54,377 nucleotides of DNA, from positions 1 through 54,377 of the forward strand of contig JARHZW010000104.1 of NCBI GenBank assembly GCA_029264685.1, read 5' to 3'. The position numbers and the translations under genes were made by a program. Of this stretch, positions 1 through 54,377 are shown one piece after another; position 1 is the stretch's first letter, and each line of letters begins with the position of its first letter. Under the pieces are notes generated by a model. It did no database searches. It was not told where the DNA came from and was given only the letters and a program-made list of their open reading frames with translations. Source of the DNA: Candidatus Limivicinus sp. (GTDB lineage: Bacteria; Bacillota; Clostridia; Oscillospirales; Oscillospiraceae).

Positions 1-98
1 AAGTCATTATACAACAGAATCTACCAAAGTGCAAGACAATTATTGATTGATGTTTTAATAATGATGTGGTATGCTCTGAAAAGGAGCGTGATAACATA

Positions 99-845
99 AT
101 GAGAATGAGAAAAAGATCGAATCTGGAACCCCGCATGGAGAAATGTGCGGAGCTTATGATAAAGCAGCCTGAAGCTTTAATTGGCCGCTGGGCTGAAAAA
201 TTTGAAGGCTTTGACAATATACACCTTGAACTTGGCTGCGGAAAAGGCCGCTTTACTGTGGAGACTGCCGCAAACGAGCCACGCACTCTTTTTATAGCGG
301 TGGAAAAAGAGCGGAGTGCCATGGTGATAGCCATGGAGCGGATCATGGACAGGGGGCTTGAGAATGTGCGTTTTATTGACGGAGACGTGGCAAAGCTTCC
401 GGAGATTTTTGCTCCCGGAGAAATAAGCAGATTCTATATAAATTTCTGCGACCCGTGGCCCAAAAGCCGTGACGCAAAATTCCGCCTTACATCACCGGGT
501 TTTCTGCGCCGTTACGGCAGTCTGCTTCCGTTGGGCGGAGAGATACACTTCAAGACAGACAATACACCCCTTTTTGACTGGTCAGTCGAGCAGTTCAACG
601 ATGAGGGCTGGGAGCTTTCTCAGCTTACCCATGACCTGCATGAAAACGGCCCTGTAGGGGTTATGACCGACTACGAGGCAAAATTCTACGCAGAAGGTCT
701 TAAAATCAACAGATTGCAGGCAAAAAAGGTTTCGGGCACCAAAGACCTGTCCGCAGGCCCGGTGCCCCGCATACGCAACGCCGCTCTCACCGATGCCAGA
801 GGCTATGAGGAGAGCAGGAGAGACAGTGAGGAGAACGAGAAATGA
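99..845 (+). CDS. trmB: tRNA (guanine-N7-)-methyltransferase TrmB
   Basis: Methylates G46 in the variable loop of tRNA using S-adenosylmethionine, in the cytoplasm. The SAM-binding motif ELGCGKGRF lies at residues 44-52. Further on are the family signatures NFCDPWPKSRDAKFRL and FKTDN. At 248 residues it is longer than the usual ~215 because of a polar C-terminal tail of about 30 residues. I chose the ATG at 99 because AAGGAG at 81-86 sits 12 bases upstream; an in-frame GTG at 66 would place that site inside the gene. The end overlaps exoA by 4 bases (ATGA), so the two are probably translationally coupled. Family assignment is firm; the role of the tail is unknown. Confidence 0.95.
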   Translation: MRMRKRSNLEPRMEKCAELMIKQPEALIGRWAEKFEGFDNIHLELGCGKGRFTVETAANEPRTLFIAVEKERSAMVIAMERIMDRGLENVRFIDGDVAKLPEIFAPGEISRFYINFCDPWPKSRDAKFRLTSPGFLRRYGSLLPLGGEIHFKTDNTPLFDWSVEQFNDEGWELSQLTHDLHENGPVGVMTDYEAKFYAEGLKINRLQAKKVSGTKDLSAGPVPRIRNAALTDARGYEESRRDSEENEK

Positions 846-1597
846 AATTTATATCATGGAACGTTAACGGCCTTAGAGCTGTTGTAAAAAAAGGGTTTGA
901 AGATATATTCAAAGAGCTGGATGCGGACTTTTTCTGCATTCAGGAGACAAAGCTTCAGGAGGGCCAGATCGACCTGAGCTTTCCCGGCTATGAGAGCTAC
1001 TGGTGCTACGCCGATAAAAAGGGCTACTCCGGAACGGCAATATTTACAAAGCACAAGCCAATCAGCGTTAGATACAATCTGGGGATTGCCGAGCATGACA
1101 CAGAGGGCAGAGTTACCTGCCTTGAATATGAAAAATTCTATCTTGTCTGCGTATACACCCCCAACGCTCAGGACGAGCTGAAGCGCATTGACTACCGCAT
1201 GAGCTGGGAGGATGCTTTCAGACAGTTCCTTATGGAGCTTGACAAGGAAAAACCGGTTATTGTGTGCGGAGACATGAACGTGGCTCATCAGGAAATTGAC
1301 CTTAAAAACCCCAAGCCCAATATAGGAAAGCCCGGATTTTCATACGAGGAGCGTGGAAAGTTCACGGAGCTACTGGAAGCAGGCTTTACCGATTCCTTCC
1401 GCTTTTTATACCCGGACAAAACCGATGCATATTCATGGTGGAGCTATCGGGGCGGCGCAAGAGGCAGAAATGTGGGCTGGCGTATAGACTATTTTGTGAT
1501 TTCAAACCGACTCAGAGACAATATGACCGCAGCATATATCCTGCCTGAAATTATGGGCTCTGACCACTGCCCGGTAGGACTTGAAATGTCATGGTAA
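842..1597 (+). CDS. exoA: Exodeoxyribonuclease III / AP endonuclease
   Basis: Base-excision-repair nuclease that cleaves DNA 5' of abasic sites and has 3'-5' exonuclease activity (Xth/ExoA branch of the endonuclease/exonuclease/phosphatase fold). Visible signatures run in order: WNVNGLRA at the N-terminus, the metal-binding QETKLQEGQ, YSGTAIF, the active-site GDMNVAHQEIDLKNP, RIDYFVIS, and the terminal catalytic GSDHCPVGLEM. At 251 residues it is full length. It overlaps trmB by 4 bases and dusB by 7, so trmB-exoA-dusB is a tight cotranscribed run. Nothing unusual is seen. Confidence 0.96.
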   Translation: MKFISWNVNGLRAVVKKGFEDIFKELDADFFCIQETKLQEGQIDLSFPGYESYWCYADKKGYSGTAIFTKHKPISVRYNLGIAEHDTEGRVTCLEYEKFYLVCVYTPNAQDELKRIDYRMSWEDAFRQFLMELDKEKPVIVCGDMNVAHQEIDLKNPKPNIGKPGFSYEERGKFTELLEAGFTDSFRFLYPDKTDAYSWWSYRGGARGRNVGWRIDYFVISNRLRDNMTAAYILPEIMGSDHCPVGLEMSW

Positions 1598-2562
1598 AAA
1601 TAGGAAATGTTGAGCTTTCGGGCAGACTGACTTTAGGCCCTATGGCCGGTGTTACGGATTTTGCCTTTCGCAGCGTATGCAGAGAGCTTGGTGCCGCACT
1701 TACCACAACGGAAATGGTCAGCGCAAAGGCGCTTGTATATAAGGACGAAAAAACCAAGTCACTTTTGTACATTCCGCCAAGTGAGCACCCATGCGCCGCT
1801 CAGATATTCGGTCATGAGCCTGAAATCATGGCAGAGGCGGCCTGCATGGCTCTGGAAATTTCAGGAGCAGATATAATCGACATCAACATGGGCTGCCCTG
1901 TGGGAAAAATTGTTAAATCCGGTGACGGCTCCGCTTTGATGAAAGACCCCGAACTGGCGGGGAAGATAATCGAAAAGGTTTCAAAGGCTGTGGATGTCCC
2001 CGTTACCGTAAAGTTCCGAAAGGGCTGGGACAAGGGCAGTGTAAATGCGGTGGAATTTGCCAAAATTGCCCAGCAGGCAGGAGCGGCCGCAATAGCTGTC
2101 CACGGCAGAACAAGGGTTCAGATGTATTCCGGAGTTGCAGACTGGGACATTATAAGAGACGTTAAGAATGAGGTAAGTATCCCCGTGATTGCAAACGGTG
2201 ATATTTTTGAACCGGAACACGCGGAACATATTCTTCGCTATACAGGCTGTGAGCTTGCAATGATAGGCAGAGGCAGCTTCGGAAATCCATGGCTGTTTAA
2301 GCGTGGCAACGCTGCAATAGCGGGGGAGCCTGTGCCTGAACTGCCGCCGCTCAGTGAGAGAATGGATGTAGCGCTGAGACAGATTGAAGCTCTGGCAGAC
2401 CAGCGGGGCGAGCATTTAGCCTGCCTTGAGGCAAGGCACCATATGCCGTGGTACTTGGACGGGGTGGCTTATGCCAAAATATACAAGCAGCAGCTTGTGC
2501 ATGTGGAAAATCTGGAACAGCTGAGAAAAATAGTAAAAGATATTAAGCGTGACCTTAAATAA
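1591..2562 (+). CDS. dusB: tRNA-dihydrouridine synthase (DusB family)
   Basis: FMN- and NADPH-dependent reductase converting uridine to dihydrouridine in tRNA D-loops. Motifs are LGPMAGVTDFAFR (FMN site) near the start, INMGCPVGKI with the catalytic cysteine, GSALMKDPELAGKI, AVHGRTRVQMYSG, IPVIANGDI and AMIGRGSFGNPW. The length of 323 residues fits the DusB subgroup. It starts inside the last codons of exoA. The order dus next to other RNA and DNA maintenance genes is ordinary for Firmicutes. Subgroup B is inferred from motif wording, not from a tree. Confidence 0.93.
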   Translation: MVKIGNVELSGRLTLGPMAGVTDFAFRSVCRELGAALTTTEMVSAKALVYKDEKTKSLLYIPPSEHPCAAQIFGHEPEIMAEAACMALEISGADIIDINMGCPVGKIVKSGDGSALMKDPELAGKIIEKVSKAVDVPVTVKFRKGWDKGSVNAVEFAKIAQQAGAAAIAVHGRTRVQMYSGVADWDIIRDVKNEVSIPVIANGDIFEPEHAEHILRYTGCELAMIGRGSFGNPWLFKRGNAAIAGEPVPELPPLSERMDVALRQIEALADQRGEHLACLEARHHMPWYLDGVAYAKIYKQQLVHVENLEQLRKIVKDIKRDLK

Positions 2563-2598
2563 ACACACCTTATGTGAAATTCCGAAAGGAGTGACAGC

Positions 2599-3228
2599 AT
2601 GACAAGGGACGACGAACAGAAAATCATTAAAAAAATTCAGGGCGGAGATGTGAACGCCTTCGAGCTTCTTGTGAATGAGTACGAAAAAAATGTGTACAAT
2701 CTGGCTCTGAGAATGTGCAAAAATCCGGAGGATGCCGCCGACATGAGTCAGGAGGCGTTTATAAAGGCGTATAATTCTCTCCAATCATTCAGAGGCGACA
2801 GTAAATTCTCCGTGTGGCTGTATCGCATTGTTTCAAATCTGTGTCTTGACCATCTCCGCCGTCAGAGCAGAAGACCTGTCAGCTCTCTGTCGGTAGAGGA
2901 CAGCGACGGGGAAAGCACGGAGCTTGAAATTGCTGATGAGGAACAGGCGCCCGAGAGACTGCTGGAGAGAAAAACCACCCGTGAAGCTGTGCGCAGAGGT
3001 CTGGACAGACTGAACAGTGAACAGAGGGAAATATTGCTGCTGAGGGAAATTCAGGGCTTTAGTTATGATGAGATAGCAGATGTACTTAATATAGAAAGCG
3101 GCACTGTAAAATCACGGATTTTCAGGGCGAGAAAAAAACTTTGCGACTTTCTTATTGCCGACGGGAACATTCCCGATTATATCTCGTCAAGAAATCGGGA
3201 GAAGGTGAAACGTCATGAGCGGATGTGA
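2599..3228 (+). CDS. ECF RNA polymerase sigma factor (SigW/RpoE-like)
   Basis: Extracytoplasmic-function sigma-70 factor of 209 residues. Region 2 is visible as LALRMCKNPEDAADMSQEAFIKAYNSLQSFRG followed by FSVWLYRIVSNLCLDHLRR. Region 4 carries the helix-turn-helix GFSYDEIADVLNIESGTVKSRIFRARKKL (given here in two known blocks of the family). A good ribosome site (AAAGGAG) precedes the ATG. Its end overlaps the next gene, a zinc-type anti-sigma factor, by 14 bases; such pairs normally form a membrane-signalled stress switch. The regulon cannot be read from this window. Confidence 0.93.
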   Translation: MTRDDEQKIIKKIQGGDVNAFELLVNEYEKNVYNLALRMCKNPEDAADMSQEAFIKAYNSLQSFRGDSKFSVWLYRIVSNLCLDHLRRQSRRPVSSLSVEDSDGESTELEIADEEQAPERLLERKTTREAVRRGLDRLNSEQREILLLREIQGFSYDEIADVLNIESGTVKSRIFRARKKLCDFLIADGNIPDYISSRNREKVKRHERM

Positions 3229-4030
3229 AATGTATCAGGAGCTTATAAGCTGCCTTTTAGACGGAGAACTGAATGAAGAGGAGAGCACCGCACTGGCGGA
3301 GCATCTGGAGCATTGCCCCGAATGTGAAGCCATGTTTGAGGCTTTTACCGGACTTTCAAGGTCTCTGGGCGAAAATATGGAGGAAGTGCCTGAAGGACTT
3401 CACGAAAATATTATGGCGGCTGTACGCCGTGAGGACATAAAGAATAAAAACAGCAGAAAAAAGCTTTCAAAACCAATGAAAGCGGCTTTGACCACCGCCG
3501 CCTGTGCAGTCCTTGTTGTGGGTGTGGGTGCGGCAGTAATTCCGGGACTTTTCCGCAGCAAAAGTGCCGCCCCGGAAAATTATGCCATGGTGGCAAGCGA
3601 CAGAGTGGCAATGCCTGCCGAGGCTTCCCGTGAAGCGGAGCCACCGAAGGCTGTGCCGGAAGCCGGTGAGGAAAGCCGTATGCTTCCCGAACAGGAAACT
3701 GCTCAGTTCAGCCTGAAAAATCCTTTGCCTCCGCAGCAGGATAAGCTGACTCAAACAGATGCCGGAGCGGGACAGCGCAGAGCAAATGTGCTTATTCTGG
3801 AAGAGGAAAACTGGAATAAACTGGAGAAATTTTTGGAGGAAAACAGCACCTCCGCAGAAATTTCACTCCCCGAAGCTCCGGACTGGGTCATAAGCCTCAG
3901 CGATGAAAGTCAATGGCTGAATGTGTACTTTGTGGATGACATTCTGTACTGCCTGAGGGCGGACGGACAGGTTTCCGGCGTGACCTGCAATAGGGAAGAG
4001 TTTGCCGCTTTTTTGGATAACTTACAATAA
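3215..4030 (+). CDS. Membrane anti-sigma factor with zinc-finger domain
   Basis: Predicted to hold the sigma factor encoded just upstream at the membrane. The N-terminal anti-sigma zinc finger shows the H-x3-C-x2-C signature in HLEHCPEC (about residues 30-37) after an early cysteine. A single membrane segment follows at about residues 89-112. The outside portion has a Pro/Glu-rich linker and then a C-terminal domain of about 85 residues that I do not recognise. It overlaps the sigma gene by 14 bases, which points to coupled, stoichiometric synthesis. The extracellular domain is the likely sensor (inference). Confidence 0.85.
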   Translation: MSGCEMYQELISCLLDGELNEEESTALAEHLEHCPECEAMFEAFTGLSRSLGENMEEVPEGLHENIMAAVRREDIKNKNSRKKLSKPMKAALTTAACAVLVVGVGAAVIPGLFRSKSAAPENYAMVASDRVAMPAEASREAEPPKAVPEAGEESRMLPEQETAQFSLKNPLPPQQDKLTQTDAGAGQRRANVLILEEENWNKLEKFLEENSTSAEISLPEAPDWVISLSDESQWLNVYFVDDILYCLRADGQVSGVTCNREEFAAFLDNLQ

Positions 4031-4089
4031 TTGTACAAAAATTTCGTTTTTTGCGATAGCTTTTAGAGAAGAAATTTGATTAAAGTGCC

Positions 4090-4118
4090 TTGAATATGGT
4101 CGGAAGGTATGTTATAAT
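4090..4118 (+). promoter_or_regulatory. Sigma-A type promoter of rex
   Basis: TTGAAT at 4090-4095 and TATAAT at 4113-4118 are separated by 17 bases, about 60 bases before the rex start. No TTGTGA-N4-TCACAA-like Rex operator is visible here, so autoregulation is not supported by the sequence. Confidence 0.75.
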
Positions 4119-4177
4119 TTTCCCAAATATAAATGGGCCAGTAGATGCGCCTTATTCGTATATAAGGAGAGTTTCAA

Positions 4178-4852
4178 GTGAAAAGAGTAAAGGTTTCAAA
4201 TAACGTAATACGCCGTATGCCAAGGTATCTGCGCAAGCTTGCAGAGCTTGAGAAAAACGGCATAAACAGAATATCATCTTTCGAGCTGGGCCGTCAGCTT
4301 GGACTTACACCTTCACAGATAAGGCAGGATTTCAGCTGCTTTGGTGAGTTCGGTCAGCAGGGATACGGCTATAATGTTCCTGCTCTCAGAGAGCAGGTCG
4401 GTTCAATACTTGGTATAGACAGAGGCTTTTCCGCCATTCTGGTAGGTGTGGGTAACATCGGTAAGGCACTTATGGATAACTTCTGCTTCAGTGAGTGGGG
4501 CTTCAAGCTCAAGCACGCATTCGATATTAACCCTATGCTTATAGGTACTTCCTTTAACGGCGTTCCCATAAGCTCTATGGATGATCTGAAGGTTTATCTT
4601 GAAAAGAACCATGTAGATGTTGCAGTGCTTACCGTTCCCTCCACCTCTGCCGTACCTGTTGCGGATTTTCTTATTGAAAACGGTATTGATGCAATATGGA
4701 ACTTTACAAATCAGGAGCTTATCGAGCCTAACAGTTCCACTATTGTGGAAAATATCCACTTCTCTGACAGCCTGCTGTCCCTCAGCTATTTTATAGCGGA
4801 GAGAAACGACGAGAAGGCTGCCAAGGCTGCAAGACTTGAGAGACAGAACTGA
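4178..4852 (+). CDS. rex: Redox-sensing transcriptional repressor Rex
   Basis: NADH/NAD+-sensing repressor of fermentation and alcohol-dehydrogenase genes in Gram-positive bacteria. The N-terminal winged helix includes LTPSQIRQDFSCFGEFGQQGYGY with the IRQDF recognition segment. The Rossmann domain begins with ILVGVGNIGKAL at about residues 88-99. At 224 residues it is full length. The start is a GTG, with ATAAGGAG about 10 bases upstream. It is monocistronic: its own promoter lies upstream and a strong terminator follows. Possible targets in this window include the fermentative ADH/AOR cluster, but no Rex site was found there. Confidence 0.95.
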   Translation: MKRVKVSNNVIRRMPRYLRKLAELEKNGINRISSFELGRQLGLTPSQIRQDFSCFGEFGQQGYGYNVPALREQVGSILGIDRGFSAILVGVGNIGKALMDNFCFSEWGFKLKHAFDINPMLIGTSFNGVPISSMDDLKVYLEKNHVDVAVLTVPSTSAVPVADFLIENGIDAIWNFTNQELIEPNSSTIVENIHFSDSLLSLSYFIAERNDEKAAKAARLERQN

Positions 4853-4865
4853 ATTATTTAACAGT

Positions 4866-4893
4866 AAAAAGCTCCTGCTTCAGGAGCTTTTTT
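4866..4893 (+). terminator. Rho-independent terminator after rex
   Basis: Perfect stem AAAAAGCTCCTG / CAGGAGCTTTTT with a CTT loop and a T run. It ends 20 bases before the mnmE start, so mnmE transcription must restart or read through. Confidence 0.9.
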
Positions 4894-4912
4894 AAACATT
4901 AAAGGAGATATT

Positions 4913-6271
4913 ATGTCTGAGACCATAGCAGCGGTTGCCACCGGCGCACAGGTGGCCGCAATAGGAATAGTCCGGCTTTCGGGAGACAGAGCCATCGAAA
5001 TGGCGGATGCGCTTTTCAGACCCTTTTCCGGCCGGAAAATGAGCGACAGCGAAGACAGAAAGCTGGTGTTCGGAAATCTTTATACAAGCTCCGGTGAAAT
5101 TCTGGATGTGTGCCTGTGCACAATAAGTCACGGACCCAAAAGCTATACGGGGGAGGACACGGCAGAATTTCAGTGCCACGGCTCACCGGTAGTTCTTCGG
5201 AGTCTGCTGGAGGAGCTTTTTACTCTGGGTGCAAGACAGGCAGGCCCGGGCGAATTTACAAAGCGTGCCTTTTTAAACGGCCGTATGGAGCTTTGCTCCG
5301 CAGAGGCCGTGGCTGATATAATAGATGCTGAAAGCCTTGAAGCGGCAAAAAATGCGGCAGGTCAGCTTTCCGGTGCTATCGGAGATAAAATCGGTAAGAT
5401 TTACGATGAGCTTACCGACATGTCATCTCACTATCACGCAGTTCTGGACTATCCGGACGAGGATATAGAGGACTTTTTGCTGGACAGCTACAAGGAAAGC
5501 ATAAACAATGCGGCAGCTTCTCTGAACAGACTGCTGTCCACATTCAAGAGGGGTAAACTTATGAATACCGGTATTCCCGCCGCTATCGTGGGCAGACCGA
5601 ACGCAGGCAAAAGCTCCCTTTTGAATGCTCTGCTTGGCTATGACAGAGCCATAGTTACAAATGTTCCCGGCACAACCAGAGATACCATAGAGGAAAAGCT
5701 GAAGCTGGGCAGTGTGTGCCTGCGTCTTACCGACACGGCAGGTATCCGTGAAACGGGCGATGAGGTTGAGCGACTGGGCGTTGAGCGCAGCAGGGAGGCA
5801 ATCGAGCAGGCGGAGCTGGTCATAGCAGTGATTGACGGCAGCGCCGATTATACCGAAGAGGACGGCAAACTTATTGCCGCCGCTGAAAATGCTCCCAAGG
5901 GTCTTGTTGTCATATCAAAAAACGATCTGGACAGAAATCTTTCATTTGTGGAGACTGCTCTTCCCGTGGTATCTATAAGCGCCAAGACAGGACAGGGAAT
6001 AGAGGAGCTTGAAAAAGCCATATCCCGTCTTTTTCCCCTGCCCTCCGTTCCCGCAGGTGAGATACTCACAAATGCAAGACAGGCCGACGCAGTAAAAAGA
6101 GGGCTTGAATATATGGAGTCGGCGGTTTCTGCTATGGAAGCGGGTATGACGCCGGATATAGTTTTAACGGAAATTGAGGGTGCAATGTCCTCTCTGGGCG
6201 AACTTACGGGAAAAACTGTCCGTGAAGATGTGACAAATCGCATATTCCAGCGCTTCTGCGTGGGAAAATAA
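4913..6271 (+). CDS. mnmE: tRNA uridine-5-carboxymethylaminomethyl modification GTPase MnmE
   Basis: With MnmG, this GTPase installs the cmnm5 group on wobble U34 of tRNAs. The N-terminal formyl-tetrahydrofolate domain begins with TIAAVATG and contains GPGEFTKRAFLNGR. The G domain inserted in the helical domain shows G1 GRPNAGKSS (about residue 224), G2 GTTRDT, G3 DTAGIRET, G4 SKND (a variant of NKxD) and G5 SAKTG. The protein ends in FCVGK, matching the family's C-terminal C-[IV]-G-K with its conserved cysteine. Length of 452 is typical. The ATG has AAAGGAG 7 bases upstream. MnmG is not in this window. Confidence 0.96.
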   Translation: MSETIAAVATGAQVAAIGIVRLSGDRAIEMADALFRPFSGRKMSDSEDRKLVFGNLYTSSGEILDVCLCTISHGPKSYTGEDTAEFQCHGSPVVLRSLLEELFTLGARQAGPGEFTKRAFLNGRMELCSAEAVADIIDAESLEAAKNAAGQLSGAIGDKIGKIYDELTDMSSHYHAVLDYPDEDIEDFLLDSYKESINNAAASLNRLLSTFKRGKLMNTGIPAAIVGRPNAGKSSLLNALLGYDRAIVTNVPGTTRDTIEEKLKLGSVCLRLTDTAGIRETGDEVERLGVERSREAIEQAELVIAVIDGSADYTEEDGKLIAAAENAPKGLVVISKNDLDRNLSFVETALPVVSISAKTGQGIEELEKAISRLFPLPSVPAGEILTNARQADAVKRGLEYMESAVSAMEAGMTPDIVLTEIEGAMSSLGELTGKTVREDVTNRIFQRFCVGK

Positions 6272-6302
6272 GAGAAAAATCAATATAAAGTGCAGTAAAC
6301 AC

Positions 6303-6331
6303 TTGACAATATCTACTCTCTATGCTATCAT
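6303..6331 (+). promoter_or_regulatory. Promoter of tRNA-Ser
   Basis: Consensus TTGACA at 6303-6308, a 17-base spacer, and TATCAT at 6326-6331. The expected start of transcription is about 20 bases before the tRNA. Confidence 0.8.
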
Positions 6332-6357
6332 AATTTAGCAATTCGGCGATTTGTGAT

Positions 6358-6451
6358 GCAGAAGTACCCAAGAGGCCGAAGGGGCTCCCCTGCTAAGGGA
6401 GTAGGTGTACTAAAAATGCACGCGAGGGTTCAAATCCCTCCTTCTGCGCCA
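6358..6451 (+). tRNA. tRNA-Ser (anticodon GCU)
   Basis: Class II tRNA. The acceptor stem is GCAGAAG / CTTCTGC with G discriminator and encoded CCA (6449-6451). The anticodon stem CTCCC/GGGAG encloses a loop with GCT at 6392-6394, reading AGC and AGU. A long variable arm follows, then a T arm GAGGG-TTCAAAT-CCCTC. It is transcribed alone, between its own promoter and terminator. It forms the boundary between the housekeeping genes and a foreign-looking patch. Confidence 0.96.
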
Positions 6452-6452
6452 G

Positions 6453-6485
6453 AAAAGAGACGATTTTTAAATCGTCTCTTTTTTT
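6453..6485 (+). terminator. Terminator of tRNA-Ser
   Basis: Stem AAAGAGACGATTT / AAATCGTCTCTTT followed by a T run, directly after the tRNA CCA end. Confidence 0.9.
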
Positions 6486-6769
6486 CTAAAAAATTGGGGT
6501 GTCAGTTTGTTGGTGGTGAGGATCATCAGACCGGCGCCCTTTTTCTGTTAGGCAACCTCATGTTTTTTCGTAAAAACTGTTTTGATATGCAGCAGCATAT
6601 GCCAAAACCGGACACTTCCAGCGTCTAGCTCCTACATTATTGACGACAGTTTTGAACCGTTAGAATTGAACAAACTGATATGTTTCTCTTGCTATTTATA
6701 AATGTGTGTTTACTTTTAATTTTACATATGCTATATTCGGCGTGTTAAGTTAAATCATGGGGGGATTTT
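6486..6769 (+). other. Non-coding remnant region downstream of tRNA-Ser
   Basis: No gene is supported here. The DNA is AT-rich and has no long open frame. It contains a 16-base palindrome ATATGC-AGCA-GCATAT at 6585-6600, flanked by GTTTTG and CAAAAC. I see no copy of the tRNA 3' end that would serve as an attachment site. It looks like decayed mobile-element DNA, but that is inference from its neighbours. Confidence 0.35.
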
Positions 6770-7252
6770 ATGATCACTTTTATTGAACTGAGATCACCGA
6801 CAGAGCTGGAAAAAATTGTTAAACAGTATTTTCCACAAAATGATCCATGGAATGGCATTGTAGAAGTAGAAAAAGAAATATATGAATTCCGTAGTACCAT
6901 GGCCGAGGGAGAAAATGAAATTATTGCATATGAGATAATCGACGATGAACAGGTGCTTGGTTTGATACAATATCGTTATATCAAGGGAGGTTTCCTCAAG
7001 AAGGAGCAAGTTGTAATCAACATTCTTTCACTTGTAGCATATTCGCCGGATACAGTGCGGGAAATTCATCAAGCATTGCTTCAAAGGTACAACCTGTCAG
7101 GCCGGCTCGTACATACAATTACTAAAGCAGAAGAGAACACTCCCATTCATCAATTACTGGCGCAAGAAGGCTTTGAAGAGCATCGCAACAGCTATAAGCA
7201 TCCGAAATATGGGTTTGAAGCAGGTTCGCTGTATTTTGTAAGACAGGTTTAA
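6770..7252 (+). CDS. Hypothetical protein, possibly GNAT-like
   Basis: An open frame of 160 residues with an ATG preceded by GGGGGG. It is soluble, acidic and has no signal peptide. The pattern of an N-terminal strand, a YEIIDDEQVLGLIQYRY-type strand pair, then helix and RYNLSGRLVHTITKAEEN is reminiscent of the acetyltransferase (GNAT) fold, but no acetyl-CoA loop (Q/R-x2-G-x-G/A) is visible. Base use is more AT-rich than the mnmE side, fitting acquired DNA. The function is unknown. Confidence 0.55.
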   Translation: MITFIELRSPTELEKIVKQYFPQNDPWNGIVEVEKEIYEFRSTMAEGENEIIAYEIIDDEQVLGLIQYRYIKGGFLKKEQVVINILSLVAYSPDTVREIHQALLQRYNLSGRLVHTITKAEENTPIHQLLAQEGFEEHRNSYKHPKYGFEAGSLYFVRQV

Positions 7253-7404
7253 AAGAATTCCCACACCGTCTGAAAAACAGTATCGGCATTTGCCCGTTCA
7301 GTAACCGGTGTTATCACAAGCAAAATGCGGTGTGACGAGATCAAGTTATGACGAATTTGCTTGAGTGTGAAATCCACACAACTGAAGATCCTGACAAGGA
7401 CAAA

Positions 7405-7710
7405 TTATTTGGGGTTGTGTAGTAGCGGGTGTTTCGGATTCGACACTGTATCTAAAGTGTTCGGTAGTGCCAAGATACCGAGATAGGCATAAAATGTGCT
7501 TATCTCGTTTTGTTTTTCTCCGGCAGGCAGATTGTTGATGGCTGCGTGGGCGTTTGCCATATCCGGGTGGATGTATCTTTGTGTGGTTGCAAATTTTGTG
7601 TGCCGCATTATCTCTTGGATCAGACTGGGCGAAGTCTTGGCCATTGCCAGTGCTGTGGCGGTGGTGTGGCGGCAGCACATCTGCATATATGGGCGAGATA
7701 AAATTGACAA
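7405..7710 (-). pseudogene. Tyrosine recombinase (integrase) C-terminal relic
   Basis: The minus strand keeps only the last ~100 residues of a phage/transposon-type tyrosine recombinase. Present are the box II element CRHTTATALA (Arg, His), the following IQEIMRHTKFATTQRYIHPDM with the catalytic His and the Tyr nucleophile in QRYIHP, and a tail. The N-terminal DNA-binding and core domains and the first catalytic Arg are absent: an in-frame stop lies just upstream of the TTG at 7710. It therefore cannot be active. It marks past integration close to tRNA-Ser. Confidence 0.8.
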
Positions 7711-7808
7711 AACAGGACAGCAGTGCTATTATTAAAAACACTCAGTTAGACGAAACTAACTAAGCGTTTTTGACTGTTTTACCATAAAATAAGGAGTACA
7801 AATAGACC

Positions 7809-8291
7809 ATGCTTGCGATAAAAACAATTTGCCTTTGTCTGGTGTTCTGGGGCATATGCTATCTTGGAACAGGAACAGACGAGAAAAATCTGAAAGGTTT
7901 GTCCGCCTATCCCGACCCAATCCAGCAGCGGGTAAAATCGGATGGGGTTTTGGGGCCTAAGGTTAAAACCATATCTCCAATTGCCGGTTTTCTTTCCAAT
8001 TTGCTGCTTTATACGGTTTTACTGCTGATAATCTGCTATTTTGACAGAGAAGACGGTTTTACGGCAAACTTTCTGAATGTACTTGTCATGGGCGAGAGTC
8101 TGAACCTGTTTGACCTGCTTGTGATTGATTTGCTCTGGTGGCGGCATACAAAACGCATTCGCTTTACGGGCACGGAAAATCAGCCTGAGCTGTACAGCGA
8201 CCCTAAAAACCACCTGAAATCCTTTTTTAAAGGCGCTTTGATGTTTTTTGCAGCGGCGCTTATTGCAGGCCTTGTTTTGTCATTGATTTAA
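7809..8291 (+). CDS. Uncharacterised membrane protein
   Basis: A protein of 160 residues with four likely membrane segments: residues 1-20, about 56-78, about 88-110 (ending in LLWWRHTKRIRF) and 138-159. A soluble stretch with YPDPIQQRVKSD lies between the first two. I recognise no catalytic motif. Similar small membrane proteins with a WWR-x-TKRIRF segment are known to me only as uncharacterised Firmicutes proteins. AAGGAG precedes the ATG and a strong terminator follows, so it is a single-gene unit beside the integrase relic. Confidence 0.65.
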   Translation: MLAIKTICLCLVFWGICYLGTGTDEKNLKGLSAYPDPIQQRVKSDGVLGPKVKTISPIAGFLSNLLLYTVLLLIICYFDREDGFTANFLNVLVMGESLNLFDLLVIDLLWWRHTKRIRFTGTENQPELYSDPKNHLKSFFKGALMFFAAALIAGLVLSLI

Positions 8292-8312
8292 AGGATAAAG
8301 ACTTCCCAAAAA

Positions 8313-8355
8313 GAGAGCACCTCCCCCAACATAAAGACGGGGGAGGTGCTTTTTT
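8313..8355 (+). terminator. Terminator after the 7809 gene
   Basis: Stem GCACCTCCCCC (8317-8327) pairs with GGGGGAGGTGC (8339-8349) and is followed by six T residues. Confidence 0.9.
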
Positions 8356-8453
8356 GCATAGGTCCTGCGAGCAGGAGAATAGAAACTTTTCGGACTGTGA
8401 TAAAGAAAGCTGTGAAACGCTATATAATAGGAAAAGTATTGGAATTTAAACCT

Positions 8454-8480
8454 TTAAAGTGAAAATCTGTTTCACTTTAA
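8454..8480. promoter_or_regulatory. Perfect 11-bp inverted repeat upstream of lacI-type regulator
   Basis: TTAAAGTGAAA (8454-8464) and TTTCACTTTAA (8470-8480) are exact reverse complements around a 5-base centre. There is no T run, so it is not a terminator. Size and symmetry fit a dimeric repressor or activator site. The cognate protein is unknown. Confidence 0.5.
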
Positions 8481-8511
8481 GACATTTCAGCCCTATTTGT
8501 CTTTGACATTA

Positions 8512-8540
8512 TGTACAAAATTTGAATAAGGATTTGTACA
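8512..8540. promoter_or_regulatory. Inverted repeat TGTACAAA-N13-TTTGTACA
   Basis: Arms 8512-8519 and 8533-8540 are exact. The repeat sits just after a consensus TTGACA at 8503-8508 that lacks a good -10. It could be a second operator or an activator site for the promoter at 8576. Confidence 0.4.
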
Positions 8541-8575
8541 CAGCTACAAAGTTTCATAAAAGTAAACGGTGTATG

Positions 8576-8604
8576 TTGACTTTACAGTACAGGATTGCTA
8601 ATAT
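8576..8604 (+). promoter_or_regulatory. Promoter of the sugar operon
   Basis: TTGACT at 8576-8581, a 17-base spacer, TATAAT-like TAATAT at 8599-8604. The predicted start point is near 8611, immediately before the operator. Confidence 0.7.
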
Positions 8605-8619
8605 TGAAATACAAACTAC

Positions 8620-8644
8620 TGGAAACGATTCCGGCAGCGTTTCC
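8620..8644 (+). promoter_or_regulatory. LacI-family operator, also resembling a CcpA cre site
   Basis: GGAAACG at 8621-8627 and CGTTTCC at 8638-8644 are exact inverted arms with a 10-base centre, directly downstream of the -10 and before the ribosome site. The left part, positions 8620-8633, matches the cre pattern TGNAANCGNTNNCA at 13 of 14 positions. It may bind the LacI-family protein encoded next, CcpA, or both. Confidence 0.6.
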
Positions 8645-8667
8645 GAAACTTGCTTGGAGTAAATAAA

Positions 8668-9681
8668 GTGACTATTAAAGACATTGCCAAAGCCTGCGGA
8701 GTAGGTGTGAGCACGGTTTCCCGTGTGCTCAACAATAAGCCTGATGTCAGCGAGGCTGTACGGATAAAAGTTCTTGATTTTGTGGAGAAATCCGGATATA
8801 TCCCAAACAACAGCGCCAGAGATCTGGTTAAACGCAGCTCGGATTCAATCGGAGTTATTGTCCGTGGCATGGGAAATCTGTTTTTTTCTTCCATTTTGAA
8901 AACCATTTCTACCGAGATAGATAAAAACGGCTATACGATGGTTGTCCATTTCATAGATTCCGGAGAGGATGAAGTGAAGGCCGGGGCTGTTCTGGAGCGG
9001 GAGAAAAAGCTGCGTGGGCTTATCTTTCTTGGCGGAAGATATGATTACAGCCCTGAGGAAGTGGCCCTTATAGGCGTACCCTATGTATGCTGCTCATACT
9101 CCAATTCTTTCGGAACCGTCAAGGAGGAGAATTATTCATCCGTTTCCGTTGATGACTACCAGACGGCATACAAAGCCGTAAAATATCTTATAGATTCAGG
9201 CCACAGAAGGATTGCAGCCCTTGTGCCTGCCTGCTGTGACCGTTCGGTGTCCCAGCTGCGCTTCAACGGCTATAAAGCGGCGCTGAAGGACAGCGGTATC
9301 AACTTTGATGAAGCGCTTGTAATGGAGACGGGCGGACATTACGGCTTGAATGAGGCATATGAGGGAACAATGGCTCTTGCAGAAAGAGGAGCAGAGTTTA
9401 CGGCGCTTTTTACAGTTTCCGATTCTACTGCAATAGCTGCCATGAAGGCGCTGGAGGAGCGGGGTATCAGGGTTCCGGAGGACTGCTCCGTTATTGCCAT
9501 AGACGGGCTGAATGTGTCGCAGTATGTAAGTCCCACTCTTACCACCATGGTTCAGCCTGCTGATGAAATGGGGAGAGAGTGCGTGAGAATTCTTGCGGAT
9601 ATTCTGGAAGGCAGGGGAAAGAACCGCCATGTCCGTGTGGAAACCGCATTGAGAGACGGAGCTTCCGTTAAATCAATTTGA
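8668..9681 (+). CDS. LacI family transcriptional regulator
   Basis: Sugar-responsive repressor of 337 residues. The N-terminal helix-turn-helix and hinge are TIKDIAKACGVGVSTVSRVLNN and the NNSARDLVKRSSDSIGVI stretch, followed by a periplasmic-binding-protein-like effector domain ending in ALRDGASVKSI. I chose the GTG at 8668: GGAG lies 8 bases upstream and family members start close to the TIKDIA motif; a TTG at 8650 is an alternative. It precedes an ABC sugar transporter and malQ with no obvious promoter between, so it is probably autoregulated with them through the operator at 8620-8644. Confidence 0.93.
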   Translation: MTIKDIAKACGVGVSTVSRVLNNKPDVSEAVRIKVLDFVEKSGYIPNNSARDLVKRSSDSIGVIVRGMGNLFFSSILKTISTEIDKNGYTMVVHFIDSGEDEVKAGAVLEREKKLRGLIFLGGRYDYSPEEVALIGVPYVCCSYSNSFGTVKEENYSSVSVDDYQTAYKAVKYLIDSGHRRIAALVPACCDRSVSQLRFNGYKAALKDSGINFDEALVMETGGHYGLNEAYEGTMALAERGAEFTALFTVSDSTAIAAMKALEERGIRVPEDCSVIAIDGLNVSQYVSPTLTTMVQPADEMGRECVRILADILEGRGKNRHVRVETALRDGASVKSI

Positions 9682-9750
9682 TTTTCTGACTGAGTGTCTG
9701 AAAATACAACCTCAAAACGAGGAAAAATTATATTAAGGAGAAAGTACAAA

Positions 9751-11085
9751 ATGAAAAAAGTATTAGCACTTATTCTTACCCTTTGTATGGTGTTCGCACT
9801 TTGTGCCTGCGGCGAGAGCAAAGCTCCCGAGCAGCCTGCCGAAGCTCCGACGGATGCTGCGGCTGATGCACCAAAGACCGAGGGCTCTGTTTACTACCTT
9901 AACTTCAAGCCGGAGGCAGACGCCGCATGGCAGGAGCTGGCTAAGACCTACACCGAGCAGACCGGTGTTCCCGTGAAGGTTGTTACCGCCGCTTCCGGAG
10001 AGTACGACACCACTCTCACAGCCGAAATGGACAAGTCCTCCGCACCCACTCTGTTCCAGTGCGGCAATCAGGGCGCCATCAACACATGGGGCGACTACTG
10101 CCTTGACCTTAAAGACACCGATGTTTACAAGGAAATGACCACAGATTCCTTTAACCTTAAAGGCGAAAACGGTGAAGTCCTCTCCATAGGCTACTGCTAT
10201 GAGGCATTCGGCATCATTGTCAACACCGAGCTGCTTGAAAAGGCAGGTCACAGCCTTGACGAGATAAAGAATTTTGACTCCCTGAAGGCAGTTGCAGACG
10301 ATATTCATGCCCGTGCAGGAGAGCTTGGCTTTGACGCCTTCTCCTCCTCCGGTCTGGACAGCTCTTCATCATGGCGCTTCTCCGGCCACCTTGCCAATAT
10401 GCCTCTCTTTTATGAGTTCCGTGACGACGGCGTAACCGAGCAGCCCGCCACCATTAAAGGCACTTATCTTGATAACTTCAAGAAGGTATGGGATCTTTAC
10501 ACCACCGATTCCGCAGTTACAGGTTCTGACCTGCTGACTGCCACCGGCGATATGTCCTCCGCCGAATTCAAAGAGGGCAAGGCTGTTTTCTATCAGAACG
10601 GCAGCTGGGAGTATGCAGGCCTTGTTGAGGCAGGCATGGACCCTGCAAAGCTGGCTATGATCCCCATCTACTGCGGAGTAGAGGGTGAGGAGCAGGCAGG
10701 CCTCTGCTGCGGCACTGAAAACTGCTGGGCAGTGAACAACGAGGCCTCCGAGGCAGATATTAAGGCAACTCTGGACTTCATGAAGTGGGTTGTCACCTCT
10801 GAAGAAGGTACCACCATGCTGGCTGAACAGTTCGGTCCCTGCCCCTTTAAGAACGCAAAAACTCCCGAGAACGTGTTCTTTGCACAGGCAAACGAGTACA
10901 CCGCAAACGGAAACTATGTTGTGACATGGGCGTTCAACTACACTCCCGCTGTTAACGACTGGCGTGCAGCCGTGGTAGACGCTCTCGGTCAGTACACCGG
11001 CGGAACAGGCGACTGGAGCGCCGTTCAGACCGCTTTTGTTGAGGGCTGGGCAACTCAGTATAATAACGAGCAGGCAGCCAAGTAA
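9751..11085 (+). CDS. Sugar ABC transporter substrate-binding lipoprotein
   Basis: Extracellular solute-binding protein, family 1 (MalE/UgpB-like), 444 residues. A lysine-rich start and hydrophobic stretch end in a lipobox (ALCAC) at about residue 21, so it is a lipoprotein anchored outside the membrane. An Ala/Pro/Glu linker follows. A W-rich C-terminal half with VTWAFNYTPAVNDWR is typical of oligosaccharide binders. The ATG at 9751 has AAGGAG 10 bases upstream; a longer frame from 9694 would bury the signal peptide. The permeases and malQ follow, suggesting an alpha-glucoside or maltodextrin ligand (inference). Confidence 0.92.
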   Translation: MKKVLALILTLCMVFALCACGESKAPEQPAEAPTDAAADAPKTEGSVYYLNFKPEADAAWQELAKTYTEQTGVPVKVVTAASGEYDTTLTAEMDKSSAPTLFQCGNQGAINTWGDYCLDLKDTDVYKEMTTDSFNLKGENGEVLSIGYCYEAFGIIVNTELLEKAGHSLDEIKNFDSLKAVADDIHARAGELGFDAFSSSGLDSSSSWRFSGHLANMPLFYEFRDDGVTEQPATIKGTYLDNFKKVWDLYTTDSAVTGSDLLTATGDMSSAEFKEGKAVFYQNGSWEYAGLVEAGMDPAKLAMIPIYCGVEGEEQAGLCCGTENCWAVNNEASEADIKATLDFMKWVVTSEEGTTMLAEQFGPCPFKNAKTPENVFFAQANEYTANGNYVVTWAFNYTPAVNDWRAAVVDALGQYTGGTGDWSAVQTAFVEGWATQYNNEQAAK

Positions 11086-11115
11086 GTCAGGGCCGCAAAA
11101 ACATAATGAACCACG

Positions 11116-11146
11116 CAGGGCGAGCGCATGCCGCTCGCCCTGTTTT
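11116..11146 (+). terminator. Stem-loop between binding-protein and permease genes
   Basis: CAGGGCGAGCG (11116-11126) and CGCTCGCCCTG (11132-11142) pair perfectly around a 5-base loop and are followed by TTTT. A smaller palindrome, CACCGGAG-C-CTCCGGTG, follows at 11170-11186. Placed after the binding-protein gene, it probably protects that mRNA end or partly terminates, so that the binding protein is made in excess of the permeases. Confidence 0.7.
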
Positions 11147-11237
11147 AAAATTCCGTGTTTGCAGCGGCACACCGGAGCCTCCGGTGCGGCGCTGTGGACA
11201 TTGAAACAAAACTACATAAAAAGGGAGAGTGGGCTAT

Positions 11238-12161
11238 ATGAAAAAAGCGAAAAAGCAAAGAGACAGTTCGGCTCTGAATTCAAAGCTTATACGCCGGCCT
11301 ATTCAGCGCTGCTTCTGGCTCTTTCTGCTTCCGACCTTTGCGGCCTTCTGCATAGGGTTTCTTTATCCTTTCTGCAAGGGACTTTTCCTGTCCTTCTGCA
11401 AGTTCAAGACCACAAGCAAGTGGCAGTGGGTAGGCTTTGACAACTATGTTAAAGCCCTGTCCGACCAGAGCTTTATTCATTCCTTCCTGTATACGGCGCT
11501 GTTTGCCGTCACTACCCTGATCGTTGTGAATGTGATTGCTTTTGCGGTGGCCTATGTGCTTACAAGAGGCATTAAAGGCTCTAATATTTTCAGAACCGTT
11601 TTCTTCATGCCTAACCTTATCGGCGGCATAGTTCTGGGATACATATGGTCAATGATATTTGACGGCATACTCTGCCGTTACGGCACATCCATTCTTCTGG
11701 AAGCAAAGTACGGCTTCTGGGGACTTGTGATTCTGCTGTGTTGGCAGCAGATAGGCTATATGATGATAATTTATATAGCGGGGCTGCAGTCTATACCGGA
11801 GGATATGCTTGAAGCGGCTAAAATAGACGGGGCAAGCTCATGGCAGACCCTGTGGAAAGTGACTATCCCCAATCTTATGCCCTCCATAACGATATGCACT
11901 TTTCTGACCCTTACAAACGGCTTCAAGCTTTATGACCAGAACCTGGCTCTGACAGGCGGAAGACCGTTTCTGCAAATGGCGGACGGCTCGGTTGTAAAGA
12001 CAACGGAAATGATGGCGCTCAATATAGTTAACTCCTTCTATGCCTCCGGCGGCGGAAACAGAGGCGTGGGGCAGGCAAAGGCAGTGCTGTTCTTTGTTCT
12101 GGTTGCATTTATAAGCATTATGCAGCTTCGCTCCACACGCAATAAGGAGGTGCAGCAGTAA
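11238..12161 (+). CDS. Sugar ABC transporter permease (MalF/UgpA-like)
   Basis: Inner permease subunit of 307 residues with six predicted membrane helices. The cytoplasmic ATPase-contact EAA loop reads EAAKIDGASSWQTLWKVTIPNLMPS at about residue 193 (split here: EAAKIDGASSWQ, then TLWKVTIP). The ATG at 11238 has AAGGGAG 10 bases upstream; the GTG at 11229 abuts that site and is unlikely. The end shares one base with the next permease start (TAATG). Pairs with the following gene to form the channel. Confidence 0.9.
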   Translation: MKKAKKQRDSSALNSKLIRRPIQRCFWLFLLPTFAAFCIGFLYPFCKGLFLSFCKFKTTSKWQWVGFDNYVKALSDQSFIHSFLYTALFAVTTLIVVNVIAFAVAYVLTRGIKGSNIFRTVFFMPNLIGGIVLGYIWSMIFDGILCRYGTSILLEAKYGFWGLVILLCWQQIGYMMIIYIAGLQSIPEDMLEAAKIDGASSWQTLWKVTIPNLMPSITICTFLTLTNGFKLYDQNLALTGGRPFLQMADGSVVKTTEMMALNIVNSFYASGGGNRGVGQAKAVLFFVLVAFISIMQLRSTRNKEVQQ

Positions 12162-13018
12162 TGGTTAAAAAGGGATTAAAACGTGAAAGACGGACAAACA
12201 CTATACTGACGGTGATTTTTGCCATTATTGCCGTTATATACCTTATGCCGATTTTTCTGGTGCTTATAAACTCATTTAAGGAAAACAGCTTTGTAAACCT
12301 TGAAACCTTCAAGCTTCCCACGGCTCAATCCTTTACCGGCTGGGCAAACTACGAAAAGGGCATGACCTTCGGCAATTACCCATTCCTTAAATCGGTTTTC
12401 TACAGCTTTTTCATTACCATTGTGTCCACGGCGCTTATTCTGCTGTGTACTTCTATGGCAGCGTGGTATATTGCCCGTGTAGGCAGCCGGTTCAGCAAAA
12501 TGGTATATTATCTCTGCGTATTTTCAATGGTTGTGCCTTTCCAGATGGTAATGTTTACTCTGGCCAAGACCTCGGACACTCTGCATCTGAACACTCCGTG
12601 GACCATTCCCGTTATTTATCTTGGCTTTGGAGCGGGACTGGCGGTGTTTATGTTTTCGGGCTTTGTGCGGAGCATACCACTTGAAATTGAGGAGGCCGCC
12701 GCCATTGACGGCTGCGGGCCTATCCGTACCTTTTTCTCGGTGGTGCTTCCAATGCTGAAGCCTACGCTGATTTCCACCGGTGTGCTTGAAATTATGTGGG
12801 TGTGGAATGACTATCTGCTTCCTTACCTTGTGCTGGACAGACAGAAGTATATGACCATTCCCATCCATATCCAGTATCTGAAAGGCAGCTACGGTCATGT
12901 TGACATGGGAGCCACAATGGCTCTTATAATGGTGAGCATCGTACCTGTCATTATCTTCTACCTTTGCTGCCAGAAGCACATCATAAAAGGTGTGGCGGCA
13001 GGAGCGGTAAAGGGATAA
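12161..13018 (+). CDS. Sugar ABC transporter permease (MalG/UgpE-like)
   Basis: Second permease subunit, 285 residues, six membrane helices, with the EAA loop EEAAAIDGCGPIRTFFSVVL at about residue 175. GGAGG precedes the ATG, and the start overlaps the previous stop by one base. No ATPase gene is found in this operon or elsewhere in the window. As in many Firmicutes, a shared MsmK/UgpC-type ATPase encoded elsewhere probably energises it (family knowledge, not seen here). Confidence 0.9.
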   Translation: MVKKGLKRERRTNTILTVIFAIIAVIYLMPIFLVLINSFKENSFVNLETFKLPTAQSFTGWANYEKGMTFGNYPFLKSVFYSFFITIVSTALILLCTSMAAWYIARVGSRFSKMVYYLCVFSMVVPFQMVMFTLAKTSDTLHLNTPWTIPVIYLGFGAGLAVFMFSGFVRSIPLEIEEAAAIDGCGPIRTFFSVVLPMLKPTLISTGVLEIMWVWNDYLLPYLVLDRQKYMTIPIHIQYLKGSYGHVDMGATMALIMVSIVPVIIFYLCCQKHIIKGVAAGAVKG

Positions 13019-13048
13019 AAAGAAACAATAAGAAATGAGTGATTTATT

Positions 13049-14527
13049 ATGAAACGCAGCAGCGGTGTGCTTATGCCCATGAGCTCTCTGCCCTCCAAGT
13101 ACGGCATAGGAAGCATGGGTAAGGAAGCCTATGAATTTGTGGATTTTTTAAAGGCCTCAGGCCAAAGCTACTGGCAGTTGCTGCCTTTGGGTCCCACAAG
13201 CTACGGAGACAGCCCGTATTATTCCTTTTCCACTTTTGCGGGAAACCCCTATTTTATAGACCTCGATATTTTGTGCGATGAGGGTCTTTTGAACGGGGAA
13301 GAGCTGAAAGGGATAGACTGGGGCGAAAATCCGGAAAGGGTTGATTACGGCAAAATTTACATGAACCGCTTCAATATCCTCAGACTTGCCTTTGACCGTG
13401 GCTGTGAGAAGCTGCGTGGAGAGATTGAGAAATTTCGGGAGGAAAACCGCAGGTGGCTGGATAATTATGCCCTGTTCATGGCACTTAAAGCCAATTTCAG
13501 TATGGAAAGCTGGACGCAGTGGCCGGAGGACATACGGCTGAGAAAGACGGAAGCCGTGAGCAGATATACCCTGCTGCTGAAAGATGAAATCGAATTTCAG
13601 GTATTCATTCAGTATATGTTTTTTAAACAGTGGAACGCTCTTAAAGAATATGCCCATGAAAGCGGCGTATATTTTATAGGTGATGTGCCTATATATGTGG
13701 CGCTTGACTCGGCAGATGTCTGGGGCGAGCCGGAGTTTTTCCAGCTTGACGAGAAGCATCTGCCAAGAGAGGTGGCAGGGGTGCCGCCTGATGCCTTCAC
13801 GGAGGACGGGCAGCTCTGGGGAAATCCTCTATATGACTGGGATGCTATGCAGGCTGACGGCTTCGGCTGGTGGATACGCCGTATAGACGGAGCAAAGAAG
13901 CTCTATGATGTTATAAGGATAGACCATTTCAGAGGCTTTGAGAGCTACTGGGCAGTGCCTGCCTCAGAAACCACCGCAAAAAACGGGAAATGGAGAAAAG
14001 GACCGGGTATGAACCTTGTGGGTGTTTTGACCTCATGGTTCAGGGATTTAAGCTTTATAGCCGAGGATCTGGGCTATGTTACACCGGAGGTAAGAGGGCT
14101 GCTGTCTGATTCGGGGCTGCCCGGAATGAAAATTCTGGAATTTGCCTTTGATGCCCACGGAGAGTCTGATTATCTGCCCCACCGCTGCGAACAAAACAGC
14201 GTGTGCTATATGGGAACTCACGACAACGACACGGTTAAGGGATGGCTTTCCCGGATGGAAGAGGATGACATGAAGTTTGCCTCACGCTATATGCACATTA
14301 CCGATGATGAGGGTTGGTGCTGGGGGCTTATCCGCACCGGAATGGCCACCGCTTCAAACCTGTTTGTAGTGCAGATGCAGGATCTTCTGGAGCTGCCCGG
14401 CTCTGCAAGGCTGAACACCCCCGGAACAAACTCCGGCAACTGGCAGTGGCGTATGGGCTGCGGTGCGGCAGACGAAAAGCTTTCCGAAAAGCTGCTTGAA
14501 TACACAAAGACATTCAGAAGAATATAA
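13049..14527 (+). CDS. malQ: 4-alpha-glucanotransferase (amylomaltase) MalQ
   Basis: GH77 disproportionating enzyme that transfers alpha-1,4-glucan segments between malto-oligosaccharides, releasing glucose, in the cytoplasm. Conserved segments include GPTSYGDSPYYSFSTFAGNP near the start, DVPIYVALDSADVW, GVPPDAFTEDGQLWGNPLYDW, the nucleophile region VIRIDHFRGFESYW, the acid/base segment FIAEDLGYVTPEV and MGTHDNDTVKGW. At 492 residues it is full length. It lies 30 bases after the permease and ends the operon, which supports a maltodextrin-type substrate for the transporter. Confidence 0.96.
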   Translation: MKRSSGVLMPMSSLPSKYGIGSMGKEAYEFVDFLKASGQSYWQLLPLGPTSYGDSPYYSFSTFAGNPYFIDLDILCDEGLLNGEELKGIDWGENPERVDYGKIYMNRFNILRLAFDRGCEKLRGEIEKFREENRRWLDNYALFMALKANFSMESWTQWPEDIRLRKTEAVSRYTLLLKDEIEFQVFIQYMFFKQWNALKEYAHESGVYFIGDVPIYVALDSADVWGEPEFFQLDEKHLPREVAGVPPDAFTEDGQLWGNPLYDWDAMQADGFGWWIRRIDGAKKLYDVIRIDHFRGFESYWAVPASETTAKNGKWRKGPGMNLVGVLTSWFRDLSFIAEDLGYVTPEVRGLLSDSGLPGMKILEFAFDAHGESDYLPHRCEQNSVCYMGTHDNDTVKGWLSRMEEDDMKFASRYMHITDDEGWCWGLIRTGMATASNLFVVQMQDLLELPGSARLNTPGTNSGNWQWRMGCGAADEKLSEKLLEYTKTFRRI

Positions 14528-14598
14528 ACGGAAAAGCCCTGCCGTAAGCTCACGGCGAGATATTTACGGATTTAATAATACGAAAATCAGAGACCATC

Positions 14599-14637
14599 GG
14601 AAAACGGCGTAACTTATGTCACGCCGTTTTTAATTTT
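14599..14637 (+). terminator. Terminator of the sugar operon
   Basis: AAAACGGCGT (14601-14610) pairs with ACGCCGTTTT (14621-14630) and is followed by TAATTTT. Confidence 0.85.
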
Positions 14638-14907
14638 CCGTGGCTCAATAACTATATGCCGAAAAACATCTGCGGCTTTTCCTGAGCTGCTGCTGAAAAA
14701 CGGAGTATTCGGGCGGCAAAACTTAAAATATGACTACGGCCTGATATTCTGAGAAAAAGTACCTGATATGCAAGCTCTGTATGTGGTTAAAATGTGGTGA
14801 AAAATGTGCCTGAAAAACGGGTAAGTAGCGGAAAATACAAGGGATAAGCAGTTATTTGACATGAATTTGTCTATTCTTCCGAATTGCACTCAAGTAAAAA
14901 GAAAAGA
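14638..14907. other. Intergenic region before the pilus operon
   Basis: No gene is supported in these 270 bases. It is AT-rich, and I see a TTGACA at 14856-14861 without a convincing -10, and no known riboswitch signature. Confidence 0.5.
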
Positions 14908-14935
14908 TTGAAAAAATCAAAAAAATATATATAAT
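14908..14935 (+). promoter_or_regulatory. Promoter of the pilus operon
   Basis: TTGAAA at 14908-14913, a 16-base AT spacer, TATAAT at 14930-14935. This leaves an untranslated leader of about 220 bases before the first pilus gene. Confidence 0.7.
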
Positions 14936-14982
14936 ATAATAATAATTACTAAGTTTTTACTGTGGGGAAGCAGGGCTTTCAC

Positions 14983-15024
14983 ATGGAAATTTGCTCTGTG
15001 GAGGCGTGAAACACTCCGCAGAGC
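14983..15024 (+). promoter_or_regulatory. Leader hairpin with mini-ORF upstream of pilus operon
   Basis: GCTCTGTGGAG (14993-15003) pairs with CTCCGCAGAGC (15014-15024) around a 10-base loop, 10 Watson-Crick pairs and one GU. A mini-ORF, MEICSVEA, from ATG 14983 to a stop at 15007-15009 runs into this hairpin. Its ribosome site is weak and no T run follows, so attenuation is not demonstrated. Confidence 0.35.
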
Positions 15025-15160
15025 AGTGTTATATTCGGAAAAAACGGCAGGTACAGCCCATAAAATCGACAGGTGCAGGAAAAGCTATGCCGTAATCCGT
15101 TAGACCACAGGAAACATAAGATAAAAGTGTATTTTAATGTACAAAGGAGAGGCAGGACTT

Positions 15161-18100
15161 ATGCCAGAGAAAAAGAAAGCAAAGCATATCCGAAGCTACC
15201 CGCTTCTGGCGGTGTTTGTTCTTGCGATGATGATAGGAATGCCGTGGCTGTTCAGGCAGTCGGCAGCCGCCACCGGCGGAAATCTTATCTGCGGTCAGGA
15301 AGAACATACCCACAGCCGGGAATGCTATGAAAGCCGCCTGAGCTGCGGTTTGGAAGAAAGCGACACTCATACCCATACGGAGCAGTGCTACACAAAAGAG
15401 CTGGTATGCGTAAAGCAGGAGCATGTCCACGGCGATGGCTGCTATGAAACCACGGAGCCAAAGCCTGAACAGCCTGAACCTGAACAGCCTCAGGCGGGGG
15501 ATGACAGCTTCCAGTCCCTGCCTGAGATATTGCGGCAGGGAGTGCCGGCAGATTATACAGACGTACGGACCGCAGCGCTGCCGCAGGGCGGAGCGGTGTA
15601 TCTGTTTTCCCGACCGGATGTGATTTCCAAACAGGTTGAGCTGCGTGTGCGTGTGCTTGACCCTGCCGAGCCGCTGTTTGCACAGGCACAGCAGAGAGTG
15701 CAGGATACGGGCATAATGTATGATTTCTTTTCGGCTCTGGACATTTCTCTTGTGGATGAAAACGGGGCAGAGGTGGAGCCGACGGAGCCTGTTTATCTGT
15801 CTATAGACAGCGGAGCTTTGCTTCCGCAGGAAAGCAAGCTTCAGACTATAAGGATTCAGCATCACAGAGAACTTTCCCAGAACGGTTCTCCGGACACGAC
15901 TTTCGGCGGCTCTGAATCGCAGGTACAGCCGGAGACCGTGCTTGACGACAGCAACGGCGTGGTGGCGCAAAACGGAGATACAGGCTCATGGGTTGCAACT
16001 TTCTCCGTTGACAGCTTTTCCGTGTACACCGTAACCTCTGCCGGCTGGACAGATTTGAACATAAAGATTGAGTGCGTGGATGAGGACTCCAATGAGCTGC
16101 TGGCAAATCATAAGCCCGCTGACATTGTATATGACAGCAATTACACATCCCGCTCCTCCTTTACAATCGAGTTTACCTCTCGCAATCATCCCCAGATCCC
16201 CAACTACCAGTATGACAAAAAAACCTATTACATGGAAAACGGGGAGTATAAGTTCCAGATATACGGTTTACGCAGACAGGACAGCCAGTGGTACTATTAC
16301 TCTGACTATTCCAAGGACGGCCCCAAGGGACTGAAGCGTTTTGACCCTCAGCCTAACTTTGAAGGCGATAATCCTACCGGCACTCTTCGCTCGGTATATA
16401 AGAAAATAATGCATATTCCGGTGCTGTATCTGGATGATGTGGGAAACACCGAAACAGGGGAAATCAGAATCAACGAAGCTGATGCACCGGGGAGAAAAAA
16501 TCCCGATACCATTACTCACTACGGTACGACTTTAGACATCAGCAATTCGGATATACTTCCAAAATGCGACAAATACTTTTTTGTGGGCAAAGCCTATGTA
16601 AATGAGGCTGTTCCTGACAACGAGGTTCTTACGGTTATCCGAAAGGGCGGTATTGCCCGTGCAATTACCAAATCCGAAGAAGAGGTCACGCTGTCTGAGG
16701 ATGTGCCTCTGAAGCTGCTGTATCATCTGGTGGGAGAGATACCCGAAAAGTTGAGCACGGTTCCAACCAGAGACAAGGGCATGACCATTAACCTCTTTTA
16801 CTACAATTCAGGCGATAATTGCGGCCCCAATGAGGGCATTAACGCCGGAAGAAAGCTCCAGTTTGTAAATGATATGAGCAGACCGGAGCCGTACAACAAA
16901 TGGACAGGGGCCGACACCGGTCTTTATACAGGAATAGTACAGGATCATCTGGATGCAAACGGGTACCCCGTGATGACAGACGGCGGCGAATCGCTGGACT
17001 ATCTTTTTGACCCTGACCTGTGCAAGGCGGAATTGAATAAAACGGTCAAGCATGTTCACACAAATCTTGACCATCTGTTCTGGCGTGACGCAAACGGCTA
17101 TTATCATTATGATGCCATGACCAACTTTGCCACTATCATGGACTCCACAGCCGAAGGCGGCGGTCATAGACCCGGACACAACGACGGCGGTAATTTCACC
17201 GTTTACCGTCAGCCTGCTCTGCCGGGGGTGGCAGGCGTGGGGGATAACCCCAAGTTCCTGCCGTTTAACACCTATGAGCAGGCCAACAGACCTACGGCAG
17301 AACCGGCCTACAGCGACAAGGTGAAGGCATATCACTTCGGCATGACCATTGCAACGGACTTCAATATGCCTACGGGCGGCGTGGTGCCTGATGCAAGCGG
17401 CGGCTTCCGTGACATGATTTTTGAGTTTAACGGCGATGATGATGTGTGGGTCTTTATTGACGATAAGCTGGTTCTGGACTTGGGCGGTATTCATGACCGT
17501 TACGGCGGAACTATCAACTTCCGCACGGGAGAGGTCATTACCAATGCCCCGTTTTCTGCCCACAGCGGCCGCAGACAGCCCAACCTTTACGGGATTGACG
17601 ATGTCAGCGGTATGACGGACGAACAGCTTGCTGATATACGAGAAGAAAAAGGCTTTGGTAGATTTTCTACCCATAATATCAAGTTTTTCTATCTGGAGCG
17701 TGGCAGAGGTGCCTCTAACTGTGAAATTCGGTTCAACCTTGTTCCTGTAGAACACGGTCTGATTATCGGAAAGAGAGTACCTGCCGAAATGGAGAACACC
17801 TTGACAGGCCATATGTGGTATCGGTTCCAGGCGGAAGCGGAGCATGGCGGAATAAAGCATCCCCTTGCAAATGCCAAATACGAAGTAATCAAATGGGACC
17901 GTAATGAAACGGACCATATAAACGGCGGTCAGCTGCTGAGAACAGATACCAGCGATGAGAACGGGCGTTTCTGGCTGAGACCCGGCGAACGAGCGGACTT
18001 TTCAGGTGCCGTAGACCTGAAACAGGCAGGCACCACTGAGAGAGATAAAATTACCATATACATAAGCGAAATATTCGGCGTCGACGAAACCATACCGAAA

Positions 18101-20284
18101 ATTACGGCGTGGAGCGGAAACGGAGACACTAAAGGCTCTTATCTTGTGGTAACGGATGCAAACGGAAATCAGCGAAAGCTGTCCCCTGCGCTGTACGATT
18201 CAGATGTGAATAAATTCCACACAAAAGATACAGAGACTTCTGTAAGCAATCAGGATAACCACGAAGAGGTTATTTGTCAGGCATTTACCACTACGGGAAG
18301 AAACAACCAGTTTAACTGGATGGATTTTGAAAATGACCTTGGCGCACCGGCCAGCCTGACCGTTACGAAAAAGGCCTATCATGTAGGAACCGATGTTCCT
18401 ATTCCCGACCGGCCCTTTAAGATTAAGATAGAGCTGTGGAATGAGCGAAATGATGTATGGGAGCAGATGGAAACGGGGTCTGCCTACTGGTATTTGAACG
18501 AAAACGAAACCGAACCGGCACCAAATGCACAACCACAGCACATGACTCAGGAGCAAAACGGCGAGATCACGCTCATGCATAACCAGACGGTCTTTCTCAA
18601 GCTGATTCCCGGAACCAGATATAGGGTAATGGAGCTTATGACCGATGAGGGGATGGATGCTTACACTCCCGTGTATGAGGGCAAGGTGCAGAATCCTCAG
18701 AACGAGCCTGAAGAGCTGGAGATATACGAGGAGAACCAGCAGCAGGTGAGTATAGGAAACAGGAGCGGAGCCAAGGCAGGGAGTAGGCACGCCGTTGTCA
18801 TTACCAATCACGGCGACATTACCGTGCCGCCGGAGCTGTACATAAAGAAAGTGGTGGAGGGCTTTGCTCCGTCCGATATGCTTTTTGATATCCAAATTAA
18901 AATCGGAAAGAGTGCGGATCAGCTGCAGCCTCTGCCCAAAGACACGCCTTACACCCTTATCTCCAACGGAACGGAGGAAAATCGGACCGTAGAGGGAGAA
19001 AACGGCGTCATACAGATACACGGTGGAGAGACGATACATTTGACCTTGGAGCAGGATGATGTTTACAGCGTGGAAGAAATCAATAAGAACAAAGGCTTTG
19101 AGGTTGAGTACGGACTGGAAATCGCCAAGAAGGAATGGACAAGGAAAGTCTCCGACAAGCCTTTTGAGCCTGCAACGGCACATAGGAATGAAATCCACAC
19201 CGTTACTGTCACCAATAGGGGCAATGCTTTCGTGACTCCGAAAGGCTCTTTTATACTGGAAAAGCAGGTCACGGGGGCGGTCCTGCCCCCTGAAAACACT
19301 CAGTTCCCCTTTGTTCTGGGAATTGTTGACTATGCCACCGACCGAAACTCCGGCGGCTACAAGCCATCCATTGACTGCCATATCACCTATTACGGCACTC
19401 CTGCGGGGGAGCGAGGGGAGCTCGGAACTCCGCAGAACGGAGCCCTGACAGGAGAGATTTCCTTTAAGCCTGAGAAAATTCAGGGCGAGGGTACACCGAG
19501 TGCAGGTTCAGACTACAGAGCGCAGCTCTTCCTGTACTCAGGAGAATCGGCAGTGATCACAGGTCTGCCGGAGGGGTATGCAATGCTGGTGCATGAGAAC
19601 CTTTCTCAGGAGGATGAGGAAAATTATTCCGTCAGCTTTAAAGAAGCAAGCGGAAAAGTCACCGCCGGAAATATGCTGCCTGCCACCGAGGAAAAGCTCA
19701 ATGGAGAGCGGGTGCTTGAGGTGCTTTGCGTAAATGAAAGTAAACTTCAGCCTTCCAGTGCTCTTCAGATTACAAAGATAGTAAAGCGCAGCGACCGCCC
19801 CGACGGTGAACCTGCGGCGGAGGATAAGAAAGAAGCCTTTACCTTTAAGGTCACGCTGAAAGAGCCTGCCGTATTTAATTCTCAGGAGGTTCAGGCAGAG
19901 CTTAAAAAAGAGGACGGAACCGTGACTGCCCAGACCCTTAGCTTCAAGAAGAAGGGCAAGGATCATGTTACGGAGCTGTCGCTGAAGCACGGGGAAACCA
20001 TTGTTATAAAGGGACTTCACAGCGGAATTGATGTAGTGGTACAGGAAACCGGCCACAAGGGCTATACAGTTTCCATGAACCAAAGACCGGAAGACACAGT
20101 GACCGTACACCTGAGACCAAACAGCGGCACGCCATACGAGGTTCGCTGCGTGAATGTGACAGGAGCCAGACTCCCTGCAACAGGCGGATACGGTGTGTGG
20201 CCTTTGTATCTGGGCGGAACTGTGATGATGGCTGCGGCAGTTGGACTGCTGTACCATCGAAAAAAGAAGAATGATGCCCTGTAA
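15161..20284 (+). CDS. LPXTG pilus tip/adhesin protein with fibro-slime domain
   Basis: Very large surface protein, 1707 residues. A signal segment lies at about residues 9-32. Residues about 42-96 hold three cysteine/histidine modules of the form C-x(4-8)-HxH-x3-CY. A fibro-slime/PA14-like domain at about 720-860 is recognised by FEFNGDDDVWVFIDDKLVLD and GGIHDRYGGTINF (split motif). Several Cna-B-like beta domains follow. LPATG at 1671-1675, a hydrophobic helix and a basic tail complete a sortase signal. ATG 15161 is chosen because AAAGGAG at 15143-15149 lies between it and the ATG at 15137. It is first in the pilus operon and is probably the tip adhesin (inference from position and size). 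Confidence 0.88.
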   Translation: MPEKKKAKHIRSYPLLAVFVLAMMIGMPWLFRQSAAATGGNLICGQEEHTHSRECYESRLSCGLEESDTHTHTEQCYTKELVCVKQEHVHGDGCYETTEPKPEQPEPEQPQAGDDSFQSLPEILRQGVPADYTDVRTAALPQGGAVYLFSRPDVISKQVELRVRVLDPAEPLFAQAQQRVQDTGIMYDFFSALDISLVDENGAEVEPTEPVYLSIDSGALLPQESKLQTIRIQHHRELSQNGSPDTTFGGSESQVQPETVLDDSNGVVAQNGDTGSWVATFSVDSFSVYTVTSAGWTDLNIKIECVDEDSNELLANHKPADIVYDSNYTSRSSFTIEFTSRNHPQIPNYQYDKKTYYMENGEYKFQIYGLRRQDSQWYYYSDYSKDGPKGLKRFDPQPNFEGDNPTGTLRSVYKKIMHIPVLYLDDVGNTETGEIRINEADAPGRKNPDTITHYGTTLDISNSDILPKCDKYFFVGKAYVNEAVPDNEVLTVIRKGGIARAITKSEEEVTLSEDVPLKLLYHLVGEIPEKLSTVPTRDKGMTINLFYYNSGDNCGPNEGINAGRKLQFVNDMSRPEPYNKWTGADTGLYTGIVQDHLDANGYPVMTDGGESLDYLFDPDLCKAELNKTVKHVHTNLDHLFWRDANGYYHYDAMTNFATIMDSTAEGGGHRPGHNDGGNFTVYRQPALPGVAGVGDNPKFLPFNTYEQANRPTAEPAYSDKVKAYHFGMTIATDFNMPTGGVVPDASGGFRDMIFEFNGDDDVWVFIDDKLVLDLGGIHDRYGGTINFRTGEVITNAPFSAHSGRRQPNLYGIDDVSGMTDEQLADIREEKGFGRFSTHNIKFFYLERGRGASNCEIRFNLVPVEHGLIIGKRVPAEMENTLTGHMWYRFQAEAEHGGIKHPLANAKYEVIKWDRNETDHINGGQLLRTDTSDENGRFWLRPGERADFSGAVDLKQAGTTERDKITIYISEIFGVDETIPKITAWSGNGDTKGSYLVVTDANGNQRKLSPALYDSDVNKFHTKDTETSVSNQDNHEEVICQAFTTTGRNNQFNWMDFENDLGAPASLTVTKKAYHVGTDVPIPDRPFKIKIELWNERNDVWEQMETGSAYWYLNENETEPAPNAQPQHMTQEQNGEITLMHNQTVFLKLIPGTRYRVMELMTDEGMDAYTPVYEGKVQNPQNEPEELEIYEENQQQVSIGNRSGAKAGSRHAVVITNHGDITVPPELYIKKVVEGFAPSDMLFDIQIKIGKSADQLQPLPKDTPYTLISNGTEENRTVEGENGVIQIHGGETIHLTLEQDDVYSVEEINKNKGFEVEYGLEIAKKEWTRKVSDKPFEPATAHRNEIHTVTVTNRGNAFVTPKGSFILEKQVTGAVLPPENTQFPFVLGIVDYATDRNSGGYKPSIDCHITYYGTPAGERGELGTPQNGALTGEISFKPEKIQGEGTPSAGSDYRAQLFLYSGESAVITGLPEGYAMLVHENLSQEDEENYSVSFKEASGKVTAGNMLPATEEKLNGERVLEVLCVNESKLQPSSALQITKIVKRSDRPDGEPAAEDKKEAFTFKVTLKEPAVFNSQEVQAELKKEDGTVTAQTLSFKKKGKDHVTELSLKHGETIVIKGLHSGIDVVVQETGHKGYTVSMNQRPEDTVTVHLRPNSGTPYEVRCVNVTGARLPATGGYGVWPLYLGGTVMMAAAVGLLYHRKKKNDAL

Positions 20285-20329
20285 GCACAGGGCATCGGCA
20301 ATAAAAGATAAAACAGAAGGAGTTTTAAT

Positions 20330-21799
20330 ATGAATAAGATGAAACGCTTCCTGATTATAGCTATGGTGCTCATGCTGGCAATGACAATGGCGGTGCCTGC
20401 ACTGGCGGCAGAGCCTGCTCTCGGCTCTATTACGGTACGCAATGCCGTTGACGGGCAGACCTACCGTGCCTACCGCTTGTTTGACCTGAGTCTGGATGCA
20501 AGCGGCAAACACTACGGCTACACTGTAAACCCTGAGTGGAACGAATTTTTCACCACCGGCGGCGGACAGAACTATGTTGCCGTTGACCCTGACAACGGCG
20601 GAGTGACCCTGACCAAAGCTACGGCTGATGATTTGCAGAAGCTTGCACAGGCGGCACAGAAGTACGCAAAAGAAAAAAATCTCACAGCTCTCGAGCCTAC
20701 AGAGACCGCACCGGAACTGAAATTCTCAAATGTGCCACTGGGCTACTATCTGGTCACCACCGGTGCAGGAACTCTTCAGGCACTGGACACCACCGATGTG
20801 GACGCAGTTGTGTACGAGAAGAACACTGCTCCCGAAATAGGGAAAACTGCGGATAAAACCAATGCTGCAATAGGCGAAACGGTCCACTTCGTCATTTCCG
20901 TCACCAAGGGCGGCTACGCATGGGGCGATTATGTAATTAAAGATACTATGACGGGCCTTGTGCTGAAGCCCGAGACAGTGAAAGTGAAGGCCGGCGGAGC
21001 AGAGCTTTCAGCAGATAATTTTATAACGGCTTTTACTGATACGACTCTGACTGTTACTATACCTGAAAAAATTCTCAACCTCCGCAATGAACAGGACACC
21101 GACTTCGTCTATCCTGCCGGAACTAAATTTGAGGTGGAGTACAATGCTGTGGCAAATAAAACCGTGGACATGGACAATACTGTGTCCATGGAATATAAGA
21201 CTGACCCCACAGTATCCACAAGCACACCGACCCATACCGTAAAGGTAGCAAACTATGAGTTCACCGTCAAAAAGACCGACGAAGAGAAGCACCCTCTGGA
21301 GGGCGCTTCCTTTGAACTTCACAGACTGGAAGACTGCACTGATGCAGCCATGGAATTTGTGAAAACCGAAAACAGTTATCGACTGCCAAATACGGCAGAA
21401 GCAGGTTCTGCCAAAACCTCCGTCATAACGGCAGGTGAGGCAAAAATCGAGGGTCTGGCAGCAGGTGTGTATTATCTCAAGGAGATGGCTGCCCCCAACG
21501 GCTATAATAAGCTGGCAAAGCCTGTTAAAGTAGAAATCATTGAACACATAAATGATATACCCGGAGATTTGTATTTCGGTCAGGCCTTTGACAGTCAGGG
21601 CAAGAGACTGGCACCCACTATCAAAATAGACGGACAGACCGAGCTGAATGGAGACTTCGTTCTTACTGTGGTTAACAAGAGCGGCATTGAGCTGCCCTCA
21701 ACCGGTGGCGTAGGAACCACTGTGTTTTATGTGGCGGGCGGAATTCTTATGGCTGCGGCAGTTGTGGCACTTATTCTGAAAAAGCGCAGATCACGGTGA
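20330..21799 (+). CDS. Major pilin, isopeptide-forming, LPSTG-anchored
   Basis: Backbone pilin of 489 residues with a signal peptide ending in ALAA near residue 27. The SpaA/FimA-type layout is visible: an N-terminal domain ending in VVYEKN, where Lys164 occupies the place of the pilin-motif lysine (usual form YPKN); two middle beta domains; and an E-box YYLKEMAAPNGY with Glu385, as required for the internal isopeptide bond. The sorting signal is LPSTG at 455-459 with membrane helix and KKRRSR tail. The class C sortase encoded next would polymerise it through Lys164. The lysine assignment is inference. Confidence 0.9.
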   Translation: MNKMKRFLIIAMVLMLAMTMAVPALAAEPALGSITVRNAVDGQTYRAYRLFDLSLDASGKHYGYTVNPEWNEFFTTGGGQNYVAVDPDNGGVTLTKATADDLQKLAQAAQKYAKEKNLTALEPTETAPELKFSNVPLGYYLVTTGAGTLQALDTTDVDAVVYEKNTAPEIGKTADKTNAAIGETVHFVISVTKGGYAWGDYVIKDTMTGLVLKPETVKVKAGGAELSADNFITAFTDTTLTVTIPEKILNLRNEQDTDFVYPAGTKFEVEYNAVANKTVDMDNTVSMEYKTDPTVSTSTPTHTVKVANYEFTVKKTDEEKHPLEGASFELHRLEDCTDAAMEFVKTENSYRLPNTAEAGSAKTSVITAGEAKIEGLAAGVYYLKEMAAPNGYNKLAKPVKVEIIEHINDIPGDLYFGQAFDSQGKRLAPTIKIDGQTELNGDFVLTVVNKSGIELPSTGGVGTTVFYVAGGILMAAAVVALILKKRRSR

Positions 21800-21870
21800 T
21801 TTTACTGCGGTATCAGCTGTGTAAATCCCCGTAAAACATGGGCTTTGCCCCCTGCGGAAAGGAGAGATCT

Positions 21871-22692
21871 ATGAAAAAACATATATCTACAATACTGTTT
21901 ACCCTGCTTTTTCTCACCGGTCTCTCCGTGGTGCTCTATCCTGCGGTAAGCAACTATCTGAACTCAAAAAGCCAGTCAAAGGCGGTTGCTTCATACATGG
22001 AGCGTATGGAGCAGCTGGATGCCACCCAAAATCAGAAGCTTCTGGAAGAAGCGATGGCTTATAATCAGGCAATTGCCTTACGGCCTGATCGGTTTTCCGT
22101 GGAAGGAGAAGAACGAGACGCATATCTGCGCCTGCTCGGCTCCAACGGCGGCGCAGTTGGCTATCTGGAAATCGAGAGCATAAAGGTGAGACTCCCCGTT
22201 TATCTGGGCGACAGTGAATCGGTGCTTCAGGCGGGCGTTGGTACTTTGCCAGGCTCCTCTCTGCCTGTAGGCGGTCAGGGAACCCATGCTGTCCTTACAG
22301 GCCACAGAGGGCTTCCGTCCTCACGACTTTTTACGGATCTGGATCAGGTCAGGGAAGGGGATGTGTTCGTGCTCCATGTGCTTAACCGGACACTGAGCTA
22401 TCAGGTGGATCAGATTAAAACAGTGGCGCCTCAGGACTTTGCAGAGCTGGAGATACTGCCGGAGCAGGATCTTTGCACTCTGGTCACCTGCACACCCTAC
22501 GGCATCAACACCCATAGGATGCTGGTCCGTGGCAGGCGCATAGAAAACCTTGAGCAGCCTGCGGAGACAGAACCCATTGTGACGGAAGAGCTCCGACGGA
22601 CAAGCCCTGTACGGACAGCGTCCATTGCGGCAGTGTCGGTGCTTGCGGTGGTGGCGATTGTTCTGCTGCTTCCTAAACATAAAAAATCCTAA
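21871..22692 (+). CDS. Class C (pilin-polymerising) sortase
   Basis: Transpeptidase of 273 residues that links pilin subunits. It has an N-terminal membrane helix (about 8-28) and a second one at the C-terminus (about 248-266), as is usual for class C. The catalytic His145 is in LTGHRG and Cys207 in TLVTC; the arginine follows in HRMLVRGR. A canonical DPW/DPF lid motif is not visible. The ATG at 21871 has AAAGGAGA 8 bases upstream; a frame opening at 21838 lacks such a site. Lies between the major pilin and the minor pilin in one operon. Confidence 0.92.
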   Translation: MKKHISTILFTLLFLTGLSVVLYPAVSNYLNSKSQSKAVASYMERMEQLDATQNQKLLEEAMAYNQAIALRPDRFSVEGEERDAYLRLLGSNGGAVGYLEIESIKVRLPVYLGDSESVLQAGVGTLPGSSLPVGGQGTHAVLTGHRGLPSSRLFTDLDQVREGDVFVLHVLNRTLSYQVDQIKTVAPQDFAELEILPEQDLCTLVTCTPYGINTHRMLVRGRRIENLEQPAETEPIVTEELRRTSPVRTASIAAVSVLAVVAIVLLLPKHKKS

Positions 22693-22705
22693 GGAGGTTC
22701 CTATT

Positions 22706-23374
22706 ATGCTGAAAAAAGCAGTTTCTATAATTTTTGCTGTTTTGCTTCTGGCAGTATTGCCCGTATCGGCCTACGCCAAGGAAGTTCCGGATTTGAATTC
22801 GGAAGGCAGCATTACAATTCATCTCAAGTCCGGAACTGAGACCGTCAGTTCAGGTTCGCTGATTTTCTACCGTGTGGCTGAACCTGTCCACAGCGACGGA
22901 AACTACAGCTATCAGCTTACGGAGCCGTTTGCCGGCAGCGGTGCTGATCTGAGTGACATCGGGTCACCCAAAACCGCCGAAGTGCTGGCGGCTTATGCAC
23001 AGCAGCAGAAGCCGGAGGGGGCCACGGAGGATGTTCACGACGGTGTGGCGGTACATACCATACCACAGGGACAGCTTGGGCTGTATCTGGTTATGCAGTA
23101 TCAGCCGGCAGAGGGCTGGCAGCCTATAAAACCATTTCTTGTCTCCGTTCCTCTTATGGAAAACGGAAAGTATGAGTATAATGTGGATGCTACCCCCAAG
23201 GTAGGGCAGCCCGTTCCCAATCCGCCTCAGCCCCCGAAGCCTGACCGACCTTCACTGCCTCAGACGGGACAGCTCAACTGGCCTATCCCCGTACTGGCGG
23301 CTCTGGGAATGGGACTTGCAGCGGTAGGGCTTGTGCTTCGCCGACACGGAAAGAGGCGTGACCGTGAGGCGTAA
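22706..23374 (+). CDS. Minor (basal) pilin, LPQTG-anchored
   Basis: Small surface protein of 222 residues. The signal peptide ends at about residue 24 (VSAYA). A single beta domain resembles small pilin subunits, with FYRVAEPV and LGLYLVMQYQPA, followed by a proline-rich linker. The sorting signal LPQTG is at residues 184-188, with a membrane helix and an Arg-rich tail. TAAGGAGG stands 8 bases before ATG 22706. Size and place in the operon suggest the basal subunit that anchors the fibre to peptidoglycan, but an accessory role is equally possible. Confidence 0.82.
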   Translation: MLKKAVSIIFAVLLLAVLPVSAYAKEVPDLNSEGSITIHLKSGTETVSSGSLIFYRVAEPVHSDGNYSYQLTEPFAGSGADLSDIGSPKTAEVLAAYAQQQKPEGATEDVHDGVAVHTIPQGQLGLYLVMQYQPAEGWQPIKPFLVSVPLMENGKYEYNVDATPKVGQPVPNPPQPPKPDRPSLPQTGQLNWPIPVLAALGMGLAAVGLVLRRHGKRRDREA

Positions 23375-23957
23375 GGTCGGGAATCTGCTGATAACGCTGG
23401 GGGTGCTGTGTATTCTTGCGTCCCTTGCTCTGCTGATTTACGGGCAGCGGGAGGCGGCGGCAGCGGCAAAAGCCTCTGCGGAGCTGATGCCCAGACTGAT
23501 TGCGAAAATAGAAGAGAAGAACGCAGCGGCGGAACAAAAGGACGGGGATGAGTCTGCGCCTGAGGATATGTCGGTGGTTACCATTGACGGACAGGACTAT
23601 ATAGGCTATCTGGTTATTCCTGAATTGAGTCTGGAGCTTCCTGTTATGGCGGATTGGAGCTATGAGCAGCTGCATACCGCACCGTGCCGCTTTTCCGGTA
23701 CAATTCAGGGAAACAACCTTGTGCTGATGGCACACAATTATATTCGCCACTTCGGCCCTATACAGACTCTGACCGTGGGAGACGCTGTCTATTTCCGTGA
23801 TGCGGATGACATTATCACGGAGTATGCGGTGGCGGCGGTGGAAACTCTGTATGCCACAGATGTGGAAAAAATGACGGCAGGAGAGTATGAACTGACTCTC
23901 TTCACCTGCACCTACGGCGGACAAAGCCGGGTGACAGTCCGTTGCAGTCGTGCATAA
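23364..23957 (+). CDS. Second sortase of the pilus operon
   Basis: Sortase of 197 residues with an N-terminal membrane helix and no C-terminal one. Catalytic residues are His124 in LMAHNY, Cys182 in LFTCTYGG and the arginine in RVTVRC. The short form suggests a housekeeping-type anchor or a class B/D-like enzyme; I cannot fix the class by eye. The start GTG at 23364 (GGAAAGAGG 7 bases upstream) overlaps the minor-pilin gene; GTG 23358 is an alternative. It may attach the finished pilus to the wall while the first sortase polymerises it (inference). Confidence 0.88.
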   Translation: MRRKVGNLLITLGVLCILASLALLIYGQREAAAAAKASAELMPRLIAKIEEKNAAAEQKDGDESAPEDMSVVTIDGQDYIGYLVIPELSLELPVMADWSYEQLHTAPCRFSGTIQGNNLVLMAHNYIRHFGPIQTLTVGDAVYFRDADDIITEYAVAAVETLYATDVEKMTAGEYELTLFTCTYGGQSRVTVRCSRA

Positions 23958-23959
23958 AT

Positions 23960-24006
23960 AAAGGAAAAGGCACTGGGGGGTTACCCTGACAGTGCCTTTT
24001 CCTTTT
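23960..24006 (+). terminator. Terminator of the pilus operon
   Basis: A 16-bp perfect stem, AAAGGAAAAGGCACTG (23960-23975) with its complement at 23990-24005, ending in a pyrimidine/T stretch. Confidence 0.9.
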
Positions 24007-24098
24007 GCGGTATTTTCCTGCCTGCCGTATCCGGGGAGCTGCTGAAAACAGGTCTTTTGATAAGCTGCTTTTTGTGGGGGGATAATTGTGAAAAAAAC

Positions 24099-24127
24099 TG
24101 TACACCGGTAAGGGGACATGATATAAT
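24099..24127 (+). promoter_or_regulatory. Promoter of the lipoprotein gene
   Basis: TGTACA (24099-24104), a 17-base spacer and a consensus TATAAT (24122-24127). The -35 is weak. Confidence 0.5.
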
Positions 24128-24164
24128 TTTCTCACTGAAAAAACTTATAAGGAGGAGCAAAGCC

Positions 24165-24662
24165 ATGAATAAAAAAATCTGTGTCCTGCTGGCAGTAATT
24201 ATAGTCTGTTCCATGGCCTTTACAGGCTGCGGCAGCGAAAAGTCCGCTGCAAAAGACCTGAAAGTTTATTCTTTCAGCGGCGGAAATGATTATCTTACCG
24301 TTTCAAACGGCGTCATTGTTCTCTCGGATAACTGCGATGCCTTGTATCTGGGCAGCTTAAAAACAGACCGTGAGCATTTTTCAGGGATAACATCTTTTTC
24401 TACGGAGTTATATATGTATAGGGACGGAGAAAAACAGCTGCTCTCTTCAAACAGCGTAACAGACACCACAGGTGGAAAACTCATTATGGACGGCGAGCTG
24501 GGCAAAATGTGGGGAGAGGGCGGACTTTTCTCACAGCGTCTCACTGAAGATGTGGAAAACAATCTGTTTTTTGAACTTGAAACCACAGATAAAGAGGGAA
24601 ATGTTCAAAACTATCAGCTTCAGATGGAAGTAGTTGAAGTTACGGAAGATACAAAGGCTTAA
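24165..24662 (+). CDS. Uncharacterised lipoprotein
   Basis: A protein of 165 residues with a type II signal peptide: MNKKICVLLAV, a hydrophobic core and the lipobox FTGC with the acylated cysteine at about residue 21. The mature part is acidic and rich in beta-strand-like stretches. I recognise no domain. AAGGAGG precedes the ATG at 24165. It is flanked by the pilus terminator and its own terminator, so it is a separate unit. Function unknown; surface exposed. Confidence 0.75.
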   Translation: MNKKICVLLAVIIVCSMAFTGCGSEKSAAKDLKVYSFSGGNDYLTVSNGVIVLSDNCDALYLGSLKTDREHFSGITSFSTELYMYRDGEKQLLSSNSVTDTTGGKLIMDGELGKMWGEGGLFSQRLTEDVENNLFFELETTDKEGNVQNYQLQMEVVEVTEDTKA

Positions 24663-24674
24663 AAGCGTTCTGAT

Positions 24675-24712
24675 AATTGCCGTACAGTGCCTGACGCTGT
24701 ACGGCAATTTTT
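24675..24712 (+). terminator. Terminator after the lipoprotein gene
   Basis: AATTGCCGTACAG (24675-24687) and CTGTACGGCAATT (24697-24709), then T residues. Confidence 0.85.
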
Positions 24713-24731
24713 GCGGAAAGGAAGGTAAAAG

Positions 24732-25685
24732 TTGGACAAGAAAAAAATACCTCTGATTCTGGACGGAGATCCGGGTCATGACGATGCAATAGCATGGATG
24801 CTTGCAAAGGCAAGCCAAAGGTTTGAAATAAAAGCGGTCACTTCGGTTTCCGGCAACCAGACAATAGAGAAAACTACATACAATGCCCTGCGTATCTGCA
24901 CCCTGCTGGGCATTGATGCACCCGTTGCAATGGGCTTGCCCCACGGGCTGCTTTCAGAGCCGTTTGATGCGCCGTCAGTCCACGGGCAGAGCGGTCTTGA
25001 CGGGCCGAGGCTGCCCATGCCTGCAATGGAGCTTTCACCGCTGAGAGCGCCGCAGCTTATGGCAAAGGTCATTTGTGACAGTGAGGAAAAGGTCACGATA
25101 GTTTCTACCGGAGCTCTGACAAATGTGGCGGCGCTGCTTACGGCCCATCCTGAGCTTAAAGAAAATATAGAGCGCATATCCCTTATGGGCGGCGGTCTTA
25201 CTCACGGAAACTGGACGCCTGCGGCGGAATTTAATATACTGGTTGACCCTGAAGCTGCGGATATAGTGTTCAGATCCGGAATTGAGCTTTATATGGCAGG
25301 TCTGGATGTGACGGAAAAGGCGCTGCTCTATCCCGAAGATTTTCAGCGCATACGAGCTGTGGGAAATCAGGTGGCGGAAGTAACCGCCGACTGGTTGGAT
25401 TTCTTCTACCGCTTCCACCGTACTCTCGGCTATAGCGGTGCCCCTCTCCACGATCCATGCGCCGTGGCTGTTCTGCTGCATCCGGAGATGTTTACAATAA
25501 AGGACTATCATGTGGAAATCGAGACGGCAGGAGAATACAGCAGGGGAGCAACCGTTGCGGATATGAGAGATTTTGACGGAGTTATACCAAATGCCCACTG
25601 CCTTATGGATGTTGACAGGGACAGCTTTGCAGAGCTGATAGTTGAGGCTGCCAAAGCCTATGAGGGAAGGACGGTAGAGATATGA
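24732..25685 (+). CDS. Nucleoside hydrolase (inosine-uridine preferring family)
   Basis: Cleaves the N-glycosidic bond of ribonucleosides, giving ribose and base; calcium-dependent fold. The hallmark DGDPGHDDA sits at residues 11-19. Other family elements are VSGN, the VTIVSTGALTNVA segment, EFNILVDPEAADIVF and the histidine segment LHDPCAVAVLLHPEMF. At 317 residues it is full length. The start is TTG at 24732 with AAAGGAAGG about 6 bases upstream. It overlaps a paralogue by 4 bases. Base preference cannot be read reliably. Confidence 0.93.
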   Translation: MDKKKIPLILDGDPGHDDAIAWMLAKASQRFEIKAVTSVSGNQTIEKTTYNALRICTLLGIDAPVAMGLPHGLLSEPFDAPSVHGQSGLDGPRLPMPAMELSPLRAPQLMAKVICDSEEKVTIVSTGALTNVAALLTAHPELKENIERISLMGGGLTHGNWTPAAEFNILVDPEAADIVFRSGIELYMAGLDVTEKALLYPEDFQRIRAVGNQVAEVTADWLDFFYRFHRTLGYSGAPLHDPCAVAVLLHPEMFTIKDYHVEIETAGEYSRGATVADMRDFDGVIPNAHCLMDVDRDSFAELIVEAAKAYEGRTVEI

Positions 25686-26611
25686 ATAAAATTCCGGTCT
25701 GGTTTGACACGGATATAGGAGTTGACGATTCTATAGCATTTCTGGTGCTGAATAAGCAGCCGCAGCTTGAAATAAAAGGTATTTCAGCCGTTGCAGGAAA
25801 TGTGGAGCTTGAGTATACATATCCAAACGCAAGAAATATATGCTGCCTTGCAGGGAAGAATTATCCGGTATACAAGGGCGCTGAGAAACCGCTTTTTGAG
25901 CCGCTGCAAACCGCTCACGCCATCCACGGCGAAGAGGGGCTTGGCAGGGGAAAGCTTCCTGTTTCCCATGTGCCGCACACTGACATTCCTGCATGGGATG
26001 CCATATATAATGCGGCGGCACAGGCAAAGGGGGAGCTTAGGATTATAACTGCCGGCCCGCTTACAAATATTGCCATTGCAATTTTAAAATATCCTCAGCT
26101 GAGAGACCTTGTTAAACAGATCCTTATTATGGGCGGTGCCGCTGCGGGCGGAAATGTGACAGCGGCGGCAGAGTACAACATCTATGCCGATCCTCACGGG
26201 GCGCAGATAGTTTTTAAATCGGGAATACCCATAGTCATGTGCGGTCTGGATGTTACTATGGACGCATATATGACTCCGGAGGAAGTATATGCTCTGGGAG
26301 CCGTGGACAGCCCAGTGTGCCGCTTTTTCAGGGACAGCACCATTGATGTTTTGAATTTTTACGAGAGGGGAAGCAAGCCGGGGCTTTGCCTGCATGATGT
26401 GTGCCCTGTTTTGTACCTTGCACACCCTGAACTGTTTTCCGGCAAGCAGGCAGGGGTTTATGTGGAGACAAGAGGAAGGATTACAAGGGGCAAAACAGTT
26501 ACCGACCTTATGAGCGACAAAAAATTTCCGGAGAGAAACGCCTTTGTGGTTTTGGAAGTTGACAGAGACAGATTTTCGGCCATGGTAAGCGAGATACTCA
26601 GAAGCTATTAA
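25682..26611 (+). CDS. Nucleoside hydrolase, tandem paralogue
   Basis: Same family as the gene just upstream, 309 residues. The metal-binding signature is DTDIGVDD at residues 9-16, followed by AVAGN, ITAGPLTNIA, EYNIYADPHGAQIVF and LHDVCPVLYLAHPELF. The two proteins are clearly diverged, so they probably differ in nucleoside preference. The start overlaps the first hydrolase's stop (ATGA), implying coupled translation. No nucleoside transporter or ribokinase is next to them. Confidence 0.93.
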   Translation: MNKIPVWFDTDIGVDDSIAFLVLNKQPQLEIKGISAVAGNVELEYTYPNARNICCLAGKNYPVYKGAEKPLFEPLQTAHAIHGEEGLGRGKLPVSHVPHTDIPAWDAIYNAAAQAKGELRIITAGPLTNIAIAILKYPQLRDLVKQILIMGGAAAGGNVTAAAEYNIYADPHGAQIVFKSGIPIVMCGLDVTMDAYMTPEEVYALGAVDSPVCRFFRDSTIDVLNFYERGSKPGLCLHDVCPVLYLAHPELFSGKQAGVYVETRGRITRGKTVTDLMSDKKFPERNAFVVLEVDRDRFSAMVSEILRSY

Positions 26612-26622
26612 CTCTAAACAAA

Positions 26623-26652
26623 AAAAGAAGCCGGTTTACTCCGGCTTCTTTT
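26623..26652. terminator. Bidirectional terminator between convergent operons
   Basis: AAAAGAAGCCGG (26623-26634) and CCGGCTTCTTTT (26641-26652) around a 6-base loop. It serves the nucleoside hydrolases on the plus strand and the anti-sigma gene on the minus strand, overlapping the latter's stop. Confidence 0.85.
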
Positions 26653-27658
26653 CTTGCTTATTTTTTTCCTGATTCTTTTTTAATTTTTCAGTGCAAATTC
26701 CCACCGCCAGAAAGGTTAGGGAAGCCACCACACCGGTAATGAGAACTATAAGGAAAATGTTTCCGTTTATGCAGGTGTCACAGTTCCAGTTGAGGAAATT
26801 GGCATTCAAAATGCACAGTTCCTGCTTGCCGTAGGCTATAAGGCCGTAAGCATCATTTATAAAGGCGAAAGCGGCACCGAATACCAGAACCCCGATACCG
26901 GCCTTGAACCATGGGTTTACAGGCAGGTATCTGGCGGTGAGGACTATGATCCACAGAGGGATAAGACACAGGCTTGCCACAATGACTCCTTCTTTCAGAC
27001 CCTCCATGTTGCCGTTATGGAGACACACTTCAATGATGGTCAGATAGAGCCATATACTGTCCCACAAAAGGCTTATAAGGGTTTTATGACCGGAAAGACA
27101 GGCCGGCAGCTTTGCGCCGTGAATAATTATGGGGAAAAACGGCACTGACAGGCCGAAAACCGTGGGTACAGCCCAGTAGAAAAAGTTTCCGCCGCCCTCC
27201 ATAAGATCTGTAAAAAACATTATAAGAATAATGGACAGGCTGCCGAAAAACAGACTTTTTGAGAGCCTGTTGCAGGAGGACATAAGGGGCAGAACGGTCA
27301 AAGCCGCAACAAGAAGCATTGAGGCGGTCAAAACGCCTAAAACTCCCGGGTTCTTTCCTGTTGATATAACCACAATAAGGGTGATAAGTATGGGCAGAAG
27401 CAGCAGCCCTCCTATAATGAGGCCGGCTTTCCATGCGGCGCTCTTTTCTTTTAACCTGTGACGAGCCAGAACTCCGTTGCTTTCCGAGGAGATTATATCC
27501 TCCACTTCATGCTTTTTGACTTTTTCTGACAACTGACGGCATTTTTCACAGTGCTTTAAATGCTCCTCTACGAAAGCAGCGCTGCTATCGCTGCAAACCT
27601 TGTCCTGATACAGCGGCAGAAGATCCTGCACAAGTTCACAGTCCTTTGTGTTAATCAT
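26636..27658 (-). CDS. Polytopic membrane protein with anti-sigma zinc finger
   Basis: Protein of 340 residues. The N-terminus carries a zinc-binding anti-sigma module, with an early cysteine, then HLKHCEKC (H-x3-C-x2-C). The rest has about seven hydrophobic segments from residue ~75 onward and a short basic tail. It overlaps the ECF sigma gene by 8 bases and is its presumed inhibitor. I chose the ATG at 27658 because AAGGA lies 9 bases upstream; the ATG at 27664 leaves only 3. A multi-spanning anti-sigma factor suggests sensing within the membrane (inference). Confidence 0.8.
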   Translation of the reverse strand: MINTKDCELVQDLLPLYQDKVCSDSSAAFVEEHLKHCEKCRQLSEKVKKHEVEDIISSESNGVLARHRLKEKSAAWKAGLIIGGLLLLPILITLIVVISTGKNPGVLGVLTASMLLVAALTVLPLMSSCNRLSKSLFFGSLSIILIMFFTDLMEGGGNFFYWAVPTVFGLSVPFFPIIIHGAKLPACLSGHKTLISLLWDSIWLYLTIIEVCLHNGNMEGLKEGVIVASLCLIPLWIIVLTARYLPVNPWFKAGIGVLVFGAAFAFINDAYGLIAYGKQELCILNANFLNWNCDTCINGNIFLIVLITGVVASLTFLAVGICTEKLKKNQEKNKQEKKPE

Positions 27659-28136
27659 TATCATCCATCCTTTCCTGAATTTTAAGCTTTGCCCGATAGT
27701 AGGTCACTCTGGCCCAATTTTCTGTTTTGCCGAATATCTGGCCGATCTCTCTGAAGTTAAGCTCTCCGAATATACGAAGCTGAAAAACTTCTTTGTATGG
27801 TTCATCCAAACGGTGCAGAATGAGGTGTATTTTCAGAGCCTGAGCTTTGTCGTCAAGCTCCTGAACGAAATCACTGTCATCGGGGAGAGTGTCGGAGAGA
27901 TCTGAAACTTCGGCTTTTTTACGGAATTCATCGGCGGCGAGATTTTTGGCGATTGCACAGAGCCATGTGAATTCTCCCGACTTGTTTTTAAATTTTGATT
28001 TGCAGGTCATAGCCTTATAGAAAGTGTTCTGTGTCAGCTCCTCTGCAGCGGAGCTGTCCTTGACTATATTCATAAGGTAGGAGTAAACTTTCATGTAGTA
28101 CGCCCTGTACAGCTTTTCAAAATCCAAAGCTCTCAC
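27651..28136 (-). CDS. ECF RNA polymerase sigma factor
   Basis: Short ECF sigma factor of 161 residues. Region 2 includes FEKLYRAYYMKVYSYLMNIV and SAAEELTQNTFYKAM; region 4 includes PYKEVFQLRIFGELNFREIG and FGKTENWARVTYYRAKLKI. An AGGAGG ribosome site is present upstream. It is distinct from the SigW-like factor at 2599. The next gene on the same strand is its anti-sigma factor. Targets are unknown; autoregulation is usual for such pairs. Confidence 0.9.
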   Translation of the reverse strand: MRALDFEKLYRAYYMKVYSYLMNIVKDSSAAEELTQNTFYKAMTCKSKFKNKSGEFTWLCAIAKNLAADEFRKKAEVSDLSDTLPDDSDFVQELDDKAQALKIHLILHRLDEPYKEVFQLRIFGELNFREIGQIFGKTENWARVTYYRAKLKIQERMDDND

Positions 28137-28205
28137 CTCCTTTACATAGCTTAGACGGAAGGAATTAGATTTCGTTACAAGAAAATTTGAATTTTTTCAT
28201 AAAAT

Positions 28206-28235
28206 TATCCCGGGCTTTAAGTCCGGGATAGTTTT
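28206..28235. terminator. Terminator after the Nif11-like gene
   Basis: TATCCCGG (28206-28213) and CCGGGATA (28223-28230); on the minus strand it is followed by ATTTT just beyond the stop of the 28240 gene. Confidence 0.65.
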
Positions 28236-28239
28236 ATGA

Positions 28240-28545
28240 TTATTCCTGTTTAAATATGTCGGGATCGTCCTCCCAGCCTCTGTCCAGAAGCCAGAGCGGA
28301 AAAGCGTCCTCATCACATTCCACAGCGTTAAAGCGCTGCATTTTTACCCGTGTCTCATATTTTCTCAGGTCTGCCACGTCAAAGCCAAGCCCCAGCTCTT
28401 CGGCTATGGGAATCAGCACATCTTTTGCAACGGCATCCCGTATTTCAAGGCATCCGGGGTAATCCGCTTCTGCCTTGTCAACTCTCGCACGGAGCTGCGG
28501 ATCAGTATCATACAGCTCAAAAAACTTTTCAACATTTTCAATCAT
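28240..28545 (-). CDS. Small acidic protein with Nif11-like N-terminal domain
   Basis: Protein of 101 residues. The first ~65 residues resemble a Nif11-type domain: ENVEKFFELYDTDPQLRARV, then AEELGLGFDVADLRKYE. Nif11 domains serve as leader regions of some ribosomally made natural products, but no GG cleavage site or cysteine/serine-rich core is present: the tail has a single Cys and reads WLLDRGWEDDPDIFKQE. ATG 28545 is chosen for the GGGGTGG 7 bases upstream. No modification enzyme lies nearby. More likely a stand-alone helical protein; weak call. Confidence 0.6.
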   Translation of the reverse strand: MIENVEKFFELYDTDPQLRARVDKAEADYPGCLEIRDAVAKDVLIPIAEELGLGFDVADLRKYETRVKMQRFNAVECDEDAFPLWLLDRGWEDDPDIFKQE

Positions 28546-28578
28546 AACATCCACCCCGAACATATTTGATCTGATTTA

Positions 28579-28607
28579 ATAATACTAAAAACAACAGTGA
28601 TTTTCAA
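28579..28607 (-). promoter_or_regulatory. Promoter of the Nif11-like gene
   Basis: Minus strand TTGAAA (28602-28607), 17-base spacer, TATTAT (28579-28584). Confidence 0.65.
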
Positions 28608-28644
28608 GGGACAATTCCACAATGCACTGATGAAAAAAGCTGCC

Positions 28645-28694
28645 TTAAAAAAATGTACCCTCTTTACCGGACATCCAATAAAGAGGGTACATTT
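28645..28694 (-). terminator. Terminator of the minus-strand RND operon
   Basis: AAATGTACCCTCTTT (28651-28665) pairs with AAAGAGGGTACATTT (28680-28694). In the minus direction the stem is followed by a run of T residues. Confidence 0.9.
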
Positions 28695-28719
28695 CAAAAT
28701 AGGCGGTTTTAAATTCCTT

Positions 28720-30783
28720 TTATTTGCTTACGGCGCCGCTGCGGTAAATGAAGTTAACGGACATGCCGTTGATGGACAGGGGAGCATAGTCTGTAACTGC
28801 ATCATGGCTTGCGCTGAATCTGTCACGGAGAGAACCGATTTCGCCGTCAAGGCTGTTTACAACAGGGCTAATACCGTCTCTGTCAAAACGGTTGAGGCCG
28901 TCGGAGAGAGCGCCTGCACCGTCCTTTAATTTGGAAACACCTTCGGTCAAAGCAGGCATATTGGCTCTTATGGTCTCAGCGCCGGTCTTTGCGGCGGAAA
29001 CACCGGCGGTGTACTGCCAGATACCGTTATAGAAAGCGGAGTAGCTGTTAAGACCCTGTAAAAGTCCCACAAGAGCTTCTCTGCCCTTGGCGGCGGCAGC
29101 TATCTGAGACTGGACTTCTTCGGAAGCCATTCCCTGAGCTATAAGCTGCTCCTTTGTGGATGCAACACCGTTTGCGATAGCGGCCTGAGCTTCTTCACCG
29201 GCCATTGCCTCGGGCAGTTTCTCCTCAACTGCTTTTGCTATTTTGGCTTTGATGATGTGATCGGACAGCTTGCCTGCGGCAGCCTGGGAAACCTGCTCGT
29301 CTATGGCTGCTTTAATGGTTGCCTGTATTTCCTCGCTTCCCATCTGAGCCTCAACGGCAGCTTCAATCTCCGGCTCTTTGTCCTTCATAATTTTGCCTAC
29401 TTCGGCGTCAATCTTCTGGCGGTTTTCCGCATCCATACCGTTGTAATCGTCAATTGTGAGGCCTTTGCTTTCAAGCACAGCATTTAAAACCTGAGTGTGG
29501 AAGGTTTCATTAACTGCCTCTCTGACCTGCGTTTTAACGGTATCGGTTACACCTTTTGTGATTTTGCCCATTGCAAGAGAATTTTCTCTGATCTGGGCTT
29601 CAATCTGACCCTTTACCACTTCGGTAACTGCCTGTTCAACTTTGACCTTTACGCTTTCCTTAACCACTTCGGTTACCTTTGCTTCGATTTCGGGGGTCTT
29701 GGCTTCTACCATGGCCTTTACCTTTTCAAGAGCCTGGGCAGATACATTGCTCTCGCTGAGAGAATCAATGAGAGCGGTTAAAACTTCGTTGTAGTTGTCT
29801 ATTGTAAGACCGGGGTTGCCAAGGCCTGAAGATTCTATCTGTGTATTTGCGGAAGCAAGAAGAGTGTTGAACACCTGCTGTGCGCCGCCTCTCAGGGAAT
29901 CGCTGTTTGCATCGAGAGCAGTAAGACCGTCGGCAAGCTGATTTACGCCGTCGGCAAGAGTTCCCACGCTGCCGAAGAGGGTGTCAAGGCCGTCGTAGAG
30001 AGCGGAAGAACCGTCTTTGAGCTGGCTTACGGCGGAGGTGAGCTTGGAGAGAGCGTAGCGAATATCTGCGGTGTTGTTAAGGTCAAGACCTTCGTCATCC
30101 AAAAGGTTGTTGGTTACAAGGGTAAGGGACATTGCAAGCTCGAAATCCTGAACATCTGCGCTGATTTCAACATAATCGGGAAGCTCCAGAAGGTCATTGT
30201 CTATGTTGAGACTCTTCTGCAGACCGGGCAGAGCAAAACCGGCTGCTATGCTGTTCTTGCCGTCAGAAACAACTCTGCCGGAGCTGACGGTGATGTTGCT
30301 GAATTTGGAGTTATCAAGGATAAGACCGGTCAAAACCGCAAAAGGAACGAACATTTCCTGCTCTCGGCCCTGAATATTTGCGGTGTAGGAAGCCAGATTT
30401 TCGTAGTCATAGCGTATGACAACATGGCCGCTCTTTCCGGCAAGCTTTTTGGGAGAAATTTCTTTGCCGTCCAGAGTGTAGCTGATTTTAACATTCAAAG
30501 GGAGCTGATCATCAAGCTTTCCGCAGTCCAGCTTGTTGCCGTCGTTATCATATACGGGCAGCCCGTGTCCGGAGGCTTTGGGGAGAGCATTGATGACAGA
30601 GTTTGTAAGAATAAGCTTTTCGGCCTTACCGGAGGGATCGGTCATTACATATACATTTCCCTCATCTTTTTTGTCGGCTCCGTTGTTGCCTGATTTTTCA
30701 GGCATTCCTGCTGCCGTGAAGCTGAAAGCTATGGCAGTTGTAAGCACTATGGAAAGAAGCTTTATTAAAGTATTTTTTCTCAT
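28720..30783 (-). CDS. Secreted heptad-repeat (YhgE/Pip-like) partner of RND exporter
   Basis: Protein of 687 residues with an N-terminal signal/anchor segment (about 5-26). A beta-rich domain covers ~45-220. Then comes an L-x2-G heptad stretch as in YhgE/Pip proteins (LKDGSSALYDGLDTL, LADGVNQLADGLTAL). A long charged helical segment covers ~340-570, with repeated VxxxxVKxKVExAV-like units. A second heptad block (LKDGAGALSDGL) follows. Unlike YhgE it has no C-terminal membrane helices. Its start overlaps the RND exporter stop by 4 bases (ATGA), implying a joint complex. Probably an extracellular stalk that works with the exporter (inference). Confidence 0.75.
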   Translation of the reverse strand: MRKNTLIKLLSIVLTTAIAFSFTAAGMPEKSGNNGADKKDEGNVYVMTDPSGKAEKLILTNSVINALPKASGHGLPVYDNDGNKLDCGKLDDQLPLNVKISYTLDGKEISPKKLAGKSGHVVIRYDYENLASYTANIQGREQEMFVPFAVLTGLILDNSKFSNITVSSGRVVSDGKNSIAAGFALPGLQKSLNIDNDLLELPDYVEISADVQDFELAMSLTLVTNNLLDDEGLDLNNTADIRYALSKLTSAVSQLKDGSSALYDGLDTLFGSVGTLADGVNQLADGLTALDANSDSLRGGAQQVFNTLLASANTQIESSGLGNPGLTIDNYNEVLTALIDSLSESNVSAQALEKVKAMVEAKTPEIEAKVTEVVKESVKVKVEQAVTEVVKGQIEAQIRENSLAMGKITKGVTDTVKTQVREAVNETFHTQVLNAVLESKGLTIDDYNGMDAENRQKIDAEVGKIMKDKEPEIEAAVEAQMGSEEIQATIKAAIDEQVSQAAAGKLSDHIIKAKIAKAVEEKLPEAMAGEEAQAAIANGVASTKEQLIAQGMASEEVQSQIAAAAKGREALVGLLQGLNSYSAFYNGIWQYTAGVSAAKTGAETIRANMPALTEGVSKLKDGAGALSDGLNRFDRDGISPVVNSLDGEIGSLRDRFSASHDAVTDYAPLSINGMSVNFIYRSGAVSK

Positions 30784-32861
30784 TTTGATTCCTCCGCTAC
30801 AAGTTTTTTACCCTTTTTACGGGGCTTGATAATGGCATCACACAGCATTAAAAATGCAGGCAATACAAAGATAACAGCTAAGATACTGGCGATTGCGCCT
30901 CTTGCCATCAAAAGGCACATGGAACGGATAATGTCGATATTTGAATACATTGCAACGCCGAAGGTTGCGGCGAAAAGACCCATGCCGCTGACTATAATGG
31001 AGGGAATGGAGGTTTTCAGTGCGGTTGTGACGGCGTCGGTCTTGTCTTTGCCCTGACTGCGCTCGGATTTATAGCGTGTAGTCATCAAAATAGCGTAGTC
31101 AACCGTTGCACCCAACTGAATTGTGCTTATACATATAGGCGCTATAAAGGGCAGGGACTGACCTGCAAAATGGGGGATACCCAGATTTATGAATATTGCA
31201 GATTCAATAACTGCGATAAGAATGAACGGCAGTGTAAAGCTCTTTTCCACCAGAGCTATGATTACGAATATGGCAAGGACGGAGACGGCGGTTACAACTT
31301 TAAAGTCTCGGTCTGTGGTCTCTATAAGATCCTTAGTGCAGGAGGCTTCGCCTATCAGCATTCCGTTGGGATCGTACTTCTTTAATATTGCAATCAGTTC
31401 ATCAATCTGCTGATTGACTGCGTCGCTTGCAGGATGGAAGCTGGAGTTTATCAGGAACAGCTCACGATTGTCGCTCTTTAATGTGGAGATAAGCTCGGCG
31501 GGGAGAATTTCCTCCGGTATATCCGGACCTAAAACACTCTCAAGGCCAAGAACATATTTAACTCCGTCCACAGTTTCCATTTCCTTTGTCATGGCTCGCA
31601 TTGAACTGGCAGGAAGAGATGAGTCCACAAGCACCATATGAGTGGAAGCAACATCAAACTCATCTTTAAGCTTTTTATTTGCAATTACGAAGTCCATGTC
31701 ATCGGGCAGGCATTTTGCCATGTCATAGTAAACCTCGCTGTTGGTTTTCTGATAGCCCCAGAAAGCGGGAATGGCGATCAGCACAAACAGTACAAGGAAA
31801 ACAGGAAATTTTCTTGTGACCCATGAGGAGAATTTATCCAGACTTGGAATGATGGAGCGGTGCTTGGTTTTTTGCAGAGGCTTATCAAGGATAAGTATAA
31901 GGGCGGGCAGCTGGGTTACACTGCCGATAACGCCAAGCAGAACGCCCTTTGCCATAACCAGACCAAGATCACGGCCCATAGTGAAGCTCATGAAGCAGAG
32001 AGCCACAAAGCCTGCTATGGTGGTAACGGAAGAACCTATAACTGAACTGAAAGTGGCGTGTATGGCCGCTGCCATTGCCTCTTTCTTGTCCTCTGTCACT
32101 TCAAGCTGCTCATTGTAGCTGTGCCAGAGGAATATTGAGTAGTCCATGGTTACGGCAAGCTGAAGCACGGCGGCCATGGCTTTTGTTATGTAGGAGATTT
32201 CTCCGAAAAAGTAGTTTGTACCCATGTTGAGCATGATGGAAAGGCCTATGCTCAAAAGGAACACGAAAGGAACAAGCCAGCCGTCAAGGAAAAGCACCAT
32301 TGCGGCACAGGCACAGATAACGGCAAGGGCCACATAGGTCGGCTCTTCTCTTTCGCAAAGGTCTTTAAGGTCGGTTACAAGGGCGGACATACCGGAAATG
32401 TAGCACTGCTTTCCGGCAATCTGGCGGATCTCTCTTATTGCATCCATGGTCACATCTTCGGATGTGGCAGAGTCAAAAAACAGGGCCAGCATGGTTGAGT
32501 TTTCGCTGTTAAATGCCTTGTATAACTCATCCGGCAGAAGCTCCATAGGGATGGAAAGATCGGAAATGCTGTCATACCACAGTACGCTGTCCACATGGTC
32601 AACCTGAGCCAGCTTGGCTTTAAGCTCCGCTACATCGGAAGGCGGCATATTTTCAACGATAATGAACGAGAAGGCACCTTTTCCGAAATCGTCCATCAGT
32701 TCATACTGACCCTTTACCGTGTCCATATCTTCGGGCAGGTAGTCCAGCATATCATAATTTATCCTTGTACCAACCATACCGAGAAAACAAAACGGCATGG
32801 AAATCAGCACAAGGATCAATATGGGTATACGGTACTTTACTATTGCTCTGGCAAAACTCAT
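30780..32861 (-). CDS. RND/MMPL family exporter
   Basis: Integral membrane protein of 693 residues with the MMPL layout: one helix (about 10-30), an outside loop domain, five helices, then the same pattern again. LQLAVTMDYSIFLWHSYNEQ and ISTIQLGATVDYAILMTTRY are the paired proton-relay segments, with Asp in both. The family is proton-driven and exports lipids, peptides or drugs. AGGAGG precedes the ATG. It lies 15 bases after an HdeD-like gene and overlaps its heptad-repeat partner. The basic tail ends in KPRKKGKKLVAEESK. Substrate unknown. Confidence 0.9.
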   Translation of the reverse strand: MSFARAIVKYRIPILILVLISMPFCFLGMVGTRINYDMLDYLPEDMDTVKGQYELMDDFGKGAFSFIIVENMPPSDVAELKAKLAQVDHVDSVLWYDSISDLSIPMELLPDELYKAFNSENSTMLALFFDSATSEDVTMDAIREIRQIAGKQCYISGMSALVTDLKDLCEREEPTYVALAVICACAAMVLFLDGWLVPFVFLLSIGLSIMLNMGTNYFFGEISYITKAMAAVLQLAVTMDYSIFLWHSYNEQLEVTEDKKEAMAAAIHATFSSVIGSSVTTIAGFVALCFMSFTMGRDLGLVMAKGVLLGVIGSVTQLPALILILDKPLQKTKHRSIIPSLDKFSSWVTRKFPVFLVLFVLIAIPAFWGYQKTNSEVYYDMAKCLPDDMDFVIANKKLKDEFDVASTHMVLVDSSLPASSMRAMTKEMETVDGVKYVLGLESVLGPDIPEEILPAELISTLKSDNRELFLINSSFHPASDAVNQQIDELIAILKKYDPNGMLIGEASCTKDLIETTDRDFKVVTAVSVLAIFVIIALVEKSFTLPFILIAVIESAIFINLGIPHFAGQSLPFIAPICISTIQLGATVDYAILMTTRYKSERSQGKDKTDAVTTALKTSIPSIIVSGMGLFAATFGVAMYSNIDIIRSMCLLMARGAIASILAVIFVLPAFLMLCDAIIKPRKKGKKLVAEESK

Positions 32862-32876
32862 ATTATAAAACCCCTC

Positions 32877-33458
32877 CTACTCAAAATCAGCATCGATACT
32901 GTCCGGATACTGATGTTTTATTATTTTCACCGTCAAAATTGTGGTGAGCAGATTTAAAATGCCCTGAGCCAGCATAGAAAATCCCAGAAGCAGCACCAGA
33001 ACTCTGGTGCTTTCGGCGGTCCTGAACAGGAGCGTAATTCCCACGCCTACCGTAATGACGGCGGAGATAAGGATAAGCCACCATTTCTTTATTCCGAATA
33101 TCCGTGAATCTATGGATATCTGGATTTTAAGGAAACCGTCCATTATGGCGGAAATGCCGATTGCCACGCATACCGCATCGATTATGCTTCCCGGCTCTAA
33201 AATCACCATTATTCCTATGGTTATCATCAAAAGACCGAAAGCCAGATCATACTGAAAAGCAAGGCGGTAAAGATCCTTTGAGAGATAGCCGACGATTTTA
33301 ACAATGCCGAAAACGATCATCAAGGCGCCGGCGTAATCACCCAGAATACCGGGAGAAAAGTCCGGATTAAAGATAAAAAACAGCCCTAAAACGCAAATAA
33401 ACAGGGACAGGATTACAGAACCCGTTTTTGCAAGCTTCATGGGCAGGATTGATCGCAT
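32877..33458 (-). CDS. HdeD-like (DUF308) membrane protein
   Basis: Protein of 193 residues with six hydrophobic segments in three pairs, the arrangement seen in HdeD/DUF308 proteins; GDYAGALMIVFGIVKIVGYL and IGISAIMDGFLKI are typical pieces. The true start is ATG 33458, preceded by AGGAGG; the longer frame upstream runs through the regulatory region and into the TetR gene. It is the first gene of the exporter operon. HdeD relatives are linked to envelope stress in other bacteria, but the role here is unknown. Confidence 0.85.
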   Translation of the reverse strand: MRSILPMKLAKTGSVILSLFICVLGLFFIFNPDFSPGILGDYAGALMIVFGIVKIVGYLSKDLYRLAFQYDLAFGLLMITIGIMVILEPGSIIDAVCVAIGISAIMDGFLKIQISIDSRIFGIKKWWLILISAVITVGVGITLLFRTAESTRVLVLLLGFSMLAQGILNLLTTILTVKIIKHQYPDSIDADFE

Positions 33459-33492
33459 AATAATTCCTCCTGTAAGTTTGCTGTATAAATAA

Positions 33493-33523
33493 CTATACAA
33501 AGAAAGTGCTTTATGTTGTATAG
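33493..33523. promoter_or_regulatory. Candidate TetR operator upstream of the exporter operon
   Basis: CTATACAA (33493-33500) and TTGTATAG (33516-33523) are exact inverted arms with a 15-base centre. A further TGTATA/TATACA pair lies toward the gene. The position between the TetR gene and the exporter operon makes that TetR protein the likely binder. Confidence 0.6.
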
Positions 33524-33572
33524 GCAGGCTGAATATCAACGCTGTAAATTTAGGCAAAGAAACAGCTTTGCA

Positions 33573-33606
33573 TAAAAAAAGAGACCGCCGAAGCAGTCCC
33601 TTTTTT
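33573..33606 (-). terminator. Terminator of the TetR gene
   Basis: On the minus strand, GGGACTGC and GCGGTCTC pair (one GU pair per arm set) around a TTCG tetraloop, with A and T runs on either side. It separates tetR from the exporter operon. Confidence 0.8.
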
Positions 33607-33624
33607 GTCTTGTTATCCGAATTT

Positions 33625-34194
33625 TTATATCTCTTCCCGGTTATGTTCACAGAAGCTGACCATAGCCTCCCAGTGACCTGTTTTGATTTCACACAGTCTG
33701 GAAATAAAAGGCTTTATATCATCCTTCATACCGGTCTGAAGCCAGCCCAGAATGATTCCGAAAAGCTCACACTGATAATAGCGCAGCAGAATACGCCGGT
33801 CTTTTTCGCTGAGCCTTGCGTGGGGGAAGGCGTTGTCAAAGTAGGCTTTAACCGTGTGCTCGCAGACCTGCCAGAGATACTGCTCGAACATATCACGGTT
33901 TACGGAATTATATATGTGCATGATGGCACGTCTGTTTTCAAGAGAAAAGCCTGCCGCTACCATGGCGCAGTCCTCAAAGCTTGTAAGCTCAGGAAACTCC
34001 TCTATTATCCTGTTTATTTCACCTTTCAGAATTTCCTGAATAAGAGAGGGAATGTCCTGATAATGGTAGTAGAAGGAGTTGCGATTTATGCCGCAACGGT
34101 CGGTAATGTCTTTTACGGTTATTTTGTTCAATGGCCTCTCGTTCAAAAGACCGAGAAAAGCTTGGCGTATTGCCTTTTCGGTGAAGTTTGCCAT
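33625..34194 (-). CDS. TetR/AcrR family transcriptional regulator
   Basis: Repressor of 189 residues. The helix-turn-helix is ITVKDITDRCGINRNSFYYHYQDI at about residues 25-48 (ITVKDITDRCGI then NRNSFYYHY). The C-terminal ligand domain is of the kind with a conserved F/W-rich helix, GIILGWLQTGM. It sits upstream of, and on the same strand as, the HdeD/RND exporter operon and probably represses it in answer to an exported compound. A terminator after it shows that the operon has its own promoter. Confidence 0.9.
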   Translation of the reverse strand: MANFTEKAIRQAFLGLLNERPLNKITVKDITDRCGINRNSFYYHYQDIPSLIQEILKGEINRIIEEFPELTSFEDCAMVAAGFSLENRRAIMHIYNSVNRDMFEQYLWQVCEHTVKAYFDNAFPHARLSEKDRRILLRYYQCELFGIILGWLQTGMKDDIKPFISRLCEIKTGHWEAMVSFCEHNREEI

Positions 34195-34273
34195 TTATAC
34201 ACCTCTAAGTATATTTGTCATTAAAAAGAAAGCTTAGACATATGGAGAAGCTTAAAAATATATGCCGAAATAA

Positions 34274-35764
34274 TCACTGTGCATTTACGCTGTCGGCAAA
34301 GCGAAGGAAAGCAGCCTTTCCGGCTTCCGTGCGCTTGTATACGCCCGCATCCTCAAGTACCTGCTGGAATACCAGCCCCACTTCTTTTTGAATAATATCG
34401 GTAATATTTTCTGAAGTGATTTCGTTTCTCGCCTGTATCTCCTCTGCCCAAAGAGCGTGAGAAGCGATTTCGGGAATAGAGCTTATATCCTCATGGGCGA
34501 GAATTGCGTCCTGAAGCCGTGAAAGCTCAGTTTTCAGTCTTGCAGGCAGAACCGCAAGACCCATGACCTCTATAAGACCTATATTTTCTTTCTTTATATG
34601 GTGGAGGTTCTGGTGGGGGTGGAAAACACCCAGAGGATACTCCTCCGTTGTAAGGTTGTTTCTGAGTACCAGATCCAGCTGATAGTCATAGCCTCTGCGG
34701 CGGGCAATAGGCGTAATTGTGTTATGGGGCACTCCGTCGGTTTCGGCAAATATGCCTGCTTCCATGTCGCTGTATCCACGCCATGCGGTGAGAATCCTGT
34801 CTGCAAGCTCTGCCAGACGGTCGCTGTCATCTCCTGACAGACGGATAACGGACATGGGCCATTTAACTATACCGGCCTTGATGTCTTCATAGCCTTTAAA
34901 GCAAAGCTCAGTCTCAACGGGCGCCTTAGCCATGGCAAACTCGTAATTTCCGCCCTGAAAATGGTCATGGCTTAAAATGGAGCCGCCCACTATAGGCAGG
35001 TCTGCATTGGAGCCTAAGAAGTAGTGAGGGAAGCAGCCTACAAACTCTAAAAGCTTGTCAAAGGTGGCTCTCTCAATCTTCATTGGGTGATGGTCGGAGT
35101 TAAAGACTATGCAGTGCTCGTTATAATATACATAGGGAGAGTACTGGAAGTACCAGGGCTCGTTGCCAAGACTTATGGGCACTATGCGGTGGTTCTGCCT
35201 TGCAGGGTGGTTCATCCTGCCGGCGTAACCTTCATTTTCGGCGCAAAGCTGGCATTTGGGGTATCCTGACTGAGGCGCAAGGGCGGCAGCGGCGATGGCT
35301 TTGGGGTCCTTCTCAGGTTTGGAGAGGTTTATGCTTATGTCAAGCTGACCGTAGCTGCACTGATATTTCCAGCGCAGATCCTTGGCCATTCCGTCACGGC
35401 GTATATAGTTTGTGTCCTGACTGAATTTATAAAACCAGTCGGTAGCGCTGCGTGGGCTTTGAAAATACTGCGCTAAAAACTTTCTCCTGACCTCGTGGGG
35501 AAACGGAGTCAGCACGCCCATAAGCTTTGTGTCAAAAAGCTGGCGGGCAACTATGTTATCATCTACAAGACCACGCCTGACGGCATCATCAGTGAGAACT
35601 TCAAGAATACTGGCAAGGCTACGCTTAATTTTGTGGCTGTCCTCTTCAACACTGTCAAGACCCATGACTTCAAGCAGACGGTTAAAGACAAATGTTTCGT
35701 CGCCGGGCTCTATAAGGTTGTTCTCCAGAGCGTAGTTTATAAGAGCAAGCAGATATGATTTCAT
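34274..35764 (-). CDS. galT: UDP-glucose--hexose-1-phosphate uridylyltransferase (GalT, class II)
   Basis: Leloir-pathway enzyme exchanging UMP between UDP-glucose and galactose-1-phosphate. It belongs to the longer class II family of Firmicutes: 496 residues, with MNHPARQNHRIVPI, PHYFLGSNADLPIVGGSIL and the active-site LSHDHFQGG (HxH-type) region. CGGAGG lies 6 bases before the ATG. galK and galE are not adjacent, and the gene stands alone behind its own promoter. In some species this family acts on galacto- or lacto-N-biose metabolites; specificity cannot be told here. Confidence 0.95.
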   Translation of the reverse strand: MKSYLLALINYALENNLIEPGDETFVFNRLLEVMGLDSVEEDSHKIKRSLASILEVLTDDAVRRGLVDDNIVARQLFDTKLMGVLTPFPHEVRRKFLAQYFQSPRSATDWFYKFSQDTNYIRRDGMAKDLRWKYQCSYGQLDISINLSKPEKDPKAIAAAALAPQSGYPKCQLCAENEGYAGRMNHPARQNHRIVPISLGNEPWYFQYSPYVYYNEHCIVFNSDHHPMKIERATFDKLLEFVGCFPHYFLGSNADLPIVGGSILSHDHFQGGNYEFAMAKAPVETELCFKGYEDIKAGIVKWPMSVIRLSGDDSDRLAELADRILTAWRGYSDMEAGIFAETDGVPHNTITPIARRRGYDYQLDLVLRNNLTTEEYPLGVFHPHQNLHHIKKENIGLIEVMGLAVLPARLKTELSRLQDAILAHEDISSIPEIASHALWAEEIQARNEITSENITDIIQKEVGLVFQQVLEDAGVYKRTEAGKAAFLRFADSVNAQ

Positions 35765-35812
35765 AGTTTCCTCCGTTTTGCATTATCTGATTTGTGAAGT
35801 GACCTTTTCTTG

Positions 35813-35841
35813 ATGATACTACGGATTTAATATTTGGTCAA
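35813..35841 (-). promoter_or_regulatory. Promoter of galT
   Basis: Minus strand TTGACC (35836-35841), 17-base spacer, TATCAT (35813-35818). A 10-base palindrome GCAATATTGC at 35843-35852 abuts the -35 and could be an operator. Confidence 0.7.
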
Positions 35842-35933
35842 TGCAATATTGCTTTCATGGAGAAAAATGAACTGAAAATATATACAGCGGGATAAATGAA
35901 CAATGGCAATTGGAGTAAAAAGAGAAAAAAAGC

Positions 35934-35962
35934 TTGAAATTATCTTAATAAGAGAATATAAT
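35934..35962 (+). promoter_or_regulatory. Promoter of the Y-family polymerase operon
   Basis: TTGAAA (35934-35939), 17-base spacer, TATAAT (35957-35962). I see no clear LexA box (GAAC-N4-GTTC type) nearby. Confidence 0.75.
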
Positions 35963-36003
35963 GTGTTCAACGAGCCAAACAGGAGAAAAAGGAAGTGCAG
36001 GCA

Positions 36004-37263
36004 ATGGCAGAGCGAGTTTATATGTGCATAGACCTGAAATCTTTCTACGCATCGGTGGAATGTGTGGAGAGAGGGCTTGACCCTATGAAAACACGGCTTG
36101 TGGTGGCAGATCCGGACAGGACGGAAAAAACAATATGCCTTGCCATAACTCCCGCTATGAAAGCCTTGGGGGTGAAAAACCGCTGCCGTGTCTTTGAGAT
36201 ACCACCGGGAATAGACTATATAATGGCTACGCCCAGAATGGCGCTTTATATACAGTATTCGGTGAGAGTGTATTCCGTATACCTTAAATATGCTGCTTCT
36301 AAGGACATTCATGTATACTCCATAGACGAGGTGTTTATGGATGTGACGGACTACCTGTCCTACCGCAGCCAGACTCCACGGGAATTTGCGGAAATGGTGC
36401 TGAAAGATGTTATGGACACGGTAGGCATAACTGCCACCTGCGGCATAGGTACGAATCTGTACCTTGCAAAAATTGCAATGGACATAATCGCAAAGCATTC
36501 AAAGGATAATATAGGTTTCTTGGATGAGGAGAGCTACCGTGAAAAGCTGTGGCGCCATACCCCTCTTACGGATTTCTGGCGCATAGGCCCGGGGACGGTC
36601 AGGCGGCTTTCGAGAATAGGAATAGAGAATATGCGGGATATTGCCCTTGCAAATCAGGATACCCTATACAAGCACTTCGGAGTAGATGCAGAGCTTCTTA
36701 TAGACCACGCATGGGGCAGAGAGACGGTGCGGATGGAGGATATAAAAGCCTACAAGCCAAGAAGCACAAGCCTGTCCTCAGGGCAGGTTCTCTCCAGAGG
36801 CTATGCATACGAAGAAGGGCTGCTGATTGTGCGGGAGATGGCGGAGGGACTGGGGCTTGAAATGTTTGAACAGGGCTTTTCCACAAATCTTATAACAATG
36901 AGTCTGGATTATTCCCATTCGTCGGGCCGTGAGCAGTCACGGGGAAGCATACGGACAGGATGCTATACTGCTTCCGTTAAAACTCTTTCCGACAGCGCAG
37001 CAGAGCTGTATGAGCGTATAAGAGACAGGGCTGTTCCGGTGCATAAGATAAATATATGTTTCTGCAATTTGAGTACGGAAGATGTTCAGCAGTACGATAT
37101 TTTTTCTCAGCCGGAGCAGCAGGAAAAGCAGATGAAAATTCAAAGGACCATGCTTGATATAAGGAAGAAGCACGGGAAAAACGGAATTTTTAAATGTATG
37201 GATCTTATGGAGGGAGCCACAATGCTGGAGCGAAACCGACAGATAGGAGGTCACAGAGCGTGA
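36004..37263 (+). CDS. Y-family DNA polymerase (UmuC/DinB-like)
   Basis: Error-prone translesion polymerase of 419 residues. The catalytic motifs are CIDLKSFYASVEC (first Asp, near residue 8) and YSIDEVFMDVT (Asp-Glu). The nucleotide-site stretch ATCGIGTNLYLAKIAMD and the helix-hairpin-helix IGPGTVRRLSRIGI follow, then a little-finger domain. No beta-clamp motif is obvious at the C-terminus. It resembles the B. subtilis YqjW (PolY2) branch more than DinB. ATG 36004 is used; GTG 35995 is also possible. It overlaps a YolD-like gene, as in yqjW-yqjX. Confidence 0.92.
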   Translation: MAERVYMCIDLKSFYASVECVERGLDPMKTRLVVADPDRTEKTICLAITPAMKALGVKNRCRVFEIPPGIDYIMATPRMALYIQYSVRVYSVYLKYAASKDIHVYSIDEVFMDVTDYLSYRSQTPREFAEMVLKDVMDTVGITATCGIGTNLYLAKIAMDIIAKHSKDNIGFLDEESYREKLWRHTPLTDFWRIGPGTVRRLSRIGIENMRDIALANQDTLYKHFGVDAELLIDHAWGRETVRMEDIKAYKPRSTSLSSGQVLSRGYAYEEGLLIVREMAEGLGLEMFEQGFSTNLITMSLDYSHSSGREQSRGSIRTGCYTASVKTLSDSAAELYERIRDRAVPVHKINICFCNLSTEDVQQYDIFSQPEQQEKQMKIQRTMLDIRKKHGKNGIFKCMDLMEGATMLERNRQIGGHRA

Positions 37264-37574
37264 GACAGCCGATGAGCAGGGCAGACAGAGCAAAGCAGTT
37301 TATGCCTTTTGCCGCACTAAAAGGCTATGAAGAGGCCGTAAAAGAGAGCGAGAAACGAAAAAAAGAAAAAATCATTCTTGCCGAGGACAGGAAAGAGGAG
37401 TTGGACTTTAAGCTCAGACAGCTTGAATACGGAGATGTGGTGACGATTTCTTATTTTGACAGCGGAGAGTACAGGAAAGTCAGGGACAGGTTTATAAAAG
37501 CCGATGACTTAAAGAAAAAAATCGTAGTAGGTAAAAAAGAGATAGATATTGAAAATATAACGGAAATAGAGTAA
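37260..37574 (+). CDS. YolD-like protein
   Basis: Protein of 104 residues. The N-terminal RADRAKQFMPFAALKGYEEA is the hallmark of YolD-like proteins, followed by a strongly charged helix and a small beta region. The start is a GTG at 37260 overlapping the polymerase stop, with GGAGG 9 bases upstream. YolD-like proteins are habitually encoded beside UmuC-type polymerases and are thought to act as UmuD-like accessory factors. Sequence supports family membership; the activity is inferred. Confidence 0.88.
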   Translation: MRQPMSRADRAKQFMPFAALKGYEEAVKESEKRKKEKIILAEDRKEELDFKLRQLEYGDVVTISYFDSGEYRKVRDRFIKADDLKKKIVVGKKEIDIENITEIE

Positions 37575-37612
37575 ATGCCGGACCTGAAAGATCCGGCATT
37601 TACTCTATTTTT
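37570..37612 (+). terminator. Terminator of the polymerase-YolD operon
   Basis: AGTAAATGCCGGA (37570-37582) and TCCGGCATTTACT (37592-37604), followed by CTATTTTT. The stem overlaps the YolD stop codon. Confidence 0.9.
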
Positions 37613-37652
37613 AAATCTTAAACCTGCATTTATTATAATGAATGAAAATAAA

Positions 37653-37685
37653 ATAAAAAAGCTCCGGTAATTAAACCGAAGCTTT
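37653..37685 (-). terminator. Terminator of tRNA-Gln
   Basis: On the minus strand AAAGCTTCGGT pairs with ACCGGAGCTTT (one GU pair), then T residues, directly after the tRNA. Confidence 0.8.
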
Positions 37686-37686
37686 A

Positions 37687-37760
37687 TGGCAGCGGGAGAA
37701 GGATTCGAACCCTCACATACGGAGTCAGAGTCCGCTGTGCTACCTTTACACAATCCCGCT
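37687..37760 (-). tRNA. tRNA-Gln (anticodon CUG)
   Basis: The acceptor stem is AGCGGGA / TCCCGCT with encoded CCA. The anticodon stem GCGGA/TCCGT surrounds the loop CTCTGAC, placing CTG (plus-strand CAG at 37726-37728) as anticodon for CAG. The T arm holds TTCGAAT. It is a single-tRNA unit with its own promoter and terminator. Confidence 0.95.
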
Positions 37761-37773
37761 AAACGCATTTGCT

Positions 37774-37801
37774 ATTATAACCGTATTTTAGGATTTGTCA
37801 A
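37774..37801 (-). promoter_or_regulatory. Promoter of tRNA-Gln
   Basis: Minus strand TTGACA (37796-37801), a 16-base spacer and TATAAT (37774-37779), both perfect consensus boxes. Confidence 0.85.
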
Positions 37802-37824
37802 GGGCTTTTTTGAATTTTTTTGGA

Positions 37825-37891
37825 AAAAATTTTTACAAAGAGCTGAAAAGCCCGTTTTATCAATGAAAAAACAACAAAAATTTTTACAAAG
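37825..37891 (+). repeat. 16-base direct repeat upstream of the second RND exporter
   Basis: AAAAATTTTTACAAAG occurs exactly at 37825-37840 and again at 37876-37891, 51 bases apart, each built on an AAAAATTTTT palindrome. The rest of 37802-38059 is AT-rich, with no gene seen. Confidence 0.6.
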
Positions 37892-38059
37892 TTAAGTTTC
37901 TGACGATTGCGGAGATTGTTAAAAAAGTATATAATTAAGCGTCGGAGTATGCATAAATTTGTGACAATTAAATTTGCCCGGTTAATAATTTTTTTATATT
38001 TATGTGTTAAGATATGTTAAAATGTGACTTTAGAATGATTATGAATGAAGGAAGATAAT

Positions 38060-40540
38060 ATGGAAGAAAATAAACGCAGCAGTTTCATGGAAAAAGTTTC
38101 GGCGGTTATTGTGGATAAAAGAAATATCATATTCTTTATATTCGTGATCGCTGCCCTGTTTTGCGCTGTGTCCAGAAACTGGGTACAGGTTTGCGACGAT
38201 ATTACAAAATATCTGCCCTCAAACACGGAAACCAGACAGGGTCTTGACCTTATGGACAGGGAGTTTACTACCTACGGCACGGCGGACATTATGGTGGAAA
38301 ACATAAGCTATGCTCAGGCGGAGGATATTCGGGAAACAATAGAGAATATCGAGGGAGTAAAGTCCGTAGAGTTTGACGACACGGATATGCACTTTAATTC
38401 TGCGGCTGCCATGTTTGCCGTTACCTTTGACGGCACTAACAATGACGAGATCAGTATAAAGGCCTACAAGGAAATAAAGGAAGAGCTGAAGGATTATGAC
38501 CTGAGGACCAGAAGCGATGTGGGCAACCCTCTTAAAGCCATAATAAACGGCGAAATGCTGATAGTTGATATTATAGCGGTGGTAATAGTTATTTCCGTTC
38601 TTCTGCTTACATCCCAGACCTATGCCGAGATACCTGTGCTGCTGATAACCTTCGGAGCGGCTGCGATTCTGAACATGGGCACAAACTATCTTATGGGCGA
38701 AATTTCCTTCATTACCGACTCCATAGCCATTGTTTTGCAGCTTGCATTGGCTATCGACTATGCTATTATACTTTGCCACCGCTTCCAGGAGGAGCGGCAG
38801 GACAAAGATGCCAGAGAAGCGGCTATTGTGGCTCTGAGCAAGGCTATTCCTGAGATTTCCGCCAGCAGTCTGACCACGGTTTCCGGTCTTCTTGCTCTTA
38901 GCTTTATGCAGTTTAAGCTGGGCTACGATATGGGCGTTGTACTTATAAAAGCCATTATCCTCAGCCTTGTGTCCGTTTTCTTCCTTATGCCGGGACTTCT
39001 TGTGGTCTTTTCTCCTCTTATTGACAAGACCCACCATAAAAACTTTGTCCCGAAAATCAACTTTCTCGGCAAAGCAGTGTATGCGACCCGCTTTGTGATG
39101 CCGGTCATATTTGTTGGTATTGCAATTTTTGCTTTCTCGTTCTCACACAAGGCAAATTATGTGTACTCTCAGGAGTCCACGGAGTCTATACGGAAAAATG
39201 AAGCCCAGTTGGATTCAGCCAGAATGGACAGTCTGTTCGGAAAGAACAATCAGATGGCAATTATAGTGCCTGCCGGCGATTACAATAAGGAAGCAAAGCT
39301 CATAAGCGATGTGAGCGAGCTAAGTCTTGTGGAAAAAGTTACGGGGCTTGCAAATATCGAGGCAAAAAACGGCTGGTATATTACCAGCTCTCTCAACCCA
39401 AGACAGTTTGCGGAGCTTGCAAATCTGGATTATGAAGTAGCGCAGTTTTTGTATACCGGTTATGCCATGAATACGGGCGAGTACGGACAGGTGGTTACAA
39501 ATCTTGAAAACTACACTGTTCCGCTCATAGATATGTTCGACTATCTCAACGAACGCAGGGATGATGTGGTTCTGAACCTGCCGAAGAATGTTGAAGAAGA
39601 GCTGGATGATTTGGCCCAGCAGCTTGCCGACGGCAAAAAACAGCTCAGAAGCGATGACTGGAGCCGTATAGTTCTGGAGCTAAATGTGCCTATAGAGGGT
39701 GAGAAGAGCTTTGAGTATCTGGATATAATCCACGGCATAGTGGCAAGATATTACGATGACTACTATGTAGTGGGCGATACTACCAGCTGCAGCGACCTGC
39801 AGCACAGCTTTGAAAACGATAACAAGCTTATAAGCGTGCTGACCATATTGTTTGTTATTGCGGTTTTGATATTCACCTTCAAGTCCGTGGGACTTCCGCT
39901 GCTTCTTATCATCATTATTCAGGGAAGTATATGGTGCAACTTCTCCATACCCTACATCTCCGGCAACAACCTGTTCTTCCTTACATATCTTATAGTCAGC
40001 GCAATTCAGATGGGCGCAAATATAGACTATGCAATAGTAATCTCCAACCGTTATATGGAGCTTAAAGAGAAAATGCCTCTCAAGCAGGCCATGATAGAAA
40101 CCCTGAATCTGGCATTCCCCACAATTATAACATCAGGAACCATGCTTGTTTCGGCAGGCTTCGTTATAGGCTTTTTGACATCAAACGAGACCATATCTGC
40201 CATAGGTATGTATCTTGGTATGGGTACTACAATATCCATATTCCTTGTTATGTGTGTCCTGCCTCAGATCCTGCTTATGGGCGATATCATAATTCAGAAA
40301 ACCTCCTTTACAATAAAGAAGAGCGCAAATGTCACCCATAAAACCGGCACTATCCGCATAAACGGCAGAGTGCGTGGAAAGCTTGACGGCGTGATTGATG
40401 CGGAGGTACACGGTGTGTTCAGAGGTTCGCTCAATGCCATAGTGGATGTGGGCGATATTGAAGAGCTGCCGGTTCAAACCGAGCAGATAGAACAGTCGGA
40501 AGAGGAAAAACCGGAAATTACGGATGGAGGCAGCAAATGA
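38060..40540 (+). CDS. RND/MMPL exporter with bactofilin-like C-terminal tail
   Basis: Membrane exporter of 826 residues with the duplicated MMPL layout. The relay segments are IVLQLALAIDYAIILCHRF and IQMGANIDYAIVISNRYME. After the last helix, about 80 extra residues follow. They contain GTIRINGRVRGKLDGVIDAE and VHGVFRGSLNAIVDVGDI, a short-period G-x-[VI] pattern like the bactofilin beta-helix, then an acidic end. ATG 38060 has AAGGAAG 5 bases upstream. The gene overlaps a GLUG-repeat surface-protein gene by 4 bases. The bactofilin resemblance is by eye. Confidence 0.88.
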   Translation: MEENKRSSFMEKVSAVIVDKRNIIFFIFVIAALFCAVSRNWVQVCDDITKYLPSNTETRQGLDLMDREFTTYGTADIMVENISYAQAEDIRETIENIEGVKSVEFDDTDMHFNSAAAMFAVTFDGTNNDEISIKAYKEIKEELKDYDLRTRSDVGNPLKAIINGEMLIVDIIAVVIVISVLLLTSQTYAEIPVLLITFGAAAILNMGTNYLMGEISFITDSIAIVLQLALAIDYAIILCHRFQEERQDKDAREAAIVALSKAIPEISASSLTTVSGLLALSFMQFKLGYDMGVVLIKAIILSLVSVFFLMPGLLVVFSPLIDKTHHKNFVPKINFLGKAVYATRFVMPVIFVGIAIFAFSFSHKANYVYSQESTESIRKNEAQLDSARMDSLFGKNNQMAIIVPAGDYNKEAKLISDVSELSLVEKVTGLANIEAKNGWYITSSLNPRQFAELANLDYEVAQFLYTGYAMNTGEYGQVVTNLENYTVPLIDMFDYLNERRDDVVLNLPKNVEEELDDLAQQLADGKKQLRSDDWSRIVLELNVPIEGEKSFEYLDIIHGIVARYYDDYYVVGDTTSCSDLQHSFENDNKLISVLTILFVIAVLIFTFKSVGLPLLLIIIIQGSIWCNFSIPYISGNNLFFLTYLIVSAIQMGANIDYAIVISNRYMELKEKMPLKQAMIETLNLAFPTIITSGTMLVSAGFVIGFLTSNETISAIGMYLGMGTTISIFLVMCVLPQILLMGDIIIQKTSFTIKKSANVTHKTGTIRINGRVRGKLDGVIDAEVHGVFRGSLNAIVDVGDIEELPVQTEQIEQSEEEKPEITDGGSK

Positions 40541-43299
40541 AAAGCAAAAAAATAATGGCGCTGCTGTTGGCACTGGTGATGCTTGCGGGCATTGCGGTTC
40601 CCACGGCCTTTGCGGAAAACAATGAAAAGCACATAAGCACGGCTCAGGAGCTTATGGATTTATCCGTTAACTGCTCTCTTGATAAGTGGTCTGAGGGCCT
40701 GACGGTAATCCTTGACAATGACATTGATCTTCTGGGCGTGGAATTTTACCCCATACCCACATTCAGCGGAGTTTTTGACGGCGGCGGACACACCATTAAA
40801 AATATGAAAACCGCCACTAACGGTTCGCATCAGGGACTTTTCAGATACATACAGGCTGAGGGAACAGTTAAAAACCTGAATGTTGAGGGTATGGTATGCC
40901 CTGAGGGAAGCCAGAATCAGCTGGGCGGCATTGTGGGCGTAAACTACGGCACAGTTGAAAACTGCTCTTTTTCCGGTACGGTTAAGGGACTTAACCATGT
41001 TGGCGGAATATGCGGCGAAAATCTTGGCACGGTTTCAAACTGTCAGACGGATGGCAATGTGGACGGAAAGCGTGCCACCGGCGGAATTGCCGGCAAAAAC
41101 GAGGGTGTCATAAGAGAATGCGTTAATTTGGCTCAGGTGAACACAAGCATTTCAGAAAAAGGTTTGGAGCTTGACAAAATAAGTATTCTTGATATATCAA
41201 GTCTGGAGCTTACTAACGCAGACGATAAGGATGTGGTGACAGACAGCGCAGGAATAGCGGGCTATTCAACCGGTATTCTGAGCGGCTGCACCAACAGAGG
41301 CACCGTTGGCTATCAGCACTACGGATATAATGTAGGCGGAGTTGCTGGCCGACAGTCAGGCTATATGGAAAACTGCCGTAACTATGCGGATGTGTTCGGC
41401 CGCAAGGATGTGGGCGGCATAGTGGGTCAGATGGAGCCGTATATGCAGCTTAAACACTCGGTAAATCTGGCAGACGAGATCTATGCCCTTCACAATATGG
41501 TGTCTCAGGCACTGGGAAATGTGGACGATATGTCAGACCAGATGCACGATTCTCTGAACAGCATAAGAGAGAATTCATGGGATATAATTGACGGCATTTC
41601 AGGGGGAAACTTTGCTCCCGGACAGGATAATTTCGATCCTGAGGCAGACAATTTCTTCAATCAGCCGCAATTCGGCAGCATTTACGACGAAAACCTTCAG
41701 AATATGGCAAACGAAATGGGAAGTATACTGGAGGGCGTGAATTACTCTGCCGGAGAAATGGCAGATATGCTTATCAATGTCAGCGAGCAGCTGGCCAATG
41801 TGGTTGTCCTTATGGCCGGTTCACTTTCGGGAAAGGATAAGACCCATATTGAAGATATTTCCGATGACCTTTCAAATGATGACCACGAGGGCAGAGTTGA
41901 CAGCTGTGTAAACTACGGAAGTATAGAAGCTGATAAAAATGTGGGCGGTATTTCCGGAAGCATGGGCATTGAATACGATTTTGACCTTGAGGGTACGCTT
42001 TCCGAGGCTGTGGGAATGAGTGATTTTCTTACTGCCACCTATCAGACAAAATGTATAAGCAGCCGAAATGTGAATGAGGGCAGCGTGGTAGGAAAGAAGG
42101 ACAATATAGGCGGAATCAGCGGCTTTGAGGAGCTTGGCAGCATTAAAGACTGCGAGGGATACGGAAGCATAAAGAGCGAAGAGGGCGGCTGCGTAGGCGG
42201 TGTTGCGGGCAGATCCCACAGCTCCGTAAGAGACAGCTACGCAATGTGCGAGCTGGACGGTAATGCAAATGTAGGCGGAATTGCAGGCTACGGAAAGGAA
42301 ATCAGCGGATGCGGAAGCCTTGTGGGAATTGCGGATACTACGACGGCCTGCTGCGGCACTATTGCGGGCTATGCGGATGTTACCGTTGCCGACAGCATAA
42401 AAAACAATTTCTATGTGCATGACAGCGTAGGAGCAATAGACGGTATAAGCTACGAGGGCATGGCCGTAGGCAAGAGCTACGATGATTTTGTAAACACTCA
42501 GGGACTGCCTGACCGATTCAAGACCCTTAAAATGTCCTATATGGCTGACGGAAAGCTTGTAGGCGAGGTTGAGTTTAAGTACGGTGAAGGTCTTGATGAG
42601 AGCCGGATACCCGCAGTTCCCGAAAAAGAGGGCTTCAGCGGACACTGGCCACAGTATGATTACAAAAAACTGTATTTCAGCGATACTATAGATGCCGTAT
42701 ACTCACCCAGACAGGCGGCAATCGCCAGCAAGGAGCAGAGAGAAGGCACACCGCTTTCACTGGTTCTGCTGGAGGGAGACTTCTCCGACGATGCCAAAAT
42801 CAAGCTCAATCCCTATTCCGGCAGCGGACCTCAGATTTCTGAGCATGAAGCCATTGAGATGTGGGTTATGCGTATAGAAGACGATAACAGAGACAAGAAC
42901 CAGGAATATATGGTAAGATTTGCAAGCCCGGATCCTGAGACCGACGTCAAGATAAGAGTATATGACGGCGAAAGCTGGAACAATGTGAATATAGGCCACA
43001 ACGGCAGCTATATTACATTTAAGGGAAGCGGCGATACGCTGGTGTTCTGCGCCATAAGCAGTGAAAAAACCGGAGTTCCCGGACCTGCTGTGGCAATCGG
43101 CTCTGTACTGTTCGTGGCAATAGCTGTAGTGGTTCTGGTGCTGATACACACTAAAAAGAAAAAATCCGAAAATACCAAGGAAGAGAAAAAAGACCCTGAA
43201 GTATCGGATAACTCCCAAAAGCAGGAGAATAAGCAGACCGAAGCTGAAAGCACTGCACCCGAACAGCATAAGAAAAAAAGAATAAAAAAGAATAAGTAA
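40537..43299 (+). CDS. GLUG-repeat surface protein, membrane anchored
   Basis: Protein of 920 residues with a signal peptide (about 1-26, ending TAFA). Many GLUG-type repeats (GGIVGVNYGTVENC, GGIAGKNEGVIREC, GGVAGRSHSSVRDS) form a probable right-handed beta-helix over ~95-305 and ~450-650. A helical insertion of about 130 residues with heptads (ALHNMVSQALGNVDDMSDQM) interrupts it. A beta region, one membrane helix near 850-875 and a highly charged Lys/Glu tail follow. Translation is coupled to the RND exporter by ATGA. A surface partner or substrate receptor for the exporter is the best guess; function unknown. Confidence 0.82.
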   Translation: MKSKKIMALLLALVMLAGIAVPTAFAENNEKHISTAQELMDLSVNCSLDKWSEGLTVILDNDIDLLGVEFYPIPTFSGVFDGGGHTIKNMKTATNGSHQGLFRYIQAEGTVKNLNVEGMVCPEGSQNQLGGIVGVNYGTVENCSFSGTVKGLNHVGGICGENLGTVSNCQTDGNVDGKRATGGIAGKNEGVIRECVNLAQVNTSISEKGLELDKISILDISSLELTNADDKDVVTDSAGIAGYSTGILSGCTNRGTVGYQHYGYNVGGVAGRQSGYMENCRNYADVFGRKDVGGIVGQMEPYMQLKHSVNLADEIYALHNMVSQALGNVDDMSDQMHDSLNSIRENSWDIIDGISGGNFAPGQDNFDPEADNFFNQPQFGSIYDENLQNMANEMGSILEGVNYSAGEMADMLINVSEQLANVVVLMAGSLSGKDKTHIEDISDDLSNDDHEGRVDSCVNYGSIEADKNVGGISGSMGIEYDFDLEGTLSEAVGMSDFLTATYQTKCISSRNVNEGSVVGKKDNIGGISGFEELGSIKDCEGYGSIKSEEGGCVGGVAGRSHSSVRDSYAMCELDGNANVGGIAGYGKEISGCGSLVGIADTTTACCGTIAGYADVTVADSIKNNFYVHDSVGAIDGISYEGMAVGKSYDDFVNTQGLPDRFKTLKMSYMADGKLVGEVEFKYGEGLDESRIPAVPEKEGFSGHWPQYDYKKLYFSDTIDAVYSPRQAAIASKEQREGTPLSLVLLEGDFSDDAKIKLNPYSGSGPQISEHEAIEMWVMRIEDDNRDKNQEYMVRFASPDPETDVKIRVYDGESWNNVNIGHNGSYITFKGSGDTLVFCAISSEKTGVPGPAVAIGSVLFVAIAVVVLVLIHTKKKKSENTKEEKKDPEVSDNSQKQENKQTEAESTAPEQHKKKRIKKNK

Positions 43300-43303
43300 A
43301 ACC

Positions 43304-43341
43304 AAAAAACTGCGGTATTATGAAAAATACCGCAGTTTTTT
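43304..43341. terminator. Bidirectional terminator between GLUG gene and ABC operon
   Basis: AAAAAACTGCGGTATT (43304-43319) and AATACCGCAGTTTTTT (43326-43341) form a 16-bp stem with A and T runs on both sides, serving both converging operons. Confidence 0.9.
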
Positions 43342-43358
43342 AAATATACAGCTAAAAA

Positions 43359-44156
43359 TTACTTTGAGAGAAGCACCTGATCGTTTTCCAGCTGCGTACC
43401 GGACAGCTCCGCAAACATATCCATAAGGTACTGCTTGGTAAGGCGCTTTTTCTCTTCTCCTTTAATGTCAAGAATGATTTTTCCCTGATTCATCATTATG
43501 AGCCGGTTTCCGTGGCTGATAGCATCGCTCATGTTATGAGTTATCATCATTGCCGTAAGCCCGCCCTCTTCAACGATCCTGTCGGAAAGCTCAAGCACCT
43601 TTTGCGCCGTACCGGGGTCAAGAGCGGCTGTGTGCTCGTCTAAAAGCAGAAGCTCAGGCTTCCTTAATGACGCCATCAAAAGGGTGAGTGCCTGCCGCTG
43701 ACCGCCTGAGAGCAGACCGACTTTAGTGCTCATCCTGTCCTCAAGACCCAGTCCCAGCGGCTTTAAAAGCTCTCTGTAGCGTTCCTTTTCCACAGCTGTC
43801 ACACCCCAACGGAGACTGCGGCGCTGTCCTCGTCTCAGCGCAAGCGCCAGATTTTCCTCCACCTGCATATTAGGCGCAGTTCCCATCATGGGGTCCTGAA
43901 AAACACGGCCTATAAGCGGGGCACGCCTGTGCTCCGGCAGTGCGGTAATATCTGTGCCGTGGAGAATGATTCGCCCTCCGTCTATCGGCCATACACCTGC
44001 AACAGCATTGAGCATAGTGGATTTTCCTGCACCGTTTCCGCCTATTACGGTTACAAAATCGCCCTCAGCCAAATGGAGGTTAAGGTCATTCAGGACATTT
44101 TTTTCGTTTATTGTACCCTTATTAAAGGTTTTGCTTATGTGTTCCAGTTTAAGCAT
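43359..44156 (-). CDS. ABC transporter ATP-binding protein (TrpZ/LivF-like)
   Basis: ATPase subunit of 265 residues. Walker A is GGNGAGKST, the signature motif is LSGGQRQ, and Walker B is LLLLDEHTAALDP. HNM in ITHNMSDA is the switch histidine. It energises the permease encoded just upstream, whose gene it overlaps by 8 bases. Together with the ABC_sub_bind-type binding protein it matches the TrpXYZ type of Firmicutes aromatic amino-acid importer. The leader attenuator upstream of the operon points to tyrosine as the substrate. Confidence 0.92.
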   Translation of the reverse strand: MLKLEHISKTFNKGTINEKNVLNDLNLHLAEGDFVTVIGGNGAGKSTMLNAVAGVWPIDGGRIILHGTDITALPEHRRAPLIGRVFQDPMMGTAPNMQVEENLALALRRGQRRSLRWGVTAVEKERYRELLKPLGLGLEDRMSTKVGLLSGGQRQALTLLMASLRKPELLLLDEHTAALDPGTAQKVLELSDRIVEEGGLTAMMITHNMSDAISHGNRLIMMNQGKIILDIKGEEKKRLTKQYLMDMFAELSGTQLENDQVLLSK

Positions 44157-45099
44157 TCTGCTCAGTACCTTTCTTTTTTAGTTTACGAAAAGAAGCTGCG
44201 GATTGCTCACGGAGATGGGGAACGGCAAGAAACAGAGCAACGATCACAGCAGTAAAAAGCTTCAGATCGTTTGAATTCAGTTTAAGCCACAGCACTACTA
44301 TGACAACAAGGTAGTAAATAATTCCGCCTGCAACGGTAAACGCAAATACCCCCAGATAATTCAGATGCCGCCCAAATATTCCACGGCCCAAAACCTCTCC
44401 TATGATAACTGCGGCAAGGCCGATTACTATTGCGCCTCTGCCCATGTTTATGTCAGCAAAGCCCTGATACTGAGCCATAAGACCGCCGGAGAGAGCCACA
44501 ATGCCGTTTGAAAGGCCCAGACCTAAGATTTTCATTGAATTTACATTTATACCCAGAGCGCTGCTCATGCCGGCGTTGCTGCCTGTGGAACGCATGGCGG
44601 AGCCCTGTTCCGTTCCGAAGTACCAGTATAAAATCAGAACCAGAGCCAGAGAAAAAACAAAACCCGTAGCTATGGCGGCAGAAATACTGCGGGAGGATAA
44701 AATGAGGTCAAATTTATCGACACTTACTGCCTTATTGGCAGACATTCCCATTATCCTGAGATTGACGGAGTAGAGGGAAAACTGCGTCAGGATTCCCGCT
44801 AAAATTATGGGTATACCCAGTTTTGTGTGCAGAAAACCGGTGCAGAATCCGGCAAGGATTCCGGCGAGAACAGCCGCTGTAATCGCAAACCATGCAGGAT
44901 AGCCAGCCAGTATAAGCATAACCGTAACTGCTCCGCCGCAGGTAAAGGAACCGTCCACCGTCAGGTCAGCTACATCCAGAAGCCTGAATGTAATATATAT
45001 ACCCAGCGCCATAAGGCCCCATATAAGTCCCTGAGCTATACCGCCGGGTAGATTTTTTATGAGCTTTAACAGGCTCAAAGAGGCAAAATATGCTTCCAT
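44149..45099 (-). CDS. ABC transporter permease (BPD_transp_2 / TrpY-like)
   Basis: Permease of 316 residues with eight or more hydrophobic helices and the LivH/LivM-type layout, including FRLLDVADLTVDGSFTCGGA and STGSNAGMSSALGINVNSMK. The true start is taken as ATG 45099, with AAGGAG about 13 bases upstream, 22 bases after the binding-protein stop; a longer frame from 45150 would overlap that gene. It forms the membrane channel of the importer. The C-terminal tail is basic. Confidence 0.87.
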   Translation of the reverse strand: MEAYFASLSLLKLIKNLPGGIAQGLIWGLMALGIYITFRLLDVADLTVDGSFTCGGAVTVMLILAGYPAWFAITAAVLAGILAGFCTGFLHTKLGIPIILAGILTQFSLYSVNLRIMGMSANKAVSVDKFDLILSSRSISAAIATGFVFSLALVLILYWYFGTEQGSAMRSTGSNAGMSSALGINVNSMKILGLGLSNGIVALSGGLMAQYQGFADINMGRGAIVIGLAAVIIGEVLGRGIFGRHLNYLGVFAFTVAGGIIYYLVVIVVLWLKLNSNDLKLFTAVIVALFLAVPHLREQSAASFRKLKKKGTEQNA

Positions 45100-45121
45100 A
45101 CTGACTTTACATCTCCTTAAT

Positions 45122-46105
45122 TCAATCTGTATCAACTGCCCGAAAATCATTCGGAACGCTGATGTTCAAAGTCTTGCATATATCGGGGTTGTATACCTTT
45201 TCAAACTTGGGTGAAAAACGGATTTCCATCCGGCTTATATCCTCGCCGTTTAAAAGGATTTCGCAGGCCATTCTGCCTGTCTCAAAGCCTATGTCGTAGT
45301 AGGAAATGGACAGAGCGGCGGCACCGAAAACGGCGCATACCAGTTCTTCGCCGCAGATTATGGGTACGCCGGCGTTTAAGGCCACATTGTTAATGGCCTC
45401 GCCGCAGGAAGCGGCAGTGTTATCTGTGGGAATGTACAGTACATCGCTCTCTTCACAGGCGGCAGCTGTAACAGCGGCCACATCATTGGAGTCCGAAAAG
45501 CTGAACTGACGGACTGTGTACCCCATCTGAGTCAGCAGGGGAGTTATTGCTTCCACTTGAAAAAGGGAGTTCGGCTCACCTGAGCAGTAGAGTATGCCAA
45601 CTGTGCGGGCGTCGGGAAACAGCTCGTTGAGTATCTGAGCCTGACCGTCAATGGGAGCAAGGTCGGAAGTTCCGGAAATGTTTCTGCCGGAAACGCCGGT
45701 CCACTTTTCTTCCCCGAGAGCGGTGCCGTAATCTGTGATTGAGGTGCCCAGAACGGGAATTTCAGCGGTTGCCGAGACAGCGGCCTGAAGAGCGGCTGTG
45801 GAATTTGCCATTATTAAATCCACACCGTCACTTACAAACTGACTGCATATTACAGAGCAGGTGGCAGAATCCCCAGAAGCATTCTGGAAGGAAATGTTAA
45901 CCCTGTCTCCCAGACCTTCTTTGAGGGCATCGGTGAAGCCTCTGCTTGCCTCGTCAAGGGCGGGATGCTGTGCAAGCTGGCATATGCCCACGTTAAATAC
46001 TTTCCCATCGCTGCCGGAAGGGGCGGATTCCGGTGCGGCGGTCCCGCAGGCGCCCATGGAAAGGGCAAGGATAAGGGCGAGAATTATGGCTGTGATTTTC
46101 TTCAT
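45122..46105 (-). CDS. ABC transporter substrate-binding lipoprotein (ABC_sub_bind / TrpX-like)
   Basis: Lipoprotein of 327 residues with a signal ending in lipobox SMGAC at about residue 19. The mature part has the two-lobed LacI-like binding fold of the ABC_sub_bind family, with ICQLAQHPALDEASRGF, VGILYCSGEPNSLFQVEAI and DVLYIPTDNTAASC as typical segments. ATG 46105 is preceded by AAGGAGG; the frame opening at 46135 lies in the attenuator. This is the first structural gene after a tyrosine-codon leader peptide and terminator, so tyrosine (or a related aromatic) is the predicted ligand. Confidence 0.9.
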   Translation of the reverse strand: MKKITAIILALILALSMGACGTAAPESAPSGSDGKVFNVGICQLAQHPALDEASRGFTDALKEGLGDRVNISFQNASGDSATCSVICSQFVSDGVDLIMANSTAALQAAVSATAEIPVLGTSITDYGTALGEEKWTGVSGRNISGTSDLAPIDGQAQILNELFPDARTVGILYCSGEPNSLFQVEAITPLLTQMGYTVRQFSFSDSNDVAAVTAAACEESDVLYIPTDNTAASCGEAINNVALNAGVPIICGEELVCAVFGAAALSISYYDIGFETGRMACEILLNGEDISRMEIRFSPKFEKVYNPDICKTLNISVPNDFRAVDTD

Positions 46106-46133
46106 TTTGTTGTTCCTCCTTAAAAATGGGTGC

Positions 46134-46167
46134 AAAAAAGCCGCCCGGAGCAGTCCGTGCGGCTTTT
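46134..46167 (-). terminator. Attenuator terminator in the leader of the ABC operon
   Basis: In transcript sense, AAAAGCCGC-a-CGGA (46167-46154), loop CTGC, TCCG-g-GCGGCTTTT (46149-46136) and a run of six T residues in all. There is no other gene upstream on this strand to terminate: the neighbouring gene beyond is divergent. It lies 28 bases before the binding-protein start, so it must act within the leader. Confidence 0.85.
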
Positions 46168-46200
46168 AATCCTATGCTTATGTTAATGGGCAGCACAAAC
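46153..46200 (-). promoter_or_regulatory. Predicted antiterminator pairing
   Basis: In transcript sense, GTTTGTGCTGC (46200-46190) can pair with GCCGCACGGAC (46163-46153) at 10 of 11 positions, two of them GU. The second segment is the 5' arm of the terminator at 46134-46167, so the two structures exclude each other. Paired by hand; energies not computed. Confidence 0.65.
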
Positions 46201-46229
46201 TACTATTACCTTGTAACAAAGTAATAGTA
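46201..46229 (-). promoter_or_regulatory. Leader hairpin over the Tyr codons
   Basis: TACTATTAC (46229-46221 in transcript sense) pairs perfectly with GTAATAGTA (46209-46201) around an 11-base loop. The first arm is exactly Tyr codons 3-5 of the leader peptide; the second contains its stop codon. The stem can extend so that GCAT upstream pairs with GTGC of the antiterminator arm, linking the two alternatives. Confidence 0.75.
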
Positions 46230-46262
46230 ATAATATGCAACTACAAAATTAACAAAAGGCAT
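46206..46262 (-). CDS. Tyrosine-rich attenuation leader peptide
   Basis: An 18-codon ORF, MPFVNFVVAYYYYYFVTR, starts with ATG at 46262-46260. AAGGGAG (46279-46273) lies 10 bases upstream. Codons 10-14 are TAT TAT TAC TAT TAC, five tyrosines in a row, then TTT (Phe). The stop TAA is at 46208-46206. A hairpin, an antiterminator and a terminator follow before the ABC transporter genes. Low charged Tyr-tRNA should stall the ribosome on these codons, cover the first hairpin arm, free the antiterminator and let transcription continue; ample tyrosine lets the ribosome reach the stop and the terminator form. The codon run is seen directly; the mechanism is inferred from the classic trp/phe/his attenuators. 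Confidence 0.85.
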   Translation of the reverse strand: MPFVNFVVAYYYYYFVTR

Positions 46263-46279
46263 TATATTATTTCTCCCTT

Positions 46280-46306
46280 AAAGTGATGCACTGACTTTAT
46301 CACTTT
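46280..46306. promoter_or_regulatory. Inverted repeat just upstream of the leader ribosome site
   Basis: AAAGTGAT (46280-46287) and ATCACTTT (46299-46306) with an 11-base centre. It overlaps the -10 of the nearer promoter, so it could be an operator in addition to attenuation. Confidence 0.45.
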
Positions 46307-46322
46307 CTGGTAATGAAGTCAA
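46294..46322 (-). promoter_or_regulatory. Candidate promoter P2 of the attenuated ABC operon
   Basis: Minus strand TTGACT (46317-46322), 17-base spacer, TAAAGT (46294-46299). It would give a short untranslated lead of about 25 bases before the leader peptide. Confidence 0.5.
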
Positions 46323-46340
46323 TACCTAAAAATAAATTTT

Positions 46341-46368
46341 ATTTTATTCTGATTTTGCGCCGTATCAA
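46341..46368 (-). promoter_or_regulatory. Candidate promoter P1 of the attenuated ABC operon
   Basis: Minus strand TTGATA (46363-46368), 16-base spacer, TAAAAT (46341-46346). An alternative to, or tandem with, the promoter at 46294. Confidence 0.5.
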
Positions 46369-46494
46369 CAAAAATATAACTATAGAAGCTATAAAAATAC
46401 GCAAAGAAGCCTGTCGATGTTATAAATGCTTTGCCTTATGGCTATAATTTCCAAAGTATTAAGAAAGTTTAAGAATTAAAATTTAATTTATTTA

Positions 46495-46522
46495 TTGATT
46501 ATTCATATATTTGGGTTATAAT
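46495..46522 (+). promoter_or_regulatory. Promoter of the LCP gene
   Basis: TTGATT (46495-46500), 16-base spacer, perfect TATAAT (46517-46522). Confidence 0.75.
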
Positions 46523-46574
46523 AGCAAGCCAACAGATATTTTAAATAATCAGCTCAAGAAATGGAGAGTAAGGT

Positions 46575-47876
46575 ATGAAAAAAAAGAAGAATCTTGCGTT
46601 GAGAATTGTACTGAGTGTTCTTGGAACATTTGCGGTACTTGGCATTGCTGGTTTCTGCTTCTACATGGCATGGGAAAAAGCGCCTGACCTTGATCCTGTT
46701 GCACCAAACACAAAGCCTGTGGAAATCGGCGGGAAAAAGGACAAAAACAGCGACGGAAAAGCCTTTGATACTCAGCGGCAGGACGGAATCTATACCTTCC
46801 TGCTGGTAGGAAACGACGACGGTACAGGCAACACGGACACTATAATGGTGGGTAAGCTGGACACCAACGAACATAAAATAGATGTTGTGAACATTCCACG
46901 AGACACCCTTATAAATGTGGACTGGTCGGTAAGAAAGATAAACTCGGTGTACTGGGGCTCTAAAAACAGTGGTGGAAACGGAATAGATTCGCTTAACCGC
47001 CATGTGAAGAATATTACCGGATTTGAGCCTGACTGCTATGCAATTATAGATCTGGGCGTGTTTATAGATGTTATTGATGCCTTGGGTGGTGTAGATTTTG
47101 ATGTTCCCGTTCCAATGCATTATGAGGACTCTGCACAGAACCTTTATATCAACCTTGATCCGGGGATGCAGCATCTGGACGGTTATGCAGCCATGGGGCT
47201 GTGCCGCTTCAGACATGACTACGCAAACGGTGACTACGGTCGTATAGAAATGCAGCAGAAATTCCTTAAATCCTGTGCAGAGCAGTTTATAACCTTGGGA
47301 AATGTGCCTAATGTTTCAAAAGTTGTAAAAATTCTTGCAAACGGTATGGATACCAATCTAAGCGGTGCTAATATCGCCTATTTTATTCGTCAGGCGCTGA
47401 AATGCCCGCCTGAGAATATAAACTTCCATATGGTTCCCAGTGAAGGAGCAGGAATAGGCGGACTTAGCTATTCTGTTATAAACCTTTATTCATGGATAGA
47501 TATGCTCAATGAGTGTCTTAACCCCTATGAAAGTCCTATAGGTGCTGAGAACCTTGATATAGTGTACAAAAACGGCGGCGGCTATGCTGCAACCACCACC
47601 CTTGCAGGAGACTGGTATTACAATTCAAGCCGCTCCTCCGGAAGCAGTGCCCCTGTTGTTTCGGAGCCTGTGCCGGAAGAGCCGGAGGGACCCACCATAA
47701 TCGTTGTGCCTTCAACACCGCCTGATCAGGGCGGAACTGAAAATCCCGAGATACCGGTTGCACCGCCTGCCCCGGAGGAGACGGAAACCCCTGTGGCGCC
47801 TCCGCAGCCTGATACAGGAGAGCCCACTGTACCGGATGTACCGGAGCCCAATCCCGATAACGCCGTATTCGGCTGA
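46575..47876 (+). CDS. LytR-CpsA-Psr (LCP) family cell-wall glycopolymer ligase
   Basis: LCP enzymes attach teichoic acids or capsular glycans from lipid carriers to peptidoglycan, outside the membrane. This one has 433 residues and one N-terminal helix (about 8-30). The catalytic domain shows FLLVGNDD, NTDTIMVGKLD and VNIPRDTLINV, the conserved Asp/Arg segments, and CRFRHDYANGDYGRIEMQQKFL, the second arginine motif. The last ~95 residues are a Pro/Glu-rich low-complexity tail, probably wall-spanning, with repeated P-E-x-P units. The ribosome site is GGAG/AAGG just upstream. Confidence 0.93.
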   Translation: MKKKKNLALRIVLSVLGTFAVLGIAGFCFYMAWEKAPDLDPVAPNTKPVEIGGKKDKNSDGKAFDTQRQDGIYTFLLVGNDDGTGNTDTIMVGKLDTNEHKIDVVNIPRDTLINVDWSVRKINSVYWGSKNSGGNGIDSLNRHVKNITGFEPDCYAIIDLGVFIDVIDALGGVDFDVPVPMHYEDSAQNLYINLDPGMQHLDGYAAMGLCRFRHDYANGDYGRIEMQQKFLKSCAEQFITLGNVPNVSKVVKILANGMDTNLSGANIAYFIRQALKCPPENINFHMVPSEGAGIGGLSYSVINLYSWIDMLNECLNPYESPIGAENLDIVYKNGGGYAATTTLAGDWYYNSSRSSGSSAPVVSEPVPEEPEGPTIIVVPSTPPDQGGTENPEIPVAPPAPEETETPVAPPQPDTGEPTVPDVPEPNPDNAVFG

Positions 47877-47917
47877 AAACTGCCGTGAATTACGGGGGAA
47901 TTGGCTTCATTTCTGGC

Positions 47918-47946
47918 TTGTTAAAAACACATTTTCGTGATAAAAT
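47918..47946 (+). promoter_or_regulatory. Promoter of the small membrane protein gene
   Basis: TTGTTA (47918-47923), 17-base spacer, TAAAAT (47941-47946). Confidence 0.6.
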
Positions 47947-47986
47947 TTAGAAAAAACAGGAATCTTACGGAAAAGAGGCTATAACG

Positions 47987-48265
47987 GTGAATTACTTTTT
48001 GGGCATACTTGCAGGACTTGTGTGGGGAGCGGCTGTGGCAGGTCTAAACGGACTTGTTACAAAACGCTGTGTTGAAAAAAACACCTCTCAGGCAATGACC
48101 GTTGCCAATATTGTGAAAGTGGCAAGCTATATTCTGGCTTTTGCGGTGGTATTTCTGATAAGGAATATTTTGCCGTTCTCCTATGAAGCTGTGATTATCG
48201 GCACTGTTCTGGCTCTTTCCATGTTGCAGATTGTAATTTCATACAGAATTGCAGGCGGCAAATAA
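47987..48265 (+). CDS. Small integral membrane protein
   Basis: A 92-residue protein starting with GTG, with AGAGG upstream. Three hydrophobic segments lie at about 2-22, 41-60 and 64-84, separated by a basic turn (TKRCVEKNTSQ). I do not recognise the family. Size and layout loosely resemble AtpI-like or small-multidrug-type proteins, but no atp genes follow: the next element is a terminator. Function unknown. Confidence 0.65.
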   Translation: MNYFLGILAGLVWGAAVAGLNGLVTKRCVEKNTSQAMTVANIVKVASYILAFAVVFLIRNILPFSYEAVIIGTVLALSMLQIVISYRIAGGK

Positions 48266-48290
48266 ACAAGATAAAAAACAAGATAAAATA

Positions 48291-48328
48291 AAAATCGGAT
48301 GTGATTTTGTATCACATCCGATTTTTTG
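48291..48328. terminator. Bidirectional terminator
   Basis: AAAAATCGGATGTGAT (48291-48306) pairs with ATCACATCCGATTTTT (48312-48327) around 5 bases. It serves the small membrane gene and the convergent ADH operon. Confidence 0.9.
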
Positions 48329-49543
48329 CTATGCCCTTACAGACGATATAAAATCTCTGAAATCCTCTCTGTCCCAGACCTCAGGTACGGGATAGAGTGG
48401 GTTTGCCTCTTTCATGGCCCATGAGATTATCTGCTCTACATCCTTATCCTCTATTACATCCACCTTGTCAGGCAGCTGCATCTCTCTCTTTGCCTCTTCT
48501 ATCCAGTCTATAAAGGCGTTTGCCTTCTCGGCGTCATTACTGCCCTGAAGTCCGCAAACATCGGCAAGCTCGGCCAAACGTCTGTGAGCCTTGGAACCGA
48601 AGCGCCGCATAACATGAGGCAGCAAAATCGACATGGCAAGTCCGTGAGGCATACCGTACAATCCGCCTAAAGTGTGACCGATGGCGTGGACATAACCTAC
48701 GGAGCCTCTGGTAAACGCTCGTCCGGCGTAGAAGGCGCCCAGCTGCATTTTCTGCCGTGCTTCCAAATCACTTCCGTCATGGTAGGCTTTCAGAAGATTG
48801 TGGTATATAAGCTTTACAGCCTCTTTTGCAAGCCTGTTTTCAAGCTTTGTGTTATATGTATGGTTGGTGTAGGCCTCAACGGCGTGGCACAGTGCATCCA
48901 TGCCGGTGGTTGCAGTGGTGTTGGGGGGAAGACCCACGGTGAGAACAGGGTCAAGAACCGCATATTCAGGGATAAGACAGGGGTCGTTTATGGAAGCCTT
49001 GTGGTGAGTTTCACTGTCTGTTATGACGGCGGCAATGGTGGTCTCGGAGCCTGTGCCGGCGGTTGTGGGAATAGCCACAAAAGGCGGGATTTTCTTATGC
49101 ACCTTTAGGACACCCTGAAGCTGAGTTATCCTCTTTTTCGGATGAACTACCTTTGCGGCAACACCTTTTGCACAGTCGATCCTCGAACCGCCGCCCATTG
49201 CCACAATCACCATGCAGCCGTTTTCCTCATATGTCCTCCAGCCTTTTTCCACATCGTCGCAGGTGGGGTCCGGCTGGTCAAACCCAAGGGTCGTGTATCG
49301 TATACCTTCCTTGTTCATGGCCTTTAGCATGGGGTCGGCCTGACCACGGCGGAGCATACCTGTTCCGGTGATGAAAAGGACGTCGTTAAGCCCTTTTTCC
49401 TTTAAAAATGCAGGCAGCTTTCCTATTGACCCCGGCCCCTCCAGATATTCGGGCATACGGTATGGCACCACATAGTTTGCAAGCTTGAACACACCCTGAT
49501 AAATTCTGCATCCTGCTGTCAGCAATACTTTTGAAAATTTCAT
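48329..49543 (-). CDS. Iron-containing alcohol dehydrogenase
   Basis: Group III (Fe-ADH) NAD(P)-dependent alcohol dehydrogenase, 404 residues. The nucleotide-site MGGGSRIDCAKG and IPTTAGTGSETT are visible. The metal ligands lie in GMDALCHAVEAYTN (Asp, His) and in HAIGHTLGGLYGMPHGLA (His, His). AGGAG precedes the ATG. It is the third gene of an operon with AOR and a MoaD-like protein, 15 bases after the latter. The likely role is interconversion of alcohol with the aldehyde that AOR makes or consumes (inference from context). Confidence 0.94.
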   Translation of the reverse strand: MKFSKVLLTAGCRIYQGVFKLANYVVPYRMPEYLEGPGSIGKLPAFLKEKGLNDVLFITGTGMLRRGQADPMLKAMNKEGIRYTTLGFDQPDPTCDDVEKGWRTYEENGCMVIVAMGGGSRIDCAKGVAAKVVHPKKRITQLQGVLKVHKKIPPFVAIPTTAGTGSETTIAAVITDSETHHKASINDPCLIPEYAVLDPVLTVGLPPNTTATTGMDALCHAVEAYTNHTYNTKLENRLAKEAVKLIYHNLLKAYHDGSDLEARQKMQLGAFYAGRAFTRGSVGYVHAIGHTLGGLYGMPHGLAMSILLPHVMRRFGSKAHRRLAELADVCGLQGSNDAEKANAFIDWIEEAKREMQLPDKVDVIEDKDVEQIISWAMKEANPLYPVPEVWDREDFRDFISSVRA

Positions 49544-49558
49544 GTTGACTCCTGCCTT

Positions 49559-49792
49559 TCAGCCGCCGCAGGACGGCGCAAGAAACATTACCTGATCGCC
49601 GTCTCTGAGCTTTTGGTTAAATTTTTTTGGTTTGCCGTTAATAAATACATTGCAGCCTTTCAGCGTCTTTACAGGAATTCCTGCTTTTATTTCAACTTCT
49701 CTGTAAAGTGCCCTCATGCTGCCGGCTTCTGCCTCAAGGGCCTTAACTCCGCTGTCCAAACGAAGCAGACCGAAAAAACGAACAGTTATCAT
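49559..49792 (-). CDS. MoaD/ThiS-like sulfur carrier protein
   Basis: A 77-residue ubiquitin-fold protein ending in APSCGG, the C-terminal Gly-Gly needed for adenylation and thiocarboxylation. VFINGKPKKFNQKLRDGDQV is the typical central part. It overlaps the AOR stop by 4 bases. It is expected to donate sulfur to molybdopterin together with the MoaE-like and ThiF-like proteins encoded nearby. Tungsten-AOR operons often carry such a MoaD copy. Confidence 0.87.
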   Translation of the reverse strand: MITVRFFGLLRLDSGVKALEAEAGSMRALYREVEIKAGIPVKTLKGCNVFINGKPKKFNQKLRDGDQVMFLAPSCGG

Positions 49793-51699
49793 ATTATTTT
49801 CAGCCTTTTTAAAAGCTTTTCCTCCGGTATACCGTCTTTTGACCAGCCACGGGCATGATAGTAGGTTTTTTTCATCTTTTCAAGAGGTACTTTGGTTTTT
49901 GGATTTTTAGGGTCCTGAGGCACATCCGTGAGGCGTTTGGGAAGCCTGTCATTTTTTGCGCTTATACCGAAGCGGCAGTCTATGCTCCGTTCGGTGTTGT
50001 AGCCACGCTCTCCTATACGCATGAATTTGCCCAGTGTCATCTTCATTCCCGTTGCATACCGCAGCATGGTGGTGTGATGAATGAAGGGAAGATTGACGCA
50101 CAATATCCACGGGCACTTGTTTGCAATTCTTATAGCCCATCCCAAATGGGGAATGGCCCTGTTGACAAGCTTTGAAACGGGGCTGTTTGGTTTTTCAATC
50201 AGAAAGGCCGGAAGCACGCCGAAAGAGGTGAAAAGACACTGACCGGAGGCGGAAATGGCCTCCATAAGGTCCTGAAACATCATTGTAAAGTCGGCCTTGC
50301 CTTTCGGAGTCTGAGGGTCCACATCAAGGCCCAGACCCTCCAGAACCACAAGATAGCCGCCGTTTAAATGGCAGCCGCCGCGGTTGGAAACAGCGTAGCC
50401 GAGGCCCTGACCTACGGCCTGTCTGGGCTCATAGGCCGCAAGCTCCAGACCCTTGGAGTGCATGGCAAACTCCTTGCCGCCGTATTTGTCCGAGAGACGC
50501 TTTGAGCCCTCTGCAAGCTCAGCGCCTATACCACGGCGGTTGGCTATATCGCTGAAAAGCTGCGATAGACCGTCTGTTTTGCCAAACTCCAGTCCGCAGT
50601 TCCATATCCCTTTTTCGTTTGCCTCCATGGCCCATGCAATGGTGTTTGCACAGGATATGGTGTCCATGCCAAGCTGGTCAAGCTCATGGTTCCAGTCCAG
50701 AATTTTCTGCATATCATTGTTCATGATGTTTCCGCCCAGCAGTCCCAGTGTTTCAAGCTCAGGGCCTTTAACATTCTGCCCGTCCACCTTTACGGTTCTG
50801 CCGCAGCGGATGGGACAGGTGAGGCAGCCCTGATTGCGCTCAAGATATTCCTCGGCCAGAGTTTCACCGCTAACCATGTCAAAATCTTCGTATGTGCCCT
50901 GAGAGTAGTTTTTTGTGGCCAACAGACCTCTCGCCTGCATGGGGCTTACAAGTCCGGCGGTGCCTAATGCGGGCATCTGCTTTCCGGTGAGCGGGTGCTT
51001 TTTCAGATAAGTAAACCAGTTTTTACACCACTCCATAGTGCCGTCCTTATCGTAAACAGGCACTTCCTTCGAGCCTGTTACGGCTATGGCCTTTATGTTT
51101 TTCCAGCCCAAAGCCGCACCCATTCCTGTTCGTCCGGCGGCTCTTTCCTCGCTTATTACGGAGGCGTACTTTACCAGATTTTCTCCCGCAGGTCCTATGC
51201 AAATTATGCCAAGCTTGTTTTTGATACCTGTTTTTTCCTTTATAGCCGCCTGACAGGCTCCGGTTTTCATGCCCCATAGATCTCGGGCGCTGTGAAAGCG
51301 GAATTCATCGTCCTGAATCTCTATCCAGCAGCGCTCGCTGCATTTTCCGCTTATAATAAGGGCATCATAACCTGCTTTTTTAAGGTAGTAGCCGAAGCTT
51401 CCGCCGCAGTTGGAGGAGGCCACAATGCCGGTCTGAGGTGAAAGACCGGAAATGTCAAATCTTGCAGAGCTGGGAGCGCCGGTGCCGGTAAGAGGGCCGG
51501 TGGCAATTACAAGCCAGTTGTCCTCGGAATAGGCGGTTTCGGTGCCTGTCAGGTGGTCAAAAAGAATTCTGGCAGCCATTATTTTTCCGCCTATGTACAG
51601 CTCACGCTGCCTGTCCGTCCACGGGTATTCACTGACAGTTCTTGTACTCAGATCCAGCTTGACGATTTTACCCATATATCCGCCGTAACGGGAAACCAC
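49789..51699 (-). CDS. Aldehyde:ferredoxin oxidoreductase (AOR family)
   Basis: Tungsto- or molybdo-bispterin enzyme that oxidises aldehydes, or reduces carboxylic acids, with ferredoxin. It has 636 residues. The N-terminal domain has GYMGKIVKLDL and GPLTGTGAPSSARF. The [4Fe-4S] ligands are in CLTCPIRC (C-x2-C-x3-C) at about residue 290, with a further cysteine near 490 (GQCLFTSFG). The start is uncertain: GTG 51699 has a G-rich site 7 bases upstream; TTG 51714 and ATG 51675 are options. Co-operonic with MoaD-like and ADH genes, and beside molybdopterin genes. Confidence 0.93.
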   Translation of the reverse strand: MVSRYGGYMGKIVKLDLSTRTVSEYPWTDRQRELYIGGKIMAARILFDHLTGTETAYSEDNWLVIATGPLTGTGAPSSARFDISGLSPQTGIVASSNCGGSFGYYLKKAGYDALIISGKCSERCWIEIQDDEFRFHSARDLWGMKTGACQAAIKEKTGIKNKLGIICIGPAGENLVKYASVISEERAAGRTGMGAALGWKNIKAIAVTGSKEVPVYDKDGTMEWCKNWFTYLKKHPLTGKQMPALGTAGLVSPMQARGLLATKNYSQGTYEDFDMVSGETLAEEYLERNQGCLTCPIRCGRTVKVDGQNVKGPELETLGLLGGNIMNNDMQKILDWNHELDQLGMDTISCANTIAWAMEANEKGIWNCGLEFGKTDGLSQLFSDIANRRGIGAELAEGSKRLSDKYGGKEFAMHSKGLELAAYEPRQAVGQGLGYAVSNRGGCHLNGGYLVVLEGLGLDVDPQTPKGKADFTMMFQDLMEAISASGQCLFTSFGVLPAFLIEKPNSPVSKLVNRAIPHLGWAIRIANKCPWILCVNLPFIHHTTMLRYATGMKMTLGKFMRIGERGYNTERSIDCRFGISAKNDRLPKRLTDVPQDPKNPKTKVPLEKMKKTYYHARGWSKDGIPEEKLLKRLKII

Positions 51700-51728
51700 A
51701 AAAGCACCCCCCAAAAAACTTTATAGTG

Positions 51729-51757
51729 ATTATATGTTATAAAACGGACATTTACAA
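51729..51757 (-). promoter_or_regulatory. Promoter of the AOR operon
   Basis: Minus strand TTGTAA (51752-51757), 17-base spacer, perfect TATAAT (51729-51734). Confidence 0.75.
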
Positions 51758-51777
51758 TAAAATAATACAGGATAAAG

Positions 51778-51793
51778 TGTACAAAAATGTACA
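51778..51793. promoter_or_regulatory. TGTACA-N4-TGTACA repeat upstream of the AOR promoter
   Basis: Two TGTACA palindromes (51778-51783, 51788-51793) separated by AAAA, about 20 bases upstream of the -35. A possible activator or repressor site; the binder is unknown. TGTACA also occurs in the repeat at 8512-8540. Confidence 0.4.
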
Positions 51794-51843
51794 TGAAGTT
51801 TTGGAATAATAGTATAAAAATCAAATATATCTCAAGGGAGAAA

Positions 51844-52236
51844 TCAGTATATTTCTACTTCCTTTACAAACCTGTCCTTTATCCCGCCCACAAGAAAATT
51901 AAGCCCGTCTATAACATGGGGGCGGGTGTCGCCGCCTATTAGCACATACATAATGTCATCGCCTGCCAAGAGTCTGCCCTGATTCAGCCAGACTCTTGCG
52001 TAAAATATGCCCGGTAATTTCAGCGTGTCCTGACGAAGCCCTTCCACGCCGTCACGGTCATATGAAAAATCCATAGCCAGAACCTCGGGTATACCCGCTA
52101 TTCCCTCACGGACGGTTTTCTTGGCGGTGGAGCGTACAACCCCGTTGTGTACCAGATACATTCCTGTTTTAGGCAGAGAGGGGTCGGATTTTGCCTCTCT
52201 GAGCCACTGATCCATTGAAGGTAAATTGTTTTCCAT
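51844..52236 (-). CDS. MoaE-like molybdopterin synthase large-subunit homologue
   Basis: Protein of 130 residues of the MoaE-related group found in anaerobes: MDQWLREAKSDPSLPKTGMY, HNGVVRSTAKKTV and VIGGDTRP-like segments. In the classic enzyme MoaE accepts sulfur from MoaD to finish the dithiolene. The catalytic K-x-x-x-P-x-W-K region of E. coli MoaE is not visible, so activity is uncertain. AGGAGG precedes the ATG. It lies 8 bases after the ThiF/MoeB-like gene. Confidence 0.75.
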   Translation of the reverse strand: MENNLPSMDQWLREAKSDPSLPKTGMYLVHNGVVRSTAKKTVREGIAGIPEVLAMDFSYDRDGVEGLRQDTLKLPGIFYARVWLNQGRLLAGDDIMYVLIGGDTRPHVIDGLNFLVGGIKDRFVKEVEIY

Positions 52237-52244
52237 GTTTCCTC

Positions 52245-52949
52245 CTATTTTATAAGCGGATTTTCAAAATCCATATTTAGCAGATCCATACAGTAAAGCT
52301 TTCCGCTCTCCACCTGTCTGCCGCACAGCAGGCGCAGGCAAAGGGCGCTTTCCATGGCGGCGCACAAAGCCGGAGTAAAGGGAAGAATACCCATGTCGGC
52401 AAAGCTGCCGTTAAGCAGCTTTCCCAAGCCCCTTTCCTCGGGCATTATCAGGGCCGCCTGAGCGGTCCAGCCGGAAACCGAGCCGTAAATATAGGGAACA
52501 TTTGCCTTTTGGCAGGCTTTCAGCAGCAGCCTTCTGCTTTTTACATTGTCCAGAGCGTCCAGCACCGCATCGCAGTCAAACACCGAGTGGAAAGCATTGC
52601 TGCGGTCTATGTATGAGGTGAAAACTTCCACGTTTACAAGGGGGTTCACTCTCTTTGCCCTGTCAGCGGCGGCAAGGACCTTGAAAGTACCTGTGCTGCT
52701 GCCGTCGGCCAGAAACTGGCGGTTCAGATTGCTGTCTTTAAAGCAGTCTCCGTCCATAATTCGGATAGAGCCTACACCGAGCCTAAGGGCGTATTCAAAG
52801 AGATAGCCGCCCAGACCGCCGCAGCCGGCTATGAGAATTTTCTTCATCTTTAACTGCTCCTGCTCAGCAGCGCTTATGGCAGGGAGATTTTTAATATATC
52901 TTGCATCCACGGCATATCCTCCGAATTTTGATAAGTCCATTTTACTCAC
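52245..52949 (-). CDS. ThiF/MoeB/HesA family adenylyltransferase
   Basis: Activates the C-terminal glycine of a MoaD- or ThiS-like carrier with ATP. It has 234 residues. The nucleotide-binding GCGGLGGYLFEYALRLGVG is at about residues 42-60, followed by IMDGDCFKDSNLNRQFL (the D-x5-NLNRQ element) and DALDNVKSRRLL. The paired CxxC zinc sites usual in MoeB are absent, so it is nearer the short HesA/ThiF type. GTG 52949 has GGAG 10 bases upstream; ATG 52940 is possible. It diverges from the moeA genes. Confidence 0.88.
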   Translation of the reverse strand: MSKMDLSKFGGYAVDARYIKNLPAISAAEQEQLKMKKILIAGCGGLGGYLFEYALRLGVGSIRIMDGDCFKDSNLNRQFLADGSSTGTFKVLAAADRAKRVNPLVNVEVFTSYIDRSNAFHSVFDCDAVLDALDNVKSRRLLLKACQKANVPYIYGSVSGWTAQAALIMPEERGLGKLLNGSFADMGILPFTPALCAAMESALCLRLLCGRQVESGKLYCMDLLNMDFENPLIK

Positions 52950-53044
52950 TGTTCGGCAGCTCCGTCAAGGGCGGAATATAAATACTTGAGGAAAAACTAA
53001 TGAAGAGTTATACTTTAAACAAATCACACTTGCGGAGGCTGAAA

Positions 53045-54256
53045 ATGCTGAAAGTAAAAACACCGAAAGAGGTTATGGAGATTATAAAATCGGAGTTTTT
53101 CCCTTTGGAAAACTGCGAGTATGTGCCTTTGGAAGAAGCTTTGGGCAGAGTGCTTTCAAAAGACATTAAGGCTGAGGAATTCGTACCGAATTTTGACCGC
53201 TCCACCGTGGACGGCTGGGCCGTCAGAGCCTGCGACAGCTTCGGCTGCTCGGAGGCCGTGCCTGCCGAGCTGAAAATCGCAGGTGAGGTCAAAATGGGGG
53301 AGAAGCCGCACTTTGAGCTTAAAGAGGGCTGCTGCGCCCAAATACCCACAGGCGGTGCGCTGCCGCAGGGGGCGGACTGCGTGCAGATGCTTGAATATTC
53401 CGAAAGCTACGGTGACGGCAGCGTAGGGATCCTGAAGGCGGCTGCACCGGGGCAGAATCTTATTCGCAGGGGAGACGATGTGTACCCCGGCAAAAGGGTT
53501 CTGGAAAAAGGACGGGTTTTAAGACCGCAGGACATAGGCGCTCTGGCGGCTATGGGGGTTGTTTCCGTTCCTGTGGCAAAAAGGCTGAAAATCGGCGTGA
53601 TTTCCACAGGTGACGAGCTGGTAACGGCGGATAAAAAACCAAATTACGGAGAAATTCGGGACGTTAACGGGTATGCGATTTCAGCCCTGCTCCGTGAGTT
53701 CGGAGCTGAGGTAATCTACTACGGAATAATTAAGGACAGTGAGGAACTTTTGCTCCGGTGGGCAGAAAAAGCGCTGAAAGACTGCGACGGACTTATAATA
53801 TCCGGCGGCAGCTCTGTAGGGCAGAAGGACGGGGCGGAAAAGGTCATATCAGCCGTTGGAGAGCTGCTTTTTCACGGTATAGCCGTAAAACCGGGAAAGC
53901 CAACCATTATGGGAAAGGCCGGAGGAAAACCGGTGTTTGGGCTTCCTGGGCATCCTGCGGCCGCTTTTCTTATGACAAAGCTTTTTGTCCTGCCTCTGCT
54001 GAGCGTGCTAATGGGACGGAAAGACAAAGAGTACTGCGTAAGTGCTGTTTTAAGCGAGAACATAAGTGCAAACCACGGCAGAGCGGAGATTCTGAGCGTA
54101 AGGCTAAAAAAAGAGGGCAGCGGAATGATTGCAGAACCTGTGAGAGGCAAATCCGGCCTTATAAGCGTTCTTTCCTCATCGGACGGATATATTATCATAG
54201 AACGGGACAGGGAAGGTCTGCCGGCAGGATCAGAGGTTCAGGTTTATTTGAATTAG
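53045..54256 (+). CDS. moeA: Molybdopterin molybdenumtransferase MoeA
   Basis: Inserts molybdate or tungstate into adenylylated molybdopterin. It has 403 residues. MoeA features run in order: EEALGRVLSKDI, FDRSTVDGWAVRA, AQIPTGGALPQGADCVQMLEY, the Mog-like domain GVISTGDELV with GEIRDVNGYAI and ISGGSSVGQKD, and KPGKPTIMGKAGGKPVFGLPGHPAAA. ATG 53045 has GGAGG 6 bases upstream and starts at the family's usual position; ATG 53000 is an alternative. A second MoeA-like gene follows 8 bases on. Tandem moeA copies can separate Mo and W handling (inference). Confidence 0.94.
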   Translation: MLKVKTPKEVMEIIKSEFFPLENCEYVPLEEALGRVLSKDIKAEEFVPNFDRSTVDGWAVRACDSFGCSEAVPAELKIAGEVKMGEKPHFELKEGCCAQIPTGGALPQGADCVQMLEYSESYGDGSVGILKAAAPGQNLIRRGDDVYPGKRVLEKGRVLRPQDIGALAAMGVVSVPVAKRLKIGVISTGDELVTADKKPNYGEIRDVNGYAISALLREFGAEVIYYGIIKDSEELLLRWAEKALKDCDGLIISGGSSVGQKDGAEKVISAVGELLFHGIAVKPGKPTIMGKAGGKPVFGLPGHPAAAFLMTKLFVLPLLSVLMGRKDKEYCVSAVLSENISANHGRAEILSVRLKKEGSGMIAEPVRGKSGLISVLSSSDGYIIIERDREGLPAGSEVQVYLN

Positions 54257-54264
54257 GAGGGAAA

Positions 54265-54377
54265 ATGGCTTTTCAATATCTGAGTAACAGTGCTTTGGGG
54301 CAGGCCGGAGAGATTTATACAGCCCGACTGGCGCAATGCGGATTTTCCGAAGAAACGGAGACGGTGAAAGTTCAGGA
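54265..54377 (+). CDS. Second MoeA-like molybdopterin biosynthesis protein (5' part only)
   Basis: The gene begins at ATG 54265, with GGAGG at 54256-54260, and runs off the window after 37 codons. The visible part includes SNSALGQAGEIYTARLAQCG and then TETVKVQ, the opening of a MoeA-type N-terminal domain as found in the longer MoeA form of anaerobes that carries a binding-protein-like C-terminus. The C-terminal part cannot be checked here. Cotranscribed with moeA. Confidence 0.7.
   Translation, partial: MAFQYLSNSALGQAGEIYTARLAQCGFSEETETVKVQ

Follow-up and report, generated by a model that had tools for sequence, protein, structure and literature searches.

A stretch of 54,377 nt (hereafter the window; positions 1–54,377 of the forward strand of contig JARHZW010000104.1, assembly GCA_029264685.1) from Candidatus Limivicinus sp., a member of the Oscillospiraceae, carries at 46262–46134 on the minus strand, 5' of a TrpX-like ABC importer operon, an element that can be read directly in the sequence and is very probably a ribosome-mediated transcription attenuator: it would control a tyrosine importer in response to how far tRNA-Tyr, and possibly tRNA-Phe as well, is charged. 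Moreover, the same device appears, as judged from related genomes, to control the aroF-tyrA-aroB operon in many relatives. The original prediction had interpreted the element as a ribosome-mediated attenuator, which is supported by the present analysis. It is no singular oddity, being one of a family in part of the class; model matches were obtained in about 290 sampled genomes, part of them inspected. The leader ORF, the Tyr run, the predicted mutually exclusive helices, the terminator and the target genes are established at the level of sequence and comparison.

Leader anatomy and alternative helices

All parts of the leader lie on the minus strand. A Shine-Dalgarno sequence AAGGGAG (46273–46279) precedes an ORF of 18 codons plus stop (46206–46262; ATG at 46262, TAA at 46208–46206) encoding the peptide MPFVNFVVAYYYYYFVTR, in which five consecutive Tyr codons (46221–46235), also seen in homologues, are the putative control codons; re-reading of the sequence confirmed the positions of the ribosome-binding site, the ORF and the Tyr run given in the original prediction. 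On the basis of folds and covariation, segment 1 (46217–46241), which is made up of the Tyr codons and the upstream GCATA, is assigned to the 5' arm of a 1:2 (protector) hairpin, segment 2 (46190–46204, core AGTTTGTGCTGC at 46201–46190) to the 3' part of this hairpin and the left arm of the antiterminator, and segment 3 (46149–46163) to the right arm of the antiterminator, which overlaps the 5' arm of the terminator. The intrinsic terminator 3:4 (46134–46167) has its arms at 46167–46154 and 46149–46136 and a U-run at 46139–46134, the end of which is 28 nt apart from the importer start codon at 46105. Three genes follow, encoding by domain search a TrpX-like substrate-binding protein (45122–46105, minus strand, PF04392; predicted by comparison to bind tyrosine), an ABC permease (44149–45150, minus strand, PF02653) and an ABC ATPase (43359–44156, minus strand, PF00005). 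The divergent neighbour at 46575–47876 on the plus strand is a LytR/CpsA/Psr-family protein.

The minimum-energy fold of the 165-nt stretch consists of the long segment 1/2 hairpin and the terminator, with an energy of -50.1 kcal/mol against -35.3 ± 4.1 in 200 shuffles (z -3.6), and the stretch without segment 1 folds unremarkably (z -1.4, 19 of 200 shuffles being equally good). In this fold the 1:2 hairpin has an upper stem of 15 bp (46231–46217 with 46213–46199) and a lower stem in which GCATA (46238–46234) pairs with TGTGC (46197–46193). Thus the hairpin is longer than the 9-bp stem proposed in the original prediction; the leader stop codon does lie within the opposite, 3' arm, as proposed. 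By reading, 11 of the 12 positions of AGTTTGTGCTGC (46201–46190) pair with GCCGCACGGACT (46163–46152), including two G-U pairs, where complementarity to the terminator 5' arm at 10 of 11 positions had been claimed. The helix energies in the window are -22.0 kcal/mol for 1:2, -16.9 for 2:3 and -19.0 for 3:4, and segment 2 can pair with the 5' arm of the terminator in place of segment 1. In our judgement, covariation and the fact that a model trained on importer leaders only (R1) picks the element at tyrosine-synthesis genes appear more decisive than the shuffle z-scores.

Covariation was assessed in two alignments, whose cells come from related sequences and are not independent events. Alignment A1 contains 56 of 64 importer leaders, with the near-duplicates L019, L047, L054, L055, L059, L061, L065 and L082 omitted and the divergent, misaligned L072, L073, L075 and L083 kept, which lowers the counts; A2 contains 58 of 107 leaders (64 importer and 43 further ones), near-duplicates and divergent ones being omitted. 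In A1 the antiterminator 2:3 is the best-kept helix, with 96.2% of cells paired and 13 double-change cells against 2.5 in shuffled alignments, followed by the terminator 3:4 (87.6%; 62 against 21.3) and by 1:2 (83.1%; 64 against 25.3). In A2, which covers importer and aroF leaders, the values are 93.0% for 2:3 (60 double-change cells against 18.2), 90.6% for 3:4 (69 against 21.4) and 94.2% for the upper stem of 1:2 (23 against 8.2). When the partners were slid by 1–3 columns, pairing was at most 62.3% in all six tests. A few measures stayed within or near the shuffle range, namely the further pair types of 1:2 in A1 (value reached by 38 of 500 shuffles), the pairs with double change (188/500) and the further types (110/500) of 3:4 in A1, and the pairs with double change of 2:3 in A2 (29/500). 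In addition, the native 2:3 duplex has a mean energy of -20.1 kcal/mol compared with -16.2 for between-species swaps and is the stronger one in 55 of 64 leaders. The parts are present and conserved in the trp/phe-type layout that had been proposed, with three alternative helices that covary and would be mutually exclusive as in a classical attenuator. The presence of a strong terminator could also be read as an ordinary terminator beside an incidental small ORF; such an arrangement needs no antiterminator, yet 2:3 is the best-kept helix of the importer leaders and the device is found again in front of other aromatic genes, and we regard this explanation as hardly credible.

For conservation within the genus, the importer protein was searched in 102 same-genus genomes, 81 of which matched at E ≤ 1e-20, some to distant paralogues only, and 74 importer loci (L001 and L011–L083) were fetched, leaving out contig-edge fragments in G024, G026, G040, G086 and G087. 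A readable leader ORF is present in 64 of the 74 loci, none is seen in eight (L027, L030, L069–L071, L074, L076 and L080), and two are cut by contig ends, namely L016, in which Tyr codons and the hairpin are still visible, and L068. The 64 leaders, 15–34 aa in length (up to 38 among further leaders), comprise 1272 residues with 273 Tyr, 180 Phe, 168 Arg and 1 Trp. According to the original prediction, homologous leaders without the Tyr codons or without the terminator would speak against it. At least one Tyr is found in 63 of the 64 leaders, at least three in 58 and at least four in 53, and a hairpin with a T-rich tail lies 3' of the leader in all 64 (the script's best pick, three being re-set afterwards); the exceptions are the eight of 74 loci without any leader and four Phe-dominated leaders, L077 (1 Tyr, 5 Phe), L079 (2, 5), L081 (1, 4) and L083 (0, 6). 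Tyr accounts for 21.5% of the leader residues compared with 3.2% in seven window ORFs. Of the 219 cells that are readable in four codon columns beyond the upper-stem arm (columns 43–54, of which only 54 is in that arm and 43–44 are in the lower 1:2 stem), 128 are Tyr, again against 3.2% in the seven ORFs; judged from these columns, the Tyr codons exceed what the main stem requires. The gap from the stop codon to segment 2 is exactly 4 nt in 36 of 64 leaders and 1–12 nt in 49, and in the other 15 the stop codon comes only after segment 2 has begun. These 15 leaders (e.g. L012, L013 and L020) read into or through segment 2 and mostly end in an SLCCK-like motif, which is a by-product of the pairing segment being read in another frame. 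Antiterminator pairing is weak in L072, L073 and L075.

Ribosome position and the amino acid sensed

The proposed course of events is as follows. When tyrosine is scarce, the ribosome behind RNA polymerase would stall on the Tyr codons and cover segment 1, leaving segment 2 to pair with segment 3 while segment 4 has yet to be transcribed, and with 2:3 paired no terminator would form and the importer genes would be transcribed. When tyrosine is plentiful, the ribosome would reach the UAA and cover segment 2, and 3:4 would terminate transcription at about 46134. If the leader is not translated, 1:2 would form, and the default would be termination. For RNA up to the terminator loop, the antiterminator in the window has a calculated probability of 0.98 whichever of the five Tyr codons occupies the A-site, and of 0.00 both at the stop codon and without a ribosome. 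Averaged over the leaders, the values are 0.84 for a ribosome on Tyr codons (63 leaders), 0.09 at the stop codon and 0.30 without a ribosome (64 leaders each), and 0.67 near the start. Shuffling the leader codons raised the value without a ribosome from 0.30 to 0.76, with an increase in 57 of 64 leaders, which suggests that the codon order protects segment 2. Antitermination is predicted as well with the A-site on neighbouring Ala, Phe or Val codons, and therefore specificity would rest on which codons are slow, the structure alone being no proof of tyrosine. In the full-length RNA at equilibrium the terminator is favoured in every state (means 0.80–0.88; with the ribosome on Tyr, 0.80 on average and 0.895 in the window). 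On this account a working switch must be kinetic, with the decision falling while the RNA is still being transcribed.

Tyrosine as the likely signal is supported by the codon content, the target genes, the tyrosine-type site of the importer, the lack of a detected TyrA and the Trp T-boxes on the paralogues. The candidate leader, a short ORF with a ribosome-binding site, lies upstream of the operon, its control codons appear cognate to the pathway that follows (aroF-tyrA or a tyrosine-type importer), and an intrinsic terminator is predicted before the first gene. A joint aromatic or mainly phenylalanine sensing is the alternative to be taken most seriously, since the leaders contain on average 2.81 Phe codons (64 importer leaders), 3.82 (38 aroF leaders) and 4.76 (51 order and class leaders), Phe dominates four importer leaders, a copy from the class search lies ahead of chorismate mutase/prephenate dehydratase, and the A-site on Phe codons antiterminates in silico with a mean of 0.81 over 58 leaders. 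However, Tyr outnumbers Phe in the importer leaders (273 against 180 residues), and the window itself has five Tyr in a row, a host without a detected TyrA and a tyrosine-type importer site, so that we hold joint aromatic or mainly phenylalanine sensing to be rather unlikely. It could also be imagined that the nascent peptide itself is the sensor, arresting the ribosome with free ligand in the manner of TnaC and not through charged tRNA, as ligand-dependent arrest peptides are described (PMC8429421) and the peptides have a loose FAxAYxxYYF pattern in common. This is very improbable to us: apart from the Tyr/Phe codons and the RNA-pairing segments, the peptides vary widely in length and sequence, their C-terminal residues vary, and in 15 of the 64 importer leaders the frame extends across the pairing segment.

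Importer substrate, promoter palindrome and paralogues

The substrate-binding protein scores 209.1 bits with the TrpX model NF041285, below the curated cut-off of 390; the paralogue with a UGG T-box is also below it (231.9 bits), and the cut-off does not separate the two. Its nearest solved relative is CD0873 (6HNI/6HNJ/6HNK; E 1.4e-53), described as a tyrosine-binding protein in which Glu-263 contacts the tyrosine hydroxyl and Tyr-279 excludes tryptophan (PMC6816091). The window protein keeps these specificity residues, with E253 and Y269, counted along the alignment, aligned with Glu-263 and Tyr-279. Of the leader-linked same-genus proteins that cover the two sites, 62 of 62 keep both residues (64 were aligned, L078 being without both positions and L082 without the second), as do 7 of 7 further leader-linked proteins from family and order, 6 of 6 Lachnospiraceae relatives and 11 of 11 others, leaderless copies among them. 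Among 14 tryptophan T-box paralogues the first position is Ala in 10 and Glu in 4, and the second is Tyr in all; in three paralogues that carry another T-box, Tyr stands in both places. Because the residues are kept in leaderless relatives and the Glu in 4 of the 14 Trp paralogues, they fit tyrosine yet are not exclusive to leader-controlled copies. The protein is predicted to bind tyrosine in the manner of CD0873. The idea that Phe-dominated leaders mark Phe-type sites found no support, as L077, L079, L081 and L083 also have Glu and Tyr; in these four loci Phe stands largely or wholly in place of Tyr in the leader and the binding site is still of tyrosine type.

Prephenate dehydrogenase (TyrA, PF02153) was not found in the window's genome, which is 97.3% complete, and was found in 14 of 14 control genomes. 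The genome's own aroF (C100:24022) has no attenuator by eye and no tyrA beside it. As no TyrA was detected and aroF stands alone, the host is predicted to need imported tyrosine, i.e. to be a tyrosine auxotroph. The same aroF is N-terminally short.

The importer promoter may carry a second layer of control. In the window, an imperfect palindrome ACTTCATTAC-N6-GTGATAAAGT (46319–46294, minus strand) lies between and over the hexamers of the predicted promoter TTGACT-17-TAAAGT (46294–46322, minus strand). Across 63 upstream regions, chosen by a pattern fixing TTGAC and AAA[GT]T, the consensus is a palindrome ACTTTAnCAC-N6-GTGCTAAAGT overlapping the promoter, with an arm agreement of 8.22/10; none of 500 shuffles in which arms were exchanged between loci reached this value (mean 7.94, maximum 8.17). 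A degenerate form of the pattern has one match genome-wide in the window's genome, at the window's promoter; the palindrome is kept without a leader in two loci, L027 and L030; and the genome encodes one TrpR-family protein. The palindrome is a probable repressor site. A repressor at this operator could on the same grounds (the consensus with its arm agreement, the persistence in L027 and L030 and the TrpR-family protein) be taken as the main control and the attenuator as a minor fine-tuner, but the palindrome of the window is imperfect, the leader anatomy is maintained by covariation, and most aroF promoters are without the palindrome by eye, L138 and L139 being partly similar. We consider a leading role of the repressor improbable. 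In Lachnospiraceae, L004 (position 464), L005 (2816), L006 (2750), L007 (2801) and L008 (2789) have CACTTTA-N6-TAAAGTG, and L009 has an ambiguous base there. This is the published HisR consensus (PMC9413887), and its spacing differs from that of the genus palindrome; L004–L008 have the HisR operator consensus despite tyrosine-type binding-site residues.

T-boxes, which the original prediction names together with TRAP as the usual control of aromatic amino-acid genes in Firmicutes, have not been given up by the lineage, five matches being found in the window's own genome, two of them above the cut-off. The search for distant importer paralogues gave 37 rows, one of them the own genome's; 13 (L087–L099, 27–30% identical) were fetched together with the own L002, and 23 were left out. 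All 13 have a T-box match, 7 above the Rfam threshold, and in the 13 and L002 the specifier position reads GAA-UGG (alignments cover the ten best and L181); for the own-genome paralogue at C41, the T-box likewise shows UGG there. The closer paralogues L084–L086 have T-boxes with GAAGUUC, and their specifier is probably Phe (UUC), the register being uncertain. We are slightly inclined to assume that the importer paralogues of the genus are addressed by a Tyr leader, a Trp T-box and probably a Phe T-box, and that the tyrosine importer is additionally subject to a TrpR-like operator; two sensors at a time are seen in single genomes, e.g. the leader and a Trp T-box in that of the window. These T-boxes on paralogous importers are what would favour reading the element itself as a T-box or another direct RNA sensor of a known family. 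At the element, however, no Rfam family reaches its threshold (the best weak match is an sRNA family with 22.7 bits against 60) and the T-box model RF00230 has no match, and we give this reading next to no weight beside a translated leader. In eight aroF loci scanned there was no Rfam match either.

Distribution ahead of aromatic genes and relation to known systems

Model R1 matched 87 of the 102 genus genomes at E ≤ 0.01, many of them twice, where the weakest matches may be due to chance. Inspection covered 20 regions with such extra matches and the loci returned by the family, order and class searches, a subset of all matches. Of the 20 regions, 18 precede aroF by 143–215 nt, with tyrA and aroB following (an example of such a leader is MKHFAFASYYYYFTAKLR), and the other two are an importer-type leader on a short contig (L177) and a chance match (L178). 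Domain searches identified DAHP synthase, prephenate dehydrogenase and dehydroquinate synthase in the operon of L161. Within the family, 139 of the 350 sampled genomes, belonging to 51 of 106 genera, had an R1 match at E ≤ 1e-3, and among 28 inspected loci, two from the window's genus, 20 precede aroF-tyrA and 8 trpX. Another model, R2, gave no match in a control of 36 leaderless loci, and among four divergent leaders it weakly recovered L072 and L083 and missed L073 and L075. At E ≤ 1e-4 it matched 60 of the 394 genomes sampled across the order, including 44 from other families, and 33 of the 391 sampled across the class, including 32 from other orders; the match rate drops outside the family. 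The 57 newly returned order and class loci, 9 of them from the same family, comprise 53 ahead of aroF, one ahead of trpX (L192), one ahead of tyrA (L235), one ahead of the gene for chorismate mutase/prephenate dehydratase (pheA, L224) and one chance match, L234 from the class search, with neither a leader nor an aromatic gene, which gives 56 of 57 with aromatic targets. At L224 1501–2773, where the attenuator lies ahead of chorismate mutase/prephenate dehydratase, the leader contains YFYFYFYF. The codon tally used 51 of the 57 loci, dropping L192 as an importer, L234 as chance, and L191, L194, L195 and L201, in which the match was off the true start codon; the last four were later read and are aromatic leaders too. 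In the window's own genome, the importer copy of the attenuator is the only one found: a second match of R1 (G000:C106, E 0.006) and one of R2 (G000:C90, E 0.0018) turned out on reading to have no Tyr leader. No copy of the element was found in seven named Lachnospiraceae/Clostridia genomes searched.

The control of aromatic amino-acid genes in Gram-positive bacteria is the textbook domain of T-boxes and TRAP, the latter type being characterized by tandem GAG/UAG repeats and the TRAP protein. A covarying tyrosine attenuator suggests that the main tyrosine-synthesis operon can be controlled in yet a third way. It also opens a route from sequence to tyrosine sensing and auxotrophy in bacteria that are mostly known through their assemblies, and for importer annotation the leader codons and T-box specifiers together predict the aromatic amino acid of each paralogue. 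In the classical trp/phe/his attenuators of Gammaproteobacteria, of which the his case is described in PMC9413887, a leader peptide with cognate codons is combined with the helices 1:2, 2:3 and 3:4, a terminator and a stop codon before or in segment 2. The element resembles them in the run of cognate codons, the three helices, the intrinsic terminator and the stop just before or in segment 2, and differs in its tyrosine codons, the Bacillota-type host with T-boxes, the importer as target and the lack of an Rfam leader match. The literature searched, a scope with most subscription papers outside, contained no description of a tyrosine leader-peptide attenuator. The kind of mechanism is known, and there appears to be no account of it with this amino acid, these targets, this lineage and this breadth in the searchable literature.

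Among the systems reported, tyrosine synthesis in the B. cereus group is described as under T-box control (among the papers PMC1262725, PMC5951980 and PMC2494555). The Firmicutes leader-peptide attenuators described for His (PMC2965389; PMC9413887, which describes a his leader-peptide attenuator) and for Leu in S. aureus (PMC5794164) likewise employ ribosome-mediated attenuation in Gram-positives in place of T-boxes, whereas they serve other amino acids and operons. The uORFC-13-1 motif (24 sequences from Acholeplasma and environmental sources, at least one Phe codon; PMC8632094) also combines a uORF and a terminator ahead of aroF, but its description, as far as available, mentions neither a Tyr run nor an importer. 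Finally, trpXYZ of Streptococcus suis encodes an importer of a related family and is likewise under amino acid-specific attenuation; there, however, a T-box RNA binds tRNA-Trp (PMC9382623), whereas a translated leader would be the sensor here.
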